Below, piece after piece: positions 1 through 64,000 of a stretch of 64,000 bases of DNA. The notes under the pieces are model-generated. The model was not told where the DNA came from and did no database searches. It saw nothing but the letters and a program-made list of their open reading frames with translations. Position 1 is the first letter of the stretch; each line of letters opens with the position of its first letter. Source of the DNA: Rheinheimera sediminis (GTDB lineage: Bacteria > Pseudomonadota > Gammaproteobacteria > Enterobacterales > Alteromonadaceae); the NCBI RefSeq assembly GCF_004005375.1, contig NZ_RZUF01000013.1, positions 62,001-126,000 of the forward strand, written 5' to 3'. The position numbers and the translations under genes are program-made.

Positions 1-53
1 GGTTTTCCAATTAATCCAATAGTTTGAAATGCGCTACCAGGGTTTTGACTCAT
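1..53 (-). CDS. nadK: NAD kinase, N-terminal fragment (cut by window start)
   Basis: Reading leftward from the ATG at 53-51 gives MSQNPGSAFQTIGLIGKP before the window ends. The phenylalanine/isoleucine-glycine opening strand (IGLIGKP) matches the start of bacterial NAD kinases, which phosphorylate NAD to NADP in the cytoplasm. An AAGGA-type ribosome site lies just upstream on the same strand. nadK divergent from the heat-shock gene grpE is a common gammaproteobacterial arrangement, and here hrcA-grpE follows to the right. Only 17 codons are visible, so the call rests on this short start plus context. Confidence 0.72.
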   Translation of the reverse strand, partial: MSQNPGSAFQTIGLIGK

Positions 54-143
54 GAGTGTTCCTTTCAAAGTGCAAATGCAGTATACCCATAGTTTGCTGC
101 ATGGAACAGCTTTGTGCAGTTGGGCCTGTGACAAAGCATGAGG

Positions 144-171
144 CTTGAATTTTTTAATAAAGTCCCCACAA
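144..171 (+). promoter_or_regulatory. sigma-32 (heat-shock) promoter of hrcA-grpE
   Basis: CTTGAA at 144-149 is followed after 14 bases by CCCCACA at 164-170. This fits the RpoH consensus (CTTGAA, 13-15 bases, CCCCATnT). It lies about 60 bases before the hrcA start. No CIRCE operator (TTAGCACTC-N9-GAGTGCTAA) is visible nearby, so HrcA itself may not repress this operon from a standard site. Confidence 0.75.
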
Positions 172-232
172 TGCAGGATGATAGTTAAGCATTAGTGGAT
201 GAGTCGTCTTTTTAACCGGAGTGAGAGTTGTA

Positions 233-1258
233 GTGGTTCAGTTAACCAGACCAGAACTGATATTAAAACTCATAGTCGAGCAGTATTTGACGGACGGCAT
301 GCCTGTGTCCTCTAAGTTGCTCTGTGAGCAGTCAGAACTTGGCGTCAGTTCCGCTACAGTGCGAAACACTATGATGCTGCTTGAGCAGCAAGGTTTTATC
401 CGTTCTCCTCATACTTCGGCTGGCAGGGTGCCAACGACCTCAGGTATACGTTTATTTATCGATAAAATGCTGCAGTTTGAACCTTTAACTGGCCGCTGGT
501 TGGATGCTATACAGGTCAACTTACCTCCTCAGTTGCCTGTGTCTTTGTTGTGTCAGCAAGCCGGGCAATTACTGGCAAACCTGACAGGTATGGTCAGTAT
601 TGTCAGTTCACCTAAGGAACAAGGGCGGGTGATCCGGCAGGTTGATTTAGTTCGTCTGGCGACACAGCGTCTGTTACTTGTAGTGATAGACGAAGACGGC
701 GATATTTTACACCGCGTGCTCTTTTATGACGATTTAATAGATAATCCAACCTTGAGCCGGGTCTTGTGTTTACTGAACGCAGCTTTATGCGGTCAGGATT
801 GGCTGGACGGCATTTCCCGCTTAGCTCTAATAGCCAGGCAAGAATGCGGAGCTGTGCAGGCTTTAGTGAAAACAGCCATGGCACAACTGAGTCTCGACGA
901 GATGCAACAGCATCAGCCACTGATTTATGGCCAGCATCAATTAATGCAGGCCAGCGACTATCACCGTGATCCGCAATTGCAGCAAGTGATAGAACTCTTG
1001 GATAATCCGGCTTGTCTGGTGCAGTTATTAACACCCGTCACTCAGGATAACCAACCTAAGCTGATACTGGGACGAGAGTCTGGTATCGAACCTTTAGCCA
1101 AGGTGAGTTTGATTTGTGCGCGCTATCGTTCGGAGCCACATGGCTTTATTGCTTTGCTCGGCCCCAGACGTATGAACTACAGTCGTTTTGTACCTTTAGT
1201 CGAAGCTGTAGCACAACAAATGTTTTTTAACTTGAATCATCTTAATCAATCCCCATAA
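233..1258 (+). CDS. hrcA: Heat-inducible transcription repressor HrcA
   Basis: About 341 residues. HrcA is a dimeric repressor that binds CIRCE elements at chaperone operons and is kept active by GroEL. The N-terminal winged helix is clear (LTRPELILKLIVEQYL, then the ...SSATVRNTMMLLEQQGF helix and the SPHTSAGRVPT wing), followed by the GAF-like and inserted dimerisation regions and a C-terminal LLGPRRMNYSR motif typical of the family. A GTG at 221 is also possible, but the GTG at 233 has GAGAG five bases upstream and gives the more natural start MVQLTRPEL. grpE follows after 29 bases, so the two form an operon. E. coli lacks hrcA; some Alteromonadales and Xanthomonadales keep it. Confidence 0.93.
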   Translation: MVQLTRPELILKLIVEQYLTDGMPVSSKLLCEQSELGVSSATVRNTMMLLEQQGFIRSPHTSAGRVPTTSGIRLFIDKMLQFEPLTGRWLDAIQVNLPPQLPVSLLCQQAGQLLANLTGMVSIVSSPKEQGRVIRQVDLVRLATQRLLLVVIDEDGDILHRVLFYDDLIDNPTLSRVLCLLNAALCGQDWLDGISRLALIARQECGAVQALVKTAMAQLSLDEMQQHQPLIYGQHQLMQASDYHRDPQLQQVIELLDNPACLVQLLTPVTQDNQPKLILGRESGIEPLAKVSLICARYRSEPHGFIALLGPRRMNYSRFVPLVEAVAQQMFFNLNHLNQSP

Positions 1259-1287
1259 TAAACCAACCTATGGTGGAGTAGTAACTA

Positions 1288-1857
1288 ATGAGCGAGCAAG
1301 ATAAAGTGCAAACTGAACAACAACAGGCTGCGGAAGCAGCGGCAGAGCAAGAAGTGGTAGAACTGACGCCGGAGCAGGAACTTATTGCAAAGTTGGATGC
1401 GGAATTACAGCAGGCAAAAGCCCAGTTGGCAGAGCAGCATGATTTAATGCTTAGAATAAAAGCTGAAGCAGACAACAGCCGTCGTCGTTCAGCCATGGAC
1501 GTTGAAAAAGCCCATAAATTTGCGCTGGAGCGTTTCGCTGGTGATTTATTGCCAGTGGTAGACAACCTCGAGCGTGCTTTAACTTTCTTAAATCGTGAAG
1601 ATGAAAACCAAAAAGCTCTGGGTGAAGGTGTGGATTTAACCTTGAAGGGTTTACTGGATACACTGTCAAAAAACGGTGTGCAGCAAATCGACCCACAAGG
1701 TCAGCCCTTTAATCCTGAATTCCATCAGGCCATGTCTATTCAGCCAAGCGCTGATGTAGCACCAAATACAGTGACTTTTGTGATGCAAAAAGGCTATGAA
1801 CTGAATGGTCGTTTAGTACGTCCTGCTATGGTGGGTGTATCGAAAGCTGTTGAATAA
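1288..1857 (+). CDS. grpE: Nucleotide exchange factor GrpE
   Basis: 189 residues, normal length. GrpE is the dimeric nucleotide exchange factor and thermosensor for DnaK. The protein has an acidic, glutamine-rich disordered start, a long coiled coil (about residues 25-75), the conserved central RFAGDLLPVVDNLERAL segment and the C-terminal beta domain ending GRLVRPAMVGVSK. GGAG at 1274-1277 serves the ATG. It is the second gene behind the sigma-32 promoter and is closed by a strong terminator. dnaK and dnaJ are not in the window. Confidence 0.97.
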   Translation: MSEQDKVQTEQQQAAEAAAEQEVVELTPEQELIAKLDAELQQAKAQLAEQHDLMLRIKAEADNSRRRSAMDVEKAHKFALERFAGDLLPVVDNLERALTFLNREDENQKALGEGVDLTLKGLLDTLSKNGVQQIDPQGQPFNPEFHQAMSIQPSADVAPNTVTFVMQKGYELNGRLVRPAMVGVSKAVE

Positions 1858-1870
1858 CAAGTAACAGCTT

Positions 1871-1928
1871 AAAAATGAGCTCAGCTCGATTATTCATTAG
1901 AAATAATCTGATCTGAGCTCATTTTTTT
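1871..1928 (+). terminator. Rho-independent terminator after grpE
   Basis: Perfect 14-base arms (AAAAATGAGCTCAG at 1871-1884 and its complement at 1913-1926) enclose a loop that holds a smaller ATTATT/AATAAT stem. A run of eight Ts ends the structure. Confidence 0.9.
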
Positions 1929-1977
1929 TGCTTACAATAGCGCTATTCGCACTGTAGGCATTTGTAAAGGAATCTTT

Positions 1978-3258
1978 TTGTCTGAGCTTGAGTCTGGTAC
2001 GGCGCCAACGGCGCAATCTGTTGCTGAACTGGTGCTTTGTCGCCATTGCGATCTATTGCAACAATTGCCGCTGTTAGCCATTGGGCAGGAAGCCGCCTGT
2101 AGCCGCTGTGGTTATTTACTGGATATGCGACAAAAAGACCCGATATTGCGGCCTGTGCTCTACGCCATAAGCTCACTATTTATGCTTATTCTGGCGAATC
2201 TTTTTCCTTTTATTGGTATGGATGTCGCAGGTAACATCCATATCATGAGCTTTTTTGATACTTCCTCTGTGTTGTTTGATGAACATCAGCAATGGTTGGC
2301 TGTGCTGGTTTGGTTATTTATTCAGGCCATACCGGCTTTTTGTATGCTGGCCGTCATTTATATCAAGCTCGGCATGGTGCGCCGGGTTCGGGGCTTAGTC
2401 TGGACGGCACGAGTGCTCTATATGCTCAAGCCCTGGAGCATGGTGGATATTTTCCTGATTGGTATTCTGGTCGCTTTTGTCAAACTAGTGGTGTACGCCG
2501 ATATTTCTGTGGGCATGAGTTTCTGGGCTTTTTGTTTGTTCTGTCTTCTGCATTTACGAACTTTTCAGGTCATAGACCGTCATGCCTTGTGGGAGTCTAT
2601 AGCACCGGCACCGCAACCTGTTTCTGCTGAATACGCAGGACGCACAGGAGTTTCACTGAACATGGCCAGTTGTAGTTGTTGCACAGCCATAGTGCCACTG
2701 GAGCAAAAGTATTGTGATCGTTGTGGCACTAAAGTTACAGCCCGCATTCCAGCCAGTTTACAAAAAACTCTGGCTTGGCTGATCACTGCAAGCTTGTTAT
2801 ACATTCCGGCTAACTTGTTGCCTATTATGGAAACGGTGTCTTTGGGCAGCAGTGTTCAGTCGACTATCATCAGCGGTATTATATTGATGTGGCAGGACGG
2901 TGCTTATCCTGTAGCTATTGTGATTTTATTAGCCAGCGTTGTAGTGCCAGTGGTAAAAATAGTGGTGATGTTTTGGTTGTGCTATCTGGCTAGTCATTCC
3001 GGACATAAAAGACAATTGCTGTCGACCCGGGTGTATTTATTGGTTGATTGGATAGGGCGTTGGTCTATGGTGGACGTGCTGGTGGTGGCGATATTGGCCG
3101 CTTTAGTTCGGTTTGATTTATTAATGGGCGTGTATCCAGGTATGGGAGCTATTATTTTTGCGACTGTGGTCATTGCTACTATGTTTGCTGCTATGAGTTT
3201 TGACCCACGTTTGTTGTGGGACCAACGCAATAAAAAAGAGGAGCTACGACGTGGCTAA
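1978..3258 (+). CDS. pqiA: PqiA family integral membrane protein
   Basis: 426 residues, the inner-membrane partner of an MCE-type lipid transport system that bridges inner and outer membrane. It has two cytoplasmic zinc-ribbon-like modules, each before a block of four membrane helices: C21/C24/C41/C44 and C232/C235/C246/C249. The internal duplication matches PqiA/LetA. The start is a TTG with AAAGGA six bases upstream; no ATG is available in frame nearby. The end overlaps pqiB by 8 bases, so translation is probably coupled. Known PqiA proteins are paraquat/SoxRS induced in E. coli; no SoxR box was identified here. Confidence 0.9.
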   Translation: MSELESGTAPTAQSVAELVLCRHCDLLQQLPLLAIGQEAACSRCGYLLDMRQKDPILRPVLYAISSLFMLILANLFPFIGMDVAGNIHIMSFFDTSSVLFDEHQQWLAVLVWLFIQAIPAFCMLAVIYIKLGMVRRVRGLVWTARVLYMLKPWSMVDIFLIGILVAFVKLVVYADISVGMSFWAFCLFCLLHLRTFQVIDRHALWESIAPAPQPVSAEYAGRTGVSLNMASCSCCTAIVPLEQKYCDRCGTKVTARIPASLQKTLAWLITASLLYIPANLLPIMETVSLGSSVQSTIISGIILMWQDGAYPVAIVILLASVVVPVVKIVVMFWLCYLASHSGHKRQLLSTRVYLLVDWIGRWSMVDVLVVAILAALVRFDLLMGVYPGMGAIIFATVVIATMFAAMSFDPRLLWDQRNKKEELRRG

Positions 3259-5005
3259 GACACAAGGGCGGGTGGCTGCGGTGAAAAAAATCCGACAACT
3301 ATCACCCATCTGGATAGTACCGGTAATGGCTGTTGTTATCGGTATCTGGATGTTGTACTACACCCAAAAGAATCAGGGACCAGTCATCACGCTGGTCACT
3401 CTGAATGCTGAAGGCATAGTGGCAGGTAAAACTCAGATCAAAAGCCGCAGTGTGGATATAGGCAGGGTTGAATCAGTTCAGCTTTCAGAAGACTTAAGTA
3501 AAGTTTTGATCAAAGCCCGCATGGATCCCGGTCTTGAATCTCTGTTAAACGAAGATTCACAGCTGTGGGTGGTCAAACCTACTGTGGGACGAGGAGGCGT
3601 CAGTGGCTTAAGTACTTTATTATCCGGTGCCTATATCGAGTTGCAACCAGGTAAAGCTACAGTACAAAAATACTATTACGAATTACTCGACAGTCCACCT
3701 ATAGCACCGGCTGATGCGCCAGGGGTGCGAGTGACTTTGCTGAGTGACGATGCGACTGCTTTGGCTGTAGGCGATCCTGTTTTGTATCACGGTTATGCTG
3801 TGGGCACGGTAGAGACAAGTAACTTTGTTGCTGAACTGGGCCATATGACTTATCAGCTGTTTGTGAGGGCACCTTACGATGCTTTGGTCACAGAGAATGT
3901 AAGGTTCTGGCAAGCCAGCGGTATGGCGTTAGATGTCTCGGCGCAAGGTGTACGGGTTGAATTAGCTTCTGTAGCCACATTGCTCAGTGGCGGCGTACAT
4001 TTTGCTGTGTTGGACGGCTGGCCAGCAGGAGATAAAGTCAGCAACAATACTGAGTTTCAGCTGTTTAAAAATCCCAAGGCCATCAAAGAGGGCTTGTATA
4101 CCGAATACAACGAATACCTGATGTTTTTTGACGAGTCGATCCGTGGTTTAAGTGCAGGCGCGCCTCTGGAATACAAAGGAATACGTATTGGTACCGTAGC
4201 TGTAGCTCCTTACTTTTTTAATATGGACAATCCTCTGGATATTGCCTTTAAACGCGGCATCCCTGTCCTGGTGCGGGTAGAAGCTGGGCGCCTTGCCGGA
4301 GAAATGAGCCTGAAAAAGCTGGCACAGGAATTAGAGAGCGCGGTACAGCAAGGTCTAAGGGCTGTGCTTAAAACAGGCAGCTTGCTAACCGGAGCTTTAT
4401 ATATAGAGCTGGAGCAAAGAGAGATGCAGCTTGGATCTTCCCAAGCAGATTTGGTTATGCCTGATGTTGTTGCTGCAGATCACTCAGATCAGGTCGAGGT
4501 CGAGATTGCACAGCCTCCGGCCTTTTCTGGCGAGGGACCTGGTACTGAGTCTTATGCTTTAGCAGAGTATGCGGGTTTAAAAATTATGCCGACGGCACCC
4601 AGCGGCTTAGCGAATATTGAGCAGAAAGTGCTACAAGTGTTAGATAAAGTCAATCGTTTACCTGTTGAAGAGGTGTTGACACAAAGTTCTGCGACTTTGG
4701 TACAAAGTGAAAAAATGCTGAAAAACGCAGAGCAACTGATCCAGTCATTGGATCAACTGGTGAAGAATAATGCGGTACAGCAATTGCCTGCTGATCTTCA
4801 GCAAAGTCTGGCTGAATTGCGTAAAACTCTGGCGGGCTTTTCGCCTGGTTCACCGGCCTATGAGCGCTTAAATGGTAATTTGCAGTCGATGGACCAGTTG
4901 CTCCGGGATTTACAACCCGTGATTAAAACTATGAATAGTCAAAGTAACTCATTGATTTTTAATGCTGATCTTCCTAAAGATCCAGAACCAGAGAAGGGCA
5001 ACTAA
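3251..5005 (+). CDS. pqiB: PqiB family MCE-domain protein
   Basis: 584 residues from the GTG at 3251, chosen because GAGGAG precedes it and because the longer alternative runs into pqiA in another frame. One N-terminal membrane helix (about residues 15-35) anchors a periplasmic chain with three MCE/MlaD domains (each starting like VTLVTLNAEGIVAGKTQI or FDESIRGLSAGAPLEYKG) and a C-terminal coiled region. In E. coli PqiB forms a hexameric tube for lipid passage between membranes. It is placed between pqiA and the lipoprotein pqiC, with overlaps at both ends. Confidence 0.92.
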   Translation: MAKTQGRVAAVKKIRQLSPIWIVPVMAVVIGIWMLYYTQKNQGPVITLVTLNAEGIVAGKTQIKSRSVDIGRVESVQLSEDLSKVLIKARMDPGLESLLNEDSQLWVVKPTVGRGGVSGLSTLLSGAYIELQPGKATVQKYYYELLDSPPIAPADAPGVRVTLLSDDATALAVGDPVLYHGYAVGTVETSNFVAELGHMTYQLFVRAPYDALVTENVRFWQASGMALDVSAQGVRVELASVATLLSGGVHFAVLDGWPAGDKVSNNTEFQLFKNPKAIKEGLYTEYNEYLMFFDESIRGLSAGAPLEYKGIRIGTVAVAPYFFNMDNPLDIAFKRGIPVLVRVEAGRLAGEMSLKKLAQELESAVQQGLRAVLKTGSLLTGALYIELEQREMQLGSSQADLVMPDVVAADHSDQVEVEIAQPPAFSGEGPGTESYALAEYAGLKIMPTAPSGLANIEQKVLQVLDKVNRLPVEEVLTQSSATLVQSEKMLKNAEQLIQSLDQLVKNNAVQQLPADLQQSLAELRKTLAGFSPGSPAYERLNGNLQSMDQLLRDLQPVIKTMNSQSNSLIFNADLPKDPEPEKGN

Positions 5006-5568
5006 TGCGTTATTTAGTTTTTGTATTTTTGAGTCTGTCTCTGGCCGGTTGTGGTAGTTCAGCTTCACAACTGCAGTATTACCGTCTACCCGCTGTCGCT
5101 GTGAAAGCGCCGCAAGTGGACAGCAGCAAAGTGCTGGTGATAGAACCTGTGATGGTAGCCAGCTACTTAAACAGCAATGCTCTGGTGTATCAGAACAATG
5201 CTGTGAATCTGCAATTGACCCGCACTCACCAATGGGCTGAAGCTTTGGATCAGCAGCTGAGCCGCAATTTACAGGCTCATTTATCCGCAGCTTTAACTGA
5301 CTGGCGCGTGACCCAACAGGTCAGCAGTTCCGGCGACAGCCGTCTGACCGTACAGGTAACGCAGTTTCATACGACTGCGGATGGACAAGTCTTGATCAGT
5401 GGTCAGGCGCATGTGTTGTCAGGTGCTGTGGTTAGACAATTGCCTTTTGAGTTGCAATTACCTATTGCTGATGATGGTTATGACGAAGTAGTCAAAACCT
5501 TGGGCGAAGGCTGGAGTCAGGTCGCAAGCCAGATAGCTGTTATGATCACAGAAAGTCCTGCTTCTTAG
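5005..5568 (+). CDS. pqiC: PqiC family outer-membrane lipoprotein
   Basis: 187 residues. A lipoprotein signal with lipobox LAGC (Cys at about residue 16) is followed by an ABC-type auxiliary (DUF330) fold: ...LQYYRLPAV near the start and the YLNSNALVYQ motif. PqiC is the outer-membrane ring that docks the PqiB tube. The ATG overlaps the pqiB stop (TAATG), as expected for a coupled operon. Confidence 0.9.
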   Translation: MRYLVFVFLSLSLAGCGSSASQLQYYRLPAVAVKAPQVDSSKVLVIEPVMVASYLNSNALVYQNNAVNLQLTRTHQWAEALDQQLSRNLQAHLSAALTDWRVTQQVSSSGDSRLTVQVTQFHTTADGQVLISGQAHVLSGAVVRQLPFELQLPIADDGYDEVVKTLGEGWSQVASQIAVMITESPAS

Positions 5569-5616
5569 TTTTTTTGCCTACAGATAACTGCTTCGCCCGG
5601 TTTCAACAACATAACG

Positions 5617-5648
5617 AGCCCTGCCTTATTGGTGGGGTTTGTTTTTTT
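5617..5648 (+). terminator. Rho-independent terminator after pqiC
   Basis: CCCTGCC (5619-5625) pairs with GGTGGGG (5631-5637), including two G-U pairs, around a TTATT loop. A T-rich run follows. Confidence 0.7.
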
Positions 5649-5859
5649 AAGACTTCTGGTTGACTTCAGCTTTTTATGGCTACTAAAGTAGATGTTTAGA
5701 TTCTTAGCTGTCTAAATGGCTATTTCTTGCCTTTGTCAATAGAGTTACGTATAAGTTGTATAAATAACAGCCATCAATCAAAGTGATTAAGTAATGGCTT
5801 ATGTTCTTCAGAGAAAACTGCTATTAATCAATACAACTATTTTACGGAGAGGACACAAG

Positions 5860-6114
5860 ATGGACGCTGAGCAACAAGTAGGTGTATTACTGTTGGAAGC
5901 AGCTGTGTTGATGGTCGTGGGCATGGGTGTTGTTTTTGGTTTTTTGATGGTATTGGTTTTTGCCGTTCAAGCGATGTCCAGATTACTCAAGCATTCCGGT
6001 CCGGCAGCAACAACTGCTGCTGTTGCAACAACCCAGTCGGCGGCAGTGCCCGCTGCTGTTGTTGCAGCTATTAGTGTAGCTATTGAACATCATCAAAAAC
6101 AAAATAAGGGATAA
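5860..6114 (+). CDS. oadG: Oxaloacetate decarboxylase gamma subunit
   Basis: 84 residues from the ATG at 5860, which has GGAGAGGA at 5846-5853. A longer frame starting at 5794 exists but lacks a ribosome site. The protein is one N-terminal membrane helix (about residues 12-38) followed by an Ala/Thr-rich linker and a short His-containing tail. OadG holds the membrane complex together and binds zinc. It is the first gene of oadGAB, the usual order in gammaproteobacteria, with oadA 2 bases downstream. Confidence 0.9.
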
Positions 6115-6116
6115 AC

Positions 6117-7904
6117 ATGAGCCAACCATTGTTACTGACTGAGCTGGTGCTCAGAGACGCCCATCAATCCCTATTAGCCACCCGCCTGCGTTTAGAGGAT
6201 ATGCTACCTATCGCAGCCAAACTGGATCAAGTGGGCTACTGGTCGATGGAATCCTGGGGTGGGGCTACTTTTGATGCCTGCATTCGTTATTTAGGAGAAG
6301 ACCCATGGCACCGCTTACGTGAGCTGAAAAAAGCCATGCCCAATACCAAGCAACAAATGCTGCTGCGGGGCCAGAATTTGTTAGGCTACCGTCACTATGC
6401 CGACGATGTAGTGCAAGCTTTTGTTGAGCGCTCTTTTGCCAATGGTATAGACGTATTCCGAATTTTTGATGCCATGAATGACGTGCGCAATCTGCAGACC
6501 GCTGTGGCTGCTGCTGTCAAAGTTGGAGCTCATGCTCAGGGAACTTTGTCTTATACAGTCAGCCCGGTGCATACCATTGATGGTTGGCTGGATATGGCGA
6601 TGCAGCTCGAAGATATGGGCTGCCATTCTATTTGTATTAAAGATATGGCCGGTTTACTGAAGCCTTATGTTGCGGAAGAGCTGATCACCCGCTTAAAAGA
6701 AAGGGTGAAGCTACCTATAGCGATGCAGTGTCACGCAACCACAGGCTTGAGTACTGCTACCTATCAAAAAGCTATTGATGCCGGCATTGATATGCTCGAC
6801 ACCGCAATTTCGTCTATGAGTATGACCTATGGCCACAGTGCAACAGAAACTATGGTTGCTATCACTGAAGGCACTGCGCGGGATACAGGCTTGAATTTAG
6901 TCTTGCTTGAAGAAATTGCTGCTTATTTCCGTGATGTACGGACCAAATACGCTCAGTTTGAAGGTTCGCTCAAAGGCGTGGACGCCCGTATTTTATTGGC
7001 TCAGGTGCCAGGTGGCATGTTAACCAATATGGAAAGCCAGCTGAAAGAGCAGGGTGCTTTAGACAAAATGGATTTAGTGTTGACTGAAATTCCTAAAGTT
7101 CGCAAAGAGTTAGGTTATTTACCACTGGTGACTCCCACATCACAGATTGTAGGTACTCAAGCTGTATTGAATGTGTTATCCGGTGAGCGTTATAAAACCA
7201 TCACCAAAGAAACTGCTGCTGTGCTCAAAGGAGAATACGGTTCAACACCAGCTCCTGTAGATCTGGCATTGCAGCAGCGGGTACTGGCTGGTGCAGCAGC
7301 TATTGTCTGTCGTCCGGCCGATTTATTACAGCCTGAACTTGACTCATTAACTACTGAGCTTGAGAGCAAAACTCAGGAGCTGCAACTGAAATTGGCGCAA
7401 GACAAGATTGATGATGTCTTGACCTACGCTTTATTCCCACAGGTAGGCTTAAAGTTTTTGTTGCACAGAGGTGATGCATCGAAGTTTGAACCTGCACCTG
7501 GTCAACAAAAGCCGGCAAACCCGACGAACGCTCAGGTGGAGCAAGTCAACAACACTGCCTCCGCTGTGGGTGTTTACAGCGTCAAAGTGGATGGCAAGGT
7601 GTATCAGGTTGAAGTTGGACCCGCTGGTGCAGTGCAGCAGATCAAAGCCGTAGTGGGTGAGACTATTCCACAATCGGCCAGCATTCAGCCTGCCAGCAAG
7701 TTAAACTCGCCTTTGGCCGGCAATATACTGGCGCTTAAAGTCAGTGTGGGTCAGCAGGTGGAGGCGGGACAAGTGGTACTGTTAATGGAAGCTATGAAAA
7801 TGGAGACTGAAATTCGTGCCAGCCAGTCGGGTATTGTCAGTCAAATTCATATTAGTGTTGGGTCTGCAGTCACTACCGGCGATCTGCTGGTTAGTTTTGC
7901 CTGA
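6117..7904 (+). CDS. oadA: Oxaloacetate decarboxylase alpha subunit (biotin carboxyltransferase)
   Basis: 595 residues. The alpha subunit transfers the carboxyl group of oxaloacetate to biotin, giving pyruvate; the beta subunit then decarboxylates biotin and exports Na+. The carboxyltransferase barrel opens with LRDAHQS and carries the metal-binding QCHATTG motif. A conserved PYC_OADA region and an Ala/Pro-rich linker follow, and a biotinyl domain ends the protein with MEAMKMET, biotinyl lysine K561. This is the family's full length. Confidence 0.97.
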
Positions 7905-7913
7905 GGATAGATC

Positions 7914-9044
7914 ATGGATGCTTTGTTAACATTGATTGATTCTACAGGGTTGGTGCACTTGACCTGGCCAGCTCTGGTTATGATGGCGGTGGGTTTTTTG
8001 TTGTTGTATCTTGCCATAGCTAAAGGTTTTGAACCTTTGTTACTGATCCCTATTGGTTTCGGCGCAATTTTAACCAATATTCCTCTGGCTGGAATGGGCG
8101 AAGCTGGTGGTTTGTTGTATTCCATTTATCAGGTGGGTATTGAAAGTGGCGTTTTCCCGTTATTGATCTTTTTAGGCGTTGGAGCTTTAACCGACTTCAG
8201 TGCGTTAATCGCCAACCCTAAAATGTTGTTGCTGGGTGCTGCAGCTCAGTTTGGTATTTTTTCTACCTTGTTGGGCGCTATTGCTCTGAACTGGGTGCCA
8301 GGTTTAAGTTTCTCGATGCAGGAAGCTGCAGCTATTGCCATTATTGGCGGAGCGGACGGCCCTACCGCTATCTTTTTAGCGTCAAAACTGGCGCCTGAAT
8401 TATTGGGGGCTATAGCTGTGGCCGCTTATTCTTATATGGCGCTGGTACCTATCATTCAGCCGCCTATTATGCGGGCTTTAACCAGTGTAGAAGAGCGCAA
8501 AATCAAAATGGCTCAGTTGAGACAAGTCAGTCAAAAGGAGAAAATCATTTTCCCTTTGCTGGTGCTGATTTTAACTTTCCTGTTTTTGCCAACAGCTGCA
8601 CCTTTGATTGGTATGTTTTGTCTGGGCAATTTAATTCGCGAGGCCGGAGTGGTGGAGCGTTTATCTAAAACAGCACAAAACGAGCTGATTAATATAGTGA
8701 CTATCTTTTTAGGTTTAGCCGTAGGCTCCAAGTTAAGTGCGGATCAATTTCTGACCACTCAGACCTTGGGCATTCTGCTGTTGGGTGCCGTGGCTTTTGG
8801 GATTGGTACTGCATCGGGGGTGTTGATGGCCAAGCTGATGAATAAACTATCCAAAGATCCGGTCAATCCATTGATTGGCGCAGCTGGTGTTTCAGCTGTA
8901 CCTATGTCGGCTCGTGTTGCGAACAAAGTGGGTTTGGAAGCTGACCCGCATAACTTCTTGCTGATGCATGCAATGGGTCCGAATGTGGCTGGTGTGATAG
9001 GTTCAGCAGTAGCTGCCGGTATTTTGCTGGCGCTGCTGCAGTAA
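7914..9044 (+). CDS. oadB: Oxaloacetate decarboxylase beta subunit, Na+ pump
   Basis: 376 residues, a polytopic inner-membrane protein of about nine helices. It couples decarboxylation of carboxybiotin to Na+ export. The conserved [10 protein letters not shown] segment and the [15 protein letters not shown] helix carry the ion-pathway residues of the family. Its length is shorter than the 430-residue enterobacterial proteins but normal for the marine-type subfamily. GAGG lies before the ATG and the gene is 9 bases after oadA. Confidence 0.96.
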
Positions 9045-9051
9045 AGTTATG

Positions 9052-9085
9052 GGTGTGGGATTTAGTTATAGCTAAATTCCACACC
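9052..9085. repeat. 14-base inverted repeat between convergent oadB and anmK
   Basis: GGTGTGGGATTTAG at 9052-9065 pairs with CTAAATTCCACACC at 9072-9085, with one G-U pair, around six bases. The right arm codes for the end of anmK. There is no T-run on either strand, so it may be a bidirectional pause or end-protecting hairpin and not a classical terminator. Confidence 0.6.
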
Positions 9086-10174
9086 TAAGATCACGGCTTT
9101 GCTGGCGCCAGTAACTTCAGGAATATTACCCGGAATTTGGTTGTCATAAGCAAAAGCCAACCAGGCAAAAGCCATAGCTTCAACATCATCTGCTTTCACT
9201 CCTAAACTGGAGGTTTGCTGCAGTTGTACTGCAGGGAACAGCTGCTGTAAATCGCTCACCAGCACTTGGTTATACGCACCACCACCACAGATAAACAACT
9301 CCGCTATGGCTTCATCTGCTAATGCAATTTTGATGCTTTGTGCGGTGAAGCGGGTCAGGGTGCGCTGCACATCTGCTGGAGCATAGGGTCTGCTTTGTAA
9401 TTTTTGCTCTAACCACAATTCGTTGAAATACTCTCTGCCTGTGCTTTTGGGACCTTGCAATTGAAAGTATGGGTCTGACAACAGAGCAGCTAATAAATCC
9501 TGCTGTATTGTGCCAGAAGCAGCATATTCACCATCTTTGTCGTATAAACCTAAGCCTTGTTGCTGGATCCAATTGTCCATCAGTCCATTGCCAGGGCCAG
9601 TATCAAAACCACGCACTGGTCGGTTGGGTTGCAGTAAAGTGACATTGGCGATACCACCAATATTTAGAATAGCGCGATAGCTGTCAGGTTTTGTAAAAAT
9701 AGCTTTATGAAAAGCTGGCACTAAAGGCGCGCCCTGACCACCATAGGCCATATCTTTACGACGAAAATCAGCGATAACCCGGATTTGCGTTTCTGCAGCA
9801 AGACGGAACATATCACCTATCTGATAAGTAAAAGGGAACTGAGCGTAAGGGCGGTGACGGATGGTTTGGCCATGGCAACCAATAGCGCTGATCTGTTCAG
9901 GGGCAACTTTAGCTTTGGCTAACAACTGCTTCACCGCATTTGCGTAGGCTATAGCCAGTTGTTGCTCTGCTAACCCCATAAGCTCAAGCTCATCAGGGCC
10001 GGATTGAGCCAATTGACTAAGCTGCTGACGTAACTCTGTTGGGAAAGGACAAAGTAAAGATTCAAGTAATTCAGGCTGGAGTTTTACTGTAGGGGACTGA
10101 CCAAAACGAACCAGCACCAGATCGATACCATCGAGACTGGTGCCGGACATAATACCTACGTAGAGGCCTGACAT
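9062..10174 (-). CDS. anmK: Anhydro-N-acetylmuramic acid kinase
   Basis: 370 residues, family length. AnmK phosphorylates and hydrates 1,6-anhydroMurNAc to MurNAc-6-phosphate in cell-wall recycling. The start GIMSGTSLDGIDLVLV is the hallmark phosphate-binding loop of this actin-fold kinase, and the second phosphate motif NIGGIANVT and GFDTGPGN are intact. The ATG shares one base with the stop of the upstream M23 hydrolase (TAATG), so wall cutting and recycling are translationally linked. Confidence 0.96.
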   Translation of the reverse strand: MSGLYVGIMSGTSLDGIDLVLVRFGQSPTVKLQPELLESLLCPFPTELRQQLSQLAQSGPDELELMGLAEQQLAIAYANAVKQLLAKAKVAPEQISAIGCHGQTIRHRPYAQFPFTYQIGDMFRLAAETQIRVIADFRRKDMAYGGQGAPLVPAFHKAIFTKPDSYRAILNIGGIANVTLLQPNRPVRGFDTGPGNGLMDNWIQQQGLGLYDKDGEYAASGTIQQDLLAALLSDPYFQLQGPKSTGREYFNELWLEQKLQSRPYAPADVQRTLTRFTAQSIKIALADEAIAELFICGGGAYNQVLVSDLQQLFPAVQLQQTSSLGVKADDVEAMAFAWLAFAYDNQIPGNIPEVTGASKAVILGVEFSYN

Positions 10175-11481
10175 TATTCTGCTGTAGCTACTGTGATCCG
10201 TTGGTGATTTTGCATCTGTGCAATCAGCTGTTTAGCCTGATTGACAAAAACAATCCGCTCATTGGGCGATAAAGCTTCTGCTTGAGGCAACTTCACTGTG
10301 CGTGGGTCCCGGTGTACACCGCCAACCACAAATTCATAGTGTAAGTGAGCGCCAGTGACACGGCCAGTAGCACCTAAGCGACCTATTACCTGACCCTGAC
10401 GTACGTTTTCACCTTGTTTGACATCGCGTTTGGATAAATGGAGATATTTAGTAACTATATTATTTTTGTGTTTAATAAACACATAGTTCCCGTTTACGCT
10501 GTTGCGGGTGGACGCAATAACTTTGCCATCACCAGCTGCCATAATGGGAGTGCCTACAGCGGCAACGTAATCAACGCCATTATGTGGTCGCACTTTCTTT
10601 AACACTGGGTGTAAACGGCGAGGGTTAAAATTAGAACTGACATATTGAAAACTGACTGGTGCCCGTAAAAAGGCCTGCTTAGTACCTTTGCCGTCTGGTT
10701 TATAAAAGGCCCCATCTTTATGACGAACGGCCTGATAGACTTGCCCTTGATTGGTAAATTGTGCGGCTAGTATGTCACCGTTACCTACAAACTGGCCGTC
10801 TGCATATCGGGTTTCAAAAATGACGCTAAAACTATCGCCTGCTTTGATATCTAAACCAAAATCTATGTCATAACTAAAAATATTATTGGCCAGAACCAAC
10901 ACTTGGGCTTCAGATAAACCTGCTTCCAAACCTGCGTTCCAAAATGAACCGTTGATCACGCCGCTGACAACTTCAGTTCGGGTCTCAACTTCCTTTAATA
11001 ACTCTTCGGCCGCAAAGTCGCCTTTGGCTGTACGCTGCACCCGTAAAGTTTTAAGGTTATTAATTGGATAACGTAGTTCCTGCAACTTACCTTGATTATC
11101 TAAGCCGAATTCAATCTGTTCGCCGGGGAAAATGCGGGTTAGAGTTTTGACAGGTTTACCCAGTTCCAATACTTCCTGCATGGCAGCCTGGTCTAATTTG
11201 GCTTTGCGAAAAATAGCCGACAAAATGTCGCCTTTTTTTACATCTACTGTTACCCACTCCAGTGAGTTGTCTTCGTGTGGTAAGGTTGCAAGCTGTTCTG
11301 CTGCAATTTTCTCTTCCACCAACGGAATATCAATACTGTATCTTTTTCCAACTTCCAACTCAGAGGTTTCTGTAGTTCTGGAGGCTGAAGCTTGTTCTGA
11401 CGGGATCAACAGCATAACGGCAACGATGCCGCTTAAAGCGCCGATTAATAACCGATGTTTGATAGGCAAAGAAGAAATCAT
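10174..11481 (-). CDS. M23 family murein DD-endopeptidase (MepM-like) with OapA and LysM-like domains
   Basis: 435 residues from the ATG at 11481; a GTG at 11559 would add 26 residues and a second hydrophobic stretch but has no ribosome site. A signal anchor (about residues 8-25, HRLLIGALSG...) is followed by an OapA-type region (VDVKKGDILSAIFRKAKL), a second beta domain, and the LytM/M23 zinc peptidase with H-N-G-V-D in RPHNGVDYVA and the HLHYEF motif. It hydrolyses peptide cross-bridges in the periplasm, allowing wall growth. It is divergent from tyrS, an arrangement seen in many gammaproteobacteria. Confidence 0.92.
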   Translation of the reverse strand: MISSLPIKHRLLIGALSGIVAVMLLIPSEQASASRTTETSELEVGKRYSIDIPLVEEKIAAEQLATLPHEDNSLEWVTVDVKKGDILSAIFRKAKLDQAAMQEVLELGKPVKTLTRIFPGEQIEFGLDNQGKLQELRYPINNLKTLRVQRTAKGDFAAEELLKEVETRTEVVSGVINGSFWNAGLEAGLSEAQVLVLANNIFSYDIDFGLDIKAGDSFSVIFETRYADGQFVGNGDILAAQFTNQGQVYQAVRHKDGAFYKPDGKGTKQAFLRAPVSFQYVSSNFNPRRLHPVLKKVRPHNGVDYVAAVGTPIMAAGDGKVIASTRNSVNGNYVFIKHKNNIVTKYLHLSKRDVKQGENVRQGQVIGRLGATGRVTGAHLHYEFVVGGVHRDPRTVKLPQAEALSPNERIVFVNQAKQLIAQMQNHQRITVATAE

Positions 11482-11569
11482 AGAAAGCGCATCTCTTATT
11501 ATTATCAGACAAACCAATAAAAAAATGAGGATATAACGATTTTTTGTGCGATGCCACACTTTTGTTGGT

Positions 11570-11597
11570 TTGATCTGAAGAAATGTTTCAGTAGAAT
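11570..11597 (+). promoter_or_regulatory. Sigma-70 promoter candidate for tyrS
   Basis: TTGATC at 11570-11575 and TAGAAT at 11592-11597 are separated by 16 bases and sit about 45 bases before the tyrS ATG. Confidence 0.5.
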
Positions 11598-11642
11598 GCA
11601 GACTTGGAATTTTGCTTAATACAAGAGAAGTAGGAGTACACC

Positions 11643-12845
11643 ATGGCTCACTGGGAGCAGGCGCTGGCTGAGATAAAACGCGGCTGCGAAGAGATTTTGT
11701 TAGAAGAAGAGCTGATTGCCAAGTTAAAGGAAGGAAAACCTTTAAAAATCAAGGCAGGTTTTGATCCGACTGCGCCAGATTTGCACTTAGGTCATACGGT
11801 TCTCATCAACAAATTACGTACCTTTCAGCAGTTGGGTCATGAGGTCATTTTTCTGATTGGCGACTTCACCGGCATGATTGGTGATCCAACAGGTAAAAAC
11901 GTCACGCGTAAGCCTTTAACCCGTGAAGATGTGTTGGCGAACGCACAGACCTATAAAGAGCAGGTGTTTAAAATTCTTGATCCGGCAAAAACCCGTGTGG
12001 CTTTTAACTCTGAATGGATGGAAGAGTTAGGTGCTGCTGGCATGATCAAGTTGGCCGCACGCCAAACCGTAGCGCGCATGCTCGAACGTGATGATTTTAA
12101 AAAGCGCTATGCCAATAACCAGTCTATTGCGATTCACGAGTTTTTATACCCGCTGGTACAAGGTTGGGACTCTGTGGCGTTAGAGGCTGACATCGAAATG
12201 GGTGGTACCGACCAGCGCTTTAACCTGTTGATGGGCCGTGAACTGCAAAAAGACGAAGGTCAGCGCCCACAAACCATCATCATGGTGCCATTGCTGGAAG
12301 GTCTGGACGGTGTGCAGAAGATGTCCAAGTCTTTAGGGAACTATATCGGTATCACTGATACGCCGGGTGAGATGTTTGGTAAAGTGATGTCTATCAGTGA
12401 TGAACTGATGTGGCGTTACTACGATTTGCTGAGTTTCCGTCCTATTGCAGACATAGCTGCACTGAAGCAACAAGCGGCTGAAGGCCGTAACCCGCGTGAT
12501 ATCAAAATTGAGCTGGCAAAAGAAATTATTGCCCGTTTCCACGATGAGGTTTCAGCGGATGCAGCTGAACAGGATTTTATCCAGCGTTTTCAGAAGAACG
12601 CCTTACCTGATGATATTCCTGAGCTGACCTTGACCCTGACAGCCGACAGCATCCAGATTGCGAATTTGCTAAAAGAAGCAGGTTTGGTCGAGAGTACGTC
12701 TGAAGCTTTGCGTATGATTAAGCAAGGCGCTGTGAAACTAGATGGCGAAACTAAAGTGGAAGACAGCAAAATGGAATTTGCCAAAGGCAGCAGTCATATT
12801 TTCCAGGTGGGCAAAAGAAAATTTGCTAAAGTCAGAGTGATTTAA
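11643..12845 (+). CDS. tyrS: Tyrosine-tRNA ligase
   Basis: 400 residues, class I synthetase that charges tRNA-Tyr. The ATP-binding HLGH motif is H48-H51 and KMSKS is residues 226-230. A C-terminal S4 RNA-binding domain (about 335-395: ...[14 protein letters not shown]) ends the protein. The length and sequence place it in the TyrS class with about 400 residues (as in H. influenzae), not the E. coli class. AGGAG precedes the ATG. Confidence 0.97.
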
Positions 12846-12858
12846 CTGCTTATTTTGG

Positions 12859-12886
12859 AAAAAAACCGGCATCAGCCGGTTTTTTT
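12859..12886 (+). terminator. Rho-independent terminator after tyrS
   Basis: AAAAACCGGC (12861-12870) pairs with GCCGGTTTTT (12875-12884) around ATCA, followed by further Ts. Confidence 0.92.
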
Positions 12887-12915
12887 ATGACGTTCTCTTC
12901 CGCATTGCTGCAATG

Positions 12916-13464
12916 TCAGCCGAGCCCTTGCAAACGGGCAAAGAGTAATTTTTGCAATTCGGTTTTTAATTGCAGTGGCTCAAAAGGCTGACGCAGCCAC
13001 ATCATATTCATCGTCAGCCCCGGCTGTGGATCATCTGAAGCTATTATCGCAAGTTTAACCTTGTGTTGTGTCAGTTCGATTTGCAGTAATTGCATATCAA
13101 TACCAGGTTGGTCAAAGCCCATCAAAACCAGTTCCGGCTTGCGCTCGCCTATCATCAGCAGTGCATCAACAGTATTACGGGCTTGCTGTAGTTCTACCGG
13201 AAAATTCCATTGCTGACATAACGCCTGCAGTAGTTCAAAAAAAGCACTTTCAAGGTTTACACAAAGGACATAAGTCAAAGGGTGTAACTTTTGCCTTTTA
13301 TGCAACAAACTGAGCAGCGATTCCTGCACTATGCGTCTGTGGCCTCCGGGTGTTTTCCAGGCACTTAATAAACCCTGCTCAACCCATAGCTGAATAGTAC
13401 GGACCGATACACCTAAAAGTGTTGCGGCTTGTCGGGTGGAAAGAAGTTGGCTTTGCTCTGACAT
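12916..13464 (-). CDS. HTH (MerR/excisionase-type) regulator with a degenerate receiver domain
   Basis: 182 residues from the ATG at 13464 (MSEQSQLL...); an upstream ATG at 13545 would add 27 residues, and neither has a strong ribosome site. Residues 8-56 form a MerR/excisionase-like helix-turn-helix (STRQAATLLGVSVRTIQLWVEQG, then the TPGGHRR wing). Residues about 63-180 resemble a CheY-type receiver, but the strand ending normally in the phosphorylated Asp reads PELVLMGFDQPG, so glycine 116 sits where Asp is expected. It is thus a pseudo-receiver, unlikely to be phosphorylated. It is divergent from the SPFH gene and shares its AT-rich promoter region, so it probably regulates it. Confidence 0.75.
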   Translation of the reverse strand: MSEQSQLLSTRQAATLLGVSVRTIQLWVEQGLLSAWKTPGGHRRIVQESLLSLLHKRQKLHPLTYVLCVNLESAFFELLQALCQQWNFPVELQQARNTVDALLMIGERKPELVLMGFDQPGIDMQLLQIELTQHKVKLAIIASDDPQPGLTMNMMWLRQPFEPLQLKTELQKLLFARLQGLG

Positions 13465-13474
13465 AATGTTTTTT

Positions 13475-13616
13475 CTAATTTGATTAGATTTATCATATTT
13501 ATCAAATGAGCTGGTGTCAATCAAGTCAGAGCTTTTTGTCTTCAACTGTGCTCTTTTTGCTCTGTTTTGTTGTGGTTATTTCAATATAGTACTATTGTGA
13601 TATTGAATTAATATCA
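13475..13616. promoter_or_regulatory. Shared divergent promoter region with palindromes (HTH regulator / SPFH operon)
   Basis: The region is AT-rich and carries CTAAT-TTG-ATTAG (13475-13487), two TTTATCA direct repeats (13489-13504) and TGATATT-N5-AATATCA (13598-13616), which is 15 bases before the SPFH start codon. The recurring TATCA/TGATA half-site suggests operators for the adjacent HTH protein. This is inference from symmetry and position. Confidence 0.45.
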
Positions 13617-13631
13617 AATTAAGGTGAGGCT

Positions 13632-14483
13632 ATGAAAGAGTATCTGGCAACAAGCCGCAGTGGCTTGTTGATGTTAGTTGTGTTGCCTGCAGCTTTGGTT
13701 CTATCAGTTTTGTCTCTGCTGGTCATGGGAGGACTGCTCAAACTAATTGCTGTATTGGCCCTGATTTTTGTGGTGGTCGGTTTTTTTGGTTTTTATATGG
13801 TGCAACCAAACCAATGCGCTGTCTTACAGTTGTTTGGTCGTTATGTAGGATCCGACTTACAAACAGGTTTACGTTGGGCGAACCCCTTTTATAGCAAACA
13901 AAAAGTGTCATTGCGGGTACGCAACTTTGAAAGTGGCAAATTGAAAGTGAATGATCACAGTGGCAATCCGGTTGAAATTGCAGCTGTTGTGGTATGGAAA
14001 GTGGTAGATAGCGCTGAAGCTGTATTTGAAGTGGAAGATTATGAGAACTTTGTCAGCATTCAAAGTGAGGCGGCACTGCGCTTTCTAGCCTCAAGTTATC
14101 CTTATGAAGCTGCTGAAGATGGGGATATTAGTCTGCGCAGCAATGGCCCTGAAGTCACAGACTTACTCAAAGGCGAAATTCAGGCCCGCTTGGAAAAAGC
14201 TGGTGTTGAAGTACTGGAAGCCAGGATCAGTCATTTGGCTTATGCACCGGAAATAGCCAGTGCCATGCTACAACGTCAGCAGGCAAGAGCTGTGGTGATG
14301 GCACGTCAGCAATTGGTTGAAGGTGCTGTGGGGATGGTGGAATTAGCTTTAGCCCGTTTGTCGGAAAAAAATATGGTGCAATTGGATGAAGAACGCAAGG
14401 CCGCTATGGTCAGTAACTTGTTAGTGGTGCTTTGTGGTGATCATCAGGTGCAACCTGTGATCAATACCGGCACTTTGTACTAA
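13632..14483 (+). CDS. SPFH/band 7 domain membrane protein
   Basis: 283 residues. Two N-terminal hydrophobic stretches (about residues 12-35 and 38-58) anchor an SPFH domain starting [20 protein letters not shown], followed by a coiled helix ([26 protein letters not shown]) and a C-terminal part. SPFH proteins oligomerise on membranes and organise microdomains or chaperone proteases. This subfamily is like the 'slipin/stomatin' group but has no NfeD partner here. It is followed 11 bases later by a small ribbon-helix-helix gene. Function in this organism is unknown. Confidence 0.85.
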
Positions 14484-14494
14484 GCGGAGACTAT

Positions 14495-14680
14495 GTGGTG
14501 TCGAAAAAAGCCTTTGCGTTACGTATTGATGAAACAGTGTTGCAAGCCCTGCAACACTGGGCTGATGATGAGTTTCGCAGTGTAAACGGCCAGATTGAAT
14601 ACCTGTTACGGGAGGCGTTAATTCAGACCGGAAGGTTGAAGAAAAAACCTCCGGCAGAGCCTTCAGCTGAGCTTGATTAA
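14495..14680 (+). CDS. Arc-type ribbon-helix-helix protein
   Basis: 61 residues (60 if the second GTG at 14498 is used). KKAFALRIDETVLQALQHWADDEFRSVNGQIEYLLREAL is a textbook ribbon-helix-helix: a beta strand for DNA contact, then two helices, with the Arc-like NGQIE/LLREAL second helix. GGAG at 14486-14489 serves the start. It follows the SPFH gene closely, so the two are probably one transcript. No toxin partner is visible; it may be an autoregulator of the operon. Confidence 0.82.
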   Translation: MVSKKAFALRIDETVLQALQHWADDEFRSVNGQIEYLLREALIQTGRLKKKPPAEPSAELD

Positions 14681-14689
14681 ACTGAACTA

Positions 14690-14940
14690 GGGATTATGAG
14701 TGTCGAACTACCTGAATTTAATAAATTGAATCAATAAGATAAGACAGTTCGTTTGAAAAGGACACTCTATTTCCTGACTGAATGTGCAGATTTTTGCGCT
14801 TATCAAGGCAGGCTGTCGTACGCCATAGCGAGCTATGGTTAGACAAGGCAACACAGAGAGGCTAAACAAAAGATCCTTTAGTGTCGCTGCTTATCCCGAG
14901 TTCAGGTTGATTAGCTTAAGGTCGAAAAATGCAATGAGCA
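14690..14940. repeat. Long imperfect inverted-repeat element
   Basis: The non-coding stretch folds on itself at several levels: CCTGAATTT near 14709 against GAGTTCAGG near 14899, GATAAG near 14738 against CTTATC near 14891, AAAAGGA near 14755 against TCCTTT near 14874, and a central CCATAGC-GA-GCTATGG palindrome at 14823-14838. This nested symmetry suggests a mobile-derived structured element (MITE-like) between the RHH gene and the convergent AEC gene. No transposase is present. Confidence 0.5.
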
Positions 14941-14945
14941 TCAGT

Positions 14946-15857
14946 TTAAACGTAAAACTGTAATAGCCCATACCAAAACGGAAGACTAATAAAGCTAAGT
15001 AGTAAGCCCAGTCCTACTAGAGCTGGCACTAAACGTATCGCAAGTCCGGCACCAACAGCGATAGCGCCAGCGGATACCATGGGCGGCATCGCGGCTTCAA
15101 ATACCACCACTTGCAGCAACAATGGGTCAGGTTGGAATAAGCTTAAAAAACCTAAAGCCAGCAAAGGCATTAAAAACAGTTTTACACCTAGTGCGAAGAT
15201 CAGAGGTTTGGCCTCTTTTTTATCCAGCTGCAATCTAAACTGAAAACCTACAGCTACCATAATTACAGGCACTAAAGTAGCAGCCAAATTGTCGAGTACC
15301 AGGCTAAAAAACTGCGGATAGGTCCAAGGTTTGAGAGCCAGAGCCAATGCTAAGGCAACAAAAGACGGAAAGGTCAGAACTCGTTTAACGATGTGCGCAG
15401 CGCTTGGGGTGGTGGCATTTGGGTTGTACCAGGCCGCCAGAATAGTGGAATAAGTGGCCAGTGCAACAAAAGATCCTGCCTGATCATAAATCATGGCGTA
15501 GGGCAAAGCCTGGTCGCCAAAAAAAGCTTCAACCATGGGAAAACCTAAAAAAGAGGTATTCCCCAGTGGTAGCACGACCAGCAGGGCTCCCACTGTGGTT
15601 TTTTCCCAGTGCCAGATTTTACCTGCCAGTATGACGAGGCCTGCTACTATCAGCAGCAGCACCCATGGAGTGATAGCCGGTAACCACAATTGGCTGGAGA
15701 ACTCTAACAAAGGGATTTTTTGTAGCACCAAAGCGGGCAGGGCGACAAAAAGCACATATTGGTTCAGTACTAGCCCTGTGTCCTGCGGAAATTGCGGTAA
15801 CCTGCGCAGCAAAGCACCTATCACTAAATACACTAATACTAACGCAAAACTTTCCAT
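14946..15857 (-). CDS. AEC (auxin efflux carrier) family transporter
   Basis: 303 residues with about ten membrane helices and the typical AEC halves: LVYLVIGALLRRL at the start, the NTSFLGFPMVEAFFG motif near residue 100, and a C-terminal half with EAAMPPMVSAGAIA. Bacterial members are permeases for small carboxylates or amino acids; the substrate cannot be told from sequence. AAGGAG lies just before the ATG. A GIY-YIG gene lies 12 bases upstream on the same strand. Confidence 0.88.
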   Translation of the reverse strand: MESFALVLVYLVIGALLRRLPQFPQDTGLVLNQYVLFVALPALVLQKIPLLEFSSQLWLPAITPWVLLLIVAGLVILAGKIWHWEKTTVGALLVVLPLGNTSFLGFPMVEAFFGDQALPYAMIYDQAGSFVALATYSTILAAWYNPNATTPSAAHIVKRVLTFPSFVALALALALKPWTYPQFFSLVLDNLAATLVPVIMVAVGFQFRLQLDKKEAKPLIFALGVKLFLMPLLALGFLSLFQPDPLLLQVVVFEAAMPPMVSAGAIAVGAGLAIRLVPALVGLGLLLSFISLPFWYGLLQFYV

Positions 15858-15869
15858 GCGGGCTCCTTA

Positions 15870-16217
15870 TCAATCCCCATTGTATTGCGTCTCTGGTGTC
15901 ACGCCTATGCGACTTTCGCCTGATAGCTGATGCAGCAGGTTTAGTTGTTTGATTGCTTGCTTTAACAGCAATTCTTTGTCGTTTTTAGTCCACTGTTTCA
16001 GCTGATACTCCAGTTTGCTGGCTGAGGAACGGCAGGGCATAACGTAAGTGAAGGCTAACTTCAGAGGACCTTTGCCTTTAAGTGCTTTAGCGCCTCCTGT
16101 TAATTCACCCTTATGCTGGCGTAAGCGCCGTTCAGGATTAGTGCTGATCCCTGTGTATAAAGCGCCTGCTTTGGTGCGCACCATATAAACAAACCATGGG
16201 GTTGATACTGCAGTCAT
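15870..16217 (-). CDS. GIY-YIG domain protein (UPF0213/YhbQ-like)
   Basis: 115 residues. The VYMVRTKAGALYTGIS start carries the YxV...YTG pair that defines GIY-YIG nucleases, followed by the ERRLRQHKGELTGGAKAL segment with the catalytic Arg. Stand-alone proteins of this family (YhbQ) have weak DNA nuclease activity; their cellular role is uncertain. An AGGA site precedes the ATG. It probably heads a two-gene transcript with the AEC transporter. Confidence 0.88.
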   Translation of the reverse strand: MTAVSTPWFVYMVRTKAGALYTGISTNPERRLRQHKGELTGGAKALKGKGPLKLAFTYVMPCRSSASKLEYQLKQWTKNDKELLLKQAIKQLNLLHQLSGESRIGVTPETQYNGD

Positions 16218-16254
16218 GCCTTGTCCTGTTAGTTCTGCTACACTAGCGACGATT

Positions 16255-16382
16255 TATACCCTTCGTACTTGAAGCTGTAGCTTTGTTGACTGCGTGCTCT
16301 CGCCCCAGTCACATAGGACTACTATGCTCCTGGGGGCTCACGCACTGGTCGCCTGCCTGCAACTCCAATTACTTTGTGTATA
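16255..16382. repeat. ERIC-type (intergenic repeat unit) element
   Basis: A 128-base imperfect palindrome. The outer ends are TATAC.../...GTATA, the core pairs TGCGTG (16291-16296) with CACGCA (16339-16344), CCCCAG (16303-16308) with CTGGGG (16330-16335), and CATAG (16312-16316) with CTATG (16322-16326). The CTCCTGGGG and CCCCAGTCAC core strings match the sequences that ERIC-PCR primers target, and the length agrees with the 127-base ERIC unit. It lies between divergent genes. Confidence 0.8.
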
Positions 16383-16416
16383 GAAGTTTGAAGGCCGATA
16401 CTTTAAAGGAAATTGC

Positions 16417-17679
16417 ATGTCATTTGCCACGCTTGGTTTAGATCCCCGTATTCTTTCTGCTGTGACCGCACAGGGTTACCACACTCCAACCCCCATTCAG
16501 CAGCAAACCATACCTGTGATCTTAGAGGGCAAAGATGTACTGGCTGGTGCTCAGACCGGCACAGGAAAAACTGCTGCTTTTACCTTGCCTGTGTTGCAAT
16601 TGCTGAGTAAAAACACCTCCAAAGTGAACAATTTACAAGTGCGCTGTTTAGTGCTGACGCCGACCCGAGAGCTGGCGCAGCAGGTGGCCGATAGCGTTAA
16701 AGCTTATGGCGCTGATTTACCTCTGAAATATGCGGTGTTTTATGGTGGTGTCTCGATAAACCCACAATATGATCAGGCCAGCCGGGGCTTAGATATTCTG
16801 GTCGCCACACCTGGTCGTCTGCTTGATCATTTGCATCAGGGCACAGTGAGTTTATCTGAATTACAAATTCTGGTGCTGGATGAAGCCGACCGTATGCTGG
16901 ATATGGGTTTTATTCACGACATTAAACGTATTATGGCGAAATTACCCAAAGAGCGGCAGACACTGTTTTTCTCTGCCACTTTTGCCAAAGAAATCAAAGA
17001 GCTGGCTGATACTTTGTTAAAATCACCTGTACTGATTGAAGTGGCGAAACCTAACAGTACCGCAGATAAAATAGAACAGCTGGCTTATAGAGTAGATTCA
17101 CAACGCAAACGCGAGATGCTGTCTTATCTGATTGGCTCGCGGCAGTGGAAACAGGTACTGATTTTTAGCCGCACTAAACATGGCGCAGATCGTCTGGCCA
17201 AGCAGTTGCGCTTAGATGGGATTGAAGCGGGAGCTATTCACGGTGACAAAAGTCAGGGTGCCCGCACCAAAGCGCTGGATGATTTTAAAAACAACAGATT
17301 GAGTGTGTTAGTGGCCACTGATATTGCGGCCCGCGGCCTGGATATTGAAGAGCTACCTATAGTCGTCAACTACGATTTGCCGCAAGTGGCAGAAGATTAT
17401 GTACATCGAATCGGCCGTACCGGCCGGGCTGGCAACTCAGGTATGGCGATAAGTTTAATTACGCCAGACGATCTGGTGATGCTGCAAGCCATTGAAAAGC
17501 TGACAAAGCAAGTGATAGTACAGCAGGTTATTCCTGGCTATGAACACGACCCGAAAATGAATCACAGCAGTAAGAAAGCCGATGCTGAAGAAGATAGAGT
17601 ACAAAAAGTGGCCAGTCGCAATAAACAGCTGGCTAAAGAAAAAGCCAAGTTACGTTCGCAACTGGTGAATAAAAAATAA
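16417..17679 (+). CDS. rhlE: DEAD-box RNA helicase, RhlE type
   Basis: 420 residues. Motif order is complete: Q motif ([14 protein letters not shown]), AQTGTGKT (Walker A), [54 protein letters not shown] and [10 protein letters not shown]. The short basic C-tail rich in Lys is typical of RhlE, which remodels ribosome intermediates and assists RNA decay. AAGGA lies before the ATG. The ERIC element occupies its upstream region. Confidence 0.93.
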
Positions 17680-17703
17680 CTGCTATAGATAGTCAGAACC
17701 TAA

Positions 17704-17728
17704 AAAAGCAGCGCAAGCTGCTTTTCTG
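17704..17728. terminator. Bidirectional terminator between rhlE and the GNAT gene
   Basis: AAAAGCAGC (17704-17712) and GCTGCTTTT (17717-17725) pair around GCAA. A-run and T-run flank the stem, so it can serve both convergent genes. Confidence 0.85.
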
Positions 17729-17739
17729 ATGATGGGATA

Positions 17740-18261
17740 TCAGTCGTCTTTGGGTTCTAGCGGAGTCGCCAGCGTCAGCTGATAAAAAGCTAAATCCAGA
17801 TAACGGCCAAATTTAAAGCCAGCCTGAGTGATAGTACCGCTGTGGCTAAACCCATGTTTGGTATGCAAGGCAATACTTGCTGCGTTGGCTGCATCTATAC
17901 CACCAATCAGCAGGTGATAATTCTCCAGTTGGGCCTGCTCTATTATTCTCTGCAAAACCAAAGCACCATAACCTTTACCCTGCTGATCCGGTGCCACATA
18001 CACCGAATGCTCAACTGAATACTTAAAGGCCGGAAACGCCCTGAATGTGCCATAACTGCCAAAAGCCACCAGTTGCTCCTGCTCATTCAAAAGACCCAAC
18101 ACCGGAAAATTCCCTGCCGTTTTATTCGCAAACCATTGTTGCATAGTCGCCATAGTGCGGGGTTTGTATTCATACAAAGCCGTGGTATTCAAAATGGCGT
18201 GGTTAAAAATAGCCAAAATCGCTTCGGCATGCTCATCAAAGTTACAAAACACAAAACGCAT
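17740..18261 (-). CDS. GNAT family N-acetyltransferase (phosphinothricin-acetyltransferase-like)
   Basis: 173 residues from the ATG at 18261, which has GGAGA 4 bases upstream; a GTG at 18276 is less likely. The order AILAIFNHAILNTTALYEYKPRT, then YVAPDQQGKGYGALVLQ (acetyl-CoA pyrophosphate loop) and IGGIDAANAASIALHTKHGF is that of the Pat/YncA group, which acetylates small amines such as methionine analogues. The parvulin gene lies 25 bases upstream on the same strand. Confidence 0.85.
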   Translation of the reverse strand: MRFVFCNFDEHAEAILAIFNHAILNTTALYEYKPRTMATMQQWFANKTAGNFPVLGLLNEQEQLVAFGSYGTFRAFPAFKYSVEHSVYVAPDQQGKGYGALVLQRIIEQAQLENYHLLIGGIDAANAASIALHTKHGFSHSGTITQAGFKFGRYLDLAFYQLTLATPLEPKDD

Positions 18262-18286
18262 TGGTTCTCCGTTCACTTGGTCTGTC

Positions 18287-18565
18287 TCAACTTCTGTACA
18301 GGGTTTTAATCAGATGATAACCAAACTGGGTTTTGATGGGGCCATGCACTTCCAGCACGGATTTTTTAAATACCACTTCATCAAAAGCCCTGACCATCTG
18401 GCCAGGTTTAAACTCACCTAAATCACCACCTTTTTTGCCCGAAGGACACAGTGAGTGTTTTTTCGCAAGTTCATGAAAACTGGCGCCTTTGGCCAGTAGT
18501 TGCTTTAATTTTTCTGCTTCAGCAGCAGTTTTTACCAATATATGGCAGGCGCAGGCTTTGGGCAT
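18287..18565 (-). CDS. ppiC: Parvulin-type peptidyl-prolyl cis-trans isomerase
   Basis: 92 residues, cytoplasmic, one parvulin domain and nothing else, as in E. coli Ppi[16 protein letters not shown] and the conserved [18 protein letters not shown] and [13 protein letters not shown] segments, including the active-site His pair and the Cys, are present. It accelerates folding at prolyl bonds. Confidence 0.95.
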
Positions 18566-18858
18566 GTCTTTATCCGGTCTTAACTAAGGTGGGCTTGCTA
18601 GTGTAAACAGCCTGAGCTGCGTTGCCCAGATGATACAGCCTTTTCTTCATACTTTTCTTCCAGAGGGCGAAATTCAAGGCCCGTGGTTTTTCTAGCGATA
18701 AAAACCTGATAACACGAATGCAAAAGCATGTGACAAGGCTGTATTGATGTGTTAATTATTGTAATTGAGGTGTATGTGCGAATCAGTCACAGAACTGGCA
18801 TGCATCGAAAACAATAAGATGGTCCAGAGAAATACATAACATCCTAAACGGAGAATTC

Positions 18859-21800
18859 ATGAAACACATTGGAAAAACAGCGCTGGCTTCAGCTATAGGC
18901 TTAGCTTTGTCTTGCGGCGCCACGGCTGCAACCTTAGAACAATACAAAATGGGCACTCAGTCAGTTAAAGATTTGTTAGCTGGCAAAGAAGCAACAGGTT
19001 CAATCTCTAAAGATCAAGCCCAAGGTATACCTTCTTCCTACTACGTTGTGTTGAAACAAGCTGGTTTACAGGACTTAAAAGGAGCAAATCCTGCATCTGT
19101 GAAAGCTGCTTCAGCAAGTATCGCAGATTCTGTGCAAGCTGTTAGCTCTGCTTTGTTAACTTTAGACCGTGATGCTCAGGTGTTGGCGACCACGAAAAAC
19201 CTGGCGTCAGGTTTAGTTGTTCGTGCATCTGCGAGTGCCCTGCAGAAGCTGCAGGCCAACCCTGCCGTTGCTTCTATTTATCCAGTTTACGACAGCAAGC
19301 CTATGGCAGCAGACAGCGCTGTGTACATGAAAGCTGATGCTGTAGTCAAAGCAGGTGTTGCTTCTGGTAAAGGTATCAAGGTCGCAGTACTGGATACTGG
19401 TATAGATTACACGCATAAATCCATGGGTGGCGCTGGTACAGTCGAAGCTTATGATGCTGTGAATCAAAGAACACAGCCAACCTGGCCTCAGGGTAAGGTC
19501 CTTGGCGGTTATGACTTTATCAACAATGATCCAAACCCAATTGACCCGCGCAGTGCTGGTCATGGTACTTATGTAGCCAGTTCTGTTAGCGCAGCAGCGC
19601 CTGATGTTGAGTTCTACGCCTACACAGTCTGTGCTGCAAACTGTCCAGGTGCTGCACAAATCGGCGCTTTAGACGCAGCTTTAGACCCAAATGGCGATGG
19701 CGATATGTCTGACCGCGTTGACGTGATCAATATGTCTTTGGGAAGTGACGTAGGTACTACTAACGCGACAAGCGGTACTCAATTTTTGATCCAAAAAGCG
19801 GCAACCCTTGGTATCAATATGGTGATATCAGCTGGTAATGATGGCCCGAACCCATTTATTGTTGGTGGTCCAAGTACAACGCCAAATGCATTGTCAGTAG
19901 GCGCTATGACGCACCCAACGGGGTCTTCAGTTATTTTTGAAGCCAACGAAATAGCTGGCAAAGCCATTGACATGATTCCGGCAGGTTTCAACACTGTTAG
20001 CGAGTTCAGTTTCAACAGCACAGCTAACCCATTGGTTTTTGTTTCAGGTAACGCACAGGGCTGTACAGCGTTTGCCGCTGGTTCGTTAACCGGAAGAACT
20101 GTGTTAATAGACCGTGGTACCTGTAACTTCACTGCAAAAGTGATCAATGCCCAGAATGCCGGCGCTGCTTTTGTTATTATCGCCAATAACGCTGCGGGCT
20201 TAGGTCCTGTAAGTGCTGGAGGTTCAAACCCGGCAGTGGCTATTCCAACTGTTGGTATTTCAAAAGAAGATGGCGATGCAATCAAAACTGCATTGGCAAA
20301 CGGCGACGTGGCTTACAGCATAGTGGCTAAGTCCATCAGTTCAGCTGGTGGTTTAGCGACCTTCACGTCACGTGGTCCTTCTATCGAAGGTTTATTAAAG
20401 CCAGAAATTACCGCTCCAGGTACGAATATCGTAATGGCAGCTGTGGGTACTGGTGATCAAACTGCGTTAAACTCTGGTACTTCATTTTCTGGTCCTCTGA
20501 CTGCAGGCGCTGCGGCTTTATTGCGTGAAGCCCTGCCAAATCGTACTGCTCAGGAAGTGAAAGCTACCCTGATGAATACTGCGAATATGGACGTTTATAC
20601 TTTACCAAAAGCACACCCTGATGCTGAATTAGCACCTATTTCTGCTATGGGCGCAGGTTTAGTTGACGTAGAGAAAGCGGTCAATCTGCCGGTTGCAGCC
20701 TGGGTTGAAGATGCTAAGTTCAATACAGCTCAGGCTGCCTTGTCTTTTGGTCTTAATACTCTGTCTGAAACCACCACCTTAACTAAGACGGTGACGCTGA
20801 AAAACTTTGGTACTACGCCAAAAACTTACAGCTTGAGTATGCAAGATCGTTTCGCTGAGGATACAGACACTGCAGCTTTAAGCTGGGTTTTCCCTGAGTC
20901 TGTTACTGTAGCACCGGGTCAATCCACTAAATTCGATGTGACAGTCACTATTGATCCTACTAAGTTACCTGAGTGGGAGTTGGCAAATACTTCTGAATTA
21001 ACTGAGAAAAATGCTCAGCTGACTACAGTTGAATACGATGGTGCCTTAGTCTTCAACGACCCAAGCACAGAAGCCACAAATGACCTGCATCTGGTTTATC
21101 ATATTCTGCCAAGAGCCAATGCAGCTTTAGAATTGAGCAGCAGATTCGTTGACGATACTTCAGTTAAAGTCGTGAAAAACGTTGGTGCAGTTGAAGCAGA
21201 TATTTTTGCAACTCAACTGGTTGGAACTTCAGAAAAAGACGAAAGCAACATGTACGATTTACGTGCAGCTTCGCTGGATGTGATTTCTGTACCTAACACC
21301 TACTGTACTTCAGGTTTACTGCTGGCTCCTACTTTAACTCTAGAAGAGGGTCTGAGCCATGTTCAGCAGGTGAATGTTGGCGTTGACTTGGATATAGATA
21401 ACGACGGTGAATACGATATTCAGTTAAATAGCTTATTACTGACTCGCTTAGGAACCAGCTATGCAGGTTTCCCTGCTGTCATGGGGACTTTCGTCACTCC
21501 ATATGGCGCTTACAGTGGCTCTATCAGTGACTTATTCCATTCAGTAGGTCAGCGCAGCGTTACCTTGTCTGCGTGTTTTGAAGACATTGGTTTAACAGCG
21601 ACTGATGTTGGTCGTACTATAGGAACTCGTTACCGTACTATTAACGACGGTAGTGCTATTGGCGCGGACTGGGGCCCAGCATTAGATGACTCTATTGTGG
21701 CAAACGCCAGATTAGTTTCAGCTCCGACTGTGACCTTAACCTCCCTGACTGCTGCAACTCCGGCTTCAGCTGATGCATCACCTGCTGCTGTGGGTGACGA

Positions 21801-22602
21801 GTTAGAAACTCTGGCTCCGGGTGAAGAAGCGCGTATCGTGATCGATGGTGCCAGTGGTGCCGGTGTGGTGCTGTTGTCCGATGTAGGTGACGTCGCTTTT
21901 GCTGCAGAAACTCCATCTTCAACTACTGCGCCTGTGATGGCTGAAACTGTGGCATTTAGCATTGATGAGAACAAGACTGCTGGCACTGTTTTAGGTCAAC
22001 TGACAGCTGAAACAGGCTTGTTAGATGCCGACGTAGCTGAATTCCTGGTAGCTGGTAGTTCAAGTCTGGCGTTTGCAGTAGCTAAAAATGGCACTGTCAC
22101 CGTGGCTGATGCTTCTTTACTGGACTATGAGGCAGGTTTCACCAGCGCTCAACTGGCTGTTGTTGCAGTAAACACTGATGGCAATATCTCTGCTCCAGCT
22201 ACTGTAAATATCGCAGTAAATAACGTGCCTGACGAAGCACCAGTGCTTACAGCTTCAGCAACTGCGGCCACTATTGTGGCAACAGTAGCAACTGCTGGCA
22301 CTCAGGTTGGTAATGTCTCTGTAACTATCAACGAAGCAAATGCGACCTTAGATAAAGTCACAGTGACTCCGGCGCTGTTTACTTACGCTGATGGCAAAGT
22401 CAATCTTGCCCGAGTACCGACTAAGGATGAAGCTGGTACTGTAGCTGTGACTGTAGTTGCAACTGACAGTGCTGGTTTAACCTCTAACACTGCTACTTTT
22501 AATGTGACTGTTGCTCCGGCACCTAAAAAGTCCAGCGGTAGCTTCGGTTGGTTGTCACTGATGTTATTACCTCTGGCTTTATTACGCCGTCGTCGTAAAT
22601 AA
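18859..22602 (+). CDS. Secreted S8 (subtilisin-like) serine protease with PA domain and GlyGly-CTERM tail
   Basis: 1247 residues. A signal peptide (about 1-24, cut after GATAA) and an inhibitor-like prodomain precede the peptidase: Asp179 in AVLDTGID, His235 in GHGTYVA and Ser542 in GTSFSGP. A PA (protease-associated) insert lies between His and Ser (about residues 370-490). Beta-sandwich, fibronectin-like and cadherin-like repeats follow, and the C-terminus is a GlyGly-CTERM sorting signal: a glycine/serine stretch, a hydrophobic helix and an RRRRK tail. Proteins of this type leave via type II secretion and are cut by rhombosortase. A good GGAG site precedes the ATG and a strong terminator follows. 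It is likely a scavenging exoprotease. Confidence 0.93.
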   Translation: MKHIGKTALASAIGLALSCGATAATLEQYKMGTQSVKDLLAGKEATGSISKDQAQGIPSSYYVVLKQAGLQDLKGANPASVKAASASIADSVQAVSSALLTLDRDAQVLATTKNLASGLVVRASASALQKLQANPAVASIYPVYDSKPMAADSAVYMKADAVVKAGVASGKGIKVAVLDTGIDYTHKSMGGAGTVEAYDAVNQRTQPTWPQGKVLGGYDFINNDPNPIDPRSAGHGTYVASSVSAAAPDVEFYAYTVCAANCPGAAQIGALDAALDPNGDGDMSDRVDVINMSLGSDVGTTNATSGTQFLIQKAATLGINMVISAGNDGPNPFIVGGPSTTPNALSVGAMTHPTGSSVIFEANEIAGKAIDMIPAGFNTVSEFSFNSTANPLVFVSGNAQGCTAFAAGSLTGRTVLIDRGTCNFTAKVINAQNAGAAFVIIANNAAGLGPVSAGGSNPAVAIPTVGISKEDGDAIKTALANGDVAYSIVAKSISSAGGLATFTSRGPSIEGLLKPEITAPGTNIVMAAVGTGDQTALNSGTSFSGPLTAGAAALLREALPNRTAQEVKATLMNTANMDVYTLPKAHPDAELAPISAMGAGLVDVEKAVNLPVAAWVEDAKFNTAQAALSFGLNTLSETTTLTKTVTLKNFGTTPKTYSLSMQDRFAEDTDTAALSWVFPESVTVAPGQSTKFDVTVTIDPTKLPEWELANTSELTEKNAQLTTVEYDGALVFNDPSTEATNDLHLVYHILPRANAALELSSRFVDDTSVKVVKNVGAVEADIFATQLVGTSEKDESNMYDLRAASLDVISVPNTYCTSGLLLAPTLTLEEGLSHVQQVNVGVDLDIDNDGEYDIQLNSLLLTRLGTSYAGFPAVMGTFVTPYGAYSGSISDLFHSVGQRSVTLSACFEDIGLTATDVGRTIGTRYRTINDGSAIGADWGPALDDSIVANARLVSAPTVTLTSLTAATPASADASPAAVGDELETLAPGEEARIVIDGASGAGVVLLSDVGDVAFAAETPSSTTAPVMAETVAFSIDENKTAGTVLGQLTAETGLLDADVAEFLVAGSSSLAFAVAKNGTVTVADASLLDYEAGFTSAQLAVVAVNTDGNISAPATVNIAVNNVPDEAPVLTASATAATIVATVATAGTQVGNVSVTINEANATLDKVTVTPALFTYADGKVNLARVPTKDEAGTVAVTVVATDSAGLTSNTATFNVTVAPAPKKSSGSFGWLSLMLLPLALLRRRRK

Positions 22603-22623
22603 CCGAACTTTATAGTTCAAGTC

Positions 22624-22652
22624 AAAAACCGCCGTTTATCGGCGGTTTTTTT
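22624..22652 (+). terminator. Rho-independent terminator after the S8 protease
   Basis: AAAAACCGCCG (22624-22634) pairs with CGGCGGTTTTT (22640-22650) around TTTAT, then more Ts. Confidence 0.92.
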
Positions 22653-22860
22653 ATGGCTGCGCCGGGCACGGCGCATTGCGCGCAACTTTAAGGAACAGGG
22701 GGGCTGGGATGTCCGGGGAGGGACTGTATGTCGACAATGCCGGGGGATGTCGGGCTTTCGAAATGCCAACTGTTTGGCATTTCGCCGATATCACGCTTTC
22801 GCTTGTGGCGACGGCCGAAACATATTTTCGATTATGAGTTGAATTATTTCGAAGCAATAA
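22653..22860. repeat. GC-rich non-coding stretch with a perfect 11-base hairpin
   Basis: The 305 bases between the protease and aguA hold the two terminators plus this stretch. It contains two GGGATGTC-type motifs (near 22707 and 22744) and a perfect hairpin, CGAAATGCCAA (22759-22769) with TTGGCATTTCG (22774-22784). It has no convincing gene and is locally richer in GC than its surroundings. It may be a palindromic repeat of the species. Confidence 0.4.
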
Positions 22861-22887
22861 AAAAACGGGACATGAAGTCCCGTTTTT
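22857..22887. terminator. Terminator of aguBA (bidirectional form)
   Basis: AAAAACGGGAC (22861-22871) pairs with GTCCCGTTTTT (22877-22887). On the minus strand it follows the aguA stop and ends in a T-run. Confidence 0.88.
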
Positions 22888-22907
22888 CTCAACGCCTGAA
22901 TTTAAAA

Positions 22908-24014
22908 TTAAGCAGGTTGTTGCTGGGTAATGCAGTGCACGTTGCCGCCACCTAATAAAATCTCACGGCCAGGCACTGTGACCACCTGATGCTTTGGAAA
23001 GACTTTAGATAAGATGTCGATCGCAACCTGATCGTTGGCATCGTCAAATACCGGCAACACCAAACCGCCATTGCATAAATAAAAGTTGATGTAAGAACCG
23101 GCTAAACGGGCTTCAGATTCACGAGGTACTGCTGCGCCCGTTAAATCCACAGTGGCATATTCGTCTGCTTTGGCTAGCATAGGAGCAGGCACAGGCAGCT
23201 TGTGTACAGTGAATTTACGACCTTTGGCATCAGTGCTGTTTTCCAGCACTTCTAAAGCAGCGCGTGAGCGTTCGTACTGTGGATCGTTTTTGTCGTCAGT
23301 CCATGCCAGCAAGACTTCTGCTGGGCCGACAAAACAACACATATTATCGACGTGACCATCGGTTTCGTCGTTAAAAATGCCTTCTTTCAGCCAAATCACT
23401 TTATCAATACTTAAGTAATCGGACAGCATCTGCTCGATTTGTTCGCGCGTTAAATCCGGGTTACGGTTTTTATTCAGCAAACATTCTTCAGTGGTCAGCA
23501 AGGTGCCTTCGCCATCGACATGAATAGCGCCACCTTCCAGCACAAAGCCTTCTGTACGGTAACGAGCTGTGCCTTCAATATTGGCAATCTTTTGTGCGAC
23601 TTGGTCGTCTCTGTGCCAAGGGAAATATAAACCACCGTTTAAACCACCCCAGGCATTAAAGGTCCAGTCAACAGCACGCACTTCTTTGCCATTGGTGACA
23701 AAAGTAGGGCCAGTGTCACGGCACCAGGCGTCATCTGTTGAGGTTTCAACCACACGAATGGGGTGAGTGGTTGGCTCTAAGCTCAACTGTGCCTGAGCAT
23801 TGGCAAACTGAGCGGCAGAGGCCAACACAGTCACCGGCTCAAAACGGGCAATAGCACGGATCACAGCACAAAAGGCTTGCTGTGCTGGCTTGGCGCCTAA
23901 ACGCCAGTTATCGGTACGTTCTGGCCATACCATCCAGGTTTGTTTATGCGTAGCCCATTCGGCTGGCATAAAAAAACCATCGGCACGAGGCGTACTGTTT
24001 AAGGTAACAGCCAT
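22908..24014 (-). CDS. aguA: Agmatine deiminase
   Basis: 368 residues from the ATG at 24014, one base after the aguB stop; an in-frame upstream start would overlap aguB. AguA converts agmatine to N-carbamoylputrescine. The pentein-fold motifs are intact: [38 protein letters not shown] and the catalytic Cys in [11 protein letters not shown]. It works directly with AguB to make putrescine. Confidence 0.96.
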
Positions 24015-24015
24015 C

Positions 24016-24906
24016 TTAGTTGTTACCTTCAGTTGGGGTAGTTTTGCCATCTTTGGTTAAGATAGCACCGTATAAGTCGATACGACGGTCACGGTAGACG
24101 CCCCAGTTACGACGGTTTTTTGCGGTCTCGTCTAAATCGAAGGTATGAACTAACACAGCTTCGCTGACTTCGTCTGCTTCTTCTACCTTGGCACCAAACT
24201 CGTTGGCAATAAAAGAGCTGCCGTAGAAGGTAATAGCAAAGTCGTCTTCGGTTTCACGACCAATGCGGTTCGATGCAATGAGTGGAACCAGGTTGGCAGC
24301 TGCGTGGCCTTGTTGAGTACGTTGCCAGTGTTCACGTGAATTGACGGTTTCGTCATGAGGTTCAGTGCCAATAGCTGTAGGGTAGAACAGCAGTTCTGCG
24401 CCCATTAATGCCATGCTGCGGGCACATTCAGGGAACCATTGATCCCAGCAAATACCAATACCAATTTTGGCATAAGCTGTATCCCAAACTTTAAAGCCAG
24501 TGTCACCCGGAGTGAAATAGAATTTTTCGCTGTAGCCCGGGCCATCAGGAATATGACTCTTGCGGTATAAACCTAAGTTGCTACCGTCGGCATCAATCAC
24601 GGCCACAGTGTTGTAAAAGCAGTTGCCTGCTTTTTCATAAAAACTGATAGGCAGTACCACATTCAGCTCTTTGGCAATTTTGCTGAAATGTTTGATAGCC
24701 GCGTTGTCTTCGACAGACGTTGCGAACTCTAAATATTCATATTTTTGTTTCTGGCAGAAGTAGTTACGTTCAAACAGTTCCTGCAGCAGGATAATTTGTG
24801 CACCCTGAGCAGCCGCATCACGGACTAAGCGCTCACCACGGGCAATATTTTCTTCTACATTCCAGCCACCAATCATTTGGGTGGCGGCCACAGTTACCTT
24901 ACGCAT
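24016..24906 (-). CDS. aguB: N-carbamoylputrescine amidase
   Basis: 296 residues from the ATG at 24906, with GGAGA upstream; a longer frame to 24939 lacks a site. It is a nitrilase-superfamily enzyme with the catalytic Glu in [11 protein letters not shown], Lys in [12 protein letters not shown] and Cys in [12 protein letters not shown]. It hydrolyses N-carbamoylputrescine to putrescine, CO2 and ammonia. It is the first gene of the aguBA operon. Confidence 0.96.
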
Positions 24907-25043
24907 GCAAAGTCTCCTCAAGCCAGAGCTATTAGTCAAACAGAATTCAAATCAAAAGATGCAGCTACTCTAGTCAGTTTTGCCCCCCAGAGCAACCAAC
25001 AGTGGCAACCAAACAAGGGCAATCAAAAGCCTGGGCTGCAAGG

Positions 25044-25071
25044 GCGCGCAAAATGCCGTATTTTTGCGCGC
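25044..25071. repeat. Strong GC/AT hairpin upstream of aguB
   Basis: GCGCGCAAAA (25044-25053) pairs perfectly with TTTTGCGCGC (25062-25071) around eight bases. A second small stem, GGCAG/CTGCC, lies at 25110-25125. They sit in the 270-base gap between aguB and the peroxiredoxin. No T-run follows, so its role is not evident. Confidence 0.45.
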
Positions 25072-25175
25072 TCGTCAATGAGTTTTAAGGTGTTGCGGCT
25101 GAGTTTCAAGGCAGTTCGTGCTGCCCTGAATTAACTATGGGTGGATATGCATAAATACTGGGTTTTTAGTGAATG

Positions 25176-25820
25176 TTATTCCTTTGGCTCTTTTGCTAAA
25201 CGTGCGGCTAACAGCAGAAGCTCCGGCTGCAAACGGACTTTGTAATTAATATGCTGATAGCTGTACTGCACTAAGCCCTCTTTGTTCAGAATATACACCG
25301 CAGGCACAGGTAGCACTACTTTGCCGCTGCTTGCTTCCTTATTCAGATTCAGTTTGTAGGTATTTAAATAGGTCGCGCTGGTTTTTTCATCCAAATAATA
25401 AGCCACTCCAAAAGCAGAGCTTAAATTGAACTGACTGTCGGATAACAGGGTATAAGTAATAGCTGCATCTTTGGTGTCTTTTAAACTGGCCTGAACGGCA
25501 GCAGGACTGTCTGGTGTCACTGCAATCAGCTGGTAACCTAAAGCCTTGAGGTCTGGCTCAATCTCGCGCAAAGCCGCCAGTTGCAGGTTGCAGTAAGGAC
25601 ACCAGCCGCCGCGATAAAATACCAGTACAGTGTCTTGCTGTTTTAGTACTGAGCTGAGCTCTACGGCTTTGCCTGTCGCATCCTGCAGACTGACCATTGG
25701 TGCAGACATACCGTTTAATAACGGCTTAATATCTTCAGGGTTTTGGGCAATACGGGGTTCTGCCAACAGACTAAGACTAAAGATGCTGAGGCTAAGTAAT
25801 AGAATATGCTGAATTTTCAT
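25176..25820 (-). CDS. Exported peroxiredoxin-like (AhpC/TSA, thioredoxin-fold) protein
   Basis: 214 residues. A signal peptide (about 1-20, MKIQHILLLSLSIFSLSLLA) is followed by a thioredoxin fold with FYRGGWCPYCNLQLAALREIEP, a CxxC active site. The GWCPYC motif and following lines match the peroxiredoxin-like family that is often annotated as alkyl hydroperoxide reductase/thiol-specific antioxidant. It should act in the periplasm on peroxides or thiols. AAGGA lies before the ATG; it stands alone. Confidence 0.85.
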   Translation of the reverse strand: MKIQHILLLSLSIFSLSLLAEPRIAQNPEDIKPLLNGMSAPMVSLQDATGKAVELSSVLKQQDTVLVFYRGGWCPYCNLQLAALREIEPDLKALGYQLIAVTPDSPAAVQASLKDTKDAAITYTLLSDSQFNLSSAFGVAYYLDEKTSATYLNTYKLNLNKEASSGKVVLPVPAVYILNKEGLVQYSYQHINYKVRLQPELLLLAARLAKEPKE

Positions 25821-25963
25821 TTTAATTTTTCCTTAAGTGAGTTGAGCTTATATACCGGAGTTGTCTGGATAATCTTTCAGGGTGCGGAGAATAATTGCTG
25901 ATATAGCGCAAAAAAAAGATTTCAAAGCAGGGTAGAATGGTCTGAAGTGAGCAGGAGGTTGTT

Positions 25964-27124
25964 GTGCTGGATATAGTAATTGTAGGTGGTGGTATGGTGG
26001 GCGCTTCAGTGGCGCTGAAGTTAAGCCGTGCTGGTTTAGAAGTGGGCTTAATTGAAAAACAGCCTGTGTCAGCTTTTGATCCTCATAGCGCCATAGACTT
26101 GCGTGTATCCGCTATTAACAGACGAAGTGAGCAGTGGCTGACTGACTTGGGCGCCTGGTCTTTATTGCAGCAATGGCGTTTATGCCCTTATAAAAGGTTA
26201 CAGGCGTTTGAGGATGAACAGGCCGGACTCACTTTTCATGCCGATGAAGTGGCTTTAACCCATCTTGGCCATATAGTGGAAAACAATCTTATCCAGCAGG
26301 CGCTTTGGGCCAACTTTCCTGCCAATTTACAACTGTTTTGCCCAGCCAGTGTGACAGGTTTTGTGCAGCACTCTGACTATGCCAGTGTCAGCACAGTAGA
26401 GTTTGGTGAACTAAAAGCCAAACTAGTGATAGCTGCAGATGGTGGTCAGTCGCAGCTGCGCCAGTTAGCACAAATTGGCGTGTCGGGTTGGCAATATCAG
26501 CAAAGCTGTTTGGTGGTTACAGTCAATACAGAGTATGAGCAGCAGGACATCACCTGGCAGCAGTTTAACGAGTCAGGCCCACGGGCTTTTTTACCTTTGC
26601 CGGGCAAGCAAGGCTCTTTAGTTTGGTACGACCATCATCATAAAATTAAACAGCTGGCGGCATTATCTAAAGCTGCTTTGGCTGAACAAATACAACATGC
26701 TTTTCCGGCTAAGCTTGGCAAAATTACGGTGGAGCAAGTGGCCAGTTTTCCTTTAGCTCGTGTGCATGCGAAAGATTATGTGAAAGGGCGGCTGGTGCTG
26801 GTAGGAGATGCAGCTCACAGTATTAATCCGTTGGCTGGTCAAGGCGTGAATTTAGGGTTTGCTGATGCGATGCTGTTGTCTGAATTGCTGGAGCAGGCTT
26901 TTGCACAAGGTCAGGATTTGGCTGGCGCCGCTTTATTAAAGCAGTACCAAAGTACACGACAGCGCGAAAATGCGCTGATGATGTCGGCTATGGATCTGTT
27001 TTATCAGAACTTTAGCAGTAGCTTGCCGCCTGTGCGTTTTCTACGTCAGTTGGGTTTAGCAGTAGCAGAAAAGGCTGGCCCTCTCAAACACTGGGTCAGC
27101 CGTTACGCGGTGGGTATCAACTGA
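25964..27124 (+). CDS. ubiF: UbiH/UbiF-family FAD-dependent ubiquinone-biosynthesis hydroxylase
   Basis: 386 residues with a GTG start behind AGGAGG (25953-25958). It has the FAD Rossmann start IVGGGMVGASVALKLS, the central DG motif and the second FAD motif GDAAHSINPLAGQGVNLGF. These enzymes hydroxylate the ring of ubiquinone intermediates. Which ring position is inferred: being separate from a ubiH-ubiI pair and closest in form to UbiF, it is probably the 2-octaprenyl-3-methyl-6-methoxy-benzoquinol hydroxylase, but UbiH or UbiI cannot be excluded. Confidence 0.78.
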   Translation: MLDIVIVGGGMVGASVALKLSRAGLEVGLIEKQPVSAFDPHSAIDLRVSAINRRSEQWLTDLGAWSLLQQWRLCPYKRLQAFEDEQAGLTFHADEVALTHLGHIVENNLIQQALWANFPANLQLFCPASVTGFVQHSDYASVSTVEFGELKAKLVIAADGGQSQLRQLAQIGVSGWQYQQSCLVVTVNTEYEQQDITWQQFNESGPRAFLPLPGKQGSLVWYDHHHKIKQLAALSKAALAEQIQHAFPAKLGKITVEQVASFPLARVHAKDYVKGRLVLVGDAAHSINPLAGQGVNLGFADAMLLSELLEQAFAQGQDLAGAALLKQYQSTRQRENALMMSAMDLFYQNFSSSLPPVRFLRQLGLAVAEKAGPLKHWVSRYAVGIN

Positions 27125-27128
27125 TATC

Positions 27129-27180
27129 GGGGTCAGGCCTTGAATATTGAATTTAGATTCAATATTCAAGGCCTGACCCC
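27129..27180. repeat. REP-like hairpin, perfect 24-base arms (GGGGTCAG...CTGACCCC)
   Basis: Arms at 27129-27152 and 27157-27180 are exact complements around TTAG, so the DNA is an almost complete 52-base palindrome. The ends GGGGTCAG and CTGACCCC are those seen on REP/Y1-transposase-linked hairpins. It sits between the convergent ubiF-type and GH127 genes and its right arm provides the last codons and stop of GH127. Confidence 0.85.
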
Positions 27181-29501
27181 TTCAGTAAACGCACCTGATA
27201 CAGTCCACCTGCGATGCTGCCGGGCTTGGCGACAAATTTGACGCGGAAGTGCCCGGCATTTTTCGGCAGCAGCTCATTAGGGATTGGGTAATCGACGCTG
27301 TACCAGTCCGGTCCCAGGCCGCTTTTCAGCTCAACGTCGGTCAGCTTTTTATCATCCAGCCAGACCTCAAATTGCCTCCCGCCATCCAGACCAAAATACT
27401 CCAGCCGCAAGGTCAGATTTTGCTGGCCCTTGTGGCTTAACTGATAACTAAACCAGCTTTTACTGTGCCGCCAATGTCGGCCTAAATTGATACCTGCTTC
27501 GCTTTGTTCACCCTGATAAAAATGATCCGACTCAGGTTGTTGTTCACCCGGATAGACTTTATCCAAGGTCTGCTGTTCAAGCAAAGCTTCGGCTTTATCT
27601 TGCTGTTCTTGCTGCTGTTTCTGTTGTTGCCAGCCATCAAGGCTAGTGTGCTGAAAGTAGATTTGGTATCTGCTGTCGTGCAGCCGGAAAAAGGGGATCA
27701 GCTCAGGCTTACCCTGTAAAAAGCCTTGGCCAGTGCTGAAGCTTAAAGGTTGATTGGGTAGACGCTTTAAGTTGGCGAGGAAGTTGTTGGTATCACCAAT
27801 ATAAAGTGGTGCGGCAGAAACTGGACAGGTTGGGCCCGACGCTATATGGCCCATTCTGCTGTCGTCAGCAACAAATCTTAAGCTTTCGTTTTTAAAAGGT
27901 GCACTGCGACTAGCCAGCACCAGAGGACCGAACAATACCGCATGATAGTCAGGCTTGGCTGGCATAGGGCTCAAACTGAGCTGCATCGGCAGCTCAAGTT
28001 TCACTTTATCGCCTTGTTGCCAGGGGCCAGCCAGCAGAATATGTTTACCGGTTTTGGTTGTTACTTCAACTGCTTTGCCATTACGCCAGACTTTCACTGC
28101 TCCGGCCCAGGATGGATACCGCAGCTCTAGGTTCAATGTACTTGCTGCATCAAAGACCAATTCAGTGCTGTTTTCATCCGGGAATAGGGTCTGCTGGTGC
28201 AGTTTTATCTCCGGAGTGCTCATGCTGGAGGCTATCCACAAATTCACCTGCAAAGCGTTTTTATCCAGGCTGTAAATAAATTCGCCATGTTTGCTATGGC
28301 TTTCTATGCCTGAGCCAACACAACACCACATGCCTTGATCCACTTTGGAATAAACCCGGTAATGTTGAGGTCGCATAGAGGTGAAATAAACAAAACCGCC
28401 ATGCTCCGGATGTTGGCTGGCCAGAATATGGTTCCACAAGCCTCGCTCATAATAATCAAGGTATTTGCTTTGGCCAGTCTGACGGTACAGCAGCATGGAG
28501 AGTTTCAGCATATTGTAGGTATTGCAGGTTTCAGGCCCCTCTACTTCATTCAGCATGGGGTTGAAGTCGTCTTTTGGATGAAAATGCTCCCGCACGCTGT
28601 TACCACCGATGGCGACAGTGCGCTGCTCTACCACTAAAGACCAGAAATATTCGGCCGCTTTTAACCAGTTTTTATCGCCGGACAATTCGGCAATACGAGC
28701 CATACCCACTACTTTAGGAATTTGGGTATTGGCATGCAGGCCGGTGAGCTTGTCTTCGCCTTTCAGTAACGGCTCCAGAATACGTAATTCGGTAAAATCT
28801 TTAGCCAACTGCATGTAGCTATTGTCATCAAAAATGACAGCCATATCAGCCAGCACTTCGTTCATGCCACCATGTTCGGTCAGCAGCATTTGCTGGATTT
28901 GCTGCGGTGATAAATGTTTGACCAGATTTTTCAGCCAGTTGCCATAATTCAGCAGCAGGGTTTTGGCTCGCTTATCGCCGGTTTGCAGGTAGATATCCCG
29001 CAGGCCAGCGAAGGTTTTATGAATATTGTAAAAAGGCACCCAGTGTTTATTCAGGCTAAATAAATCGGCTTCAATCTGGCCTTGCTGAATTTGCTGCCAT
29101 AAGGCTTTACTGCCAGGCACGCCGCCTAAATAACCATGCTGAACCTGCTGGATTTTCTGAAGTTCGGTGAGTAAATAATCCAGCCGGGCTTTGATTTGTT
29201 CATTTGAGGTGGCGCTCAACATATAGGCCAGAGCCGTTAAATAATGCCCCAGCATATGACCGTCTAAACCGGTATTTTCCCAGTTGCCATAGGACTCTAC
29301 ATTGCTTTTAATGTCAGCTTCACGGCGCAGTGGTGCTAGTAATTTGTCTGCATCCAGTGCCAGTAAGTACTGCAGATTGGTTTGCTCTGAATGCAAAAAG
29401 GGGCCGTCAGTCAGCTTTACTGCAGACAAAGGTACGAATTCGACCGCAGCTAGCGATAAAGTGGTAAAGCAGAGTAGGGCAGTAAATAACCTAACCATCA
29501 T
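27159..29501 (-). CDS. GH127 family beta-L-arabinofuranosidase-like glycosidase, exported
   Basis: 780 residues from the ATG at 29501 (GAGGGG upstream; a TTG at 29513 is possible). A signal peptide (about 1-19) is followed by an alpha/alpha barrel of PF07944. The catalytic zinc-thiolate set of HypBA1 can be seen: Glu and Cys in GPETCNTYN and the Cys pair in WCCVGSG. The C-terminal beta domains carry a glutamine-rich insert (QQQKQQQEQQ). Such enzymes release L-arabinofuranose from beta-linked arabinosides. The last residues GSGLEY and the stop are encoded by the REP-like hairpin, so the original C-terminus may have been altered. It is the last gene of the leftward arabinan unit. Confidence 0.9.
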   Translation of the reverse strand: MMVRLFTALLCFTTLSLAAVEFVPLSAVKLTDGPFLHSEQTNLQYLLALDADKLLAPLRREADIKSNVESYGNWENTGLDGHMLGHYLTALAYMLSATSNEQIKARLDYLLTELQKIQQVQHGYLGGVPGSKALWQQIQQGQIEADLFSLNKHWVPFYNIHKTFAGLRDIYLQTGDKRAKTLLLNYGNWLKNLVKHLSPQQIQQMLLTEHGGMNEVLADMAVIFDDNSYMQLAKDFTELRILEPLLKGEDKLTGLHANTQIPKVVGMARIAELSGDKNWLKAAEYFWSLVVEQRTVAIGGNSVREHFHPKDDFNPMLNEVEGPETCNTYNMLKLSMLLYRQTGQSKYLDYYERGLWNHILASQHPEHGGFVYFTSMRPQHYRVYSKVDQGMWCCVGSGIESHSKHGEFIYSLDKNALQVNLWIASSMSTPEIKLHQQTLFPDENSTELVFDAASTLNLELRYPSWAGAVKVWRNGKAVEVTTKTGKHILLAGPWQQGDKVKLELPMQLSLSPMPAKPDYHAVLFGPLVLASRSAPFKNESLRFVADDSRMGHIASGPTCPVSAAPLYIGDTNNFLANLKRLPNQPLSFSTGQGFLQGKPELIPFFRLHDSRYQIYFQHTSLDGWQQQKQQQEQQDKAEALLEQQTLDKVYPGEQQPESDHFYQGEQSEAGINLGRHWRHSKSWFSYQLSHKGQQNLTLRLEYFGLDGGRQFEVWLDDKKLTDVELKSGLGPDWYSVDYPIPNELLPKNAGHFRVKFVAKPGSIAGGLYQVRLLKGSGLEY

Positions 29502-29515
29502 CAATCCCCTCAAAT

Positions 29516-29567
29516 TGGGGGCAGATCACAGTGTTAACCGTTAACAAAGTGATCTGACTCCTTTTTT
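29516..29567. repeat. Second REP-like hairpin (GGGGxCAGATCAC...GTGATCTGACTCC)
   Basis: CAGATCAC (29522-29529) pairs with GTGATCTG (29549-29556), with an inner TGTTAAC/GTTAACA stem around one base. The outer GGGG and CTCC ends resemble the GGGGTCAG ends of the element at 27129. It lies between the GH43 and GH127 genes; a T-run follows on the plus strand. Confidence 0.75.
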
Positions 29568-30513
29568 ATTCTTGTACTGAAGGGCGGCCAAAAACAGGCA
29601 TGCCGTTGTCGTCCCAGCGCAGCGCTTTGACGTAGGTATGGCGGTTTGGATCCCAGAGTGGATCGCCAACTATTTCGGTGTAAGTGCGGGCGTGATACAC
29701 CAGTAAGTCAGTTTTTCCGTCGGCGGATACTGTGAAGCTGTTATGGCCCGGGCCGTACACCTTATGTTCAAAGCAGCTTTGCAGCACAGGCTCTTTCAGC
29801 TTATGCCAGCTTTGTGGGTTCATCAGGTTGGCATTTTCATCGGCCCACAATAGCCCCATGGCATAGTTTTCATCTGTGGCACTGGCTGAGTAGCTGATAA
29901 AAACTTTGCCGTGACGAATAAGTACGCTTGGGCCTTCGTTCACCCAAAAACCACGGATTTCCCAGTCGAATTCAGGTTTGCTCAGAAGTACAGGCGCGCT
30001 GCTGATTTTGTCCGGTGTATCCATAGTGGCGATGTATAAATTGCTGTTGCCTTCAATCTGATTGTCTTTTTGCGCCCATAAATAATACAACTGGCCTTGG
30101 TGCTCAAAGGTGGTGGCGTCCAGACAAAAAGTATCGATGCCGGTATCAACCTGGCCTAAGAACTGCCACAGCCCTTCAATAGGGTTAGCGTCTTTGCAGC
30201 AAATCACATACATGCGGTGCTGGAACAGTTTGTCTTTAATCTCGCGACTAGGAGCTGCAGCAAAGTAGATATACCAGGCACCTTGGCGAAAATGAATTTC
30301 CGGTGCCCAAATAAGCTCAGAATAAGGCCCTGACTCGGGTTTTAACCAAGCGGCGATCGGTGTTGCCTGCGGCAGTTCTTCGATAGTGCGGGCACGGCGC
30401 AACTCGATTCTGTCGTAGGCCGGCACCGAGGCGGTAAAATAATAATAGCCATCGCTATGACGATAAATGCAGGGGTCGGCCCGCTGTTCAATTAAAGGCG
30501 TTAACAATCGCAT
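29566..30513 (-). CDS. GH43 family glycosidase (alpha-L-arabinofuranosidase-like), cytoplasmic
   Basis: 315 residues, no signal peptide. The five-bladed propeller signature is present: base Asp in ADPCIYRHSDGYYYFTAS, the pKa-modulating Asp in the LDATTFEH region and the acid Glu in VNEGPSVL, with the VYGPGHNSF segment. GH43 enzymes of this form are described as alpha-N-arabinofuranosidases. Being cytoplasmic and next to a GPH symporter, it probably cleaves imported arabino-oligosaccharides. Substrate is inferred from neighbours. Confidence 0.88.
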   Translation of the reverse strand: MRLLTPLIEQRADPCIYRHSDGYYYFTASVPAYDRIELRRARTIEELPQATPIAAWLKPESGPYSELIWAPEIHFRQGAWYIYFAAAPSREIKDKLFQHRMYVICCKDANPIEGLWQFLGQVDTGIDTFCLDATTFEHQGQLYYLWAQKDNQIEGNSNLYIATMDTPDKISSAPVLLSKPEFDWEIRGFWVNEGPSVLIRHGKVFISYSASATDENYAMGLLWADENANLMNPQSWHKLKEPVLQSCFEHKVYGPGHNSFTVSADGKTDLLVYHARTYTEIVGDPLWDPNRHTYVKALRWDDNGMPVFGRPSVQE

Positions 30514-30560
30514 AAAAACTCCACTGCGTTATTAATAAAAATCTCTAACTTAAAAAAACG

Positions 30561-31946
30561 TTATTTAGCATTCAGCAGCTGGACTGCTGGTGCTGCCTGT
30601 TCAGGCTTTGGGGGCTGAATTTGGCCTGCCACCATGTCCTGATAAAAGTTGTCGGTAATTTTGTATTTGTACATCAGAAGGCCCATCAGCAAATGGAAAA
30701 AGCCAGGGATCACCGACAGCATCAGCGCTATACCCACTAAGCTGGTTTCGCTTTGCATTTGATCCGGTTGATAATCAAAGAAGGTTAATAAGCTACCCAC
30801 CACAAAACCCGCTATGCCCATGCCTGCTTTCTGGCAAAACGAAATACCACCAAAAGCTAAACCTGAAACGCGCTGGCCGGTTTTGTGTTCACCATAGTCC
30901 ACGGCCTCAGCAATGGCCGACCAGAACACTGGGGCATGCAAATCCACCACAAAAGAGAGTAAAAAATACAATACAAAAGCCAGCCACAAATCACCGGGTT
31001 TCACCAGTACAAACAGCAGCACACTTAACACAGCTACCACAATCTGGCTTGTACGGAACAGTTTTACTTTGCAGTAATGTTTAGTGATCCAGGTCGATGC
31101 CACCATAGCCAGAATGGCGGCCACCACACCGGTAGATAAAAAGGCCGACAGCATAGTGGCATCACCACCCAGATAATATTTGGCGTAATAAGCTGCCACT
31201 GAGCCACGAATGACATAACCAATAGTGCCAGTGACACATACAGCGCATAAAATTAGCCACTGATCATTTTTGAGTAAAAGTTTTAACTGACTGAAAAAGG
31301 GTTTGGTTTCCACCTGATGCTGCAAACGTTCCGTAGTATTAAAAAAGCAGAATAAAAACAATAAACTTGCCATAGCCGCCATCAACCCCATAGCGGCCTG
31401 ATAACCGGCAGCCAGTTGGCCTTCGCCCCACTGCGCAGCTAAAACTGGCACTATAATAGTCACTAAAAAGGCGGCAATTTTGGCGAAGAATAAACGGTAG
31501 CCGTTGGCAGATAATCGCTCTTTCGGGCAGTCGGTTAAAACGCCAATGATGGAAATATAGGGGATAGTGACGGCCGTGAACATCAGGGTGACAAAAATGT
31601 ACGTGGCGTAAGCCCACACCAGTTTGCCGTTGTAATCCAGATCTGGTGTCGAGAAGGTTAAAAACACCGAGATACCAAAAGGGATAGCCATAAACAGGAA
31701 ATAATGTCGGTAGCGGCCCCAGCGGGTGGTGAATTTATCGGTCAGCATACCCATTAATGGATCTGTAACTGCATCAATCAGTCGCACCACCAGAAATAAA
31801 ATCGCAACGTCTGAGGCTTTTAAACCAAAGATATCAGTGTAAAAAAAAGTGATGATCAGCATCATGGATGAAATCACGACATTGACGGCCATATCTCCGG
31901 CGCCAAAGCCAATTTTCTCCATGACAGAAAGTTTATAACCTGCCAT
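30561..31946 (-). CDS. GPH-family (glycoside-pentoside-hexuronide) cation symporter
   Basis: 461 residues with twelve predicted membrane helices and the GPH marks KIGFGAGDMAVN at the start and DPLMGMLTDKFTTRWGRYRHYF between helices 2 and 3. It should import arabinosides or arabinose with Na+ or H+. GGGGAG precedes the ATG. It is the first gene of the left-going operon (transporter, GH43, GH127). Confidence 0.93.
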   Translation of the reverse strand: MAGYKLSVMEKIGFGAGDMAVNVVISSMMLIITFFYTDIFGLKASDVAILFLVVRLIDAVTDPLMGMLTDKFTTRWGRYRHYFLFMAIPFGISVFLTFSTPDLDYNGKLVWAYATYIFVTLMFTAVTIPYISIIGVLTDCPKERLSANGYRLFFAKIAAFLVTIIVPVLAAQWGEGQLAAGYQAAMGLMAAMASLLFLFCFFNTTERLQHQVETKPFFSQLKLLLKNDQWLILCAVCVTGTIGYVIRGSVAAYYAKYYLGGDATMLSAFLSTGVVAAILAMVASTWITKHYCKVKLFRTSQIVVAVLSVLLFVLVKPGDLWLAFVLYFLLSFVVDLHAPVFWSAIAEAVDYGEHKTGQRVSGLAFGGISFCQKAGMGIAGFVVGSLLTFFDYQPDQMQSETSLVGIALMLSVIPGFFHLLMGLLMYKYKITDNFYQDMVAGQIQPPKPEQAAPAVQLLNAK

Positions 31947-32054
31947 TCGACTCCCCTGTGGTTTATATCAGTTTTATGCTCAGTTTTTCTCACTCGTCGT
32001 TAAAACCTGGTTAGAATCTGATGCTAAAACCTGTTTTATTCGATTAATAATCTT

Positions 32055-32067
32055 ATAGTATTACTAT
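32055..32067. promoter_or_regulatory. Operator candidate 1 (ATAGTA-T-TACTAT)
   Basis: A 13-base perfect odd palindrome about 110 bases upstream of the GPH symporter start. Read on the other strand it contains GTAATAC, the core shared with operators 2 and 3. Confidence 0.5.
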
Positions 32068-32231
32068 TGAGTTCAGCTGACAAGCCAGAAAAAAGGTTTG
32101 AACTTTTTCTGATATTTAATACTTATCTATTTGTTTTATATGGCTATTGTTTGAGTTTGGTTATTGTCTTCAGCGCAATTTATGGCAGAGGTGTTTCTGC
32201 ATTTTATTGCTTGCTGCGTTGAACTTATGCT

Positions 32232-32246
32232 ATTTGTAATACAAAT
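32232..32246. promoter_or_regulatory. Operator candidate 2 (ATTTGTA-A-TACAAAT)
   Basis: A 15-base perfect odd palindrome 23 bases before the start of the endo-arabinanase-like GH43. Its ATTTGT/ACAAAT halves resemble the Bacillus AraR box, although the regulator here is unknown. Confidence 0.6.
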
Positions 32247-32269
32247 TCAACTAAAACAGGATGAACTCT

Positions 32270-33319
32270 ATGAGTAAGCCTAATTCTTTGATCACTGTAG
32301 CTGGAAAGTCACTTTTGGGCGGCGCTCTGTTGTTGAGCGCTGCTCTTTTTTCTGGTCTGGCTCAGTCTGAACAAGTCAGTATTCATGACCCGGTGATGGC
32401 AAAAGACAAAGGTCAGTATTTTTTATACAGTACTGGCCCGGGCATTACCTTTTACCAATCCAGCGATTTAACAAACTGGCGCTTAGGCGGCCGTGTTTTT
32501 GCGACTGAGCCTGACTGGGCAAAAACAGTATCCCCAAGCTTTGATGGCCATATCTGGGCACCGGATATTTTTCAGCATCAAGGCAAGTTTTATCTGTATT
32601 ACTCCATCTCTGCTTTTGGCAAAAATACCTCGGCTATTGGTGTCACAGTGAATACGACTTTGGATCCTAAAGATCCAAATTATCAATGGGTGGATCAGGG
32701 CATAGTACTGCAATCTGTGCCACAACGTGACTTATGGAATGCGATAGACCCTGCCATCATTCTGGATGAACAAGGTGAAGCCTGGATGAGCTTCGGCTCT
32801 TTTTGGAGTGGGTTGAAACTGGTGAAACTGGATCAAAATCTGACCCGTATAGCGCAGCCTGAACAGTGGCACACGCTTGCCAAAGCAGAGCGACCTGCAT
32901 TTTTAGATGACGCAGAACCTGGTCCTGCAGAGCTGGAGGCGCCTTTTATCTACAAAAAAGGCGATTACTATTATCTATTTGTTTCTTATGGCAAATGTTG
33001 CCGTGGTAAAGACAGTACTTATCATATGGTGGTAGGTCGTTCTAAAACCTTAGCCGGGCCTTATCTGGATAAAAACGGCAAGGATTTAGCTATGGGCGGC
33101 GGTTCTCTACTGCTCAAAGGCAACAGCGATTGGCCTGGTTTAGGCCACAACTCAGTGTACGACTTCAACGGCAAAGACTATCTGGTGTTTCATGCCTACG
33201 AGATGGCTGACAACGGTCTGCAAAAGTTAAAAATTACCGCCTTAAACTGGGATAAAAACGGCTGGCCACAAGTTGATGATAAAGACTGGTTGGGTTATCA
33301 GAGTTCCCTTATTCGCTGA
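32270..33319 (+). CDS. Secreted GH43 endo-1,5-alpha-L-arabinanase-like enzyme
   Basis: 349 residues from the ATG at 32270 (AGGA eight bases upstream; an ATG at 32261 is possible). The signal peptide ends near AQS. The GH43 base Asp lies in IHDPVMAKDKGQYFLYST, the second Asp in AIDPAIILDE and the acid Glu in ELEAPFIYKKGDYYYLF, followed by GLGHNSVYDF. This is the GH43 subfamily 5-type pattern. It should cut the alpha-1,5 arabinan backbone outside the cytoplasm. Confidence 0.92.
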   Translation: MSKPNSLITVAGKSLLGGALLLSAALFSGLAQSEQVSIHDPVMAKDKGQYFLYSTGPGITFYQSSDLTNWRLGGRVFATEPDWAKTVSPSFDGHIWAPDIFQHQGKFYLYYSISAFGKNTSAIGVTVNTTLDPKDPNYQWVDQGIVLQSVPQRDLWNAIDPAIILDEQGEAWMSFGSFWSGLKLVKLDQNLTRIAQPEQWHTLAKAERPAFLDDAEPGPAELEAPFIYKKGDYYYLFVSYGKCCRGKDSTYHMVVGRSKTLAGPYLDKNGKDLAMGGGSLLLKGNSDWPGLGHNSVYDFNGKDYLVFHAYEMADNGLQKLKITALNWDKNGWPQVDDKDWLGYQSSLIR

Positions 33320-33392
33320 ATCCTTGTTTTGGCGGCTGTATGCCGCCCCTGTTGTTTTCCGCTGCTTTTCGTTTTAGACTCATAAAGTCTTA

Positions 33393-33403
33393 TTGTAATA
33401 CAA
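33393..33403. promoter_or_regulatory. Operator candidate 3 (TTGTA-A-TACAA)
   Basis: An 11-base perfect palindrome 32 bases before the start of the GH43 lipoprotein gene, with the same TTGTAATACAA core as operator 2. Confidence 0.6.
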
Positions 33404-33435
33404 ATATAAAATCAACAGACCAGACAGGGTTAGCT

Positions 33436-35319
33436 ATGACTTTTAAAACCAAGCCTCTACCCGGCTTAAAAGGGTACGGTTTGCCATTGGCGATCGGCTT
33501 ACTTAGTGTGTTGGCTGCTTGCTCGCCAGAACAAAAAGGCAGCGATCTAGTTTCAGTCGCTGCCGCGCCAGTTGAAGCTGCCACAGCAGTAATTGAAGAC
33601 CAGAGTTTCACTAACCCTTTGTTTGCTAATGGGGCCGACCCATGGCTTGAATACTGGCAGGGCAATTATTACCTGACCACCACCACCTGGACCTCTCAGC
33701 TGGTGATGCGTAAATCGCCAACTCTGGCCGGTTTAGCTGCAGCCACCCCAGTGAATGTCTGGTCTGAAACGAACCCAAAAAGCTGCTGCAATTTCTGGGC
33801 TTTTGAATTTCATCGCTTACAAGGCCCTGATGGTCCACGCTGGTACATGATGTATACCTCGGGTAAGCAGGAAAATTTAGATGGTCAGCATTTGTCTGTG
33901 CTGGAAAGTGCGGGTGACGACCCTATGGGGCCTTATCAATACAAAGGTTCTCCGATGCCGGATAGCTGGAATATTGACGGCAACTATATGGAACACAACG
34001 GAAAGTTGTATCTGCTGTGGTCGGAATGGGTCGGAGATGAGCAGCTGAATTGGATCAGCGAAATGTCCAATCCATGGACTTTAACTGGCGAGCGCATGGT
34101 GTTATCCCGTCCTTCTTTGCCTTGGGAGCAATCGGGCCGTAAAGTGAATGAAGGTGCTGAAGTACTGAAACACGATGGCCGGACTTTTGTGATTTATTCA
34201 GCCAGCTATTGTGACACACCGGATTATAAACTGGGCTTGCTGGAACTGGTGGGTGACAATCCTATGGATGCCAGTTCTTGGGTAAAAGCAGAACAACCTG
34301 TGTTTGAGCGGGGTAATGGCGTTTTTGGTCCTGGCCATAATGGCTTTTTCACCTCACCAGATGGCACAGAAAACTGGCTGGTGTATCACGGCAATAACAA
34401 AGTAACTGATGGTTGTGGCGCGAGCCGTTCAGTAAGAGCTCAGCCCTTCAGGTTCAAAGCGGATGGCACACCGGATTTTGGTACTCCGGTGCCTGAAGGC
34501 CAGACAGTGGCTGCTCCCTCAGGCGAAAATGGTGCTCTGACCCTGGTGCCACAGGGCGTGAAATGGCAGTTAATTAACAGGTCTAGCCAGCTGTGTCTGA
34601 TGCCATCGGAGCAAGGTCTTACAGAGCAAGATTGCACTGAGCAAGGTCAATGGGTTATTGATCCAACCACAAAAGGCCGTTATCGACTAGCCAACGCTGC
34701 TGGTTTATTTATCGGTGCAACGTCTGAATTGTCTGCCTGGATGAATCAGCCAAGTCAGCAATGGCAGCTGAAAGCGGGCACTGATGGCTACTATCAGCTA
34801 TTAAATGCCGCAGATCAAAAGGCATTAAGCTCAACGGCCTGTAAAGCAGGGGATGAAGCAGAGTTATGTAACGACTGGTTCATGCTGCCGACAGGCAACA
34901 CTGTGCTGAGTAGCAGGCAAAGTGGCAAAGTCTGGAGTACCCAAGGTTGCAGTGCAGAGAGCGGTACAGCAGTAACTCAACAAAACTGGGCTAATCAAAG
35001 CTGTCAGCAGTGGAACTGGCAAGTCGGGCAACAAGGTTTTGTTCAGTTACAAAACAGCCAAAACCCGCAACTTTGTGTTCAGGTGAAAGAGGACGCTTTA
35101 GCTTCAGGAGCCGATCTGGTACTGGGGAATTGTGCTGCCAAGTCCAGCCAGTGGGCTTTGCAACTCTTAGCTAATGGTGCTTTGTCTTTATTATCCCAGC
35201 ACACCAAACAAGTGGCTGACTTACCCAGTTGCAGCTTGCAGGATCAGGAAAAGTTAAAACAGGCCCCGGCCTTGTCTGATGTTATCTGTCAGCAATTTCA
35301 GCTGAGGACAGCGAATTAA
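33436..35319 (+). CDS. GH43 lipoprotein (exo-arabinofuranosidase-like) with ricin-type lectin repeats
   Basis: 627 residues from the ATG at 33436. A lipoprotein signal with lipobox LAAC is followed by a GH43 propeller (about 50-340): GADPWLEYWQGNYYLTTTT, the WAFEFHRL segment, NEGAEVLKHDG with the acid Glu, and FGPGHNGFF. From about residue 370 to the end are beta-trefoil repeats with QxW motifs (QWQL, QWVI, QQWNW, SQWAL), typical of carbohydrate-binding ricin B domains. It resembles exo-1,5-alpha-L-arabinofuranosidases of GH43 subfamily 26. Cell-surface location would feed arabinose or short oligomers to the porin and symporter. Confidence 0.87.
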   Translation: MTFKTKPLPGLKGYGLPLAIGLLSVLAACSPEQKGSDLVSVAAAPVEAATAVIEDQSFTNPLFANGADPWLEYWQGNYYLTTTTWTSQLVMRKSPTLAGLAAATPVNVWSETNPKSCCNFWAFEFHRLQGPDGPRWYMMYTSGKQENLDGQHLSVLESAGDDPMGPYQYKGSPMPDSWNIDGNYMEHNGKLYLLWSEWVGDEQLNWISEMSNPWTLTGERMVLSRPSLPWEQSGRKVNEGAEVLKHDGRTFVIYSASYCDTPDYKLGLLELVGDNPMDASSWVKAEQPVFERGNGVFGPGHNGFFTSPDGTENWLVYHGNNKVTDGCGASRSVRAQPFRFKADGTPDFGTPVPEGQTVAAPSGENGALTLVPQGVKWQLINRSSQLCLMPSEQGLTEQDCTEQGQWVIDPTTKGRYRLANAAGLFIGATSELSAWMNQPSQQWQLKAGTDGYYQLLNAADQKALSSTACKAGDEAELCNDWFMLPTGNTVLSSRQSGKVWSTQGCSAESGTAVTQQNWANQSCQQWNWQVGQQGFVQLQNSQNPQLCVQVKEDALASGADLVLGNCAAKSSQWALQLLANGALSLLSQHTKQVADLPSCSLQDQEKLKQAPALSDVICQQFQLRTAN

Positions 35320-35331
35320 AGCAATGTAGTA

Positions 35332-35922
35332 TTAAAATGCCTCCAGATTCACCACGGCTGCAGCTGTTCGCTCAGCCGTGGTTTTTTCGTCTACAAATAC
35401 GATTAAGCTGTATTCACCTGCTGTGGATGAAAAGCTAACTTGTAAATGTAATCTACTGTTAGCTGGTTGAAGTTCAGGTTGAAAATCCAGGGTCAGAGTT
35501 GAGTTTGCCAGATGACTTTGTCGGTATCCTTCTGTTATTTCAGGCGCAGTTTGCATCACTTGATCCAACAAAGCCAATTGTTGTTCTGGGGTCTGGGTGG
35601 CATCAGCCCTTACTTCGGATGAAACCCAAGTCAGACTGCCAAACACAGTGATGAATTGTTGTTGCAGCGCAGAAAACTTTCTTCTGAGTTCAACGTAGTC
35701 TTGGCCTTGGTAATAAGTCAGTAACACAGCTTGTAATCTGTCGCCAGTCCACTGCGTTTCTACAGTGGCTTGTGCTTCAAATAAGGTCAGGCTGGTTTTG
35801 CTCAGCACCTCTGCATTCAGGTCGGCTTTTTTACTCCCCAACACAAAATCAGTGATCTGAAAATCTGTGGCCAGCACTGAGGCACTGAATAGAGTGACGG
35901 CAAAAAAACACAAAATACGCAT
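35332..35922 (-). CDS. Exported protein of unknown function
   Basis: 196 residues from the ATG at 35922 (an ATG at 35931 adds three). A signal peptide (about 1-18, MRILCFFAVTLFSASVLA) is followed by a soluble mixed alpha/beta chain with no motif I recognise. It begins DFQITDFVLGSKKADLN and contains a likely helix (EQQLALLDQVMQ). It converges with the GH43 lipoprotein gene, 12 bases apart, and is not evidently part of the arabinan unit. Confidence 0.7.
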   Translation of the reverse strand: MRILCFFAVTLFSASVLATDFQITDFVLGSKKADLNAEVLSKTSLTLFEAQATVETQWTGDRLQAVLLTYYQGQDYVELRRKFSALQQQFITVFGSLTWVSSEVRADATQTPEQQLALLDQVMQTAPEITEGYRQSHLANSTLTLDFQPELQPANSRLHLQVSFSSTAGEYSLIVFVDEKTTAERTAAAVVNLEAF

Positions 35923-36186
35923 GAGGACCATCCAAGCTTAAAGCCGAATTACTTATAAGATAGCAGGTATCAGCTTGTTACTAAACGTATTTGATTCAGA
36001 GGCTTGTCTTATACCAAGCTGGTTCAGGCTAAACTCCGGATCTGCACAGTGGGGTGATTTATATAAAATGGGTCAAGTCAACAGCATAAAACAACTGAAA
36101 TACTTAGATTCCAACACCCGTCCCTGGGTGATGTGATGAAGCCACAACTTTGGCACAACTATAGGGTGTTGTGATTCAAATTGTCT

Positions 36187-37800
36187 TTATTCTTTAAATT
36201 TGGAAGACACAGTATTCAGTTCCTGCGCCAAGCCGCGTAACTGGTCGGATATATCAGCTACTGTATGCTGCACCTGAATGGTTCTGCTAAAAGAGTCTGC
36301 CATCTGATGGGTATTATCAAGCACCAGACTAGCCACCATAGTTTGTTCTTCGGTGGCTGTAGCTATTTGGGCATTCACCATATTTATTTTGTCAATTTCA
36401 TGATTAATCAACTCAATAGAGCTACCAGCTTCTGCCGTCAGCACAGCGCTATTATTGGCTTTATTTACGGCTTGATTCATCAGATGCACTGCACTATCGA
36501 CATTTTGCGTTAACTTACCAAGCAAGTCACGAATGGTAGTCACAGATGAGGCTGTGCGAGAAGACAACAAACGTACTTCGTCTGCAACCACAGCAAAACC
36601 ACGACCTTGTTCGCCGGCACGCGCAGCTTCTATTGCTGCATTTAGTGCCAGTAAGTTGGTTTGATCGGCAATATCGTTAATGCTCTTTAAAATACCACCC
36701 ACTTCCTGAGTTTGTTTAGCCAGCTCGGTAATAACGGTACTTGTATGGGCAATTTCGCCTGCAAGGTCTTTCGAAGCCTGTACTGAAGAGGTTGTTTTTT
36801 CATAACCCAGTTTGGCCAAACGGCTTGCATCGTTTGCACTGCCAGAAGCTGCATTAGCGGATTGGCTAATGTCTTTCACGCTGCTTTGCATTTCTTCCAT
36901 CGAGTGTGACACTGTGTCGGCGTCATTTTTTTGTTGGCTGGTCATACCGTCCAGCTCTTTCATGCCTTTGGCCAAAGCATCAGCGGTGCGGCTGACCGGG
37001 TCCACTAACTGGGCTATGGCAACAAAAGAGCTTTGCAGTAGAGAGATAAACGCATTGAAGTTACGAGCTACAGCACCGAATTCATCCTCTGCATCAATAC
37101 TGAGGCGGCTTGATAATGAACCTTTGCCAGACGCCAGGACTTGCAGTGAGCTTGCCAGGTTATTGGCCGTTTTGCTTATATTGCTGCCGATAATGTGACC
37201 AACAACAGCCATAATAATCAATAAGATAGTGCCGCATAATACGATGATCAAAACAGATCGTTCTGATGAGTCTGACATATCTACCAGAATTCTCTGAAAG
37301 CTATCATCGGTTTGCTTTTCATAGCCTACAAAACCTGTTTTCGCTGTTTCATACAAAGCTGTTTTATTTTGAATAATGCTTTGCGCTGCTCCCATATCTA
37401 AAGTGCCGTCGATCATAGATTGTGCTATTTCAGCTGCTGCTTTGGCATAGAGACTAAAATTCTGTTCCAGGCTTTCTAACTGCGCTGAATGGGCTGTATC
37501 CAGTTGTTTTAGTTTCGTCAGATTCGCAAGCACCCTTTCTTGTGTGGTTTTAGCTGTGTTTAAGATATCCGGGTCTGATAAGGAAACAGACTGGGTAAAA
37601 AATTCTTCAACAGCATTAAACTCCACCACCATTTGTGAGGCGAGTTTAGAGCTGTCGTACATTTTGTCTTTGATCAGCGCAATGCTGTCGGCGTTACGGG
37701 CAGTAAAATAAATGGATGAGGTTAGCACTATTAAAAAAGCTAAGATTGCGATAGCAATGATAAGCCATATTTTTTTTAACAAACTCAGGTATTTCAGCAT
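36187..37800 (-). CDS. Methyl-accepting chemotaxis protein
   Basis: 537 residues. Membrane helix 1 (about 10-31), a helical periplasmic sensor of about 150 residues, membrane helix 2 (about 184-205), HAMP, then the signalling hairpin with [34 protein letters not shown]. No CheR-binding pentapeptide is visible at the C-terminus. It follows the PstS-like and porin genes with a hairpin between, so it is probably co-transcribed at a lower level. A ligand bound by the PstS-like protein could be its signal; this is inference. Confidence 0.92.
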
Positions 37801-37828
37801 AAGTAGTATCCAGAGTGTGGCTTAAAAC

Positions 37829-37857
37829 CAAGGCAGGCGATGTACTCACCTGCCTTG
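37829..37857 (-). terminator. Intercistronic hairpin between PstS-like gene and MCP
   Basis: CAAGGCAGG (37829-37837) pairs exactly with CCTGCCTTG (37849-37857). On the minus strand it is followed by GTTTTAAG, a weak T-run, so it may act as a partial terminator. Confidence 0.65.
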
Positions 37858-37864
37858 ATACGCT

Positions 37865-38278
37865 TTAGTTCAGAGTTAACGCCACTTTAACACTGCCAGT
37901 GACAGCGCCAGAGCTGACGTAACCTATAGCTGCCGGATTTTTAGCTACTGTATCCAGCACTTCCTGTTCCGACGCCAGTTCTTTCGGTGGTGTTCCTTTC
38001 CCTGTAAATACCAGTTTAGACCAATAAGCTTTCATTTGGCTGGAAGAACGGCCTAAAGCTTTTTGATCAAAATCGGCTTTAACTGCAACAGAGTCGGCCA
38101 GATTTAAAGGCTCAACAGCTTTGCCATCAGCAAAGGATTTAGCACGGCCAGTAAAAATTTTATTTACATCATCCTGCGACAAAGTCGCCGCATTGGATGG
38201 ATGAACTATCACTGCAACATTGGCAAAAGCCATAAAGCTCAGAGTCAGGGCAGGAATTAAGAATAACTTTTTTAACAT
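37865..38278 (-). CDS. Short PstS-like periplasmic (phosphate) binding protein
   Basis: 137 residues, half the size of a normal PstS. A signal peptide (about 1-19) is followed by NAATLSQDDVNKIFTGRAKSFADGKAVEPLNL, the LGRSSSQMKAYWSKLVFTGKGTPPKELAS segment and KNPAAIGYVSSGAV, which all match phosphate-binding-protein-like domain families. The usual second lobe is missing, so it is a one-lobe relative whose ligand is uncertain. AAGGAG precedes the ATG. It is 11 bases after the porin gene. Confidence 0.85.
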   Translation of the reverse strand: MLKKLFLIPALTLSFMAFANVAVIVHPSNAATLSQDDVNKIFTGRAKSFADGKAVEPLNLADSVAVKADFDQKALGRSSSQMKAYWSKLVFTGKGTPPKELASEQEVLDTVAKNPAAIGYVSSGAVTGSVKVALTLN

Positions 38279-38289
38279 GATTTGACTCC

Positions 38290-39426
38290 TTAAAACACCA
38301 GATCTACGCCAACAACCAAAACACTGTCTTTACGATCAGTGGTTTTATTGTCTGCGTTGGTATATTGAGCTTTAAATGCAGCTGAAGGATGGAAGTCATA
38401 ACGCACACCGACGTTGATGCTGTTACGTTCAGTCTCCATTTGGTTCACTAAACCTGCCACAGGAGCAAAAACAGGTGATGCAGCTGGCACACCAGCATAA
38501 ATCTCAGTTTTTGCTTTGTTATCTTCTTTTTCAAACGATACATAAGGCGTTATTGTGTCAAAACGATGTCCAATAGATATGTAGTAGGATTCCTGGTCAG
38601 AGATAAAGGAGTTGTCTACTACAGCTTTGGTTACTTCTGAAACAATCAGCCAGTCATTTTTATCGATATTAAAACCAATGCCAGCAAAAGAGCTGGATTC
38701 ATCGACTACATCTAACTCGCCTGCCAACGCGTTCAAACCAAAGGCTCTTAATTGTGTAAACAAACCCGTTGTGCTGTTATCCAGTGGATCCACATAAAAA
38801 GTGGTTTTACCCACCAGGTACGCCATTCTGAATGAATAACCATCCTGCCCCAGTTCCCAGGCTATGCCGCTGATACTCTCTATTTGTGCATCTGCTATCG
38901 AGCTGCCAATAGCAGCATCACCATCATAGCTACCTACAATAAATTGCAATGACGAATCAAAGGCGCCCAGAGTAGTGGTGTGATACAAGGATGCACCTTC
39001 AATGTTATCAAAACCTAAGCCGTAAACACTCTGTGGCACACGCGACCAGTCATAGGCATAACCCACATCACGGAAATCAGAATACTTGTAGAAAGGTGTT
39101 CTTAAACGACCAGCGTTCAGGCGTAAGTTTTCGGTCAGGTCGTAACTGAAAAAAGCCCATTCAAATTTAACATCCCAGTCTGAAGCGCCACGGCCTAACA
39201 GCTGAGCAGTGACAGAGAGTTTATCGCCCAAATCAGACTTGACTTGCAGAGCAGCTAAGCTTTCGTTTTTAAAATTGAAATCATTATCGTAACCGTAAAG
39301 TTCGTCATCGCTACTAAGCGCCATACCGCCTTTAATTGAAGCAAAACCATTGATATCTATTGCAGCCTGACTGGCGCCACAAAAGACTGCAGCTATGGTT
39401 GCTGCCAGCAATTTACGTTTTAACAT
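38290..39426 (-). CDS. Outer-membrane porin-like protein
   Basis: 378 residues. The signal peptide (about 1-21, cut after SQA) precedes a chain of amphipathic beta strands ending in Phe (VVGVDLVF), as outer-membrane barrels require. The start DINGFASIKGG and the NAGRLRTPFYKYSDFRDVGYAYDWSRVP segment are typical of the Alteromonadales porin family. GAGGA lies before the ATG and a good promoter upstream. It heads an operon with the PstS-like gene and probably the MCP. Confidence 0.87.
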   Translation of the reverse strand: MLKRKLLAATIAAVFCGASQAAIDINGFASIKGGMALSSDDELYGYDNDFNFKNESLAALQVKSDLGDKLSVTAQLLGRGASDWDVKFEWAFFSYDLTENLRLNAGRLRTPFYKYSDFRDVGYAYDWSRVPQSVYGLGFDNIEGASLYHTTTLGAFDSSLQFIVGSYDGDAAIGSSIADAQIESISGIAWELGQDGYSFRMAYLVGKTTFYVDPLDNSTTGLFTQLRAFGLNALAGELDVVDESSSFAGIGFNIDKNDWLIVSEVTKAVVDNSFISDQESYYISIGHRFDTITPYVSFEKEDNKAKTEIYAGVPAASPVFAPVAGLVNQMETERNSINVGVRYDFHPSAAFKAQYTNADNKTTDRKDSVLVVGVDLVF

Positions 39427-39766
39427 AGAATATCCTCATCGATTTTATAAAGTTGTACGTTTTATGCAGCAAAACGGCTTAAGCCATTCAATATATCTTT
39501 AGTCAACCTTGACTCAGTGTCAGTTTTTCATTGGGTGATCAGCCCTTTTGTTGATAAGACTCTTATGCCAACCCTCTGAATGTGGGGATTTGTGACTTAT
39601 CGCAGTGAAACCCCGTTTTATCGCACAAATTATACAACCTGCCGAAAGGTATTACCAGTTTTTTCATATTTATCATATTTACCAATGGCCGCACTTGGTG
39701 AAGGCGTAGCTTTTCCTTGTTTAACCATAGCCTAAGGCCAAGCAGAAGTTGGTATTTTTGTTTGAT
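39427..39766. other. 340-base gap upstream of the porin; no gene seen
   Basis: Apart from the porin promoter I see no gene, Pho box or strong hairpin here. The cydC stop lies at the left border. Confidence 0.5.
39444..39472 (-). promoter_or_regulatory. Sigma-70 promoter of the porin operon
   Basis: On the minus strand, TTGCTG (39472-39467) and TATAAA (39449-39444) are 17 bases apart and about 20 bases before the porin ATG. Confidence 0.6.
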
Positions 39767-41401
39767 TTATAACAAGTTTAATTCGAAGCGGTAACAGTTT
39801 GTTCCGGTGGCAAATTTCTGGTGGCTGGTGATGATCACAATCTGCTGATGACAACGATGACGCAGAGTATCGATGAGTTGTTGTGCTGTGGTTGGATTTA
39901 ACCCGACTAAAGGTTCGTCCAGCAACAGGATAGCGGGATTTTGTAAGAGTAAACGGGCCAGTGCTATACGTCTTGCTTGGCCGCCTGATACGGCAACACC
40001 ATACTCACCAAGTTCTGTGTCCAATCCATTGGGTAAGGTATTGATCCATTCACTCAATTGAGCATCAGCCAGTGCATGCAGCAGCTCCTCGTCATTAGCC
40101 TGAGGTTTTGCCAGACGTAAATTTGCAGCCAGTGACATATTAAACAGCGTGACGTGTTGAGACAACATGCTGATAGAGTGTCTCTGTGCTGAGGCGGTAT
40201 ATTGTTGTAATTCAGAACCATTAAGCAGCACTTTGCCTGAAGCAGGCGGCAGCCATCCGGCCAGAGTACTGAGTAAGGTTGATTTACCTACCCCCGAAGC
40301 TCCTTGCAACCACAACATTTCCCCTGCTTTTAACGCAATAGTCAGTGGTTGAGTTTGTTGCACAGCCCCAGGATAAGCAACAGAGAGTTGCTGTAGCTCT
40401 AATCGCAAAGGCCCTTCTGCAGTGCTGTATCTGCCGTTTTCGGTTGCTGGCTGAATTTGATTTAAACGTTGTTTTGCCATCTTGCTGTCAGCCAGATGGC
40501 GATACAAAGTGGCCAGCGTTAACCAGATCTCTGGTAAAGCCAAAGTTGACATCAGCATGGCCACTAAAGCCGCTATGCTGATCTGCTGGTTTTGTAGCAA
40601 TGGCAAAGCGCTCACTAACAAATGAAAACTCATCAGGGCAATAGTGCTGATCAGCAAAAACTGGCAGAACAAGTCCAGCAATTGCTGACGCCACAATAAC
40701 GCTTGGTACTGTTGTTCTGTCTGTTGCCATTGTTGCTCTGCGCCTGACCAGCCCTGATGCAGTTGCAGCATGGTTAAAACGGATAATGGTTCAAGCAACT
40801 TGTGTCGGCGCTGTGATGCCAGTTTAACTAAGCTACAGGCACGCTGATAGCCAAGTGCAGCTCCAATAATCGGCACACAAATCAATACCAGCAGATACAC
40901 CAGGGCGATCTGTGCAAGTTCTGCTTGCCAAAACCAAAGCGCGGCCAGCCAGCCAGCGCTGATAAGGCAAGCCCAGAATAGCGGCGCCACCACTCGCAAA
41001 GGCCATTGATCCAGTCTGTCTATGTCAGTGATTAAGCGTTGCAGCAGATCTGCTGATCGAGTATCAGGCCTGAAGCTGCTGGCTAAAAAGCGTCGCATAA
41101 ACCAAAGCCTTAATTGTTGCAGCAATAACAAAACAGCCTGATGCGAGCTTAAACGTTCAAAATAACGGCTGGCTGTGCGGCTAATGGCAAAAAAGCGGAT
41201 CAAAGCGCCAGGGCTAAAATAGTTGAAAGTGCCAGCACCGGCAAGCTGTAAACCTGCCACAGCAGCAGCTGTGATAAACCAGCCGGACACTGTCAGTAAA
41301 CCCATGACACTGCCAAGGGTAACAGCCCCCAGTGTCAGACTAAGTAACCACCAGCGCCAGTGCAGGCGCATTAAAGCTGAAAGCTTCAGTTGATCCTTCA
41401 T
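39767..41401 (-). CDS. cydC: CydC, cysteine/glutathione ABC exporter subunit
   Basis: 544 residues: six membrane helices, then the ATPase with Walker A GASGVGKST, signature VSGGQARR and Walker B LLLDEP. CydDC exports thiols and is required for cytochrome bd assembly. Its ATG overlaps the cydD stop by four bases. The window contains the complete set cydABX-cydDC in one direction. Confidence 0.95.
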   Translation of the reverse strand: MKDQLKLSALMRLHWRWWLLSLTLGAVTLGSVMGLLTVSGWFITAAAVAGLQLAGAGTFNYFSPGALIRFFAISRTASRYFERLSSHQAVLLLLQQLRLWFMRRFLASSFRPDTRSADLLQRLITDIDRLDQWPLRVVAPLFWACLISAGWLAALWFWQAELAQIALVYLLVLICVPIIGAALGYQRACSLVKLASQRRHKLLEPLSVLTMLQLHQGWSGAEQQWQQTEQQYQALLWRQQLLDLFCQFLLISTIALMSFHLLVSALPLLQNQQISIAALVAMLMSTLALPEIWLTLATLYRHLADSKMAKQRLNQIQPATENGRYSTAEGPLRLELQQLSVAYPGAVQQTQPLTIALKAGEMLWLQGASGVGKSTLLSTLAGWLPPASGKVLLNGSELQQYTASAQRHSISMLSQHVTLFNMSLAANLRLAKPQANDEELLHALADAQLSEWINTLPNGLDTELGEYGVAVSGGQARRIALARLLLQNPAILLLDEPLVGLNPTTAQQLIDTLRHRCHQQIVIITSHQKFATGTNCYRFELNLL

Positions 41402-43116
41402 AAGAACTCCTGGCTGTAGCTGGCCTGATACAGAGGGTGAGCCTGAATGTCTGCCACAGAACCTGTGGCAATAATCTGGCCCTCGTTAATCAGCCATACT
41501 TGGTCCAGCCACTGCAGGTGTTGCAATTGATGAGTCGCCAGTAGCAGAGTTTTGCCACGACTTAACAGTTCCAATTGCTCAAAGTACTGCCTTTGTTGCT
41601 CAACGGGCAGCATAGACGCGGGTTCATCCAGCAGCCACAGCCAGCTTTGCTTTAATAAGGCTCTGGCCAGCGCCAGTCGCTGCAATTGCCCACCTGAGAG
41701 GCCAACTCCGCCTTCCGTCAGCTCTGTGTCTAAAGCTTGAGGTAAAGCAAAAACAAAGTCGGCACAAAGCGCCTGCTGCAACACCTGTTGCAGTTCCTGT
41801 TCTGTCGCTTGTGGTTTGGCCAGCAGTAAATTGCTTCGCACTGTGCCACTTAACCACTGGCTCTGTTGCGACAAATACACCAGTTGTTGTCGCCACTGAG
41901 TCAAATCCAATTCAGTCAGCTTGTGATCTGCAATACAGATCTGGCCTTGATTGGGCTGCTGAAAAGCCAATAAAGATTCCAGCAGACTGGTTTTTCCTGC
42001 ACCGCTTGGGCCAATAATGCCAATACGTTGTTGGGGGGGGATCTGTAGCTGAATATCCTTAAGCAGTGCAGCTCTGTGTTCCGACCCCAATAGACTTAGC
42101 TGCTGAAACTCAATGCTCACTGGCTCAGTCGGGGCCTGAATCTCGCCGCCAGTGCACAGAGGCAGATCCCAGACTGGAGCCAGACTGGCAAAAGCGGCTT
42201 CGGCCTGTGCTTTGGCATGATAATCCGCTCCCAGTTGACGAAGTGGGGCATAAAATTCTGGTGCCAGCAATAGGATAAACAGTGCCGGTTGATACGAAAC
42301 CGGGATCTGCGCTTTAGCCCAGGGTAACTCACCTAATAAACCCAAACCTAAATACAAAGCGACCAGCGCTATAGCTAAAGAGGCAAAAAGCTCCAGTACA
42401 GCGCCCGATAAAAAGGCTTTGCTCAGCACTGACATGGTGCGGCTTCTGTAGTCTTCGCTGGCATTGTTTAATCTGTTTAACACCAGTGGTTCGGCCTTCA
42501 GTTGCCGGATTAAAGCAGCACCGCGAAGGAATTCCAAAAAACGCCCGCCTAATAAACCTAAAGCCTGGACTTGTTGCTGACTTGCTTCGGCAGCCTTCTT
42601 ACCCAGTAAAATCATAAATAGCGGGATAAGCGGAGCTGTTGCCAATAAAAGTAAAGCTGCCAGCAGGCTTTGACTTGCTACAGCGATAGATATAAACAAA
42701 GGACAAAGGACCACCAGATAAAGCTGTGGGTAATAACGACTGATATAAGGATCCAACGCGTCCACTTGTTCAAGTAAACGGGTCGATAAATCACCATCTG
42801 CAGCAATACGTTGCCGCAGTGGTCCCGCCTTGCTGATAACACCAAGTAACTGATGTCGCAGTGAGGTTCGCAGCTTTTGACTGGCTGCAAGACCAAGTAG
42901 ATCTTTTGCTGCTAACAGCAAAGGACGCAGCAACCAAAGTAGTAAAATATGCAGCAGCAGATCAGGTGGGATCTGCTGCTGATGTAACGCCAGATTACAT
43001 AAAGTGGCCAGCAACCAGCACTGCCAAATCATCAGTAACGAAGCCGCAGCACCCAGCATTATTGCAAGGTGCAAACGATGTTTTTCTGAGAGGACCAGTT
43101 GCCTTAAAGACTGCAT
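41398..43116 (-). CDS. cydD: CydD, cysteine/glutathione ABC exporter subunit
   Basis: 572 residues, partner of CydC. Six membrane helices precede Walker A GPSGAGKTS, signature LSGGQLQR and Walker B WLLDEP. The ribosome site before the ATG is weak; translation may rely on the close upstream cydX (17 bases). Confidence 0.95.
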   Translation of the reverse strand: MQSLRQLVLSEKHRLHLAIMLGAAASLLMIWQCWLLATLCNLALHQQQIPPDLLLHILLLWLLRPLLLAAKDLLGLAASQKLRTSLRHQLLGVISKAGPLRQRIAADGDLSTRLLEQVDALDPYISRYYPQLYLVVLCPLFISIAVASQSLLAALLLLATAPLIPLFMILLGKKAAEASQQQVQALGLLGGRFLEFLRGAALIRQLKAEPLVLNRLNNASEDYRSRTMSVLSKAFLSGAVLELFASLAIALVALYLGLGLLGELPWAKAQIPVSYQPALFILLLAPEFYAPLRQLGADYHAKAQAEAAFASLAPVWDLPLCTGGEIQAPTEPVSIEFQQLSLLGSEHRAALLKDIQLQIPPQQRIGIIGPSGAGKTSLLESLLAFQQPNQGQICIADHKLTELDLTQWRQQLVYLSQQSQWLSGTVRSNLLLAKPQATEQELQQVLQQALCADFVFALPQALDTELTEGGVGLSGGQLQRLALARALLKQSWLWLLDEPASMLPVEQQRQYFEQLELLSRGKTLLLATHQLQHLQWLDQVWLINEGQIIATGSVADIQAHPLYQASYSQEFL

Positions 43117-43133
43117 GGCTGTTGTATCCGGTT

Positions 43134-43250
43134 CTATTCTGATGACTCATCCTCTTCGCCAGGGTAGCCATTAAATTCCAACCACATCGCATTAATGATG
43201 CCAAAGGAGCAGGCCAGTAATACGCCTAAAATCCAGGTGAAATACCACAT
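43134..43250 (-). CDS. cydX: CydX, small subunit of cytochrome bd oxidase
   Basis: 38 residues, one membrane helix: MWYFTWILGVLLACSFGI then INAMWLEFNGYP and an acidic tail. The MWYFxWILG start and the W-L-E segment are diagnostic of CydX, which stabilises the haem b595/d site. It begins 11 bases after the cydB stop. Confidence 0.95.
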   Translation of the reverse strand: MWYFTWILGVLLACSFGIINAMWLEFNGYPGEEDESSE

Positions 43251-43261
43251 AAATTTGCTCC

Positions 43262-44398
43262 TTAATAAAGTGAATGGTTATTGTTGCTGATGGTATTGCG
43301 GTCTAACCGCCCCCACATTTTCCAGTAACACCACAAAGTGTACCCCAGCACTATGGGTACGAAAATACAGGCTACAACAAACATGATTTTTAACGTCAGC
43401 TCGCTGGATGTCGCATCCCACATGGTCAGGCTATGATTCGGCATACTGCTGGACGGCATAATAAAGGGGAACATAGATACCCCACAGGTCATAATAACCC
43501 CTGTGATTGCCAGAGATGACGCAACAAAAGACTGCCAGCCTTTGGCCAGTTTGCTGAACAAGGCGCAGAGCAGAAAAGCAGCCACACCCAGTACAGGGAA
43601 AATCCATAGCAGCGGATAACTTTCATAGTTACTGAACCATGCGCCTGAACTCAGTTCTACAGTTTTAGTCACAGCACTGTTAATCGCATTGCTGTCCATC
43701 ACACTGGTCACTTTATAACCCATACCTGCAGCGGCCAGCCAAACACCCGCTATAACAAATAGCACTGCGCCAAGCGTTGCGCAGATCATCGACACAGCCT
43801 GAGCGCGCTGGCGCAGTGGCGCTTCGGTTTTCATTTGCAGATAACAAGCGCCCTGATTGATAAACATCAGCAAGCTCAGCACACCCACCAGCAAGGCAAA
43901 AGGATTTAATAAAGCCCAGAACGAGCCTGTGTAGTAAATCCTTAGCAAGTCGTCAAAATGGAAAGGTACACCTTGTAACAAGTTGCCAAAAGCTACACCA
44001 AAAATAATTGGAGGTATCGCAGAACCTGCGGTTAAAGCCCAGTCCCAGTTACTGCGCCATTTGGCATTATCCAGCTTGGAGCGGTAATCAAAGCCGATAG
44101 GGCGCAGGAATAAAGCTGCCAGCGTCAACATCATGGCCAGATAAAAACCACTGAACGCTGTCGCATAGACCGGAGGCCAGGCAGCAAACAAGGCTCCACC
44201 TGCAGTAATAAGCCATACCTGATTGCCATCCCAGTGCGGCGCTACCGCATTGATTAGAATACGGCGCTCTGTGTCGTCGCGGCCTATGACTTTGAGAAGC
44301 GCACCCACGCCCATATCAAAACCATCAGTCACCGCAAAACCAATCAGCAACACGCCAACCAGCAACCACCAGATAAAACGTAAAAATTCATAATCCAT
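43262..44398 (-). CDS. cydB: Cytochrome bd ubiquinol oxidase subunit II
   Basis: 378 residues from the ATG at 44398; a longer in-frame start would overlap cydA. It starts MDYEFLRFIWWLLVGVLL and has the conserved VTDGFDMGVGALL helix with about eight membrane segments. It packs against CydA without binding haem. Only one base separates it from the cydA stop. Confidence 0.96.
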   Translation of the reverse strand: MDYEFLRFIWWLLVGVLLIGFAVTDGFDMGVGALLKVIGRDDTERRILINAVAPHWDGNQVWLITAGGALFAAWPPVYATAFSGFYLAMMLTLAALFLRPIGFDYRSKLDNAKWRSNWDWALTAGSAIPPIIFGVAFGNLLQGVPFHFDDLLRIYYTGSFWALLNPFALLVGVLSLLMFINQGACYLQMKTEAPLRQRAQAVSMICATLGAVLFVIAGVWLAAAGMGYKVTSVMDSNAINSAVTKTVELSSGAWFSNYESYPLLWIFPVLGVAAFLLCALFSKLAKGWQSFVASSLAITGVIMTCGVSMFPFIMPSSSMPNHSLTMWDATSSELTLKIMFVVACIFVPIVLGYTLWCYWKMWGRLDRNTISNNNHSLY

Positions 44399-44399
44399 A

Positions 44400-45950
44400 T
44401 TAAACCTCCCGGGCCTGTTCGCCGTGATACTTGCCGGTATGAATAGAAGCAGGGCCTTTGCGGGCAAAATGCTGCATCAACCAGACTTCTATAATCAAAA
44501 ACACTGTATAAAGCGCGGTGATTGCCAGTAAGCTGAACCAAATTTCACCTGCTGTCAGTTGAGATGCTGCCAGATGAGTAGGTAAAATTTCACCAACGGC
44601 CCATGGCTGACGGCCATATTCAGCAACAAACCAGCCAGCCTCACAGGCAATCCAGGGCAGAGGTAAAGAGAACAGGGCGGCTTTAAGTAACCAGCGTGGT
44701 TTTTCCGGTGTGCGTCTGGCGCTGTGATAAAAAGACAGGGCAAACACTAGCAGCATAATGAAACCTGCCGCCACCATAATACGGAACGACCAGAACAGCG
44801 GTGCTACTTTGGGGATACTGTTTTGTACTGCTTGTTCAATCTGTTCAGGTGTGGCATTAACAGGATCCTCTGTGTAAGCCATCAACAGCAAGCCATAACC
44901 CAAATCATTTTTTACCAAATCAAAAGCAGCGATGTTTTCCGGTGTTTTTTCACCGGCCCGCAGTTTTTTCAGCAAGCCATAAGCAACCTGACCATTGAGA
45001 ATACGCTCACGGTGGATTTCTTTCAGCTCTGCCAATCCCATCACTTCTTTATCCAAAGAGCGAGTGGCAATCAGGCCCATAGCGCCCGGAATTTTTACCG
45101 CGTAGTCTGTGGTTTGTGTTTCTTCATTGGGCAGACCAAACAAGGTAAAGTCTGCTGGTGCTGGATGTGTTTTCCACTCTGCTTCTACAGCGGCTAGTTT
45201 TACTTTTTGCACATCACCCAGTTCATAACCAGATTCATCACCTAACACAATCACAGACAGCACACTGGCTAAACCAAAGGCTGAGGCAATGGCAAAGCTA
45301 CGGCGGGCAAAAGCCAAATCCCGGCCTTTGAGCATGTACCAGGCGGAAATAGCTAACACAAACATGGCGCCTGTGACATAGCCAGCTGAAACCGTATGGA
45401 CAAATTTCACCTGTGCGACCGGGTTAAACACCACTTCGCTAAAGCTGACCATTTCCATTCTCATGGTTTCAAAATTAAATTCAGCACCAACCGGGTGTTG
45501 CATCCAGCCATTGGCAACTAAAATCCATAAAGCAGATAAGTTAGAGCCCAAAGCGACCAACCAGGTCACAGTCAAATGCTGAAGTTTCGACAACCTGTCC
45601 CAGCCAAAAAAGAACAAGCCTACTAAGGTAGATTCGAGGAAAAATGCCATCAGGCCTTCAATGGCCAAAGGTGCGCCAAAGATGTCACCAACATAATGCG
45701 AATAATAAGACCAGTTAGTACCAAACTGGAACTCCATCGCTATACCTGTAGTCACCCCTAAAGCGAAGTTGATACCAAACAATTTACCCCAGAATTTAGT
45801 CATATCACGGTAAATTTCTTTACCTGTCATGACATACACTGACTCCATAATAGCCAGTAAAAAGGCCATTCCTAAAGTTAAGGGCACAAATAAGAAGTGA
45901 TACATTGCCGTCGCAGCAAACTGTAACCTTGATAGTTCTACAACATCCAT
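44400..45950 (-). CDS. cydA: Cytochrome bd ubiquinol oxidase subunit I
   Basis: 516 residues. CydA carries haems b558, b595 and d and oxidises quinol. The haem ligand His near residue 18 ([16 protein letters not shown]), the GRQPW quinol-loop motif and the conserved helices are intact. It heads the operon and has a perfect FNR box upstream, consistent with induction at low oxygen. Confidence 0.97.
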
Positions 45951-46022
45951 TCGGATTGCTCCTCGATCTGGAACTGTGGGCCTGGGCTGGTACTAACATG
46001 CAGTACCATTGAGTAGCTAAAA

Positions 46023-46050
46023 CTAATACACCAGCATTAGTGAAGAGCAA
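46023..46050 (-). promoter_or_regulatory. Promoter candidate for cydA
   Basis: On the minus strand TTGCTC (46050-46045) and TATTAG (46028-46023) are 16 bases apart. The FNR box would be centred about 67 bases before the predicted start, a class I position. Confidence 0.4.
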
Positions 46051-46076
46051 ACTACGCCTTTTATCTTCCGAACGTG

Positions 46077-46090
46077 TTGATGCTGATCAA
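46077..46090. promoter_or_regulatory. FNR box upstream of cydA
   Basis: TTGAT-GCTG-ATCAA is an exact match to the FNR consensus TTGAT-N4-ATCAA. It lies 127 bases before the cydA start and about 105 bases before the divergent epimerase gene. Confidence 0.85.
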
Positions 46091-46193
46091 TAAAAATCTG
46101 CCTGTTAGTAGAAATTGATAAAAATTTGATAAAAGTTGCAGCACATATTCTGTTACCATCAAATGCATCAGTAAATTGGCAAAGGTGGCAGAG

Positions 46194-47006
46194 ATGAAAA
46201 TTCTTGTGATAGGAGCAGGTTGGTTAGGAACTCAATTGGCCACTCAGCTTAAAGCGGATGGACATGAGTTATGGCTTAGTAGCCGTAGTATCACCAAATC
46301 TTCAGTAGTGGCCGAACAGTTTGGTCATTTTGTTTTAGATTTAGCCCAATCCGTCCGGCCCACAGCAGAGCTGGAAAGCTTATTTAAAGACGCCCTTATT
46401 ATTTGCACTGTGCCAGCCAGCCGCACTGATGGTGAAGGCTATATCAGAGCTGTCAGTCAACTTGCTACTTTGATGAAGAACTGCGGTGCTTTGGCTTGTA
46501 TTCATTTGAGTAGCACTGGGATCTACGAAGGTTTATTTGGTGAAGTAGACGAGCAAAGTCAGTTACAACTGACTGATGCACGTATAGAAGTATTGGCTGC
46601 AGCGGAACAAGTGCTGAACAAGGCTGTCCCTTGTTGCACTTTACGTCTGGCAGGTTTAATTGGTCCTGGCCGTCATCCGGCGCGGTTTTTATCCGGTAAA
46701 CAGGCAGGTCCAGCGGATGTGGCTGTGAATATGGTGCACAGCAGTGATATTTGTGCCGCCATCTCTGCCATAGTGCAGCAGCGGTTGTGGCCAGAGCTGT
46801 TTAACTTATCCAGCCCACTGTTTTGTTCCAAGGCTGAGTTTTACCTTACAGCCTGTGAACTGGCCTCCTTGCCGGCACCACAGTTTGAAGCAAAAAGTAC
46901 TTCAGCCTTGCAAAGCAGAAGAGTACTGAGTACAAAATCGCAAAAAATTGCCGGTTTTTCCTATCAGTTTGAATCCGCGTTAGCTGCTTTGCCTTTTTGC
47001 AGCTGA
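46194..47006 (+). CDS. NAD(P)-dependent epimerase/dehydratase family protein (YeeZ-like)
   Basis: 270 residues from the ATG at 46194 (AAAGG upstream); TTG and GTG starts at 46176 and 46185 are possible. The Rossmann start ILVIGAGWLGTQLA binds NAD(P). HLSSTGIYEG and a Tyr-poor active site fit atypical short-chain dehydrogenases of the YeeZ type. Substrate unknown. It is divergent from cydA. Confidence 0.8.
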   Translation: MKILVIGAGWLGTQLATQLKADGHELWLSSRSITKSSVVAEQFGHFVLDLAQSVRPTAELESLFKDALIICTVPASRTDGEGYIRAVSQLATLMKNCGALACIHLSSTGIYEGLFGEVDEQSQLQLTDARIEVLAAAEQVLNKAVPCCTLRLAGLIGPGRHPARFLSGKQAGPADVAVNMVHSSDICAAISAIVQQRLWPELFNLSSPLFCSKAEFYLTACELASLPAPQFEAKSTSALQSRRVLSTKSQKIAGFSYQFESALAALPFCS

Positions 47007-47024
47007 GCAGCGAATGCAGCAGTT

Positions 47025-47228
47025 TTAGTCGCTCAGAGTAGCCGGGAAACCGGCTTGATCCAGCGCTGCAATCAGATCTTCTGCGGATAGAGAGCTTTCT
47101 ACCTGTACCTGCTGTAAAGCCAAATCCACTGTCACTTTGGCATCGGCTTGCAGTTTTGTAATGGCTTTATTGACCAGACTAATACAGTGATTGCAGCTCA
47201 TGCCTGTTACTTTCAATTCTGTCTTCAT
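47025..47228 (-). CDS. copZ: CopZ-type copper chaperone (heavy-metal-associated domain)
   Basis: 67 residues, one HMA domain with the metal site GMSCNHC (Cys pair at about residues 11 and 14) and a ferredoxin-like fold. It carries Cu(I) to CopA. It is divergent from copA and has its own CueR-type promoter (see below). Confidence 0.9.
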
Positions 47229-47267
47229 TCACTATTTCCTCTTTGCGCTCTTTGTGAGTTGGCGAAC

Positions 47268-47298
47268 ATGATGAAAGCTTCTGCTGTGGTAAGGTCAA
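47268..47298 (-). promoter_or_regulatory. CueR-type promoter of copZ
   Basis: On the minus strand TTGACC (47298-47293) is followed by TTACCAC..AGAAGCTTT within a 19-base spacer, the long spacing typical of MerR-family activators. Its first part is identical to the copA promoter (TTGACCTTACCAC). The dyad is less regular than in the copA site. Confidence 0.6.
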
Positions 47299-47321
47299 GT
47301 CTTACTATAAAATTTATTCAG

Positions 47322-47352
47322 TTGACCTTACCACTGGGTAAGCTTCAGCCTT
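47322..47352 (+). promoter_or_regulatory. CueR-type promoter of copA
   Basis: TTGACC at 47322-47327 is followed by a 19-base spacer containing the dyad CTTACC-ACTG-GGTAAG-like, then AGCCTT at the -10 place. The layout matches E. coli copA (TTGACC, 19 bases, TAACCT), the CueR target. Confidence 0.72.
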
Positions 47353-47393
47353 ATTTCTGTAAAGCCTTAGCCCCTTTTGTCCGGAGTCATGTT

Positions 47394-49568
47394 ATGTCTG
47401 AGCAAATCCAACTGAACATCAGCGGAATGAGCTGTGCATCCTGTGTTGGCCGTATTGAAAAAGCGTTAGCTCAAGTCAGCGGCGTACAACAAGCCAGCGT
47501 GAATCTTGCTACTGAAACCGCAATAGTCCAGGGGGAAAAGCTTGCACCACAGCTGCTGATAGATGCAGTAGAGCAGGCCGGATATCACGCCAGTTTACCT
47601 GCAGAAACCGCAACAACAGAAGCCATTACAACTGCTTTTTACCAACAAGAGTACTGGCCAGCTATCGCAAGCATGGCACTGACCTTGCCTTTGATGTTGC
47701 CGATGTTTGCTTTACTGTTTGGACTAGATTGGATCTTGCCATCTTTCTGGCAATGGCTGCTGGCAACACCAGTGCAGTTTTATTTTGGTGCGCGTTTTTA
47801 CAAAGCAGGCTGGGCCGCATTAAAAGTGGGCAGCGGCACTATGGACCTGTTGGTGGCTATTGGTACCAGCGCCGCTTATGGTTTGTCGTTGTATTTATGG
47901 TGGAGTTTTGATGCTCATCAGGCTCAGCACGGCGCGCCCCATTTGTACTTTGAAAGCAGCAGTGCGGTACTAAGTCTGGTTTTACTGGGTAAATATCTGG
48001 AGCACAAAGCAAAACGCCGAACTACAGATGCGCTGCGGGCGCTGGAGAATTTGAAGCCTGCTGTGGCCACTTTGTTTCAAAACGGGATTTGGCTTGAAGT
48101 CAAAGCAGAGACTGTGCAGCAAAATGATTTGGTGTTGGTCAAACCAGGTGAGCGTATTGCGGTAGACGCCCTGGTTGAACAAGGCCTGAGTCATGTCGAT
48201 GAAGCGCTGATCAGCGGTGAGTCTGTGCCTGTCAGTAAAAAACCGGGCGACAAAGTCACAGGTGGTTCAGTCAATCTCGATGGAGTATTACAGCTTAGAG
48301 CGACTGCTGTTGGAGCTGAATCGACTTTGTCGCGTATTATTCAACTGGTGGAGCAGGCCCAAGGCGCCAAAGCACCGGTGCAGGCCTTAGTGGATAAAAT
48401 CAGCGCTATTTTTGTGCCTGTGGTGTTAGTCATTGCTGTAGTGACTTTACTGGGCTGGGGGTTGATCAGCGCAGACTGGGTGGCAGGTATTTTAAATGCG
48501 GTGGCTGTGCTGGTGATTGCCTGTCCCTGCGCTTTGGGTTTGGCAACACCTGCAGCTATTATGGCAGGCACAGGCTCGGCTGCACGCTCAGGTATTTTGA
48601 TCAAAGATGCCAGTGCTTTAGAACAGGCCAAAGCAGTGACCTTAGTGGTGTTTGATAAAACCGGCACATTAACTCAAGGCAAACCCGAACTGCAGCAATT
48701 CAGCAGCTTTGTCGATGAGCCCAAACTTTTACTTTGGGCGGCCTCGTTGCAGCAACACAGCGAACACCCTTTAGCCAAAGCTTTGCTACGTTATGCCATT
48801 AAACATCAGGTAACAGTTGTTGAAACAGAACAGTTTCAGGTGGTGGCAGGCAAAGGTGTACAGGGTAAGGTGGAGGGGCATCATTTAGTGCTTGGCAGCA
48901 GTCACTGGATGCAGCAACTCGGACTTGAATTACCTCTTGATCAGGTCCACACCAGCGGCGCTTCAGTGTCCTGGTTAGCACAACAGCAAGGTAAAAGTTA
49001 TCGCTTATTGGCGCTGTTTTGTTTTACGGATCAGTTAAAAGCAGATGCGTTACAGGCCGTCAGCTTATTAAAGCAACAAGGTATCACTGTGGCCATGTTA
49101 ACAGGCGACAGTAAGGCCAGTGCAGCTTTAATAGCGCAGCAACTGGAGCTCAGCGACTGGAAAGCCGAAGTGCTGCCAGCAGAGAAAGCTGCTGCCATTG
49201 GGCTCTGGCAGCAACAAGGTTATAAAGTAGCTATGGTCGGTGACGGCATTAATGATGCACCTGCTTTGGCGCTGGCAGATTTAGGCGTTGCTATGGCCAG
49301 TGGTACCGAAGTTGCTGTCAGCGCTTCGGCTATGACCCTGATGCGCAGTAAGCCAGTTCTGGTCAGCGCAGCTTTGCAGATAGCGCGGCTTAGCTACCGC
49401 AAAATTCAGCAAAACCTGTTTTGGGCCTTTATCTTTAATATAGTGGGTATACCACTTGCAGCCTTGGGTTACCTAAATCCTGTGATTGCCGGTGCAGCTA
49501 TGGCCAGCAGTAGTTTATTGGTGATTAGTAATGCTTTGCTGCTACAGCGCTGGAAGGCTAAGGAGTAA
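47394..49568 (+). CDS. copA: Cu(I)-exporting P1B-type ATPase
   Basis: 724 residues from the ATG at 47394 (GGAG at 47382-47385). One N-terminal HMA domain with GMSCASC is followed by eight membrane helices including the transport motif [10 protein letters not shown], phosphorylation site [16 protein letters not shown], and [11 protein letters not shown]. It expels Cu(I) from the cytoplasm. cueR follows after 5 bases, so the regulator is co-transcribed with its target. Confidence 0.96.
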
Positions 49569-49573
49569 AATGA

Positions 49574-49990
49574 ATGACGAATATAGTCAAAACCTTGGTG
49601 ACAATAGGGCAAGCGGCAAAACAGACTGGGCTTTCAGCCAAAATGATCCGGTATTATGAAGAAGCGGGCTTGTTGCTTAAAGCCAATAGAACAGATGCAG
49701 GCTACAGGTTATATAACAGCCAGCAATTGCAGCAGTTAGGCTTTATTCAACAGGCCAGAACTTTAGGATTTTCTATAGCGCAAATCGGCTCTTTGTTGGA
49801 CTTATGGCGCGATCCAAACCGCAGCAGCAGAGAAGTAAAACAGCTGGCTGAAATACATCTTGATGAAATAAAACAAAAAGTAGCTGAATTGCAGCAGATG
49901 CAAAAGGTGTTACAGCACTTAGCGAACAATTGTTGCGGTGATGATCAGCCTCAGTGCGCAATTTTGGATGGCTTGACTCTGCAGAAATAA
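49574..49990 (+). CDS. cueR: CueR, Cu(I)-responsive MerR-family activator
   Basis: 138 residues. The MerR helix-turn-helix is IGQAAKQTGLSAKMIRYYEEAGLL, followed by a dimerisation helix and the C-terminal metal loop CCGDDQPQC. Two cysteines there match the Cu(I) pair of CueR (Cys112/Cys120 type). It should twist the 19-base spacer promoters of copA and copZ. Confidence 0.93.
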   Translation: MTNIVKTLVTIGQAAKQTGLSAKMIRYYEEAGLLLKANRTDAGYRLYNSQQLQQLGFIQQARTLGFSIAQIGSLLDLWRDPNRSSREVKQLAEIHLDEIKQKVAELQQMQKVLQHLANNCCGDDQPQCAILDGLTLQK

Positions 49991-50017
49991 AAAGCCCCAG
50001 CCTAATGCCGGGGCTTT
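49991..50017. terminator. Terminator between cueR and the second S8 protease
   Basis: AAAGCCCC (49991-49998) and GGGGCTTT (50010-50017) pair around a loop holding a smaller GC stem. It can serve both convergent genes. Confidence 0.82.
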
Positions 50018-50025
50018 CTGTTGAT

Positions 50026-51801
50026 TTAAGGCTGATAAGAGGTCGCTAACGTGACGCCTGAGACTGCTGTATAACCGCGGATACCAATATGGTAGGTCGC
50101 TGCAACAGGGTTATTGAAGGTACAGCTTTCATTATTACCATTGAGGTAAGGGCGGCAGTCGTAAGCAGAAGTGGTGGGTCGTGAACCACGACGTACATAC
50201 AAGTCTGCATCTCCAGTTCCACCAGAAGTATTGACTGTCAGCACGCTCATACCAGCCGGAACCACCACTGTGTAATATCTCCAGGCGTTACGCGCCACGC
50301 TGATATTGTTTACTGTTGAGGTAGCGCCAGTTCCGCCGCCGCCGCCCGTGCCAGAAGCAGCAGCTACAGCAGCTGCTGCATCAACAATACCAGTACCACA
50401 GTTGTTACAAGTGGCAGGGAATGAACGGGTTGTGGTTTTCAGAATAGTTTCAATCTCATCTGGTGTAGCACCAGGTTTTTTCTGAGCAATTAATGCTGCA
50501 ACACCAGCGACATGAGGTGCTGCCATTGAGGTACCCTGACTATAACCATAACTGTCTGAACCCGGCGTTGTAGTACCAGTGTTGTAGGTCGATAACACGC
50601 CATTTGGATCGTTGGCTGAGTTCATGGCGCCGCCTGGTGCTGCCACATCAATGGAGGTGCCATAGTTCGAGTAATAAGCCCGACCGCCACTGCGATTGGT
50701 TGCAGCAACGTTCACTACACCAGCACAGTTGCCTGGGTTGAAGTTATTGGCATTACTGTTGTCGTTTCCTGAGGCAACAACTATCACTGAACCACGTGAA
50801 CGGGCTGAGTTAATAGCAGCCTGAGTCGTTGAGTTACAGGCACCTGAACCGCCTAAACTCATATTAATCACTTTAGCCGGGTTGGCATTGGCAGGAACAC
50901 CAGCTACTGTACCGCCTGATGCCCAGATGATACCGTCAGCTATATCTGAGGTGTAACCACCACATTTACCCAACACACGCACAGGTACTACTTTTGCACC
51001 ATATGCTACACCAGCGACACCTGAACCGTTATTGGTGACTGCTGCTACCGTACCGGCAACATGAGTACCATGCCATGAAGAATCTTGTGCAGGGTTTGAG
51101 CCTCCGCATTCATTGGCCAGAACCCAATCGCCCGGATCCTGTGCATTGTTGTCACGCCCGTTACCGTCATTGCCGACAAAACTGTCAGAAATCATATCGT
51201 AACCAGGCAGAAGGTTAGCGTTTAGATCAGTATGAGGGCGGTAACCAGTATCTAATACGGCAACAACTACACCTGTACCTGTAGCATTGTCCCAGGCTGT
51301 GTTGGCACGTAAACCACCCGCAGATTCATAATAATGCCATTGGCTGGTGTACTGAGTGTCGTTGGGTACAGCAGCAATTTGTAACATAAGGTCTTCTTCT
51401 ACCGATTCTACCAATGGGTCCTGAGCCAGCAGTTCAATGGTACGTTGCGTTTCTGATTTAGATAAACGACGTTCGACTTTGATGACGTGACGATCTGCAA
51501 CAGCTAAAGAACGCACAAAGCTCATAGGTTCTCCAGCACGGCTGGATAATTCAGAAGTTGCATGAGTTTTTAACTGATTAACTGAGCTGACCGAAGTGCC
51601 GGCCAGACCCTGTGCTTGCAAGGTAAGCGCATTTTTATACTTAACAATAAAGCGGGTTGGTGGCTCAGTAGCTTTTGTTGTTTGTATTTCCGGATTAACA
51701 CCTGCGGGTTGCGAAGCGGCCTGCACTGCAGTGGCCAACAAGGAAAGTGCCGACAAGGTCACGAAAGAAACTCTGGATAGGTTGAATGTTTTATGTTGCA
51801 T
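50026..51801 (-). CDS. Secreted S8 serine protease with PPC domain
   Basis: 591 residues. A signal peptide (about 1-28) and an I9-type propeptide lead to the peptidase with Asp in VVAVLDTGYRPH, His in WHGTHVAGTVA and Ser in GTSMAAPHVAG. After a glycine-rich linker (GTGGGGG) comes a pre-peptidase C-terminal (PPC) domain. It is a typical extracellular alkaline-serine protease of marine bacteria. It is not related in function to the copper genes it separates. Confidence 0.94.
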   Translation of the reverse strand: MQHKTFNLSRVSFVTLSALSLLATAVQAASQPAGVNPEIQTTKATEPPTRFIVKYKNALTLQAQGLAGTSVSSVNQLKTHATSELSSRAGEPMSFVRSLAVADRHVIKVERRLSKSETQRTIELLAQDPLVESVEEDLMLQIAAVPNDTQYTSQWHYYESAGGLRANTAWDNATGTGVVVAVLDTGYRPHTDLNANLLPGYDMISDSFVGNDGNGRDNNAQDPGDWVLANECGGSNPAQDSSWHGTHVAGTVAAVTNNGSGVAGVAYGAKVVPVRVLGKCGGYTSDIADGIIWASGGTVAGVPANANPAKVINMSLGGSGACNSTTQAAINSARSRGSVIVVASGNDNSNANNFNPGNCAGVVNVAATNRSGGRAYYSNYGTSIDVAAPGGAMNSANDPNGVLSTYNTGTTTPGSDSYGYSQGTSMAAPHVAGVAALIAQKKPGATPDEIETILKTTTRSFPATCNNCGTGIVDAAAAVAAASGTGGGGGTGATSTVNNISVARNAWRYYTVVVPAGMSVLTVNTSGGTGDADLYVRRGSRPTTSAYDCRPYLNGNNESCTFNNPVAATYHIGIRGYTAVSGVTLATSYQP

Positions 51802-52213
51802 GTTGTGCTCTCAAATTATTGTTATGTGAATTGCCTCTTCCATGCAGCCACTGTCCCTTAATTAGTTTATTTTGTGGGCGGCGGTATGATGATTGGTCAA
51901 TAATTTGTTAATGTAAATAGGTTTGTATTTATCAATTAGGATATTTTGTTATCATTTTTTTCGTATTTATAGAGTGGTTTTGCGATGAATTGCGCTCTGA
52001 GAGCGGCTAAATTTGTGGGTTTGATTACATTTGGTAACAAGTGTGTATTTTGTGATTTTGGTTATTATTTATTCCTAAATAATATATAGGAGGCTTAAAT
52101 AATCGTTTTAAAGCTGTTTTTTTGCAGTAGTTATGCAGCAAAACATGTCTGTAAGAGACCTCAGCCCAGCAAATGTGAGCTGAGGTTAACGCATAGTAAA
52201 AGATTCAACCGGA
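51802..52213. other. 412-base AT-rich gap; no gene seen
   Basis: It carries the upstream region of the S8 protease on the right-to-left strand and a CCTCAGC/GCTGAGG inverted repeat at 52159-52185 behind the multicopper oxidase stop. No T-run follows, so I do not call a terminator. Otherwise nothing recognisable. Confidence 0.5.
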
Positions 52214-53614
52214 TCAATGGTGGTGGTGTGATCCTGGTTTTTTCACTTTCAGCTCTACTGCCGCATCTTTGGTATCTGCATCCTTGGTATCTGTCTGAGC
52301 GGATCCAGCCTGCGGCACTTCACCTGTCCATTCCTGAGCCACTGTGCCGGCTGGGTGTTGATACCAGCCCGGATCTTTATAATCACCAGCAGCCTGATCT
52401 TTACGCACTTTAAATATGCTGAACATGCCGCCCATTTCTACCGAGCCAAAAGGGCCATCGCCAGACATCATGGGCAGGGTGTTAGCTGGCAGCGGCATGT
52501 TCATTTCGGTCATATCGGCCATACCCCGTTCACCCATCACCATATAGTCCGGCACCAGTTTATTGATTTTTTGCATCAAGCCACTGTGATCGACACCAAT
52601 CAGCGTCGGCACATCATGACCCATAGCATTCATGGTGTGATGCGATTTATGGCAGTGAAAAGCCCAGTCACCTTCTTCATCTGCCAAGAGTTCAATTTGC
52701 CGCATTTGGCCCACAGCCACATCTGTGGTGACTTCAGGCCAGCGAGCTGAAGCCGGCACTGGGCCACCGTCTGTGCCAGTCACAGTAAACTCATGGCCAT
52801 GAATATGAATAGGATGGTTAGTCATGGTCAGATTACCAACCCGGATCCGCACCTTGTCGTTTTTGCGCACCACTAAAGGATCGATGCCAGGGAATACCCT
52901 ACTGTTCCAGGTCCAGAGGTTAAAGTCGGTCATCGTCATAATTTTTGGGGTAGCACCGCCGGGTTCAATATCGTAAGCGTTTAATAAAAAACAGAAATCT
53001 CTATCTACTTCATCAATATGCGGATGCGCCTCTTTTGGATGGGTGATCCACATACCCATCATACCCATGGCCATCTGCACCATTTCATCGGCGTGAGGGT
53101 GATACATAAAAGTGCCGGGACGGCGGGCGACAAATTCATACATAAAGGTTTTACCAGGCTTAATAGCGCGCTGATTTAAACCAGCAACTCCATCCATACC
53201 ATTGGGTAAACGCTGACCGTGCCAATGCACAGAGGTATGTTCCGGCAACTTGTTGGTGACAAAAATCCGCACTCTGTCGCCTTCTACCACTTCAATGGTA
53301 GGGCCGGGTGACTGGCCGTTGTAGCCCCATAAATGTGCTTTCATGCCGGGTGCCAGTTCGCGTACTACCGGCTCTGCCACTAGGTGAAACTCCTTCACAC
53401 CATGGTTCATGCGCCATGGCAAAGTCCAGCCGTTTAACGTCACCACAGGGTTGTAAGGCCGACCCGTGTTTGGAATTAGCGGATCCATAGTATCGGCGGA
53501 TTGTTGAATAACAGGTTCAGGCAAAGCTGCCATAGAGCTTCGACTAACGGTAGCCACACCTACAGCAGCTGTAATAGCACCGACTTTTTTTAATAAATCA
53601 CGACGGGTTAACAT
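52214..53614 (-). CDS. Multicopper oxidase (CopA/CueO-like), Tat-exported, with natural His tail
   Basis: 466 residues. A twin-arginine signal (RRDLLKK) begins the protein. The copper ligands are in HWHGQR, YHPHADE, HPIHIHGHEF and HCHKSHH, the full set for types 1, 2 and 3 copper. A Met-rich stretch (DMTEMNMPLPANTLPMM) resembles the Cu(I)-binding part of CueO. The end is SHHHH, an intrinsic metal-binding tail. It should oxidise toxic Cu(I) in the periplasm. The TolC-like gene is 12 bases upstream, in one operon. Confidence 0.93.
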   Translation of the reverse strand: MLTRRDLLKKVGAITAAVGVATVSRSSMAALPEPVIQQSADTMDPLIPNTGRPYNPVVTLNGWTLPWRMNHGVKEFHLVAEPVVRELAPGMKAHLWGYNGQSPGPTIEVVEGDRVRIFVTNKLPEHTSVHWHGQRLPNGMDGVAGLNQRAIKPGKTFMYEFVARRPGTFMYHPHADEMVQMAMGMMGMWITHPKEAHPHIDEVDRDFCFLLNAYDIEPGGATPKIMTMTDFNLWTWNSRVFPGIDPLVVRKNDKVRIRVGNLTMTNHPIHIHGHEFTVTGTDGGPVPASARWPEVTTDVAVGQMRQIELLADEEGDWAFHCHKSHHTMNAMGHDVPTLIGVDHSGLMQKINKLVPDYMVMGERGMADMTEMNMPLPANTLPMMSGDGPFGSVEMGGMFSIFKVRKDQAAGDYKDPGWYQHPAGTVAQEWTGEVPQAGSAQTDTKDADTKDAAVELKVKKPGSHHHH

Positions 53615-53626
53615 AACTTGCTCCTG

Positions 53627-55018
53627 TTAATGGCCAGCTGCATTAGCAGCGCTGTTTTTGGTGTCAGTTTCTGTCGTTAGAGGCAGGGAAGGGCTGCCCC
53701 ATAAGGCTTGTTGCAGACGCAGTTCTGACAAATAAAAGTCCCGCTGGGCCGTCATTTGTCCTGTGACTGTTTCTACCTGAGCCTGGGTATCGGCAATCAG
53801 CTCAAATACGCCAATTAACATACCGTTGTAACGCAGCATATTTTGTTGATTAATTTTTTGCGCTAAAGGTACTAACTGCTCCTGATAGTGCCGGGCTATC
53901 TGATACGAGCTTTGCTGTAAAGCATAAGCCTGTCGTACTTCAAAGCTGGCTTTTTGCTCCAGCGCTTTAGTTTGCCACCGCGCTTGTAGATACTCTGCTT
54001 CAGCCTTACTGGTACGGGCTGCTCCTGAATCAAACAAAGGCAGTTCAACACCTAATGCCAGTTCCCGTTCTGCGCTGTGCTGCACTGATCCAGCAATTTC
54101 AGCGGACAAACCTCGGACAAAACGGCTATTTTTCTCTACTTCCAGCTGCAGTTCCAATTGAGCTAACTTTGCTTTGGCTTGTTGCAGATCCAGTCGTTGT
54201 GCCAGCGCTTGTTGTTCCAGATTATGCTGAAGAGGCAAAGTGGCTGGAATTGCAGGTAAAAAAGCGGGTAACTGCAGTGCTGTTTCTGAGGCTGATAACC
54301 CGAGCAGAAGGTAAAGTTGCTCGCGACTTTGTTGCTGTTGTTGCTGCGTTTTAGCCAGTTGCAGGCGAATTTCTGCTGCAAATTTTAGCTGCCTGGCTTG
54401 TTGCAGTTCACTGTAATTACCTACCTGATACATACGGTTAGCCAGTTCTGCTGACGCATCTATCGCTTCCTGTACTGTCTGCAGATAACTAAAACGTTGC
54501 TGTGCTACAACAGCTTCAATAAAAGCAATGCGGCTCTTTATCAGCAGATCCATCAGTTGTAACGAGACTTGCTGCTGTTGCTGCTGTGCTTGTTGCTGAG
54601 CAATCGCTTTGTTTTTATTCAAAAAAATCAAGTTAAACAAATTCAGTGAAAAATCGAGCTCTGTGTTGTAACCCTCTTCTGAGCGGCTTCGCGTTAACCG
54701 AAAACCAGGATTTGGTAATAACCCGGCTTGAGTGAGTTGTGCTTTGCCAATGGCCAGCGAGGATAGAGCAGCCAGGAAATCCGGGTTATTTAATACCGCA
54801 ATACGGCTGATACTTTGCTGAGTTAAAGGTTCTGCCAGCAGCCTGTCAATTTCCTGCTCAGCCTCTGATCTGAGTGCCGGATCTGTTTGAGGAAGTTGTA
54901 CTTGCTGCTCTGCAGCCTGTTGTTGCACCAGATCCACTGTATTGAATCCTGAAGTTCCGGCACAAGCACTCAGCAGCACAGCAGCCGCAAGTGGGCTCAG
55001 TTTAGTGATGATGTTCAT
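53627..55018 (-). CDS. TolC/CzcC-family outer-membrane lipoprotein
   Basis: 463 residues from the ATG at 55018 (AGGAG six bases upstream; an ATG at 55024 overlaps the site). A lipoprotein signal with LSAC is followed by two outer-membrane efflux-protein repeats rich in Gln and Leu, with long coiled-coil helices. Such proteins normally complete an RND or other tripartite pump, but no pump or adaptor is near, so the partners are elsewhere or it acts alone. Confidence 0.88.
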   Translation of the reverse strand: MNIITKLSPLAAAVLLSACAGTSGFNTVDLVQQQAAEQQVQLPQTDPALRSEAEQEIDRLLAEPLTQQSISRIAVLNNPDFLAALSSLAIGKAQLTQAGLLPNPGFRLTRSRSEEGYNTELDFSLNLFNLIFLNKNKAIAQQQAQQQQQQVSLQLMDLLIKSRIAFIEAVVAQQRFSYLQTVQEAIDASAELANRMYQVGNYSELQQARQLKFAAEIRLQLAKTQQQQQQSREQLYLLLGLSASETALQLPAFLPAIPATLPLQHNLEQQALAQRLDLQQAKAKLAQLELQLEVEKNSRFVRGLSAEIAGSVQHSAERELALGVELPLFDSGAARTSKAEAEYLQARWQTKALEQKASFEVRQAYALQQSSYQIARHYQEQLVPLAQKINQQNMLRYNGMLIGVFELIADTQAQVETVTGQMTAQRDFYLSELRLQQALWGSPSLPLTTETDTKNSAANAAGH

Positions 55019-55367
55019 GCTCATCTCCTGTTTTGAGCTGTGGCGGAACTGAGTGCTTTGAATGGTCCATATGATGGTGTTTTGAGTGATCGACCGGCAT
55101 TTTATGCCCGGAATGATCCATCATTGTGTCCGAACCATTCTGGGTATGGTCCCTGCCCTGATCAGCAGCCGCCTCTTTAACATAAAATTGCCAGCCACCC
55201 AGTTCGGCAACTTTTTGATTGGCTTTTTTCCAGTCAGTAGTGCTGTTTTGTATAACCACTGAATGCAGCGGCTGTAGTTGGTTTTGCTCTTTTTTGAAGG
55301 CCAGAGTTGGCTCTGGATATAGCAAAGCTAAGACGCCTAAAAGCGCCGGATAAATAGGCTGATACAT
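55002..55367 (-). CDS. His/Met-rich exported protein
   Basis: 121 residues from the ATG at 55367 (CAGGA upstream). A signal peptide (about 1-23) is followed by a small domain (LHSVVIQNSTTDWKKANQKVAELGGWQFYV) and a tail with repeated DHSxH motifs (MDHSGHKM, DHSKHHHMDHSKHS, HEHHH). The tail looks built to bind copper or another metal in the periplasm. Its end overlaps the TolC-like gene. No family name is certain. Confidence 0.8.
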   Translation of the reverse strand: MYQPIYPALLGVLALLYPEPTLAFKKEQNQLQPLHSVVIQNSTTDWKKANQKVAELGGWQFYVKEAAADQGRDHTQNGSDTMMDHSGHKMPVDHSKHHHMDHSKHSVPPQLKTGDEHEHHH

Positions 55368-55449
55368 AAATAATCCTGTTTGTTTAAGCCAAAAAACTAC
55401 ACCAGATAAAAGCACCAGAGCGAGCTTTTAACGGTACAAGTAGTGGGGA

Positions 55450-55902
55450 TCAGCTATGTAAACGGGGAGGGCGCTCCAGGCCTGATGCTATCAGAGGAAA
55501 GATAAAGGGAGTGAAACAGAGAAATCGCTCATTTTGCGTCATTTCAGAGATAAACTCATCAGGATTGCACATCAATACTGCTGCAGCACAACTGACGGCG
55601 CACCCTGTGCAGGAGAATTGCTGTTGGTCCGTCATCAAATGTTCTTTGAGCTTTTGAGATTCTTCCTGATAGTGCAGCTCTGGCGCGTCTGGCATACCAG
55701 AGTGCCCGTGCTGAACAGAATGCTGACCATGAAGTTCTGTCATGCTGTGCTCTGCAGCGGACAATTGCGAATGACTGGCAGAGTGTTCGCTATGATCCGG
55801 ACCGCAACATAACATAGCCGCAGCTGCCGCTCCTTTAAATAGCAGCAAGAGGATAAGTAAAACTACGCTGATCTGGGGCAAGCGGCCCCGATTTTTATTC
55901 AC
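55450..55902 (-). CDS. Membrane-anchored His/Cys-rich protein (DUF2946-like)
   Basis: 150 residues with a GTG start lacking a clear ribosome site. An N-terminal signal or membrane helix (about 10-30) is followed by CCGPDHSEHSASHS and further His repeats (HGQHSVQHGHSG), then CTGCAVSCAAAVLMC and a second hydrophobic stretch. The metal-like CxxC-rich and His-rich makeup and position first in the operon point to copper handling. DUF2946 relatedness is a guess. Confidence 0.72.
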   Translation of the reverse strand: MNKNRGRLPQISVVLLILLLLFKGAAAAAMLCCGPDHSEHSASHSQLSAAEHSMTELHGQHSVQHGHSGMPDAPELHYQEESQKLKEHLMTDQQQFSCTGCAVSCAAAVLMCNPDEFISEMTQNERFLCFTPFIFPLIASGLERPPRLHS

Positions 55903-56295
55903 GCTGTTTACTGGCCGGAGTTGTCAAAAAATAATATCGGTAAAGTAATATAAATAACCTCAGAACTCAAGTGAAAGCGATGGAGCCAAGCCTGTTCCCA
56001 GCTTTGAGCTGCAGTTAAAGTCAGGTCATTGTAACTGCTCTGAACTGGAGCTAAGTAAGGCCGCATGAAGCAGTATCTGCATGTACCTTGGCATTGATCT
56101 GTCCAGACATAGTGTGAAATGGAACGATAAAGACCTTGAAAACCACACAGAATCTCTGCATTTTTTCAGTGATGCGTTTAGTGTTTGCAAAAGAGTATTG
56201 GACCCCGTTAATTTAACCCGTCAGCCTAACGTAGGTTGATAACCACTCTCCCGGGCTCGGGTTAGCTATTTTTCGTTATATCGGAGTTTGTATTG
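55903..56295. other. 393-base gap between divergent copper genes; leader hairpin near its end
   Basis: No convincing gene. A hairpin-like pair AACCCG (56215-56220) and CGGGTT (56258-56263) with an inner CCTAAC/GTTGG-type stem is followed by a short T-rich run, 25 bases before the DUF3703 start. It might be an attenuator. A 52-codon frame at 56081 is discussed under rejected items. Confidence 0.4.
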
Positions 56296-56649
56296 ATGTT
56301 TTCAGCAACAGAGCAAGCCTACAATCTTGAGATAGAACAAGCACAACAGGCTCGACGCCAGCAGCTCTGGCAACAAGCCTGGTATCATGCGGAGCGGGCA
56401 CATATTTTGGGCCAGCAGCGGTTTTTATTGCACCTGCAAAGCCATTGGCTAATGTTAAAACTGGCGACCGAGCAAGCAGATTGGTTTGAAATCCGTGGGC
56501 AAGTACTGCGCTTGCTACTTACGCCTTTGGGGCATTTAAGCGGGCGTTTACCTGTTGGAAATCCAGGTAGTAGCCGATACCCTGTCATGCAGGCTCAGCC
56601 TGTGCCTGAAGATCTGAACTCCATTTTATCGGGTACAAAACAGTCTTAG
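56296..56649 (+). CDS. DUF3703 family protein
   Basis: 117 residues from the ATG at 56296 (a TTG at 56293 is possible; GGAG at 56282). HAERAHILGQQRFLLHLQSHWLMLKLATEQADWFEIRGQVLRLLL and GHLSGRLPVGNPG match the DUF3703 pattern. The family is all-helical, has no known activity and is often found beside heavy-metal resistance genes. It is divergent from the His-rich copper genes here. Confidence 0.82.
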   Translation: MFSATEQAYNLEIEQAQQARRQQLWQQAWYHAERAHILGQQRFLLHLQSHWLMLKLATEQADWFEIRGQVLRLLLTPLGHLSGRLPVGNPGSSRYPVMQAQPVPEDLNSILSGTKQS

Positions 56650-56719
56650 TGATAAACTATGATCGACTATTTTGTGGTATGTTTTGCCAAAGAGCTTTTT
56701 TTATCAAAGGAGTGTATGC

Positions 56720-58291
56720 ATGCAGGTTGCCGAAATTCCATCTAACGAACAGGAAAGATTAAAGGCGCTCCTTGCATTGCAGATCCTCGATACTGAAGCT
56801 GAGGCTACATTTGATGCTATTACATCCCTGGCAGCAACTTTGTTTCAGGTGCCTATAGCGCTTGTCTCATTGATTGACGAGCAGAGGCAGTGGTTTAAAA
56901 GTAAGCAAGGGCTGGAAGTCTGTCAGACCGATCGTAAGTTGGCTTTTTGCGCTCACGCCATTTTACAACCTGATATTTTTATCGTCGAGGACGCATCGCA
57001 AGATAAACGTTTTGCCGACAATCCTTTAGTTTCTGCAGTTCCAAATATTCGCTTTTATGCAGGTTGTCCACTGATAAACGAGCAGGGCTATGCTTTGGGC
57101 ACCTTATGTATTATCGACGTTGCTCCAAGGCAGATAACGGAACAGGACAAAGCCATACTGCGTCAACTTGGCGCTATGGTCATGGTAAGGCTGAATGAGC
57201 ACAAGCAAAAGCTACAAACCGAACATAAGCTACAGTTATTGGCCTTGTTATTAGATTCTATCCCCGATGCGTTGGTCGCCTGTGACAGCGAAGGAAAATT
57301 AGAGCAATTTAATAAGAGTGCGTCTGACTGGCATGGTGTAGATCTTCGGCAATGCGATTCAGAGTCGTGGAGCCACTATTACAACTTGTATGAAGAAGAT
57401 GGCCATACCCTGTTGCCGATTGAACGAATCCCTTTATACAGGGCTTTTCAAGGCGAAACTGTGTTAGGGCAAGAGATATGTATTAAAGCAAAGGAGAAAG
57501 CTCCGCGTTGGGTGCGTTGTAGGGGAGAGCAACTGAAAAGCCGTTCAGGCCAACTGCTGGGGGCTTTGGTGTTGATGCATGATATCAGCGAACAAAAACA
57601 GCTGGAGCAGATGAAAACAGATTTTATTTCCACCGTTAGCCACGAGCTGCGTACTCCTATCACAGCCATAAGTGGTGCTCTGGATTTAGTGACTCATCAG
57701 GTGTTGGGAGAAGTACCTGAAAAAGCACTTGCTATGTTGAAGGTGGCCAGTCAAAACAGTAAAAGATTGCAATGGCTGGTGAACGATTTGTTGGATATGG
57801 AAAAGCTGAGTGCTGGAAAAATGGATTTTAATTTGCAGCCTTGTGACCTTGCTCAGGAATGTCAGCAAGCAGTCAACCAGAATCAGCCCTATGCTGACAG
57901 CTTCGCAGTGCAGTTGTCTCTATTACCTAATGAACCTTTGGTTCTGGTGCTGGACAGTCACAGATTGCAGCAAGTGCTGAGTAATTTACTCTCTAATGCT
58001 ATTAAATACTCAACCAGCGGGGCTGAGGTTTATCTGAGTTATTACCGCAGAGGGGATAAAATTCGTATTCAGGTTGAAGATAAAGGTGAAGGTATACCGC
58101 TGCATTTTCAGCCAAAAATATTTCAGCGTTTCGCCCAGGCAGAACGCTGTGATAACAAAGCACGTTCAGGCACAGGGCTTGGCCTTGCCATCAGCCGAGC
58201 TCTTATCGAGTCTATGGGTGGTACTCTTGATTTCAGTTCAATACCAGGCCAGGGCTCAGTGTTTTATTGCGATTTTCCCTTTCCAGTCTGA
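56720..58291 (+). CDS. Sensor histidine kinase with GAF and PAS domains, soluble
   Basis: 523 residues from the ATG at 56720 (AAAGGAG upstream). No membrane helix. A GAF domain (about 20-165: ATLFQVPIALVSLIDEQRQWFKS, FCAHAI, FYAGCPL) precedes a PAS domain (about 180-290, LLDSIPDALVACDSEGKLEQFN), a HisKA dimer with the phospho-acceptor His308 in STVSHELRTP and an HATPase with NLLSNAIKYS, GEGIP and GTGLGLAIS. It should sense a cytoplasmic or light/redox signal. No response regulator is adjacent, so it is an orphan kinase. Confidence 0.93.
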   Translation: MQVAEIPSNEQERLKALLALQILDTEAEATFDAITSLAATLFQVPIALVSLIDEQRQWFKSKQGLEVCQTDRKLAFCAHAILQPDIFIVEDASQDKRFADNPLVSAVPNIRFYAGCPLINEQGYALGTLCIIDVAPRQITEQDKAILRQLGAMVMVRLNEHKQKLQTEHKLQLLALLLDSIPDALVACDSEGKLEQFNKSASDWHGVDLRQCDSESWSHYYNLYEEDGHTLLPIERIPLYRAFQGETVLGQEICIKAKEKAPRWVRCRGEQLKSRSGQLLGALVLMHDISEQKQLEQMKTDFISTVSHELRTPITAISGALDLVTHQVLGEVPEKALAMLKVASQNSKRLQWLVNDLLDMEKLSAGKMDFNLQPCDLAQECQQAVNQNQPYADSFAVQLSLLPNEPLVLVLDSHRLQQVLSNLLSNAIKYSTSGAEVYLSYYRRGDKIRIQVEDKGEGIPLHFQPKIFQRFAQAERCDNKARSGTGLGLAISRALIESMGGTLDFSSIPGQGSVFYCDFPFPV

Positions 58292-58321
58292 GGCAAGGCC
58301 GGCTCAAAGCAAAGGTGCATT

Positions 58322-58660
58322 TTAGTTGTTGCCCGTCTCAGCCAACAGGCTGAATAAAGCCTCGATTGACTCTGCCTGAATTTTTACAATACAACTTTGA
58401 GCCAAGGCAAAAAAATGAGACTGCACCATGGCTGTTAACTCTGACAACTCAAACTGCTTAAATACTAAAGGTAAAGCAGAACTGTCTTGATTCATCTGAT
58501 GCAGCAAATAAGCCTGACCTTTTGCATCAATCAGCAGGTCTTCTGGTGTTAAGTAAAGTTGCTGCAATGCATGGAACTGCCTGAAACAGCTTGGACCCGC
58601 TAGATAAATCAGCTCATCCTGACCTGTGAATTTAAAAATTGCCGGGTAGCTAATCATCAT
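58322..58660 (-). CDS. Small protein, DUF4144-like
   Basis: 112 residues, soluble, starting MMISYPAIFKFTGQDELIYL. It contains an acidic helix-rich chain without Cys. It resembles the DUF4144 group known from Shewanella and relatives, with function unknown. A weak ribosome site precedes the ATG pair. It converges with the kinase gene. Confidence 0.6.
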   Translation of the reverse strand: MMISYPAIFKFTGQDELIYLAGPSCFRQFHALQQLYLTPEDLLIDAKGQAYLLHQMNQDSSALPLVFKQFELSELTAMVQSHFFALAQSCIVKIQAESIEALFSLLAETGNN

Positions 58661-58735
58661 AAGTACTCAGTAAAATCTTAGCGCTAGTGTATCTGCAAAA
58701 TCCTTGAAGTTGCCACCTGTCAGCAATTTCTGCAG

Positions 58736-58833
58736 AAAAAAAGCCCCTTGCTATGAATAGACAAGGGGCAAAAGGCGCGGATGGGCCTATGGGTTACACT
58801 GTTCTGTGATATTCAGCGGGAACTATCACAACG
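58736..58833 (-). ncRNA. Candidate small RNA with its own terminator
   Basis: On the minus strand a TATAAC -10 (58845-58840) precedes a segment with hairpin TGTGATA/TATCACA (58830-58805), an unpaired A/C-rich stretch and a strong terminator: GCCCCTTG (58769-58762) with CAAGGGGC (58750-58743) and seven Ts (58742-58736). The -35 is poor. No gene of that strand ends here; the nearest leftward gene starts beyond it, at 58660. This orphan terminator is best explained by a short transcript of about 98 bases. Confidence 0.4.
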
Positions 58834-58912
58834 AATAAAGTTATACTCTCTTTACTTTGTCAGTAAAATTCGAATATAACTTCTGATATGTTCGTAAATT
58901 ATTGAGAATTAA

Positions 58913-59815
58913 ATGACTCCGGTGAATTACAATCAACTCTATTATTTTTACCTGGTGGCTGAACATGGCAGTATTGCCAGAGTCAGTGAACTGTTGCATA
59001 TCACTCCACAAACGATCAGCGGCCAAATCAGCGCCTTTGAGCATGGTATAGGCACTGCTTTGTTCTCCCGTCAGGGCAAAAGACTAATTCCTACTGAACT
59101 TGGAATTGTGGTGCAACGTTATGCTGCTGATATCTTTCAGCTCGGAGATGAGTTGAAAGCTGTATTGACCCGCCAGCACAGTAGTTGGCAGAGTTTTAGC
59201 GTGGGTATTACCGATGTACTGCCAAAAGCTTTTGTCTATGAAATGCTTAAACCTATTTTACAGCTTCCAATTAAACTGATTTGCCGCGAAGGGGAGCAGG
59301 CTGGGCTATTGTCCGAGTTAGCCATCAATAAACTGGATATGGTTTTGTCTGATCAACCTATTCAGCCTGGCAGTCATGTCAAAGCATACAGCCATTTAGT
59401 CACTGAATCTCCTATGGCTGTGTATGCGAGTGAGTCTTTGGCTGAGCAACTCAGTGCTGATTTTCCACGCTCCTTACATGATCAGCCTTTTTTATTACAA
59501 GGAAAAAAATCTATTATCCGCCAGCAGTTAATAGGATGGTTTAACGAAGTGGAAGTACAGCCTGATGTAGTGGCTGAATTTGATGACAGTGCTCTGATGC
59601 AGGCTTTTGCTCAGCAAGGACTTGGCGCTTTTGCCGCTCCTTTGTTACTGGAAAGTCAGCTATTGACCAACTACCGCTTGTTAAAAGTTGGGGTGATCCA
59701 CAGAGTCACAGAGCGTTTTTATGCGATATCGCCTGAACGTAAACTGACCCATCCGGCCGTATTGCAACTGGTAAAGGCGCTGCAACAGGACGGCCGGATC
59801 AGTAGTGACAGTTAG
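58913..59815 (+). CDS. nhaR: NhaR-type LysR regulator
   Basis: 300 residues. The start NYNQLYYFYLVAEHGSIARVSELLHITPQTISGQISAFEHGIG is the NhaR form of the LysR helix-turn-helix (LYYF...GSIARxSExLHxTPQTISGQ). A LysR effector domain follows. NhaR activates the Na+/H+ antiporter nhaA in response to Na+. nhaA is not in the window. It starts 80 bases from the candidate sRNA promoter, on the opposite strand. Confidence 0.9.
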   Translation: MTPVNYNQLYYFYLVAEHGSIARVSELLHITPQTISGQISAFEHGIGTALFSRQGKRLIPTELGIVVQRYAADIFQLGDELKAVLTRQHSSWQSFSVGITDVLPKAFVYEMLKPILQLPIKLICREGEQAGLLSELAINKLDMVLSDQPIQPGSHVKAYSHLVTESPMAVYASESLAEQLSADFPRSLHDQPFLLQGKKSIIRQQLIGWFNEVEVQPDVVAEFDDSALMQAFAQQGLGAFAAPLLLESQLLTNYRLLKVGVIHRVTERFYAISPERKLTHPAVLQLVKALQQDGRISSDS

Positions 59816-59819
59816 CTGG

Positions 59820-61034
59820 TTAAGCTGCAGAAAAGGGTTGCAGTTGCTGTTGAGTGCGTTTAGTCCCCGATAACAACTGCTCTGTGGCCTGATCTATAGC
59901 CGCCATTTGTTGATAGGCCAGATTGGTGCCTTGTTCAATTTCGGTCAGATGATGATGGTTTTGCTCTGAGCTATGCGCCAGTTGCTGCACATGCTGCTGG
60001 ATATGGTTCAACTGCTGCTGGGCATTTTTTAGCTGCAGCTCCAACTGACTGAAATCGCCACTGGTTTGCTGAATTTGTTGCTGAGCTTCTCCAGCCTGTT
60101 GTTGCAGCTGTTCTGACTCATTTTTAGTGTCCCTTACCAGCACATCCATTTCATTCAGAAATCCTGAGATCTGGCCTGTCGCGCTATTCACTTTAGCGGC
60201 CAGAGTACGGACTTCGTCTGCTACTACCGCAAAACCACGGCCAGCTTCACCAGCCCGTGCTGCTTCAATAGCGGCATTCAGCGCCAAGAGGTTGGTTTGA
60301 TCAGAGAAGTTTTCCACCATCAATAAAATCTGCCGCACGTTTTCGGCGTTTTTCTGTAAACCTGTGACTGTGCCACCAAAATTGGCCAACAGCTGCTCAA
60401 TTTTATGCAGTTGAGTGGTTAACTGGTTTAGTTGAGTACTGGCTGTTTTGGCGTTATGGACAGTGCTAGTGGCCACTTCTATCACTTGGTCGTTGCTTTG
60501 CACTATTTCTGACAAACGCTGCAAGGACTGATCGCTTTGAGCGCGGATCTGTTGACTGCTTTGCTCGGCACCCTGTAATTGGTGCCTGGTACTGTGCACT
60601 GCTTCAGCTACTTGCTGGTTGACATGAAAGTTACTGGACGCTTGCTGATGAATATCCCGCAGCATAGTGGATAACTGATCAACAAATAAATTGTATTGCT
60701 CAGATAAAGTGCGGAATTCGTCAAAGGTAAACGCAGGCAAGCGGGTTTTTAAATCGCTGCCAGCCTGATTCGCTTGTTGTAGTGCATGCACCAGAGCTTT
60801 CACCGGCCGCACTATTAAGTGCATCAGATAGCCTATGGTAAAGATAAAAGCCCCGGTGCCGAGGATCAGGATCCACCACCAGCTTTGGCCTGCGCTGCCT
60901 TCATTCGGATAAGCCGCGAACATGGCCAGCCAGAAAATCAGTGTTAAGAAGCCAATATTGCCGACAATTTTTAATGTCAGGCTATAAAAAAACTGCCGCT
61001 CAACCGCACTGTAAATATCGTTAAATATGCTCAT
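59820..61034 (-). CDS. Methyl-accepting chemotaxis protein without periplasmic sensor
   Basis: 404 residues. Two membrane helices close together (about 20-42 and 51-71) leave almost no periplasmic loop, followed by HAMP and a signalling domain with [34 protein letters not shown]. The C-terminal part is unusually rich in Gln. Sensing is probably of membrane or cytoplasmic state. It ends 4 bases from the nhaR stop. Confidence 0.9.
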
Positions 61035-61172
61035 GTCCTGACTCTCAGTCTAAGTTACAAACCCAATTGCTGACGTTGAACTATAAACCATTATGGAAAA
61101 GATTTTATTGTTCTGAGTCATACCATAACCAGTTTTTCCAGATTTTTTAAGTGCATAGCGCAGATTGTTTTT

Positions 61173-61207
61173 ATACAATGCGTATATGAATCGTATATAG
61201 GTTGTAT
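61173..61207. promoter_or_regulatory. Operator of the ParD-like/map pair
   Basis: ATACAA (61173-61178) and TTGTAT (61202-61207) form an outer inverted repeat around two direct CGTATAT repeats (61181-61187, 61192-61198) spaced 11 bases. Such paired sites, one helical turn apart, suit ribbon-helix-helix dimers. They lie just before the ParD-like start. Confidence 0.55.
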
Positions 61208-61209
61208 CT

Positions 61210-61440
61210 ATGGGTATAGTCAAAATATCGGACGACCTGCATCAGGACCTGCGCGAAGCCAGCAAAGTGATGGCGCGTTCGATCAATGCGCAGGCTGAAT
61301 TCTGGATCAGAGTGGGTATGCTTGCTGAATTAAATCCGCAACACAGTTACCAGGAATTGTGTCGAAAATTGCTGAAGAATAAATCATCCACTTTGCAGGA
61401 CTTGCTAAATGAACTCGATCCATCTGAAAACCCCGGTTGA
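61210..61440 (+). CDS. ParD-like ribbon-helix-helix protein
   Basis: 76 residues. MGIVKISDDLHQDLREASKVMARSINAQAEFWIRVGMLAELNP is the beta-strand and first helices of a ParD-like antitoxin fold. The helical end overlaps the start of map by 32 bases, so translation is coupled. No ParE-type toxin is seen; a methionine aminopeptidase takes its place. Confidence 0.82.
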   Translation: MGIVKISDDLHQDLREASKVMARSINAQAEFWIRVGMLAELNPQHSYQELCRKLLKNKSSTLQDLLNELDPSENPG

Positions 61441-62203
61441 ACTCGAGATCCAACGCAAAGCCGGGCAGTTACTGGTGCAGGTTTTTCTGATGCTCGATGA
61501 GCTGGTTAAGCCTGGTGTCAGCACTATGCAAATTAATGATGCAGTCGAAGCTTTTATCCGTGGACCGCTGGGCGCGAGGCCAGCGAGTAAAGGTCAGTAT
61601 GATTATTTGTATGTGTTGAACAGCTCGATCAACGAGGTGGTCTGTCATGGTATACCTAAACAGACGGACATTCTCAAAGAGGGCGATATTGTGAATCTGG
61701 ACATAACGCTGGAAAAAGATGGTTTTATAGCCGATTCCAGCAAAATGTATTGTATTGGCAAGGTCAGTTCATTTGCGCAGAAACTGGTGGATGTGACCTA
61801 TAAGGCACTGTGGCAGGGCATTTATCAGGTGAAACCCGGTGCTCGTTTAGGAGATATAGCCGCAGCTGTGCAACAGTGCGCTGAACAGCATGGTTATTCG
61901 GTGGTGAGGGAATACTGTGGTCATGGTATAGGCCGTGAAATGCACGAAGAGCCACAAATTCTGCATTATGGTAAGGCTGGCACAGGCCTGACGTTAAAAC
62001 CCGGCATGGTGTTTACCATAGAGCCTATGATCAATCAGGGCGACAGGCGCATTAAACAAAAATCCGACGGTTGGACAGTGGTCACCAAAGATAAAAAACT
62101 CTCTGCGCAGTGGGAGCACACCATAGCGGTCACTGACACAGGTTTTTCCGTACTGACATTAAGGCCTGAAGAGCAGCATCTGGTTTTGGCTACTGCAGTA
62201 TAA
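61409..62203 (+). CDS. map: Type I methionine aminopeptidase
   Basis: 264 residues. It removes the N-terminal Met from nascent proteins. The metal ligands are present: NLDITLEKDGFIADSS (two Asp), GHGIGREMHEEP (His), FTIEPM (Glu) and QWEHTIAVT (Glu). AGGAC precedes the ATG. The chromosome most likely has another map near rpsB-tsf, so this copy coupled to a ParD-like regulator is probably an accessory enzyme; this is inference. Confidence 0.94.
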   Translation: MNSIHLKTPVELEIQRKAGQLLVQVFLMLDELVKPGVSTMQINDAVEAFIRGPLGARPASKGQYDYLYVLNSSINEVVCHGIPKQTDILKEGDIVNLDITLEKDGFIADSSKMYCIGKVSSFAQKLVDVTYKALWQGIYQVKPGARLGDIAAAVQQCAEQHGYSVVREYCGHGIGREMHEEPQILHYGKAGTGLTLKPGMVFTIEPMINQGDRRIKQKSDGWTVVTKDKKLSAQWEHTIAVTDTGFSVLTLRPEEQHLVLATAV

Positions 62204-62664
62204 CGAGGAGCATATTGACTGCTGCAGACTCCATAGGTGTAGCTAAAGCCTCGGCTTTTTTACAACATATAAAAATGACAGAGTCTTGCCAGTGCGCGAA
62301 GGGCAGCAGAACTACTGGCTTTGTAACAACTTGCAATCGCGATTGTTAGACTTGAAATGACAAAACCGGACTCAGTGCCACAGGCCTGCGCCCTGAGCAG
62401 AGCAGCTGTTAAAACCAGACTCCCGGTTGGCAGATGCTATAGGCCAGAGTGCTGTTACTTTGTTTGAGTTGGCGCACTTGATACGACAAAAATAGCTGGA
62501 TAAACTCCGGTGTCACATAGTTAAACTCTCCCTATAATCTTTGAGCCTGATCAAAGACTTAGGCTTTGTTCGAAAAATTGTGCAAATTTTCGTCGAAAAT
62601 AGCTTGCCTGTTGGCTGATGTTTCACCACTATGACAGTCGCTTTTTCTTCAAGGAGTGACTGCC
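62204..62664. other. About 460-base gap after map; only weak signals
   Basis: A short stem AAAGC/GCTTT with a six-T run (62245-62261) could end map transcription. An imperfect hairpin CGAAAAATT/AAATTTTCG lies at about 62570-62591 in front of the next gene. No gene or RNA is evident; a short minus-strand frame was rejected. Confidence 0.45.
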
Positions 62665-62865
62665 ATGACATCGAGCTTTATGCTTGCAGTGCATTTGAAA
62701 ACTGCACAACAATTCAAAGAACAAGGCCATGATTTGCAGTATGTGGTAAAGCATTTTCACAAAGTGGGCATACCGGAAGATGAAATACCGGAACTGCTGC
62801 CCCTGTTGGGTTTTGCTCTGGACGCCGATCCTTTGGCTTTACGCAGTACAAGCCACAAAGACTGA
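62665..62865 (+). CDS. Small soluble protein of unknown function
   Basis: 66 residues from the ATG at 62665, with a strong AAGGAG at 62651-62656 eight bases upstream and a good terminator after it. It starts MTSSFMLAVHLKTAQQFKEQGH and has DLQYVVKHFHKVGIPEDEIPELLPLLG, helix-turn-like but not a family I know. The clean signals at both ends suggest a real gene. Confidence 0.72.
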   Translation: MTSSFMLAVHLKTAQQFKEQGHDLQYVVKHFHKVGIPEDEIPELLPLLGFALDADPLALRSTSHKD

Positions 62866-62874
62866 CTTCAAATG

Positions 62875-62904
62875 AAAACGCTACCTAAAAGGTGGCGTTT
62901 TACT
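62875..62904 (+). terminator. Terminator after the small protein
   Basis: AAAACGCTACCT (62875-62886) pairs with AGGTGGCGTTTT (62890-62901), one G-U pair included, followed by Ts. Confidence 0.88.
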
Positions 62905-62930
62905 CTGTTTAGCAAAGGCACTGTTGTAGT

Positions 62931-62955
62931 AAAAAAACAGGCCCATTCGGGCCTG
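62931..62955 (-). terminator. Terminator of the Ca2+/Na+ antiporter gene
   Basis: CAGGCCC (62938-62944) and GGGCCTG (62949-62955) pair; on the minus strand seven Ts follow (62937-62931). Confidence 0.85.
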
Positions 62956-62980
62956 CTATTGAGAATATAAGCCTTTATGA

Positions 62981-64000
62981 TCAAACGGCTTTTCTATTTT
63001 TTATCCTGTCGTGGATAAACGAAGCGGCAACATAAAACACCACCAACGGCAGCAGGCCAAATAAGATACCTTGCTGCAACTCTGTTAAATACGCCTCTTT
63101 TAATGCCACAGCGACCAGATACCAGGTGTAGGCGATATACAGCAGCATAAATAACAAACCTTCTATGCGGTTCAGTACTGAGCCGATGAAAAACAGTGGT
63201 ACACAAAGCACAGCTACAGCCACCATCACTGGAATGTCGACTGTTGCCATATGTTCGCCTGCCAGCAAAGGAATCGGAGATACAACGCCTGATATACCCA
63301 GCACACAAAGAATATTAAAAATATTACTACCCACCACATTGCCTACTGCTATATCACGTTCGCCTCTTAAGGTGGCCACCACTGAGGTCACCACTTCAGG
63401 TAAAGAGGTGCCCGCTGCAATAATAGTCAGACCAATCACTGCCTCATTTACTCCCAGGGCGCGGGCAATTTCCACTGCACTGTCGACCAAAAAACGAGAG
63501 CCTAAAACTAACAGCACTAAACCGCCTAACAATAACAGCAGATTTTGCCAGGTTGGAACTTTGGCTTTGAGCATTTCCTCTACTTCTTCATCTACTGTGT
63601 CCACTCCCTGAGCTTTGCCCTGACGGAATAAAAACCAGGTATAGCTAACCAGACCAAAGGCCAGAATAGCAGCTTCGATACGAGTAATAGCTCCGTCAAA
63701 AGTCATCCACATGGCAAGGATTGATACTAATACCATAATAGGCACGTCTTGACGGATCAGTTGGCGCGAGATAACTAAAGGCGAAATCATCGCTGCTGCA
63801 CCCAAAATAAACAGCACATTAAAGATGTTACTGCCCACTGCGTTGGCGATAGCCAGTTCAGCCTGACCAGAATAAGCAGCTTTGACACTGACAGCCAATT
63901 CAGGTGCACTGGTGCCAAAAGCTACCACTGTTAAACCAATGACCAAAGCCGGAATGCCAAAAGAGCCAGCCAAACGCGCTGCGCCTTTGACCAACAAATC
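62981..64000 (-). CDS. Calcium/sodium antiporter (CaCA, YrbG type), cut by window end
   Basis: 340 residues are visible; the frame runs open to base 64000 and the N-terminus (probably 40-50 residues) is missing. Two alpha-repeats are clear: GTSAPELAVSVKAA...GSNIFNVLFILG and GTSLPEVVTSVVAT...GSNIFNILCVLG, the ion sites of CaCA antiporters. An acidic cytoplasmic loop (VDEEVEEMLK) separates the halves. It exchanges Na+ for Ca2+ or similar cations across the inner membrane. Confidence 0.95.
   Translation of the reverse strand, partial: DLLVKGAARLAGSFGIPALVIGLTVVAFGTSAPELAVSVKAAYSGQAELAIANAVGSNIFNVLFILGAAAMISPLVISRQLIRQDVPIMVLVSILAMWMTFDGAITRIEAAILAFGLVSYTWFLFRQGKAQGVDTVDEEVEEMLKAKVPTWQNLLLLLGGLVLLVLGSRFLVDSAVEIARALGVNEAVIGLTIIAAGTSLPEVVTSVVATLRGERDIAVGNVVGSNIFNILCVLGISGVVSPIPLLAGEHMATVDIPVMVAVAVLCVPLFFIGSVLNRIEGLLFMLLYIAYTWYLVAVALKEAYLTELQQGILFGLLPLVVFYVAASFIHDRIKNRKAV

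Follow-up and report, generated by a model that had tools for sequence, protein, structure and literature searches.

Palindromic boxes before arabinan and L-arabinose genes of Rheinheimera sediminis: a predicted regulon of an araD1-linked GntR/FadR-type regulator

The DNA analysed here, called the window, is a stretch of 64 kb on contig C6 of the Rheinheimera sediminis genome, and genes for arabinan breakdown lie on both of its strands. On the minus strand, a gene for an MFS_2/GPH-type transporter (30561..31946; PF13347, E 9e-105) heads an operon; the gene context suggests that arabino-oligosaccharides are probably its substrate. The gene of a GH43 enzyme (29566..30513, minus strand) starts 47 bases behind the transporter gene. 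Based on its Pfam match and its nearest solved relatives (3k1u and 5m8e), this enzyme is probably an exo-arabinanase or arabinofuranosidase. The third gene of the operon (27159..29513, minus strand) encodes a GH127-type beta-L-arabinofuranosidase (PF07944, E 2.6e-114). The plus strand carries a gene for a GH43 endo-1,5-alpha-L-arabinanase (32261..33319; nearest solved relative 1gyd, E 5e-152), whose conserved start may be at 32270 instead of 32261. Behind it, a GH43 and ricin-B protein with a lipoprotein-like start is encoded (33436..35319, plus strand; assigned by Pfam, solved relatives 9nxg and 3akf), which is probably an exo-arabinanase. Its open reading frame is listed from 33340, and comparison with relatives places the conserved start at 33436.

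A check of the sequence confirmed the three palindromes that an earlier note had located at 32055-32067, 32232-32246 and 33393-33403. Their neighbours are also as described there: according to Pfam, the palindromes precede the transporter operon, the endo-arabinanase gene and the GH43 lipoprotein gene. On the plus strand, 32055-32067 reads ATAGTATTACTAT, of which 12 of 13 positions are self-complementary and the centre base cannot pair; the form quoted earlier, ATAGTAATACTAT, is the opposite strand. The second palindrome is ATTTGTAATACAAAT (14 of 15 positions self-complementary) and the third is TTGTAATACAA (10 of 11). The 64-kb window contains no further perfect 11-base palindrome with a GTANTAC core, and the 7-base core occurs 17 times. 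If one mismatch is allowed, the number of matches in the window is not significant (3 compared to a shuffle mean of 1.49, with at least 3 in 19 of 100 shuffles).

The palindromes were delimited as three predicted 13-base operators. Operator 1 (ATAGTAATACTAT, 32055..32067, minus strand) is situated 109 bases before the transporter start and overlaps the promoter candidate TTGTCA-17-TACTAT, which was assigned without a chance control. Operator 2 (TTTGTAATACAAA, 32233..32245, plus strand) lies within the 15-base palindrome before the endo-arabinanase gene. Operator 3 (ATTGTAATACAAA, 33392..33404, plus strand) encloses the perfect palindrome at 33393-33403 and ends 31 bases before the start of the GH43 lipoprotein gene. 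The consensus of the boxes is WTTGTAWTACAAW; some copies have A for T just before GT, or the mirror change.

Each of the three boxes is found at the same place in all seven close relatives (G001-G006 and G011), with variants in the outer bases, and operator 2 is part of an invariant block. The contrast with neighbouring 13-base windows is moderate: operators 1 and 2 are equalled or exceeded in conservation by 63 and 35 of 302 windows, owing to the closeness of the species and the conservation of the promoters themselves. The R. pacifica type (L132 and L139), which is more distant, has one box in the gap between the transporter and endo-arabinanase genes, and its two GH43 genes are arranged like an operon, at most 37 bases apart. 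Four of the six relatives in which the whole locus was read (L127, L128, L129 and L131) have one more GH43-like gene, placed behind the endo-arabinanase gene and before the lipoprotein gene. It has its own exact box in three of the four, and the scanned copy encodes GH43 and ricin-B domains; the corresponding window interval, 33320-33435, lacks this gene. Three R. pacifica-type loci (L133, L134 and L138) carry a TTAGTATTACAAT box at one and the same place, behind a gene of about 660 amino acids and before one of about 200, neither of which matches the reference ara genes.

The pattern WTWGTAWTACWAW was searched in the whole genome, a 4.49-Mb draft in 100 contigs whose close relatives are Rheinheimera species (AraD1 is 94% identical in R. 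soli and R. faecalis). Seven exact places were found: C6:94055, 94233 and 95392, which are the window boxes, and C32:3670, 22123, 22275 and 23420. Such a scan had been proposed as the test of the idea, and it came out as anticipated, since matches outside the window occur only on C32, beside L-arabinose genes. All seven precede genes for arabinan or arabinose use and are confined to two regions of the genome. The reversed control pattern has six places, scattered over six contigs. The number of exact matches is thus no higher than in the control; match counts were dropped as evidence, and the evidence is the placement. With uniform placement, the probability that four of four fall on C32 would be about 9e-10.

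C32 (24 kb) carries the genes of a non-phosphorylative L-arabinose pathway. Its boxes precede a GH43 plus GH43_C gene, the dehydratase operon, another GH43 gene and araD1. A YtfQRT-YjfF-type ABC sugar transporter, a mutarotase, an aldehyde dehydrogenase, an SMP-30-type lactonase and three GH43 enzymes are encoded on this contig. The AraD1/GguC protein scores 527 bits (cut-off 340), the L-arabinonate-dehydratase-like protein 838 bits, under the cut-off of 882, and the short-chain dehydrogenase (SDR) is closest to D-xylose dehydrogenase, with 330 bits under a cut-off of 400. A whole-genome search found no AraA. Judged by gene content, that is, this enzyme set without AraA, the pathway of the organism is predicted to be the non-phosphorylative one.

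The genome contains 31 one-mismatch places of WTTGTAWTACAAW, of which C32:22123 is already a site of the regulon. The examination covered 29 others, all but C19:52032; of these, 24 are inside open reading frames and five are intergenic, and an arabinose gene follows only C46:3158. This eighth, imperfect site, TTTGTCTTACAAT, precedes a GH51 alpha-L-arabinofuranosidase gene. A GH51 homologue exists in 8 of 11 relatives searched, and seven of these eight have kept the site as TTGTCCTACAA, at the same position before TATAAA; XY-R5 differs. The imperfect core, GTCTTAC, retains the GT-N3-AC arrangement. The GH51 leader of this genome (L188 1411-1501, on C46) and that of G011 carry extra bases ahead of the start codon, an insertion that the other relatives lack. 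The matches with a central G or C at C13:130516 and C28:15291 are inside open reading frames and were not counted as sites. Exact boxes with any centre base lie away from known ara genes in 2 of 9 cases in this genome. For the relatives G001-G004, G006 and G008-G011 (G005 and G007 were excluded), zero to four such boxes were counted: 2/8 in G001, 3/11 in G002, 0/6 in G003, 1/7 in G004, 0/8 in G006, 1/4 in G008, 1/4 in G009, 4/7 in G010 and 2/9 in G011.

The arabinan regulon had been called local and the window free of regulator genes. The regulon itself held up, and its locality did not, since its members are found in the window, on C32 and, with the GH51 gene, on C46. As for the regulator, a search that took in part of the window's open reading frames found an unrelated LysR-type gene at 58913-59815; for FCD-type GntR genes the statement is correct, since five exist in the genome and none on the window's contig. 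The candidate has a GntR helix-turn-helix (HTH; PF00392, 59 bits, cut-off 27) and an FCD domain (PF07729, 78 bits, cut-off 24.3), the combination that defines the FadR subfamily, and thus belongs to one of the classes that had been predicted (AraR-, or LacI/GntR-type). A structure model (mean pLDDT 80.9, pTM 0.62) resembles FadR-type GntR structures with TM scores of 0.44-0.56 among the 50 matches listed, and adds little beyond the family.

The candidate gene (L023 73-804) is located at the very end of C43, and C32 ends just after araD1. Bases 2-30 of C43 are identical to bases 1-29 of C46, which places the contig break in a repeat; the break between araD1 and gntR falls at L017 8453-8487 and L023 1-72. 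Nine of 11 Rheinheimera-type loci have the orthologue directly behind araD1, in convergent orientation. The remaining two, L030 and L035, have no regulator near araD1, and the genome of L035 encodes an 82% identical protein elsewhere. In Microbulbifer, five of six loci have the regulator gene flanked by araD1 and the window transporter's orthologue (found by tblastn in L043), and the sixth (L038) has it between araD1 and the GH43 orthologue. This arrangement unites two loci that are separate in Rheinheimera. The Microbulbifer gap between regulator and transporter holds an asymmetric, half-palindromic CTTTGACWTTRRTACTACAATAATATATA block, conserved in 6/6 loci, and a single exact box was found, in one of the six. 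No full box precedes gntR itself, only a conserved half-site TTGTAGTA; autoregulation through a full box was therefore dropped. No consistent box was seen around the gene in alphaproteobacterial relatives, whose regulator is about 40% identical.

The half-sites of the Bacillus AraR box are ATTTGT/ACAAAT, with GT and AC 4 bases apart. A likeness of the palindromes to this box had been pointed out, and it applies to the half-sites only, not to the spacing or to the sensor domain. B. subtilis AraR and the present regulator have a GntR-type DNA-binding domain in common; the spacing is 4 bases there and 3 here. The structure of the AraR DNA-binding domain (4egy) matches the HTH alone (residues 14-73, E 7e-4). 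AraR is defined by a LacI-like sensor domain, according to passages of the literature (PMC4494728), and the candidate carries only FCD behind its HTH, with no LacI/GalR-like C-terminal domain. Membership in the Bacillus AraR family is ruled out by the FCD sensor domain. The same passages give GT and AC 3 bases apart as the usual spacing in the FadR subfamily (PMC4494728). The boxes fit this subfamily: the GT-N3-AC arrangement is found in 7/7 exact sites, where it is fixed by the search pattern, and also in the GH51 site.

The nearest solved protein, though a distant one, is E. coli DgoR (7c7e, E 1.4e-27). DgoR is described as a FadR-subfamily repressor of sugar-acid genes whose operator holds TTGTAGTACAA and overlaps the promoter; its FCD domain binds a metal through D146, H150 and H195, and the effector is an aldonic acid (passages in PMC12288454; PMC7674646). 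In the candidate, D153, H157 and H201 align with these three residues and are invariant in 15/15 orthologues. When the alignment was read by eye, the pocket residues R102, R179 and S221 of DgoR met identical residues, in contrast to W181 and D184. DgoR governs D-galactonate genes, whereas the present boxes precede arabinan and arabinose genes. By analogy, we infer as inducer an aldonic acid other than that of DgoR, with L-arabinonate as the first candidate.

The distribution of the system was surveyed in 394 genomes of the order. A regulator match at E 1e-40 was obtained in 51, and 11 genomes besides the present one have a protein that is 62-77% identical. Ten of these 11 carry an exact box, whatever its centre base, no more than 10 kb from the regulator, compared to 0.25 expected; in G158 the regulator is present and no exact box was found within 10 kb. 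Five of the 11 genomes belong to one genus and three to another, which reduces the number of independent events. Of two genomes of the same genus that have no close orthologue, one contains two exact boxes and the other none. The 11 genomes (L228-L238) fall into four with AraD1 and without AraA and seven with AraA and without AraD1; both were never found together. All 11 loci encode an SDR and an AraC dehydratase close to the regulator. The four AraD1 genomes also have AraD1 and the cluster aldehyde dehydrogenase (ALDH) there, and the seven do not. A genome-wide search of these seven for the cluster ALDH at E 1e-60 gave no match in five, and 46% and 35% identical proteins located elsewhere in two. 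The alternation of AraD1 and AraA, with SDR and AraC constant, indicates that one regulator serves two routes sharing the upper oxidative steps, and this constrains its inducer.

The closest published system is the predicted AraR-II regulon of Shewanella, a GntR-type regulator proposed by comparative genomics, with AraBAD and an incomplete oxidative branch (passages of PMC2996990). The AraR-II locus described there and the present one have in common a GntR gene beside genes for mutarotase, SDR dehydrogenase, L-arabonate dehydratase and YtfQRST-like ABC and GPH transporters (PMC2996990). Five loci of one genus in the survey match this description, with a GntR that is 62-67% identical and a box before araB. 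In one of them, a Pfam scan recognised kinase, epimerase-type and isomerase genes behind the box. These AraR-II-like loci use AraBAD, without AraD1 or the cluster ALDH, whereas the present genome has no AraA, a complete oxidative route and arabinan enzymes. Judged by gene content and regulator identity, the present system is probably an orthologous AraR-II regulon joined to a complete oxidative pathway and arabinan enzymes. It adds a well-supported case to a known type of control. No earlier report of this regulon was seen among the hits listed by full-text searches of an open-access library. GntR-family control of an oxidative arabinose/arabinonate pathway has also been predicted for AraR2 of Halomonas, in which respect the two regulators are alike (passages of PMC5507952); a search up to 9 kb from araD1 on one Halomonas plasmid (L227) gave no hit to the present GntR.

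We consider the three palindromes and the five further sites to be operators of one araD1-linked GntR/FadR-type regulator, which would act as a repressor of a joint arabinan and L-arabinose regulon (probability about 0.85). This reading is supported by the 7/7 placement, the boxes kept in relatives, the GH51 site, the linkage to the regulator, the GT-N3-AC spacing, and the DgoR-like operator and metal residues. Against it count the background-level number of boxes, the exact boxes away from known ara genes, the cases of G158 and G063, the two araD1 loci with no regulator nearby, and the mere half-site before gntR. The predicted regulon would comprise about 19 genes over the window, C32 and C46 loci, grouped into putative operons. 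Its members would encode arabinanases of the endo and exo type, the oligosaccharide importer and its companion GH43 and GH127 enzymes, the ABC transporter for arabinose and, from the non-phosphorylative pathway, mutarotase, dehydrogenase, lactonase, L-arabinonate dehydratase, AraD1 and semialdehyde dehydrogenase. Without arabinose, the dimeric regulator would occupy core promoters and block RNA polymerase. The dimer would be released once an intermediate from the oxidation of arabinose, L-arabinonate being the likeliest, enters the metal-containing FCD pocket. Candidate promoters, selected without a chance control, are overlapped by the araD1 box (TTGATC-17-TAAAAT) and the dehydratase box (TTGATG-17-TATTAA), which suggests repression by occlusion. 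Three palindromes have thereby led to a candidate regulator with about 19 targets and a regulon that can be tested genome-wide, and arabinan depolymerisation would be tied to oxidative arabinose catabolism in Rheinheimera.

Other explanations were weighed against this reading. The intergenic DNA is AT-rich, the boxes are surrounded by conserved promoter elements and the reversed pattern is as frequent, so that chance AT-rich sequence or promoter elements with no operator role might be thought of; the position of 7/7 sites at arabinose genes, their conservation across species and genera and their nearness to the regulator make this extremely improbable. A different regulator on the boxes, for example one of the four other FCD-GntR proteins, with another role for the araD1-linked one, is improbable as well. 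Operators of FadR-type proteins look alike, that of DgoR being a case in point (PMC12288454), the genome has five FCD-GntR genes, and box linkage was analysed for the araD1-linked one only. Moreover, G063 has boxes at araBAD genes without a close regulator orthologue. Against this stand the tight ara neighbourhood of the araD1-linked GntR in many genera and its proximity to boxes in 10 of the 11 genomes. In the G063 locus (L239, C4:507000-526000), two perfect ATTGTATTACAAT boxes flank araBAD together with transketolase and transaldolase genes; the most similar GntR proteins reach 36% and 34% identity, and the gene of the latter is about 18 kb from the first box.

The same regulator might also bind the boxes to activate transcription, or might be a repressor whose inducer is free L-arabinose instead of an acid. 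Arabinose is indeed common to all regulon types seen. Two points speak against such a mode of action, which is somewhat unlikely: the boxes overlap promoter candidates, an overlap that had no chance control, and DgoR, the closest protein of known structure, has metal residues in common with the candidate and is a repressor that an aldonic acid releases. A repressor lifted by an oxidised arabinose intermediate, as concluded from the analogy to DgoR, would be the preferred mode of action. A more speculative extension, which we regard as unlikely, is suggested by the AraD1/AraA split and the retention of SDR and AraC in the 11 genomes. The regulator would sense L-arabinonate or 2-keto-3-deoxy-L-arabonate, not arabinose, and the truncated oxidative branch of AraBAD genomes (SDR dehydrogenase and AraC dehydratase, without AraD1 or the cluster semialdehyde dehydrogenase) would exist to make the inducer. 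If true, this would account for the incompleteness of the oxidative pathway described in Shewanella (PMC2996990). Alternatively, a lower pathway that escaped recognition, for example one with an aldolase, may exist in the AraBAD genomes.

Elsewhere in the window, at 22908-24939 on the minus strand, genes for a PAD_porph (peptidyl-arginine-deiminase-like) protein and a carbon-nitrogen hydrolase adjoin each other according to Pfam. Such genes are the usual pair for agmatine breakdown.
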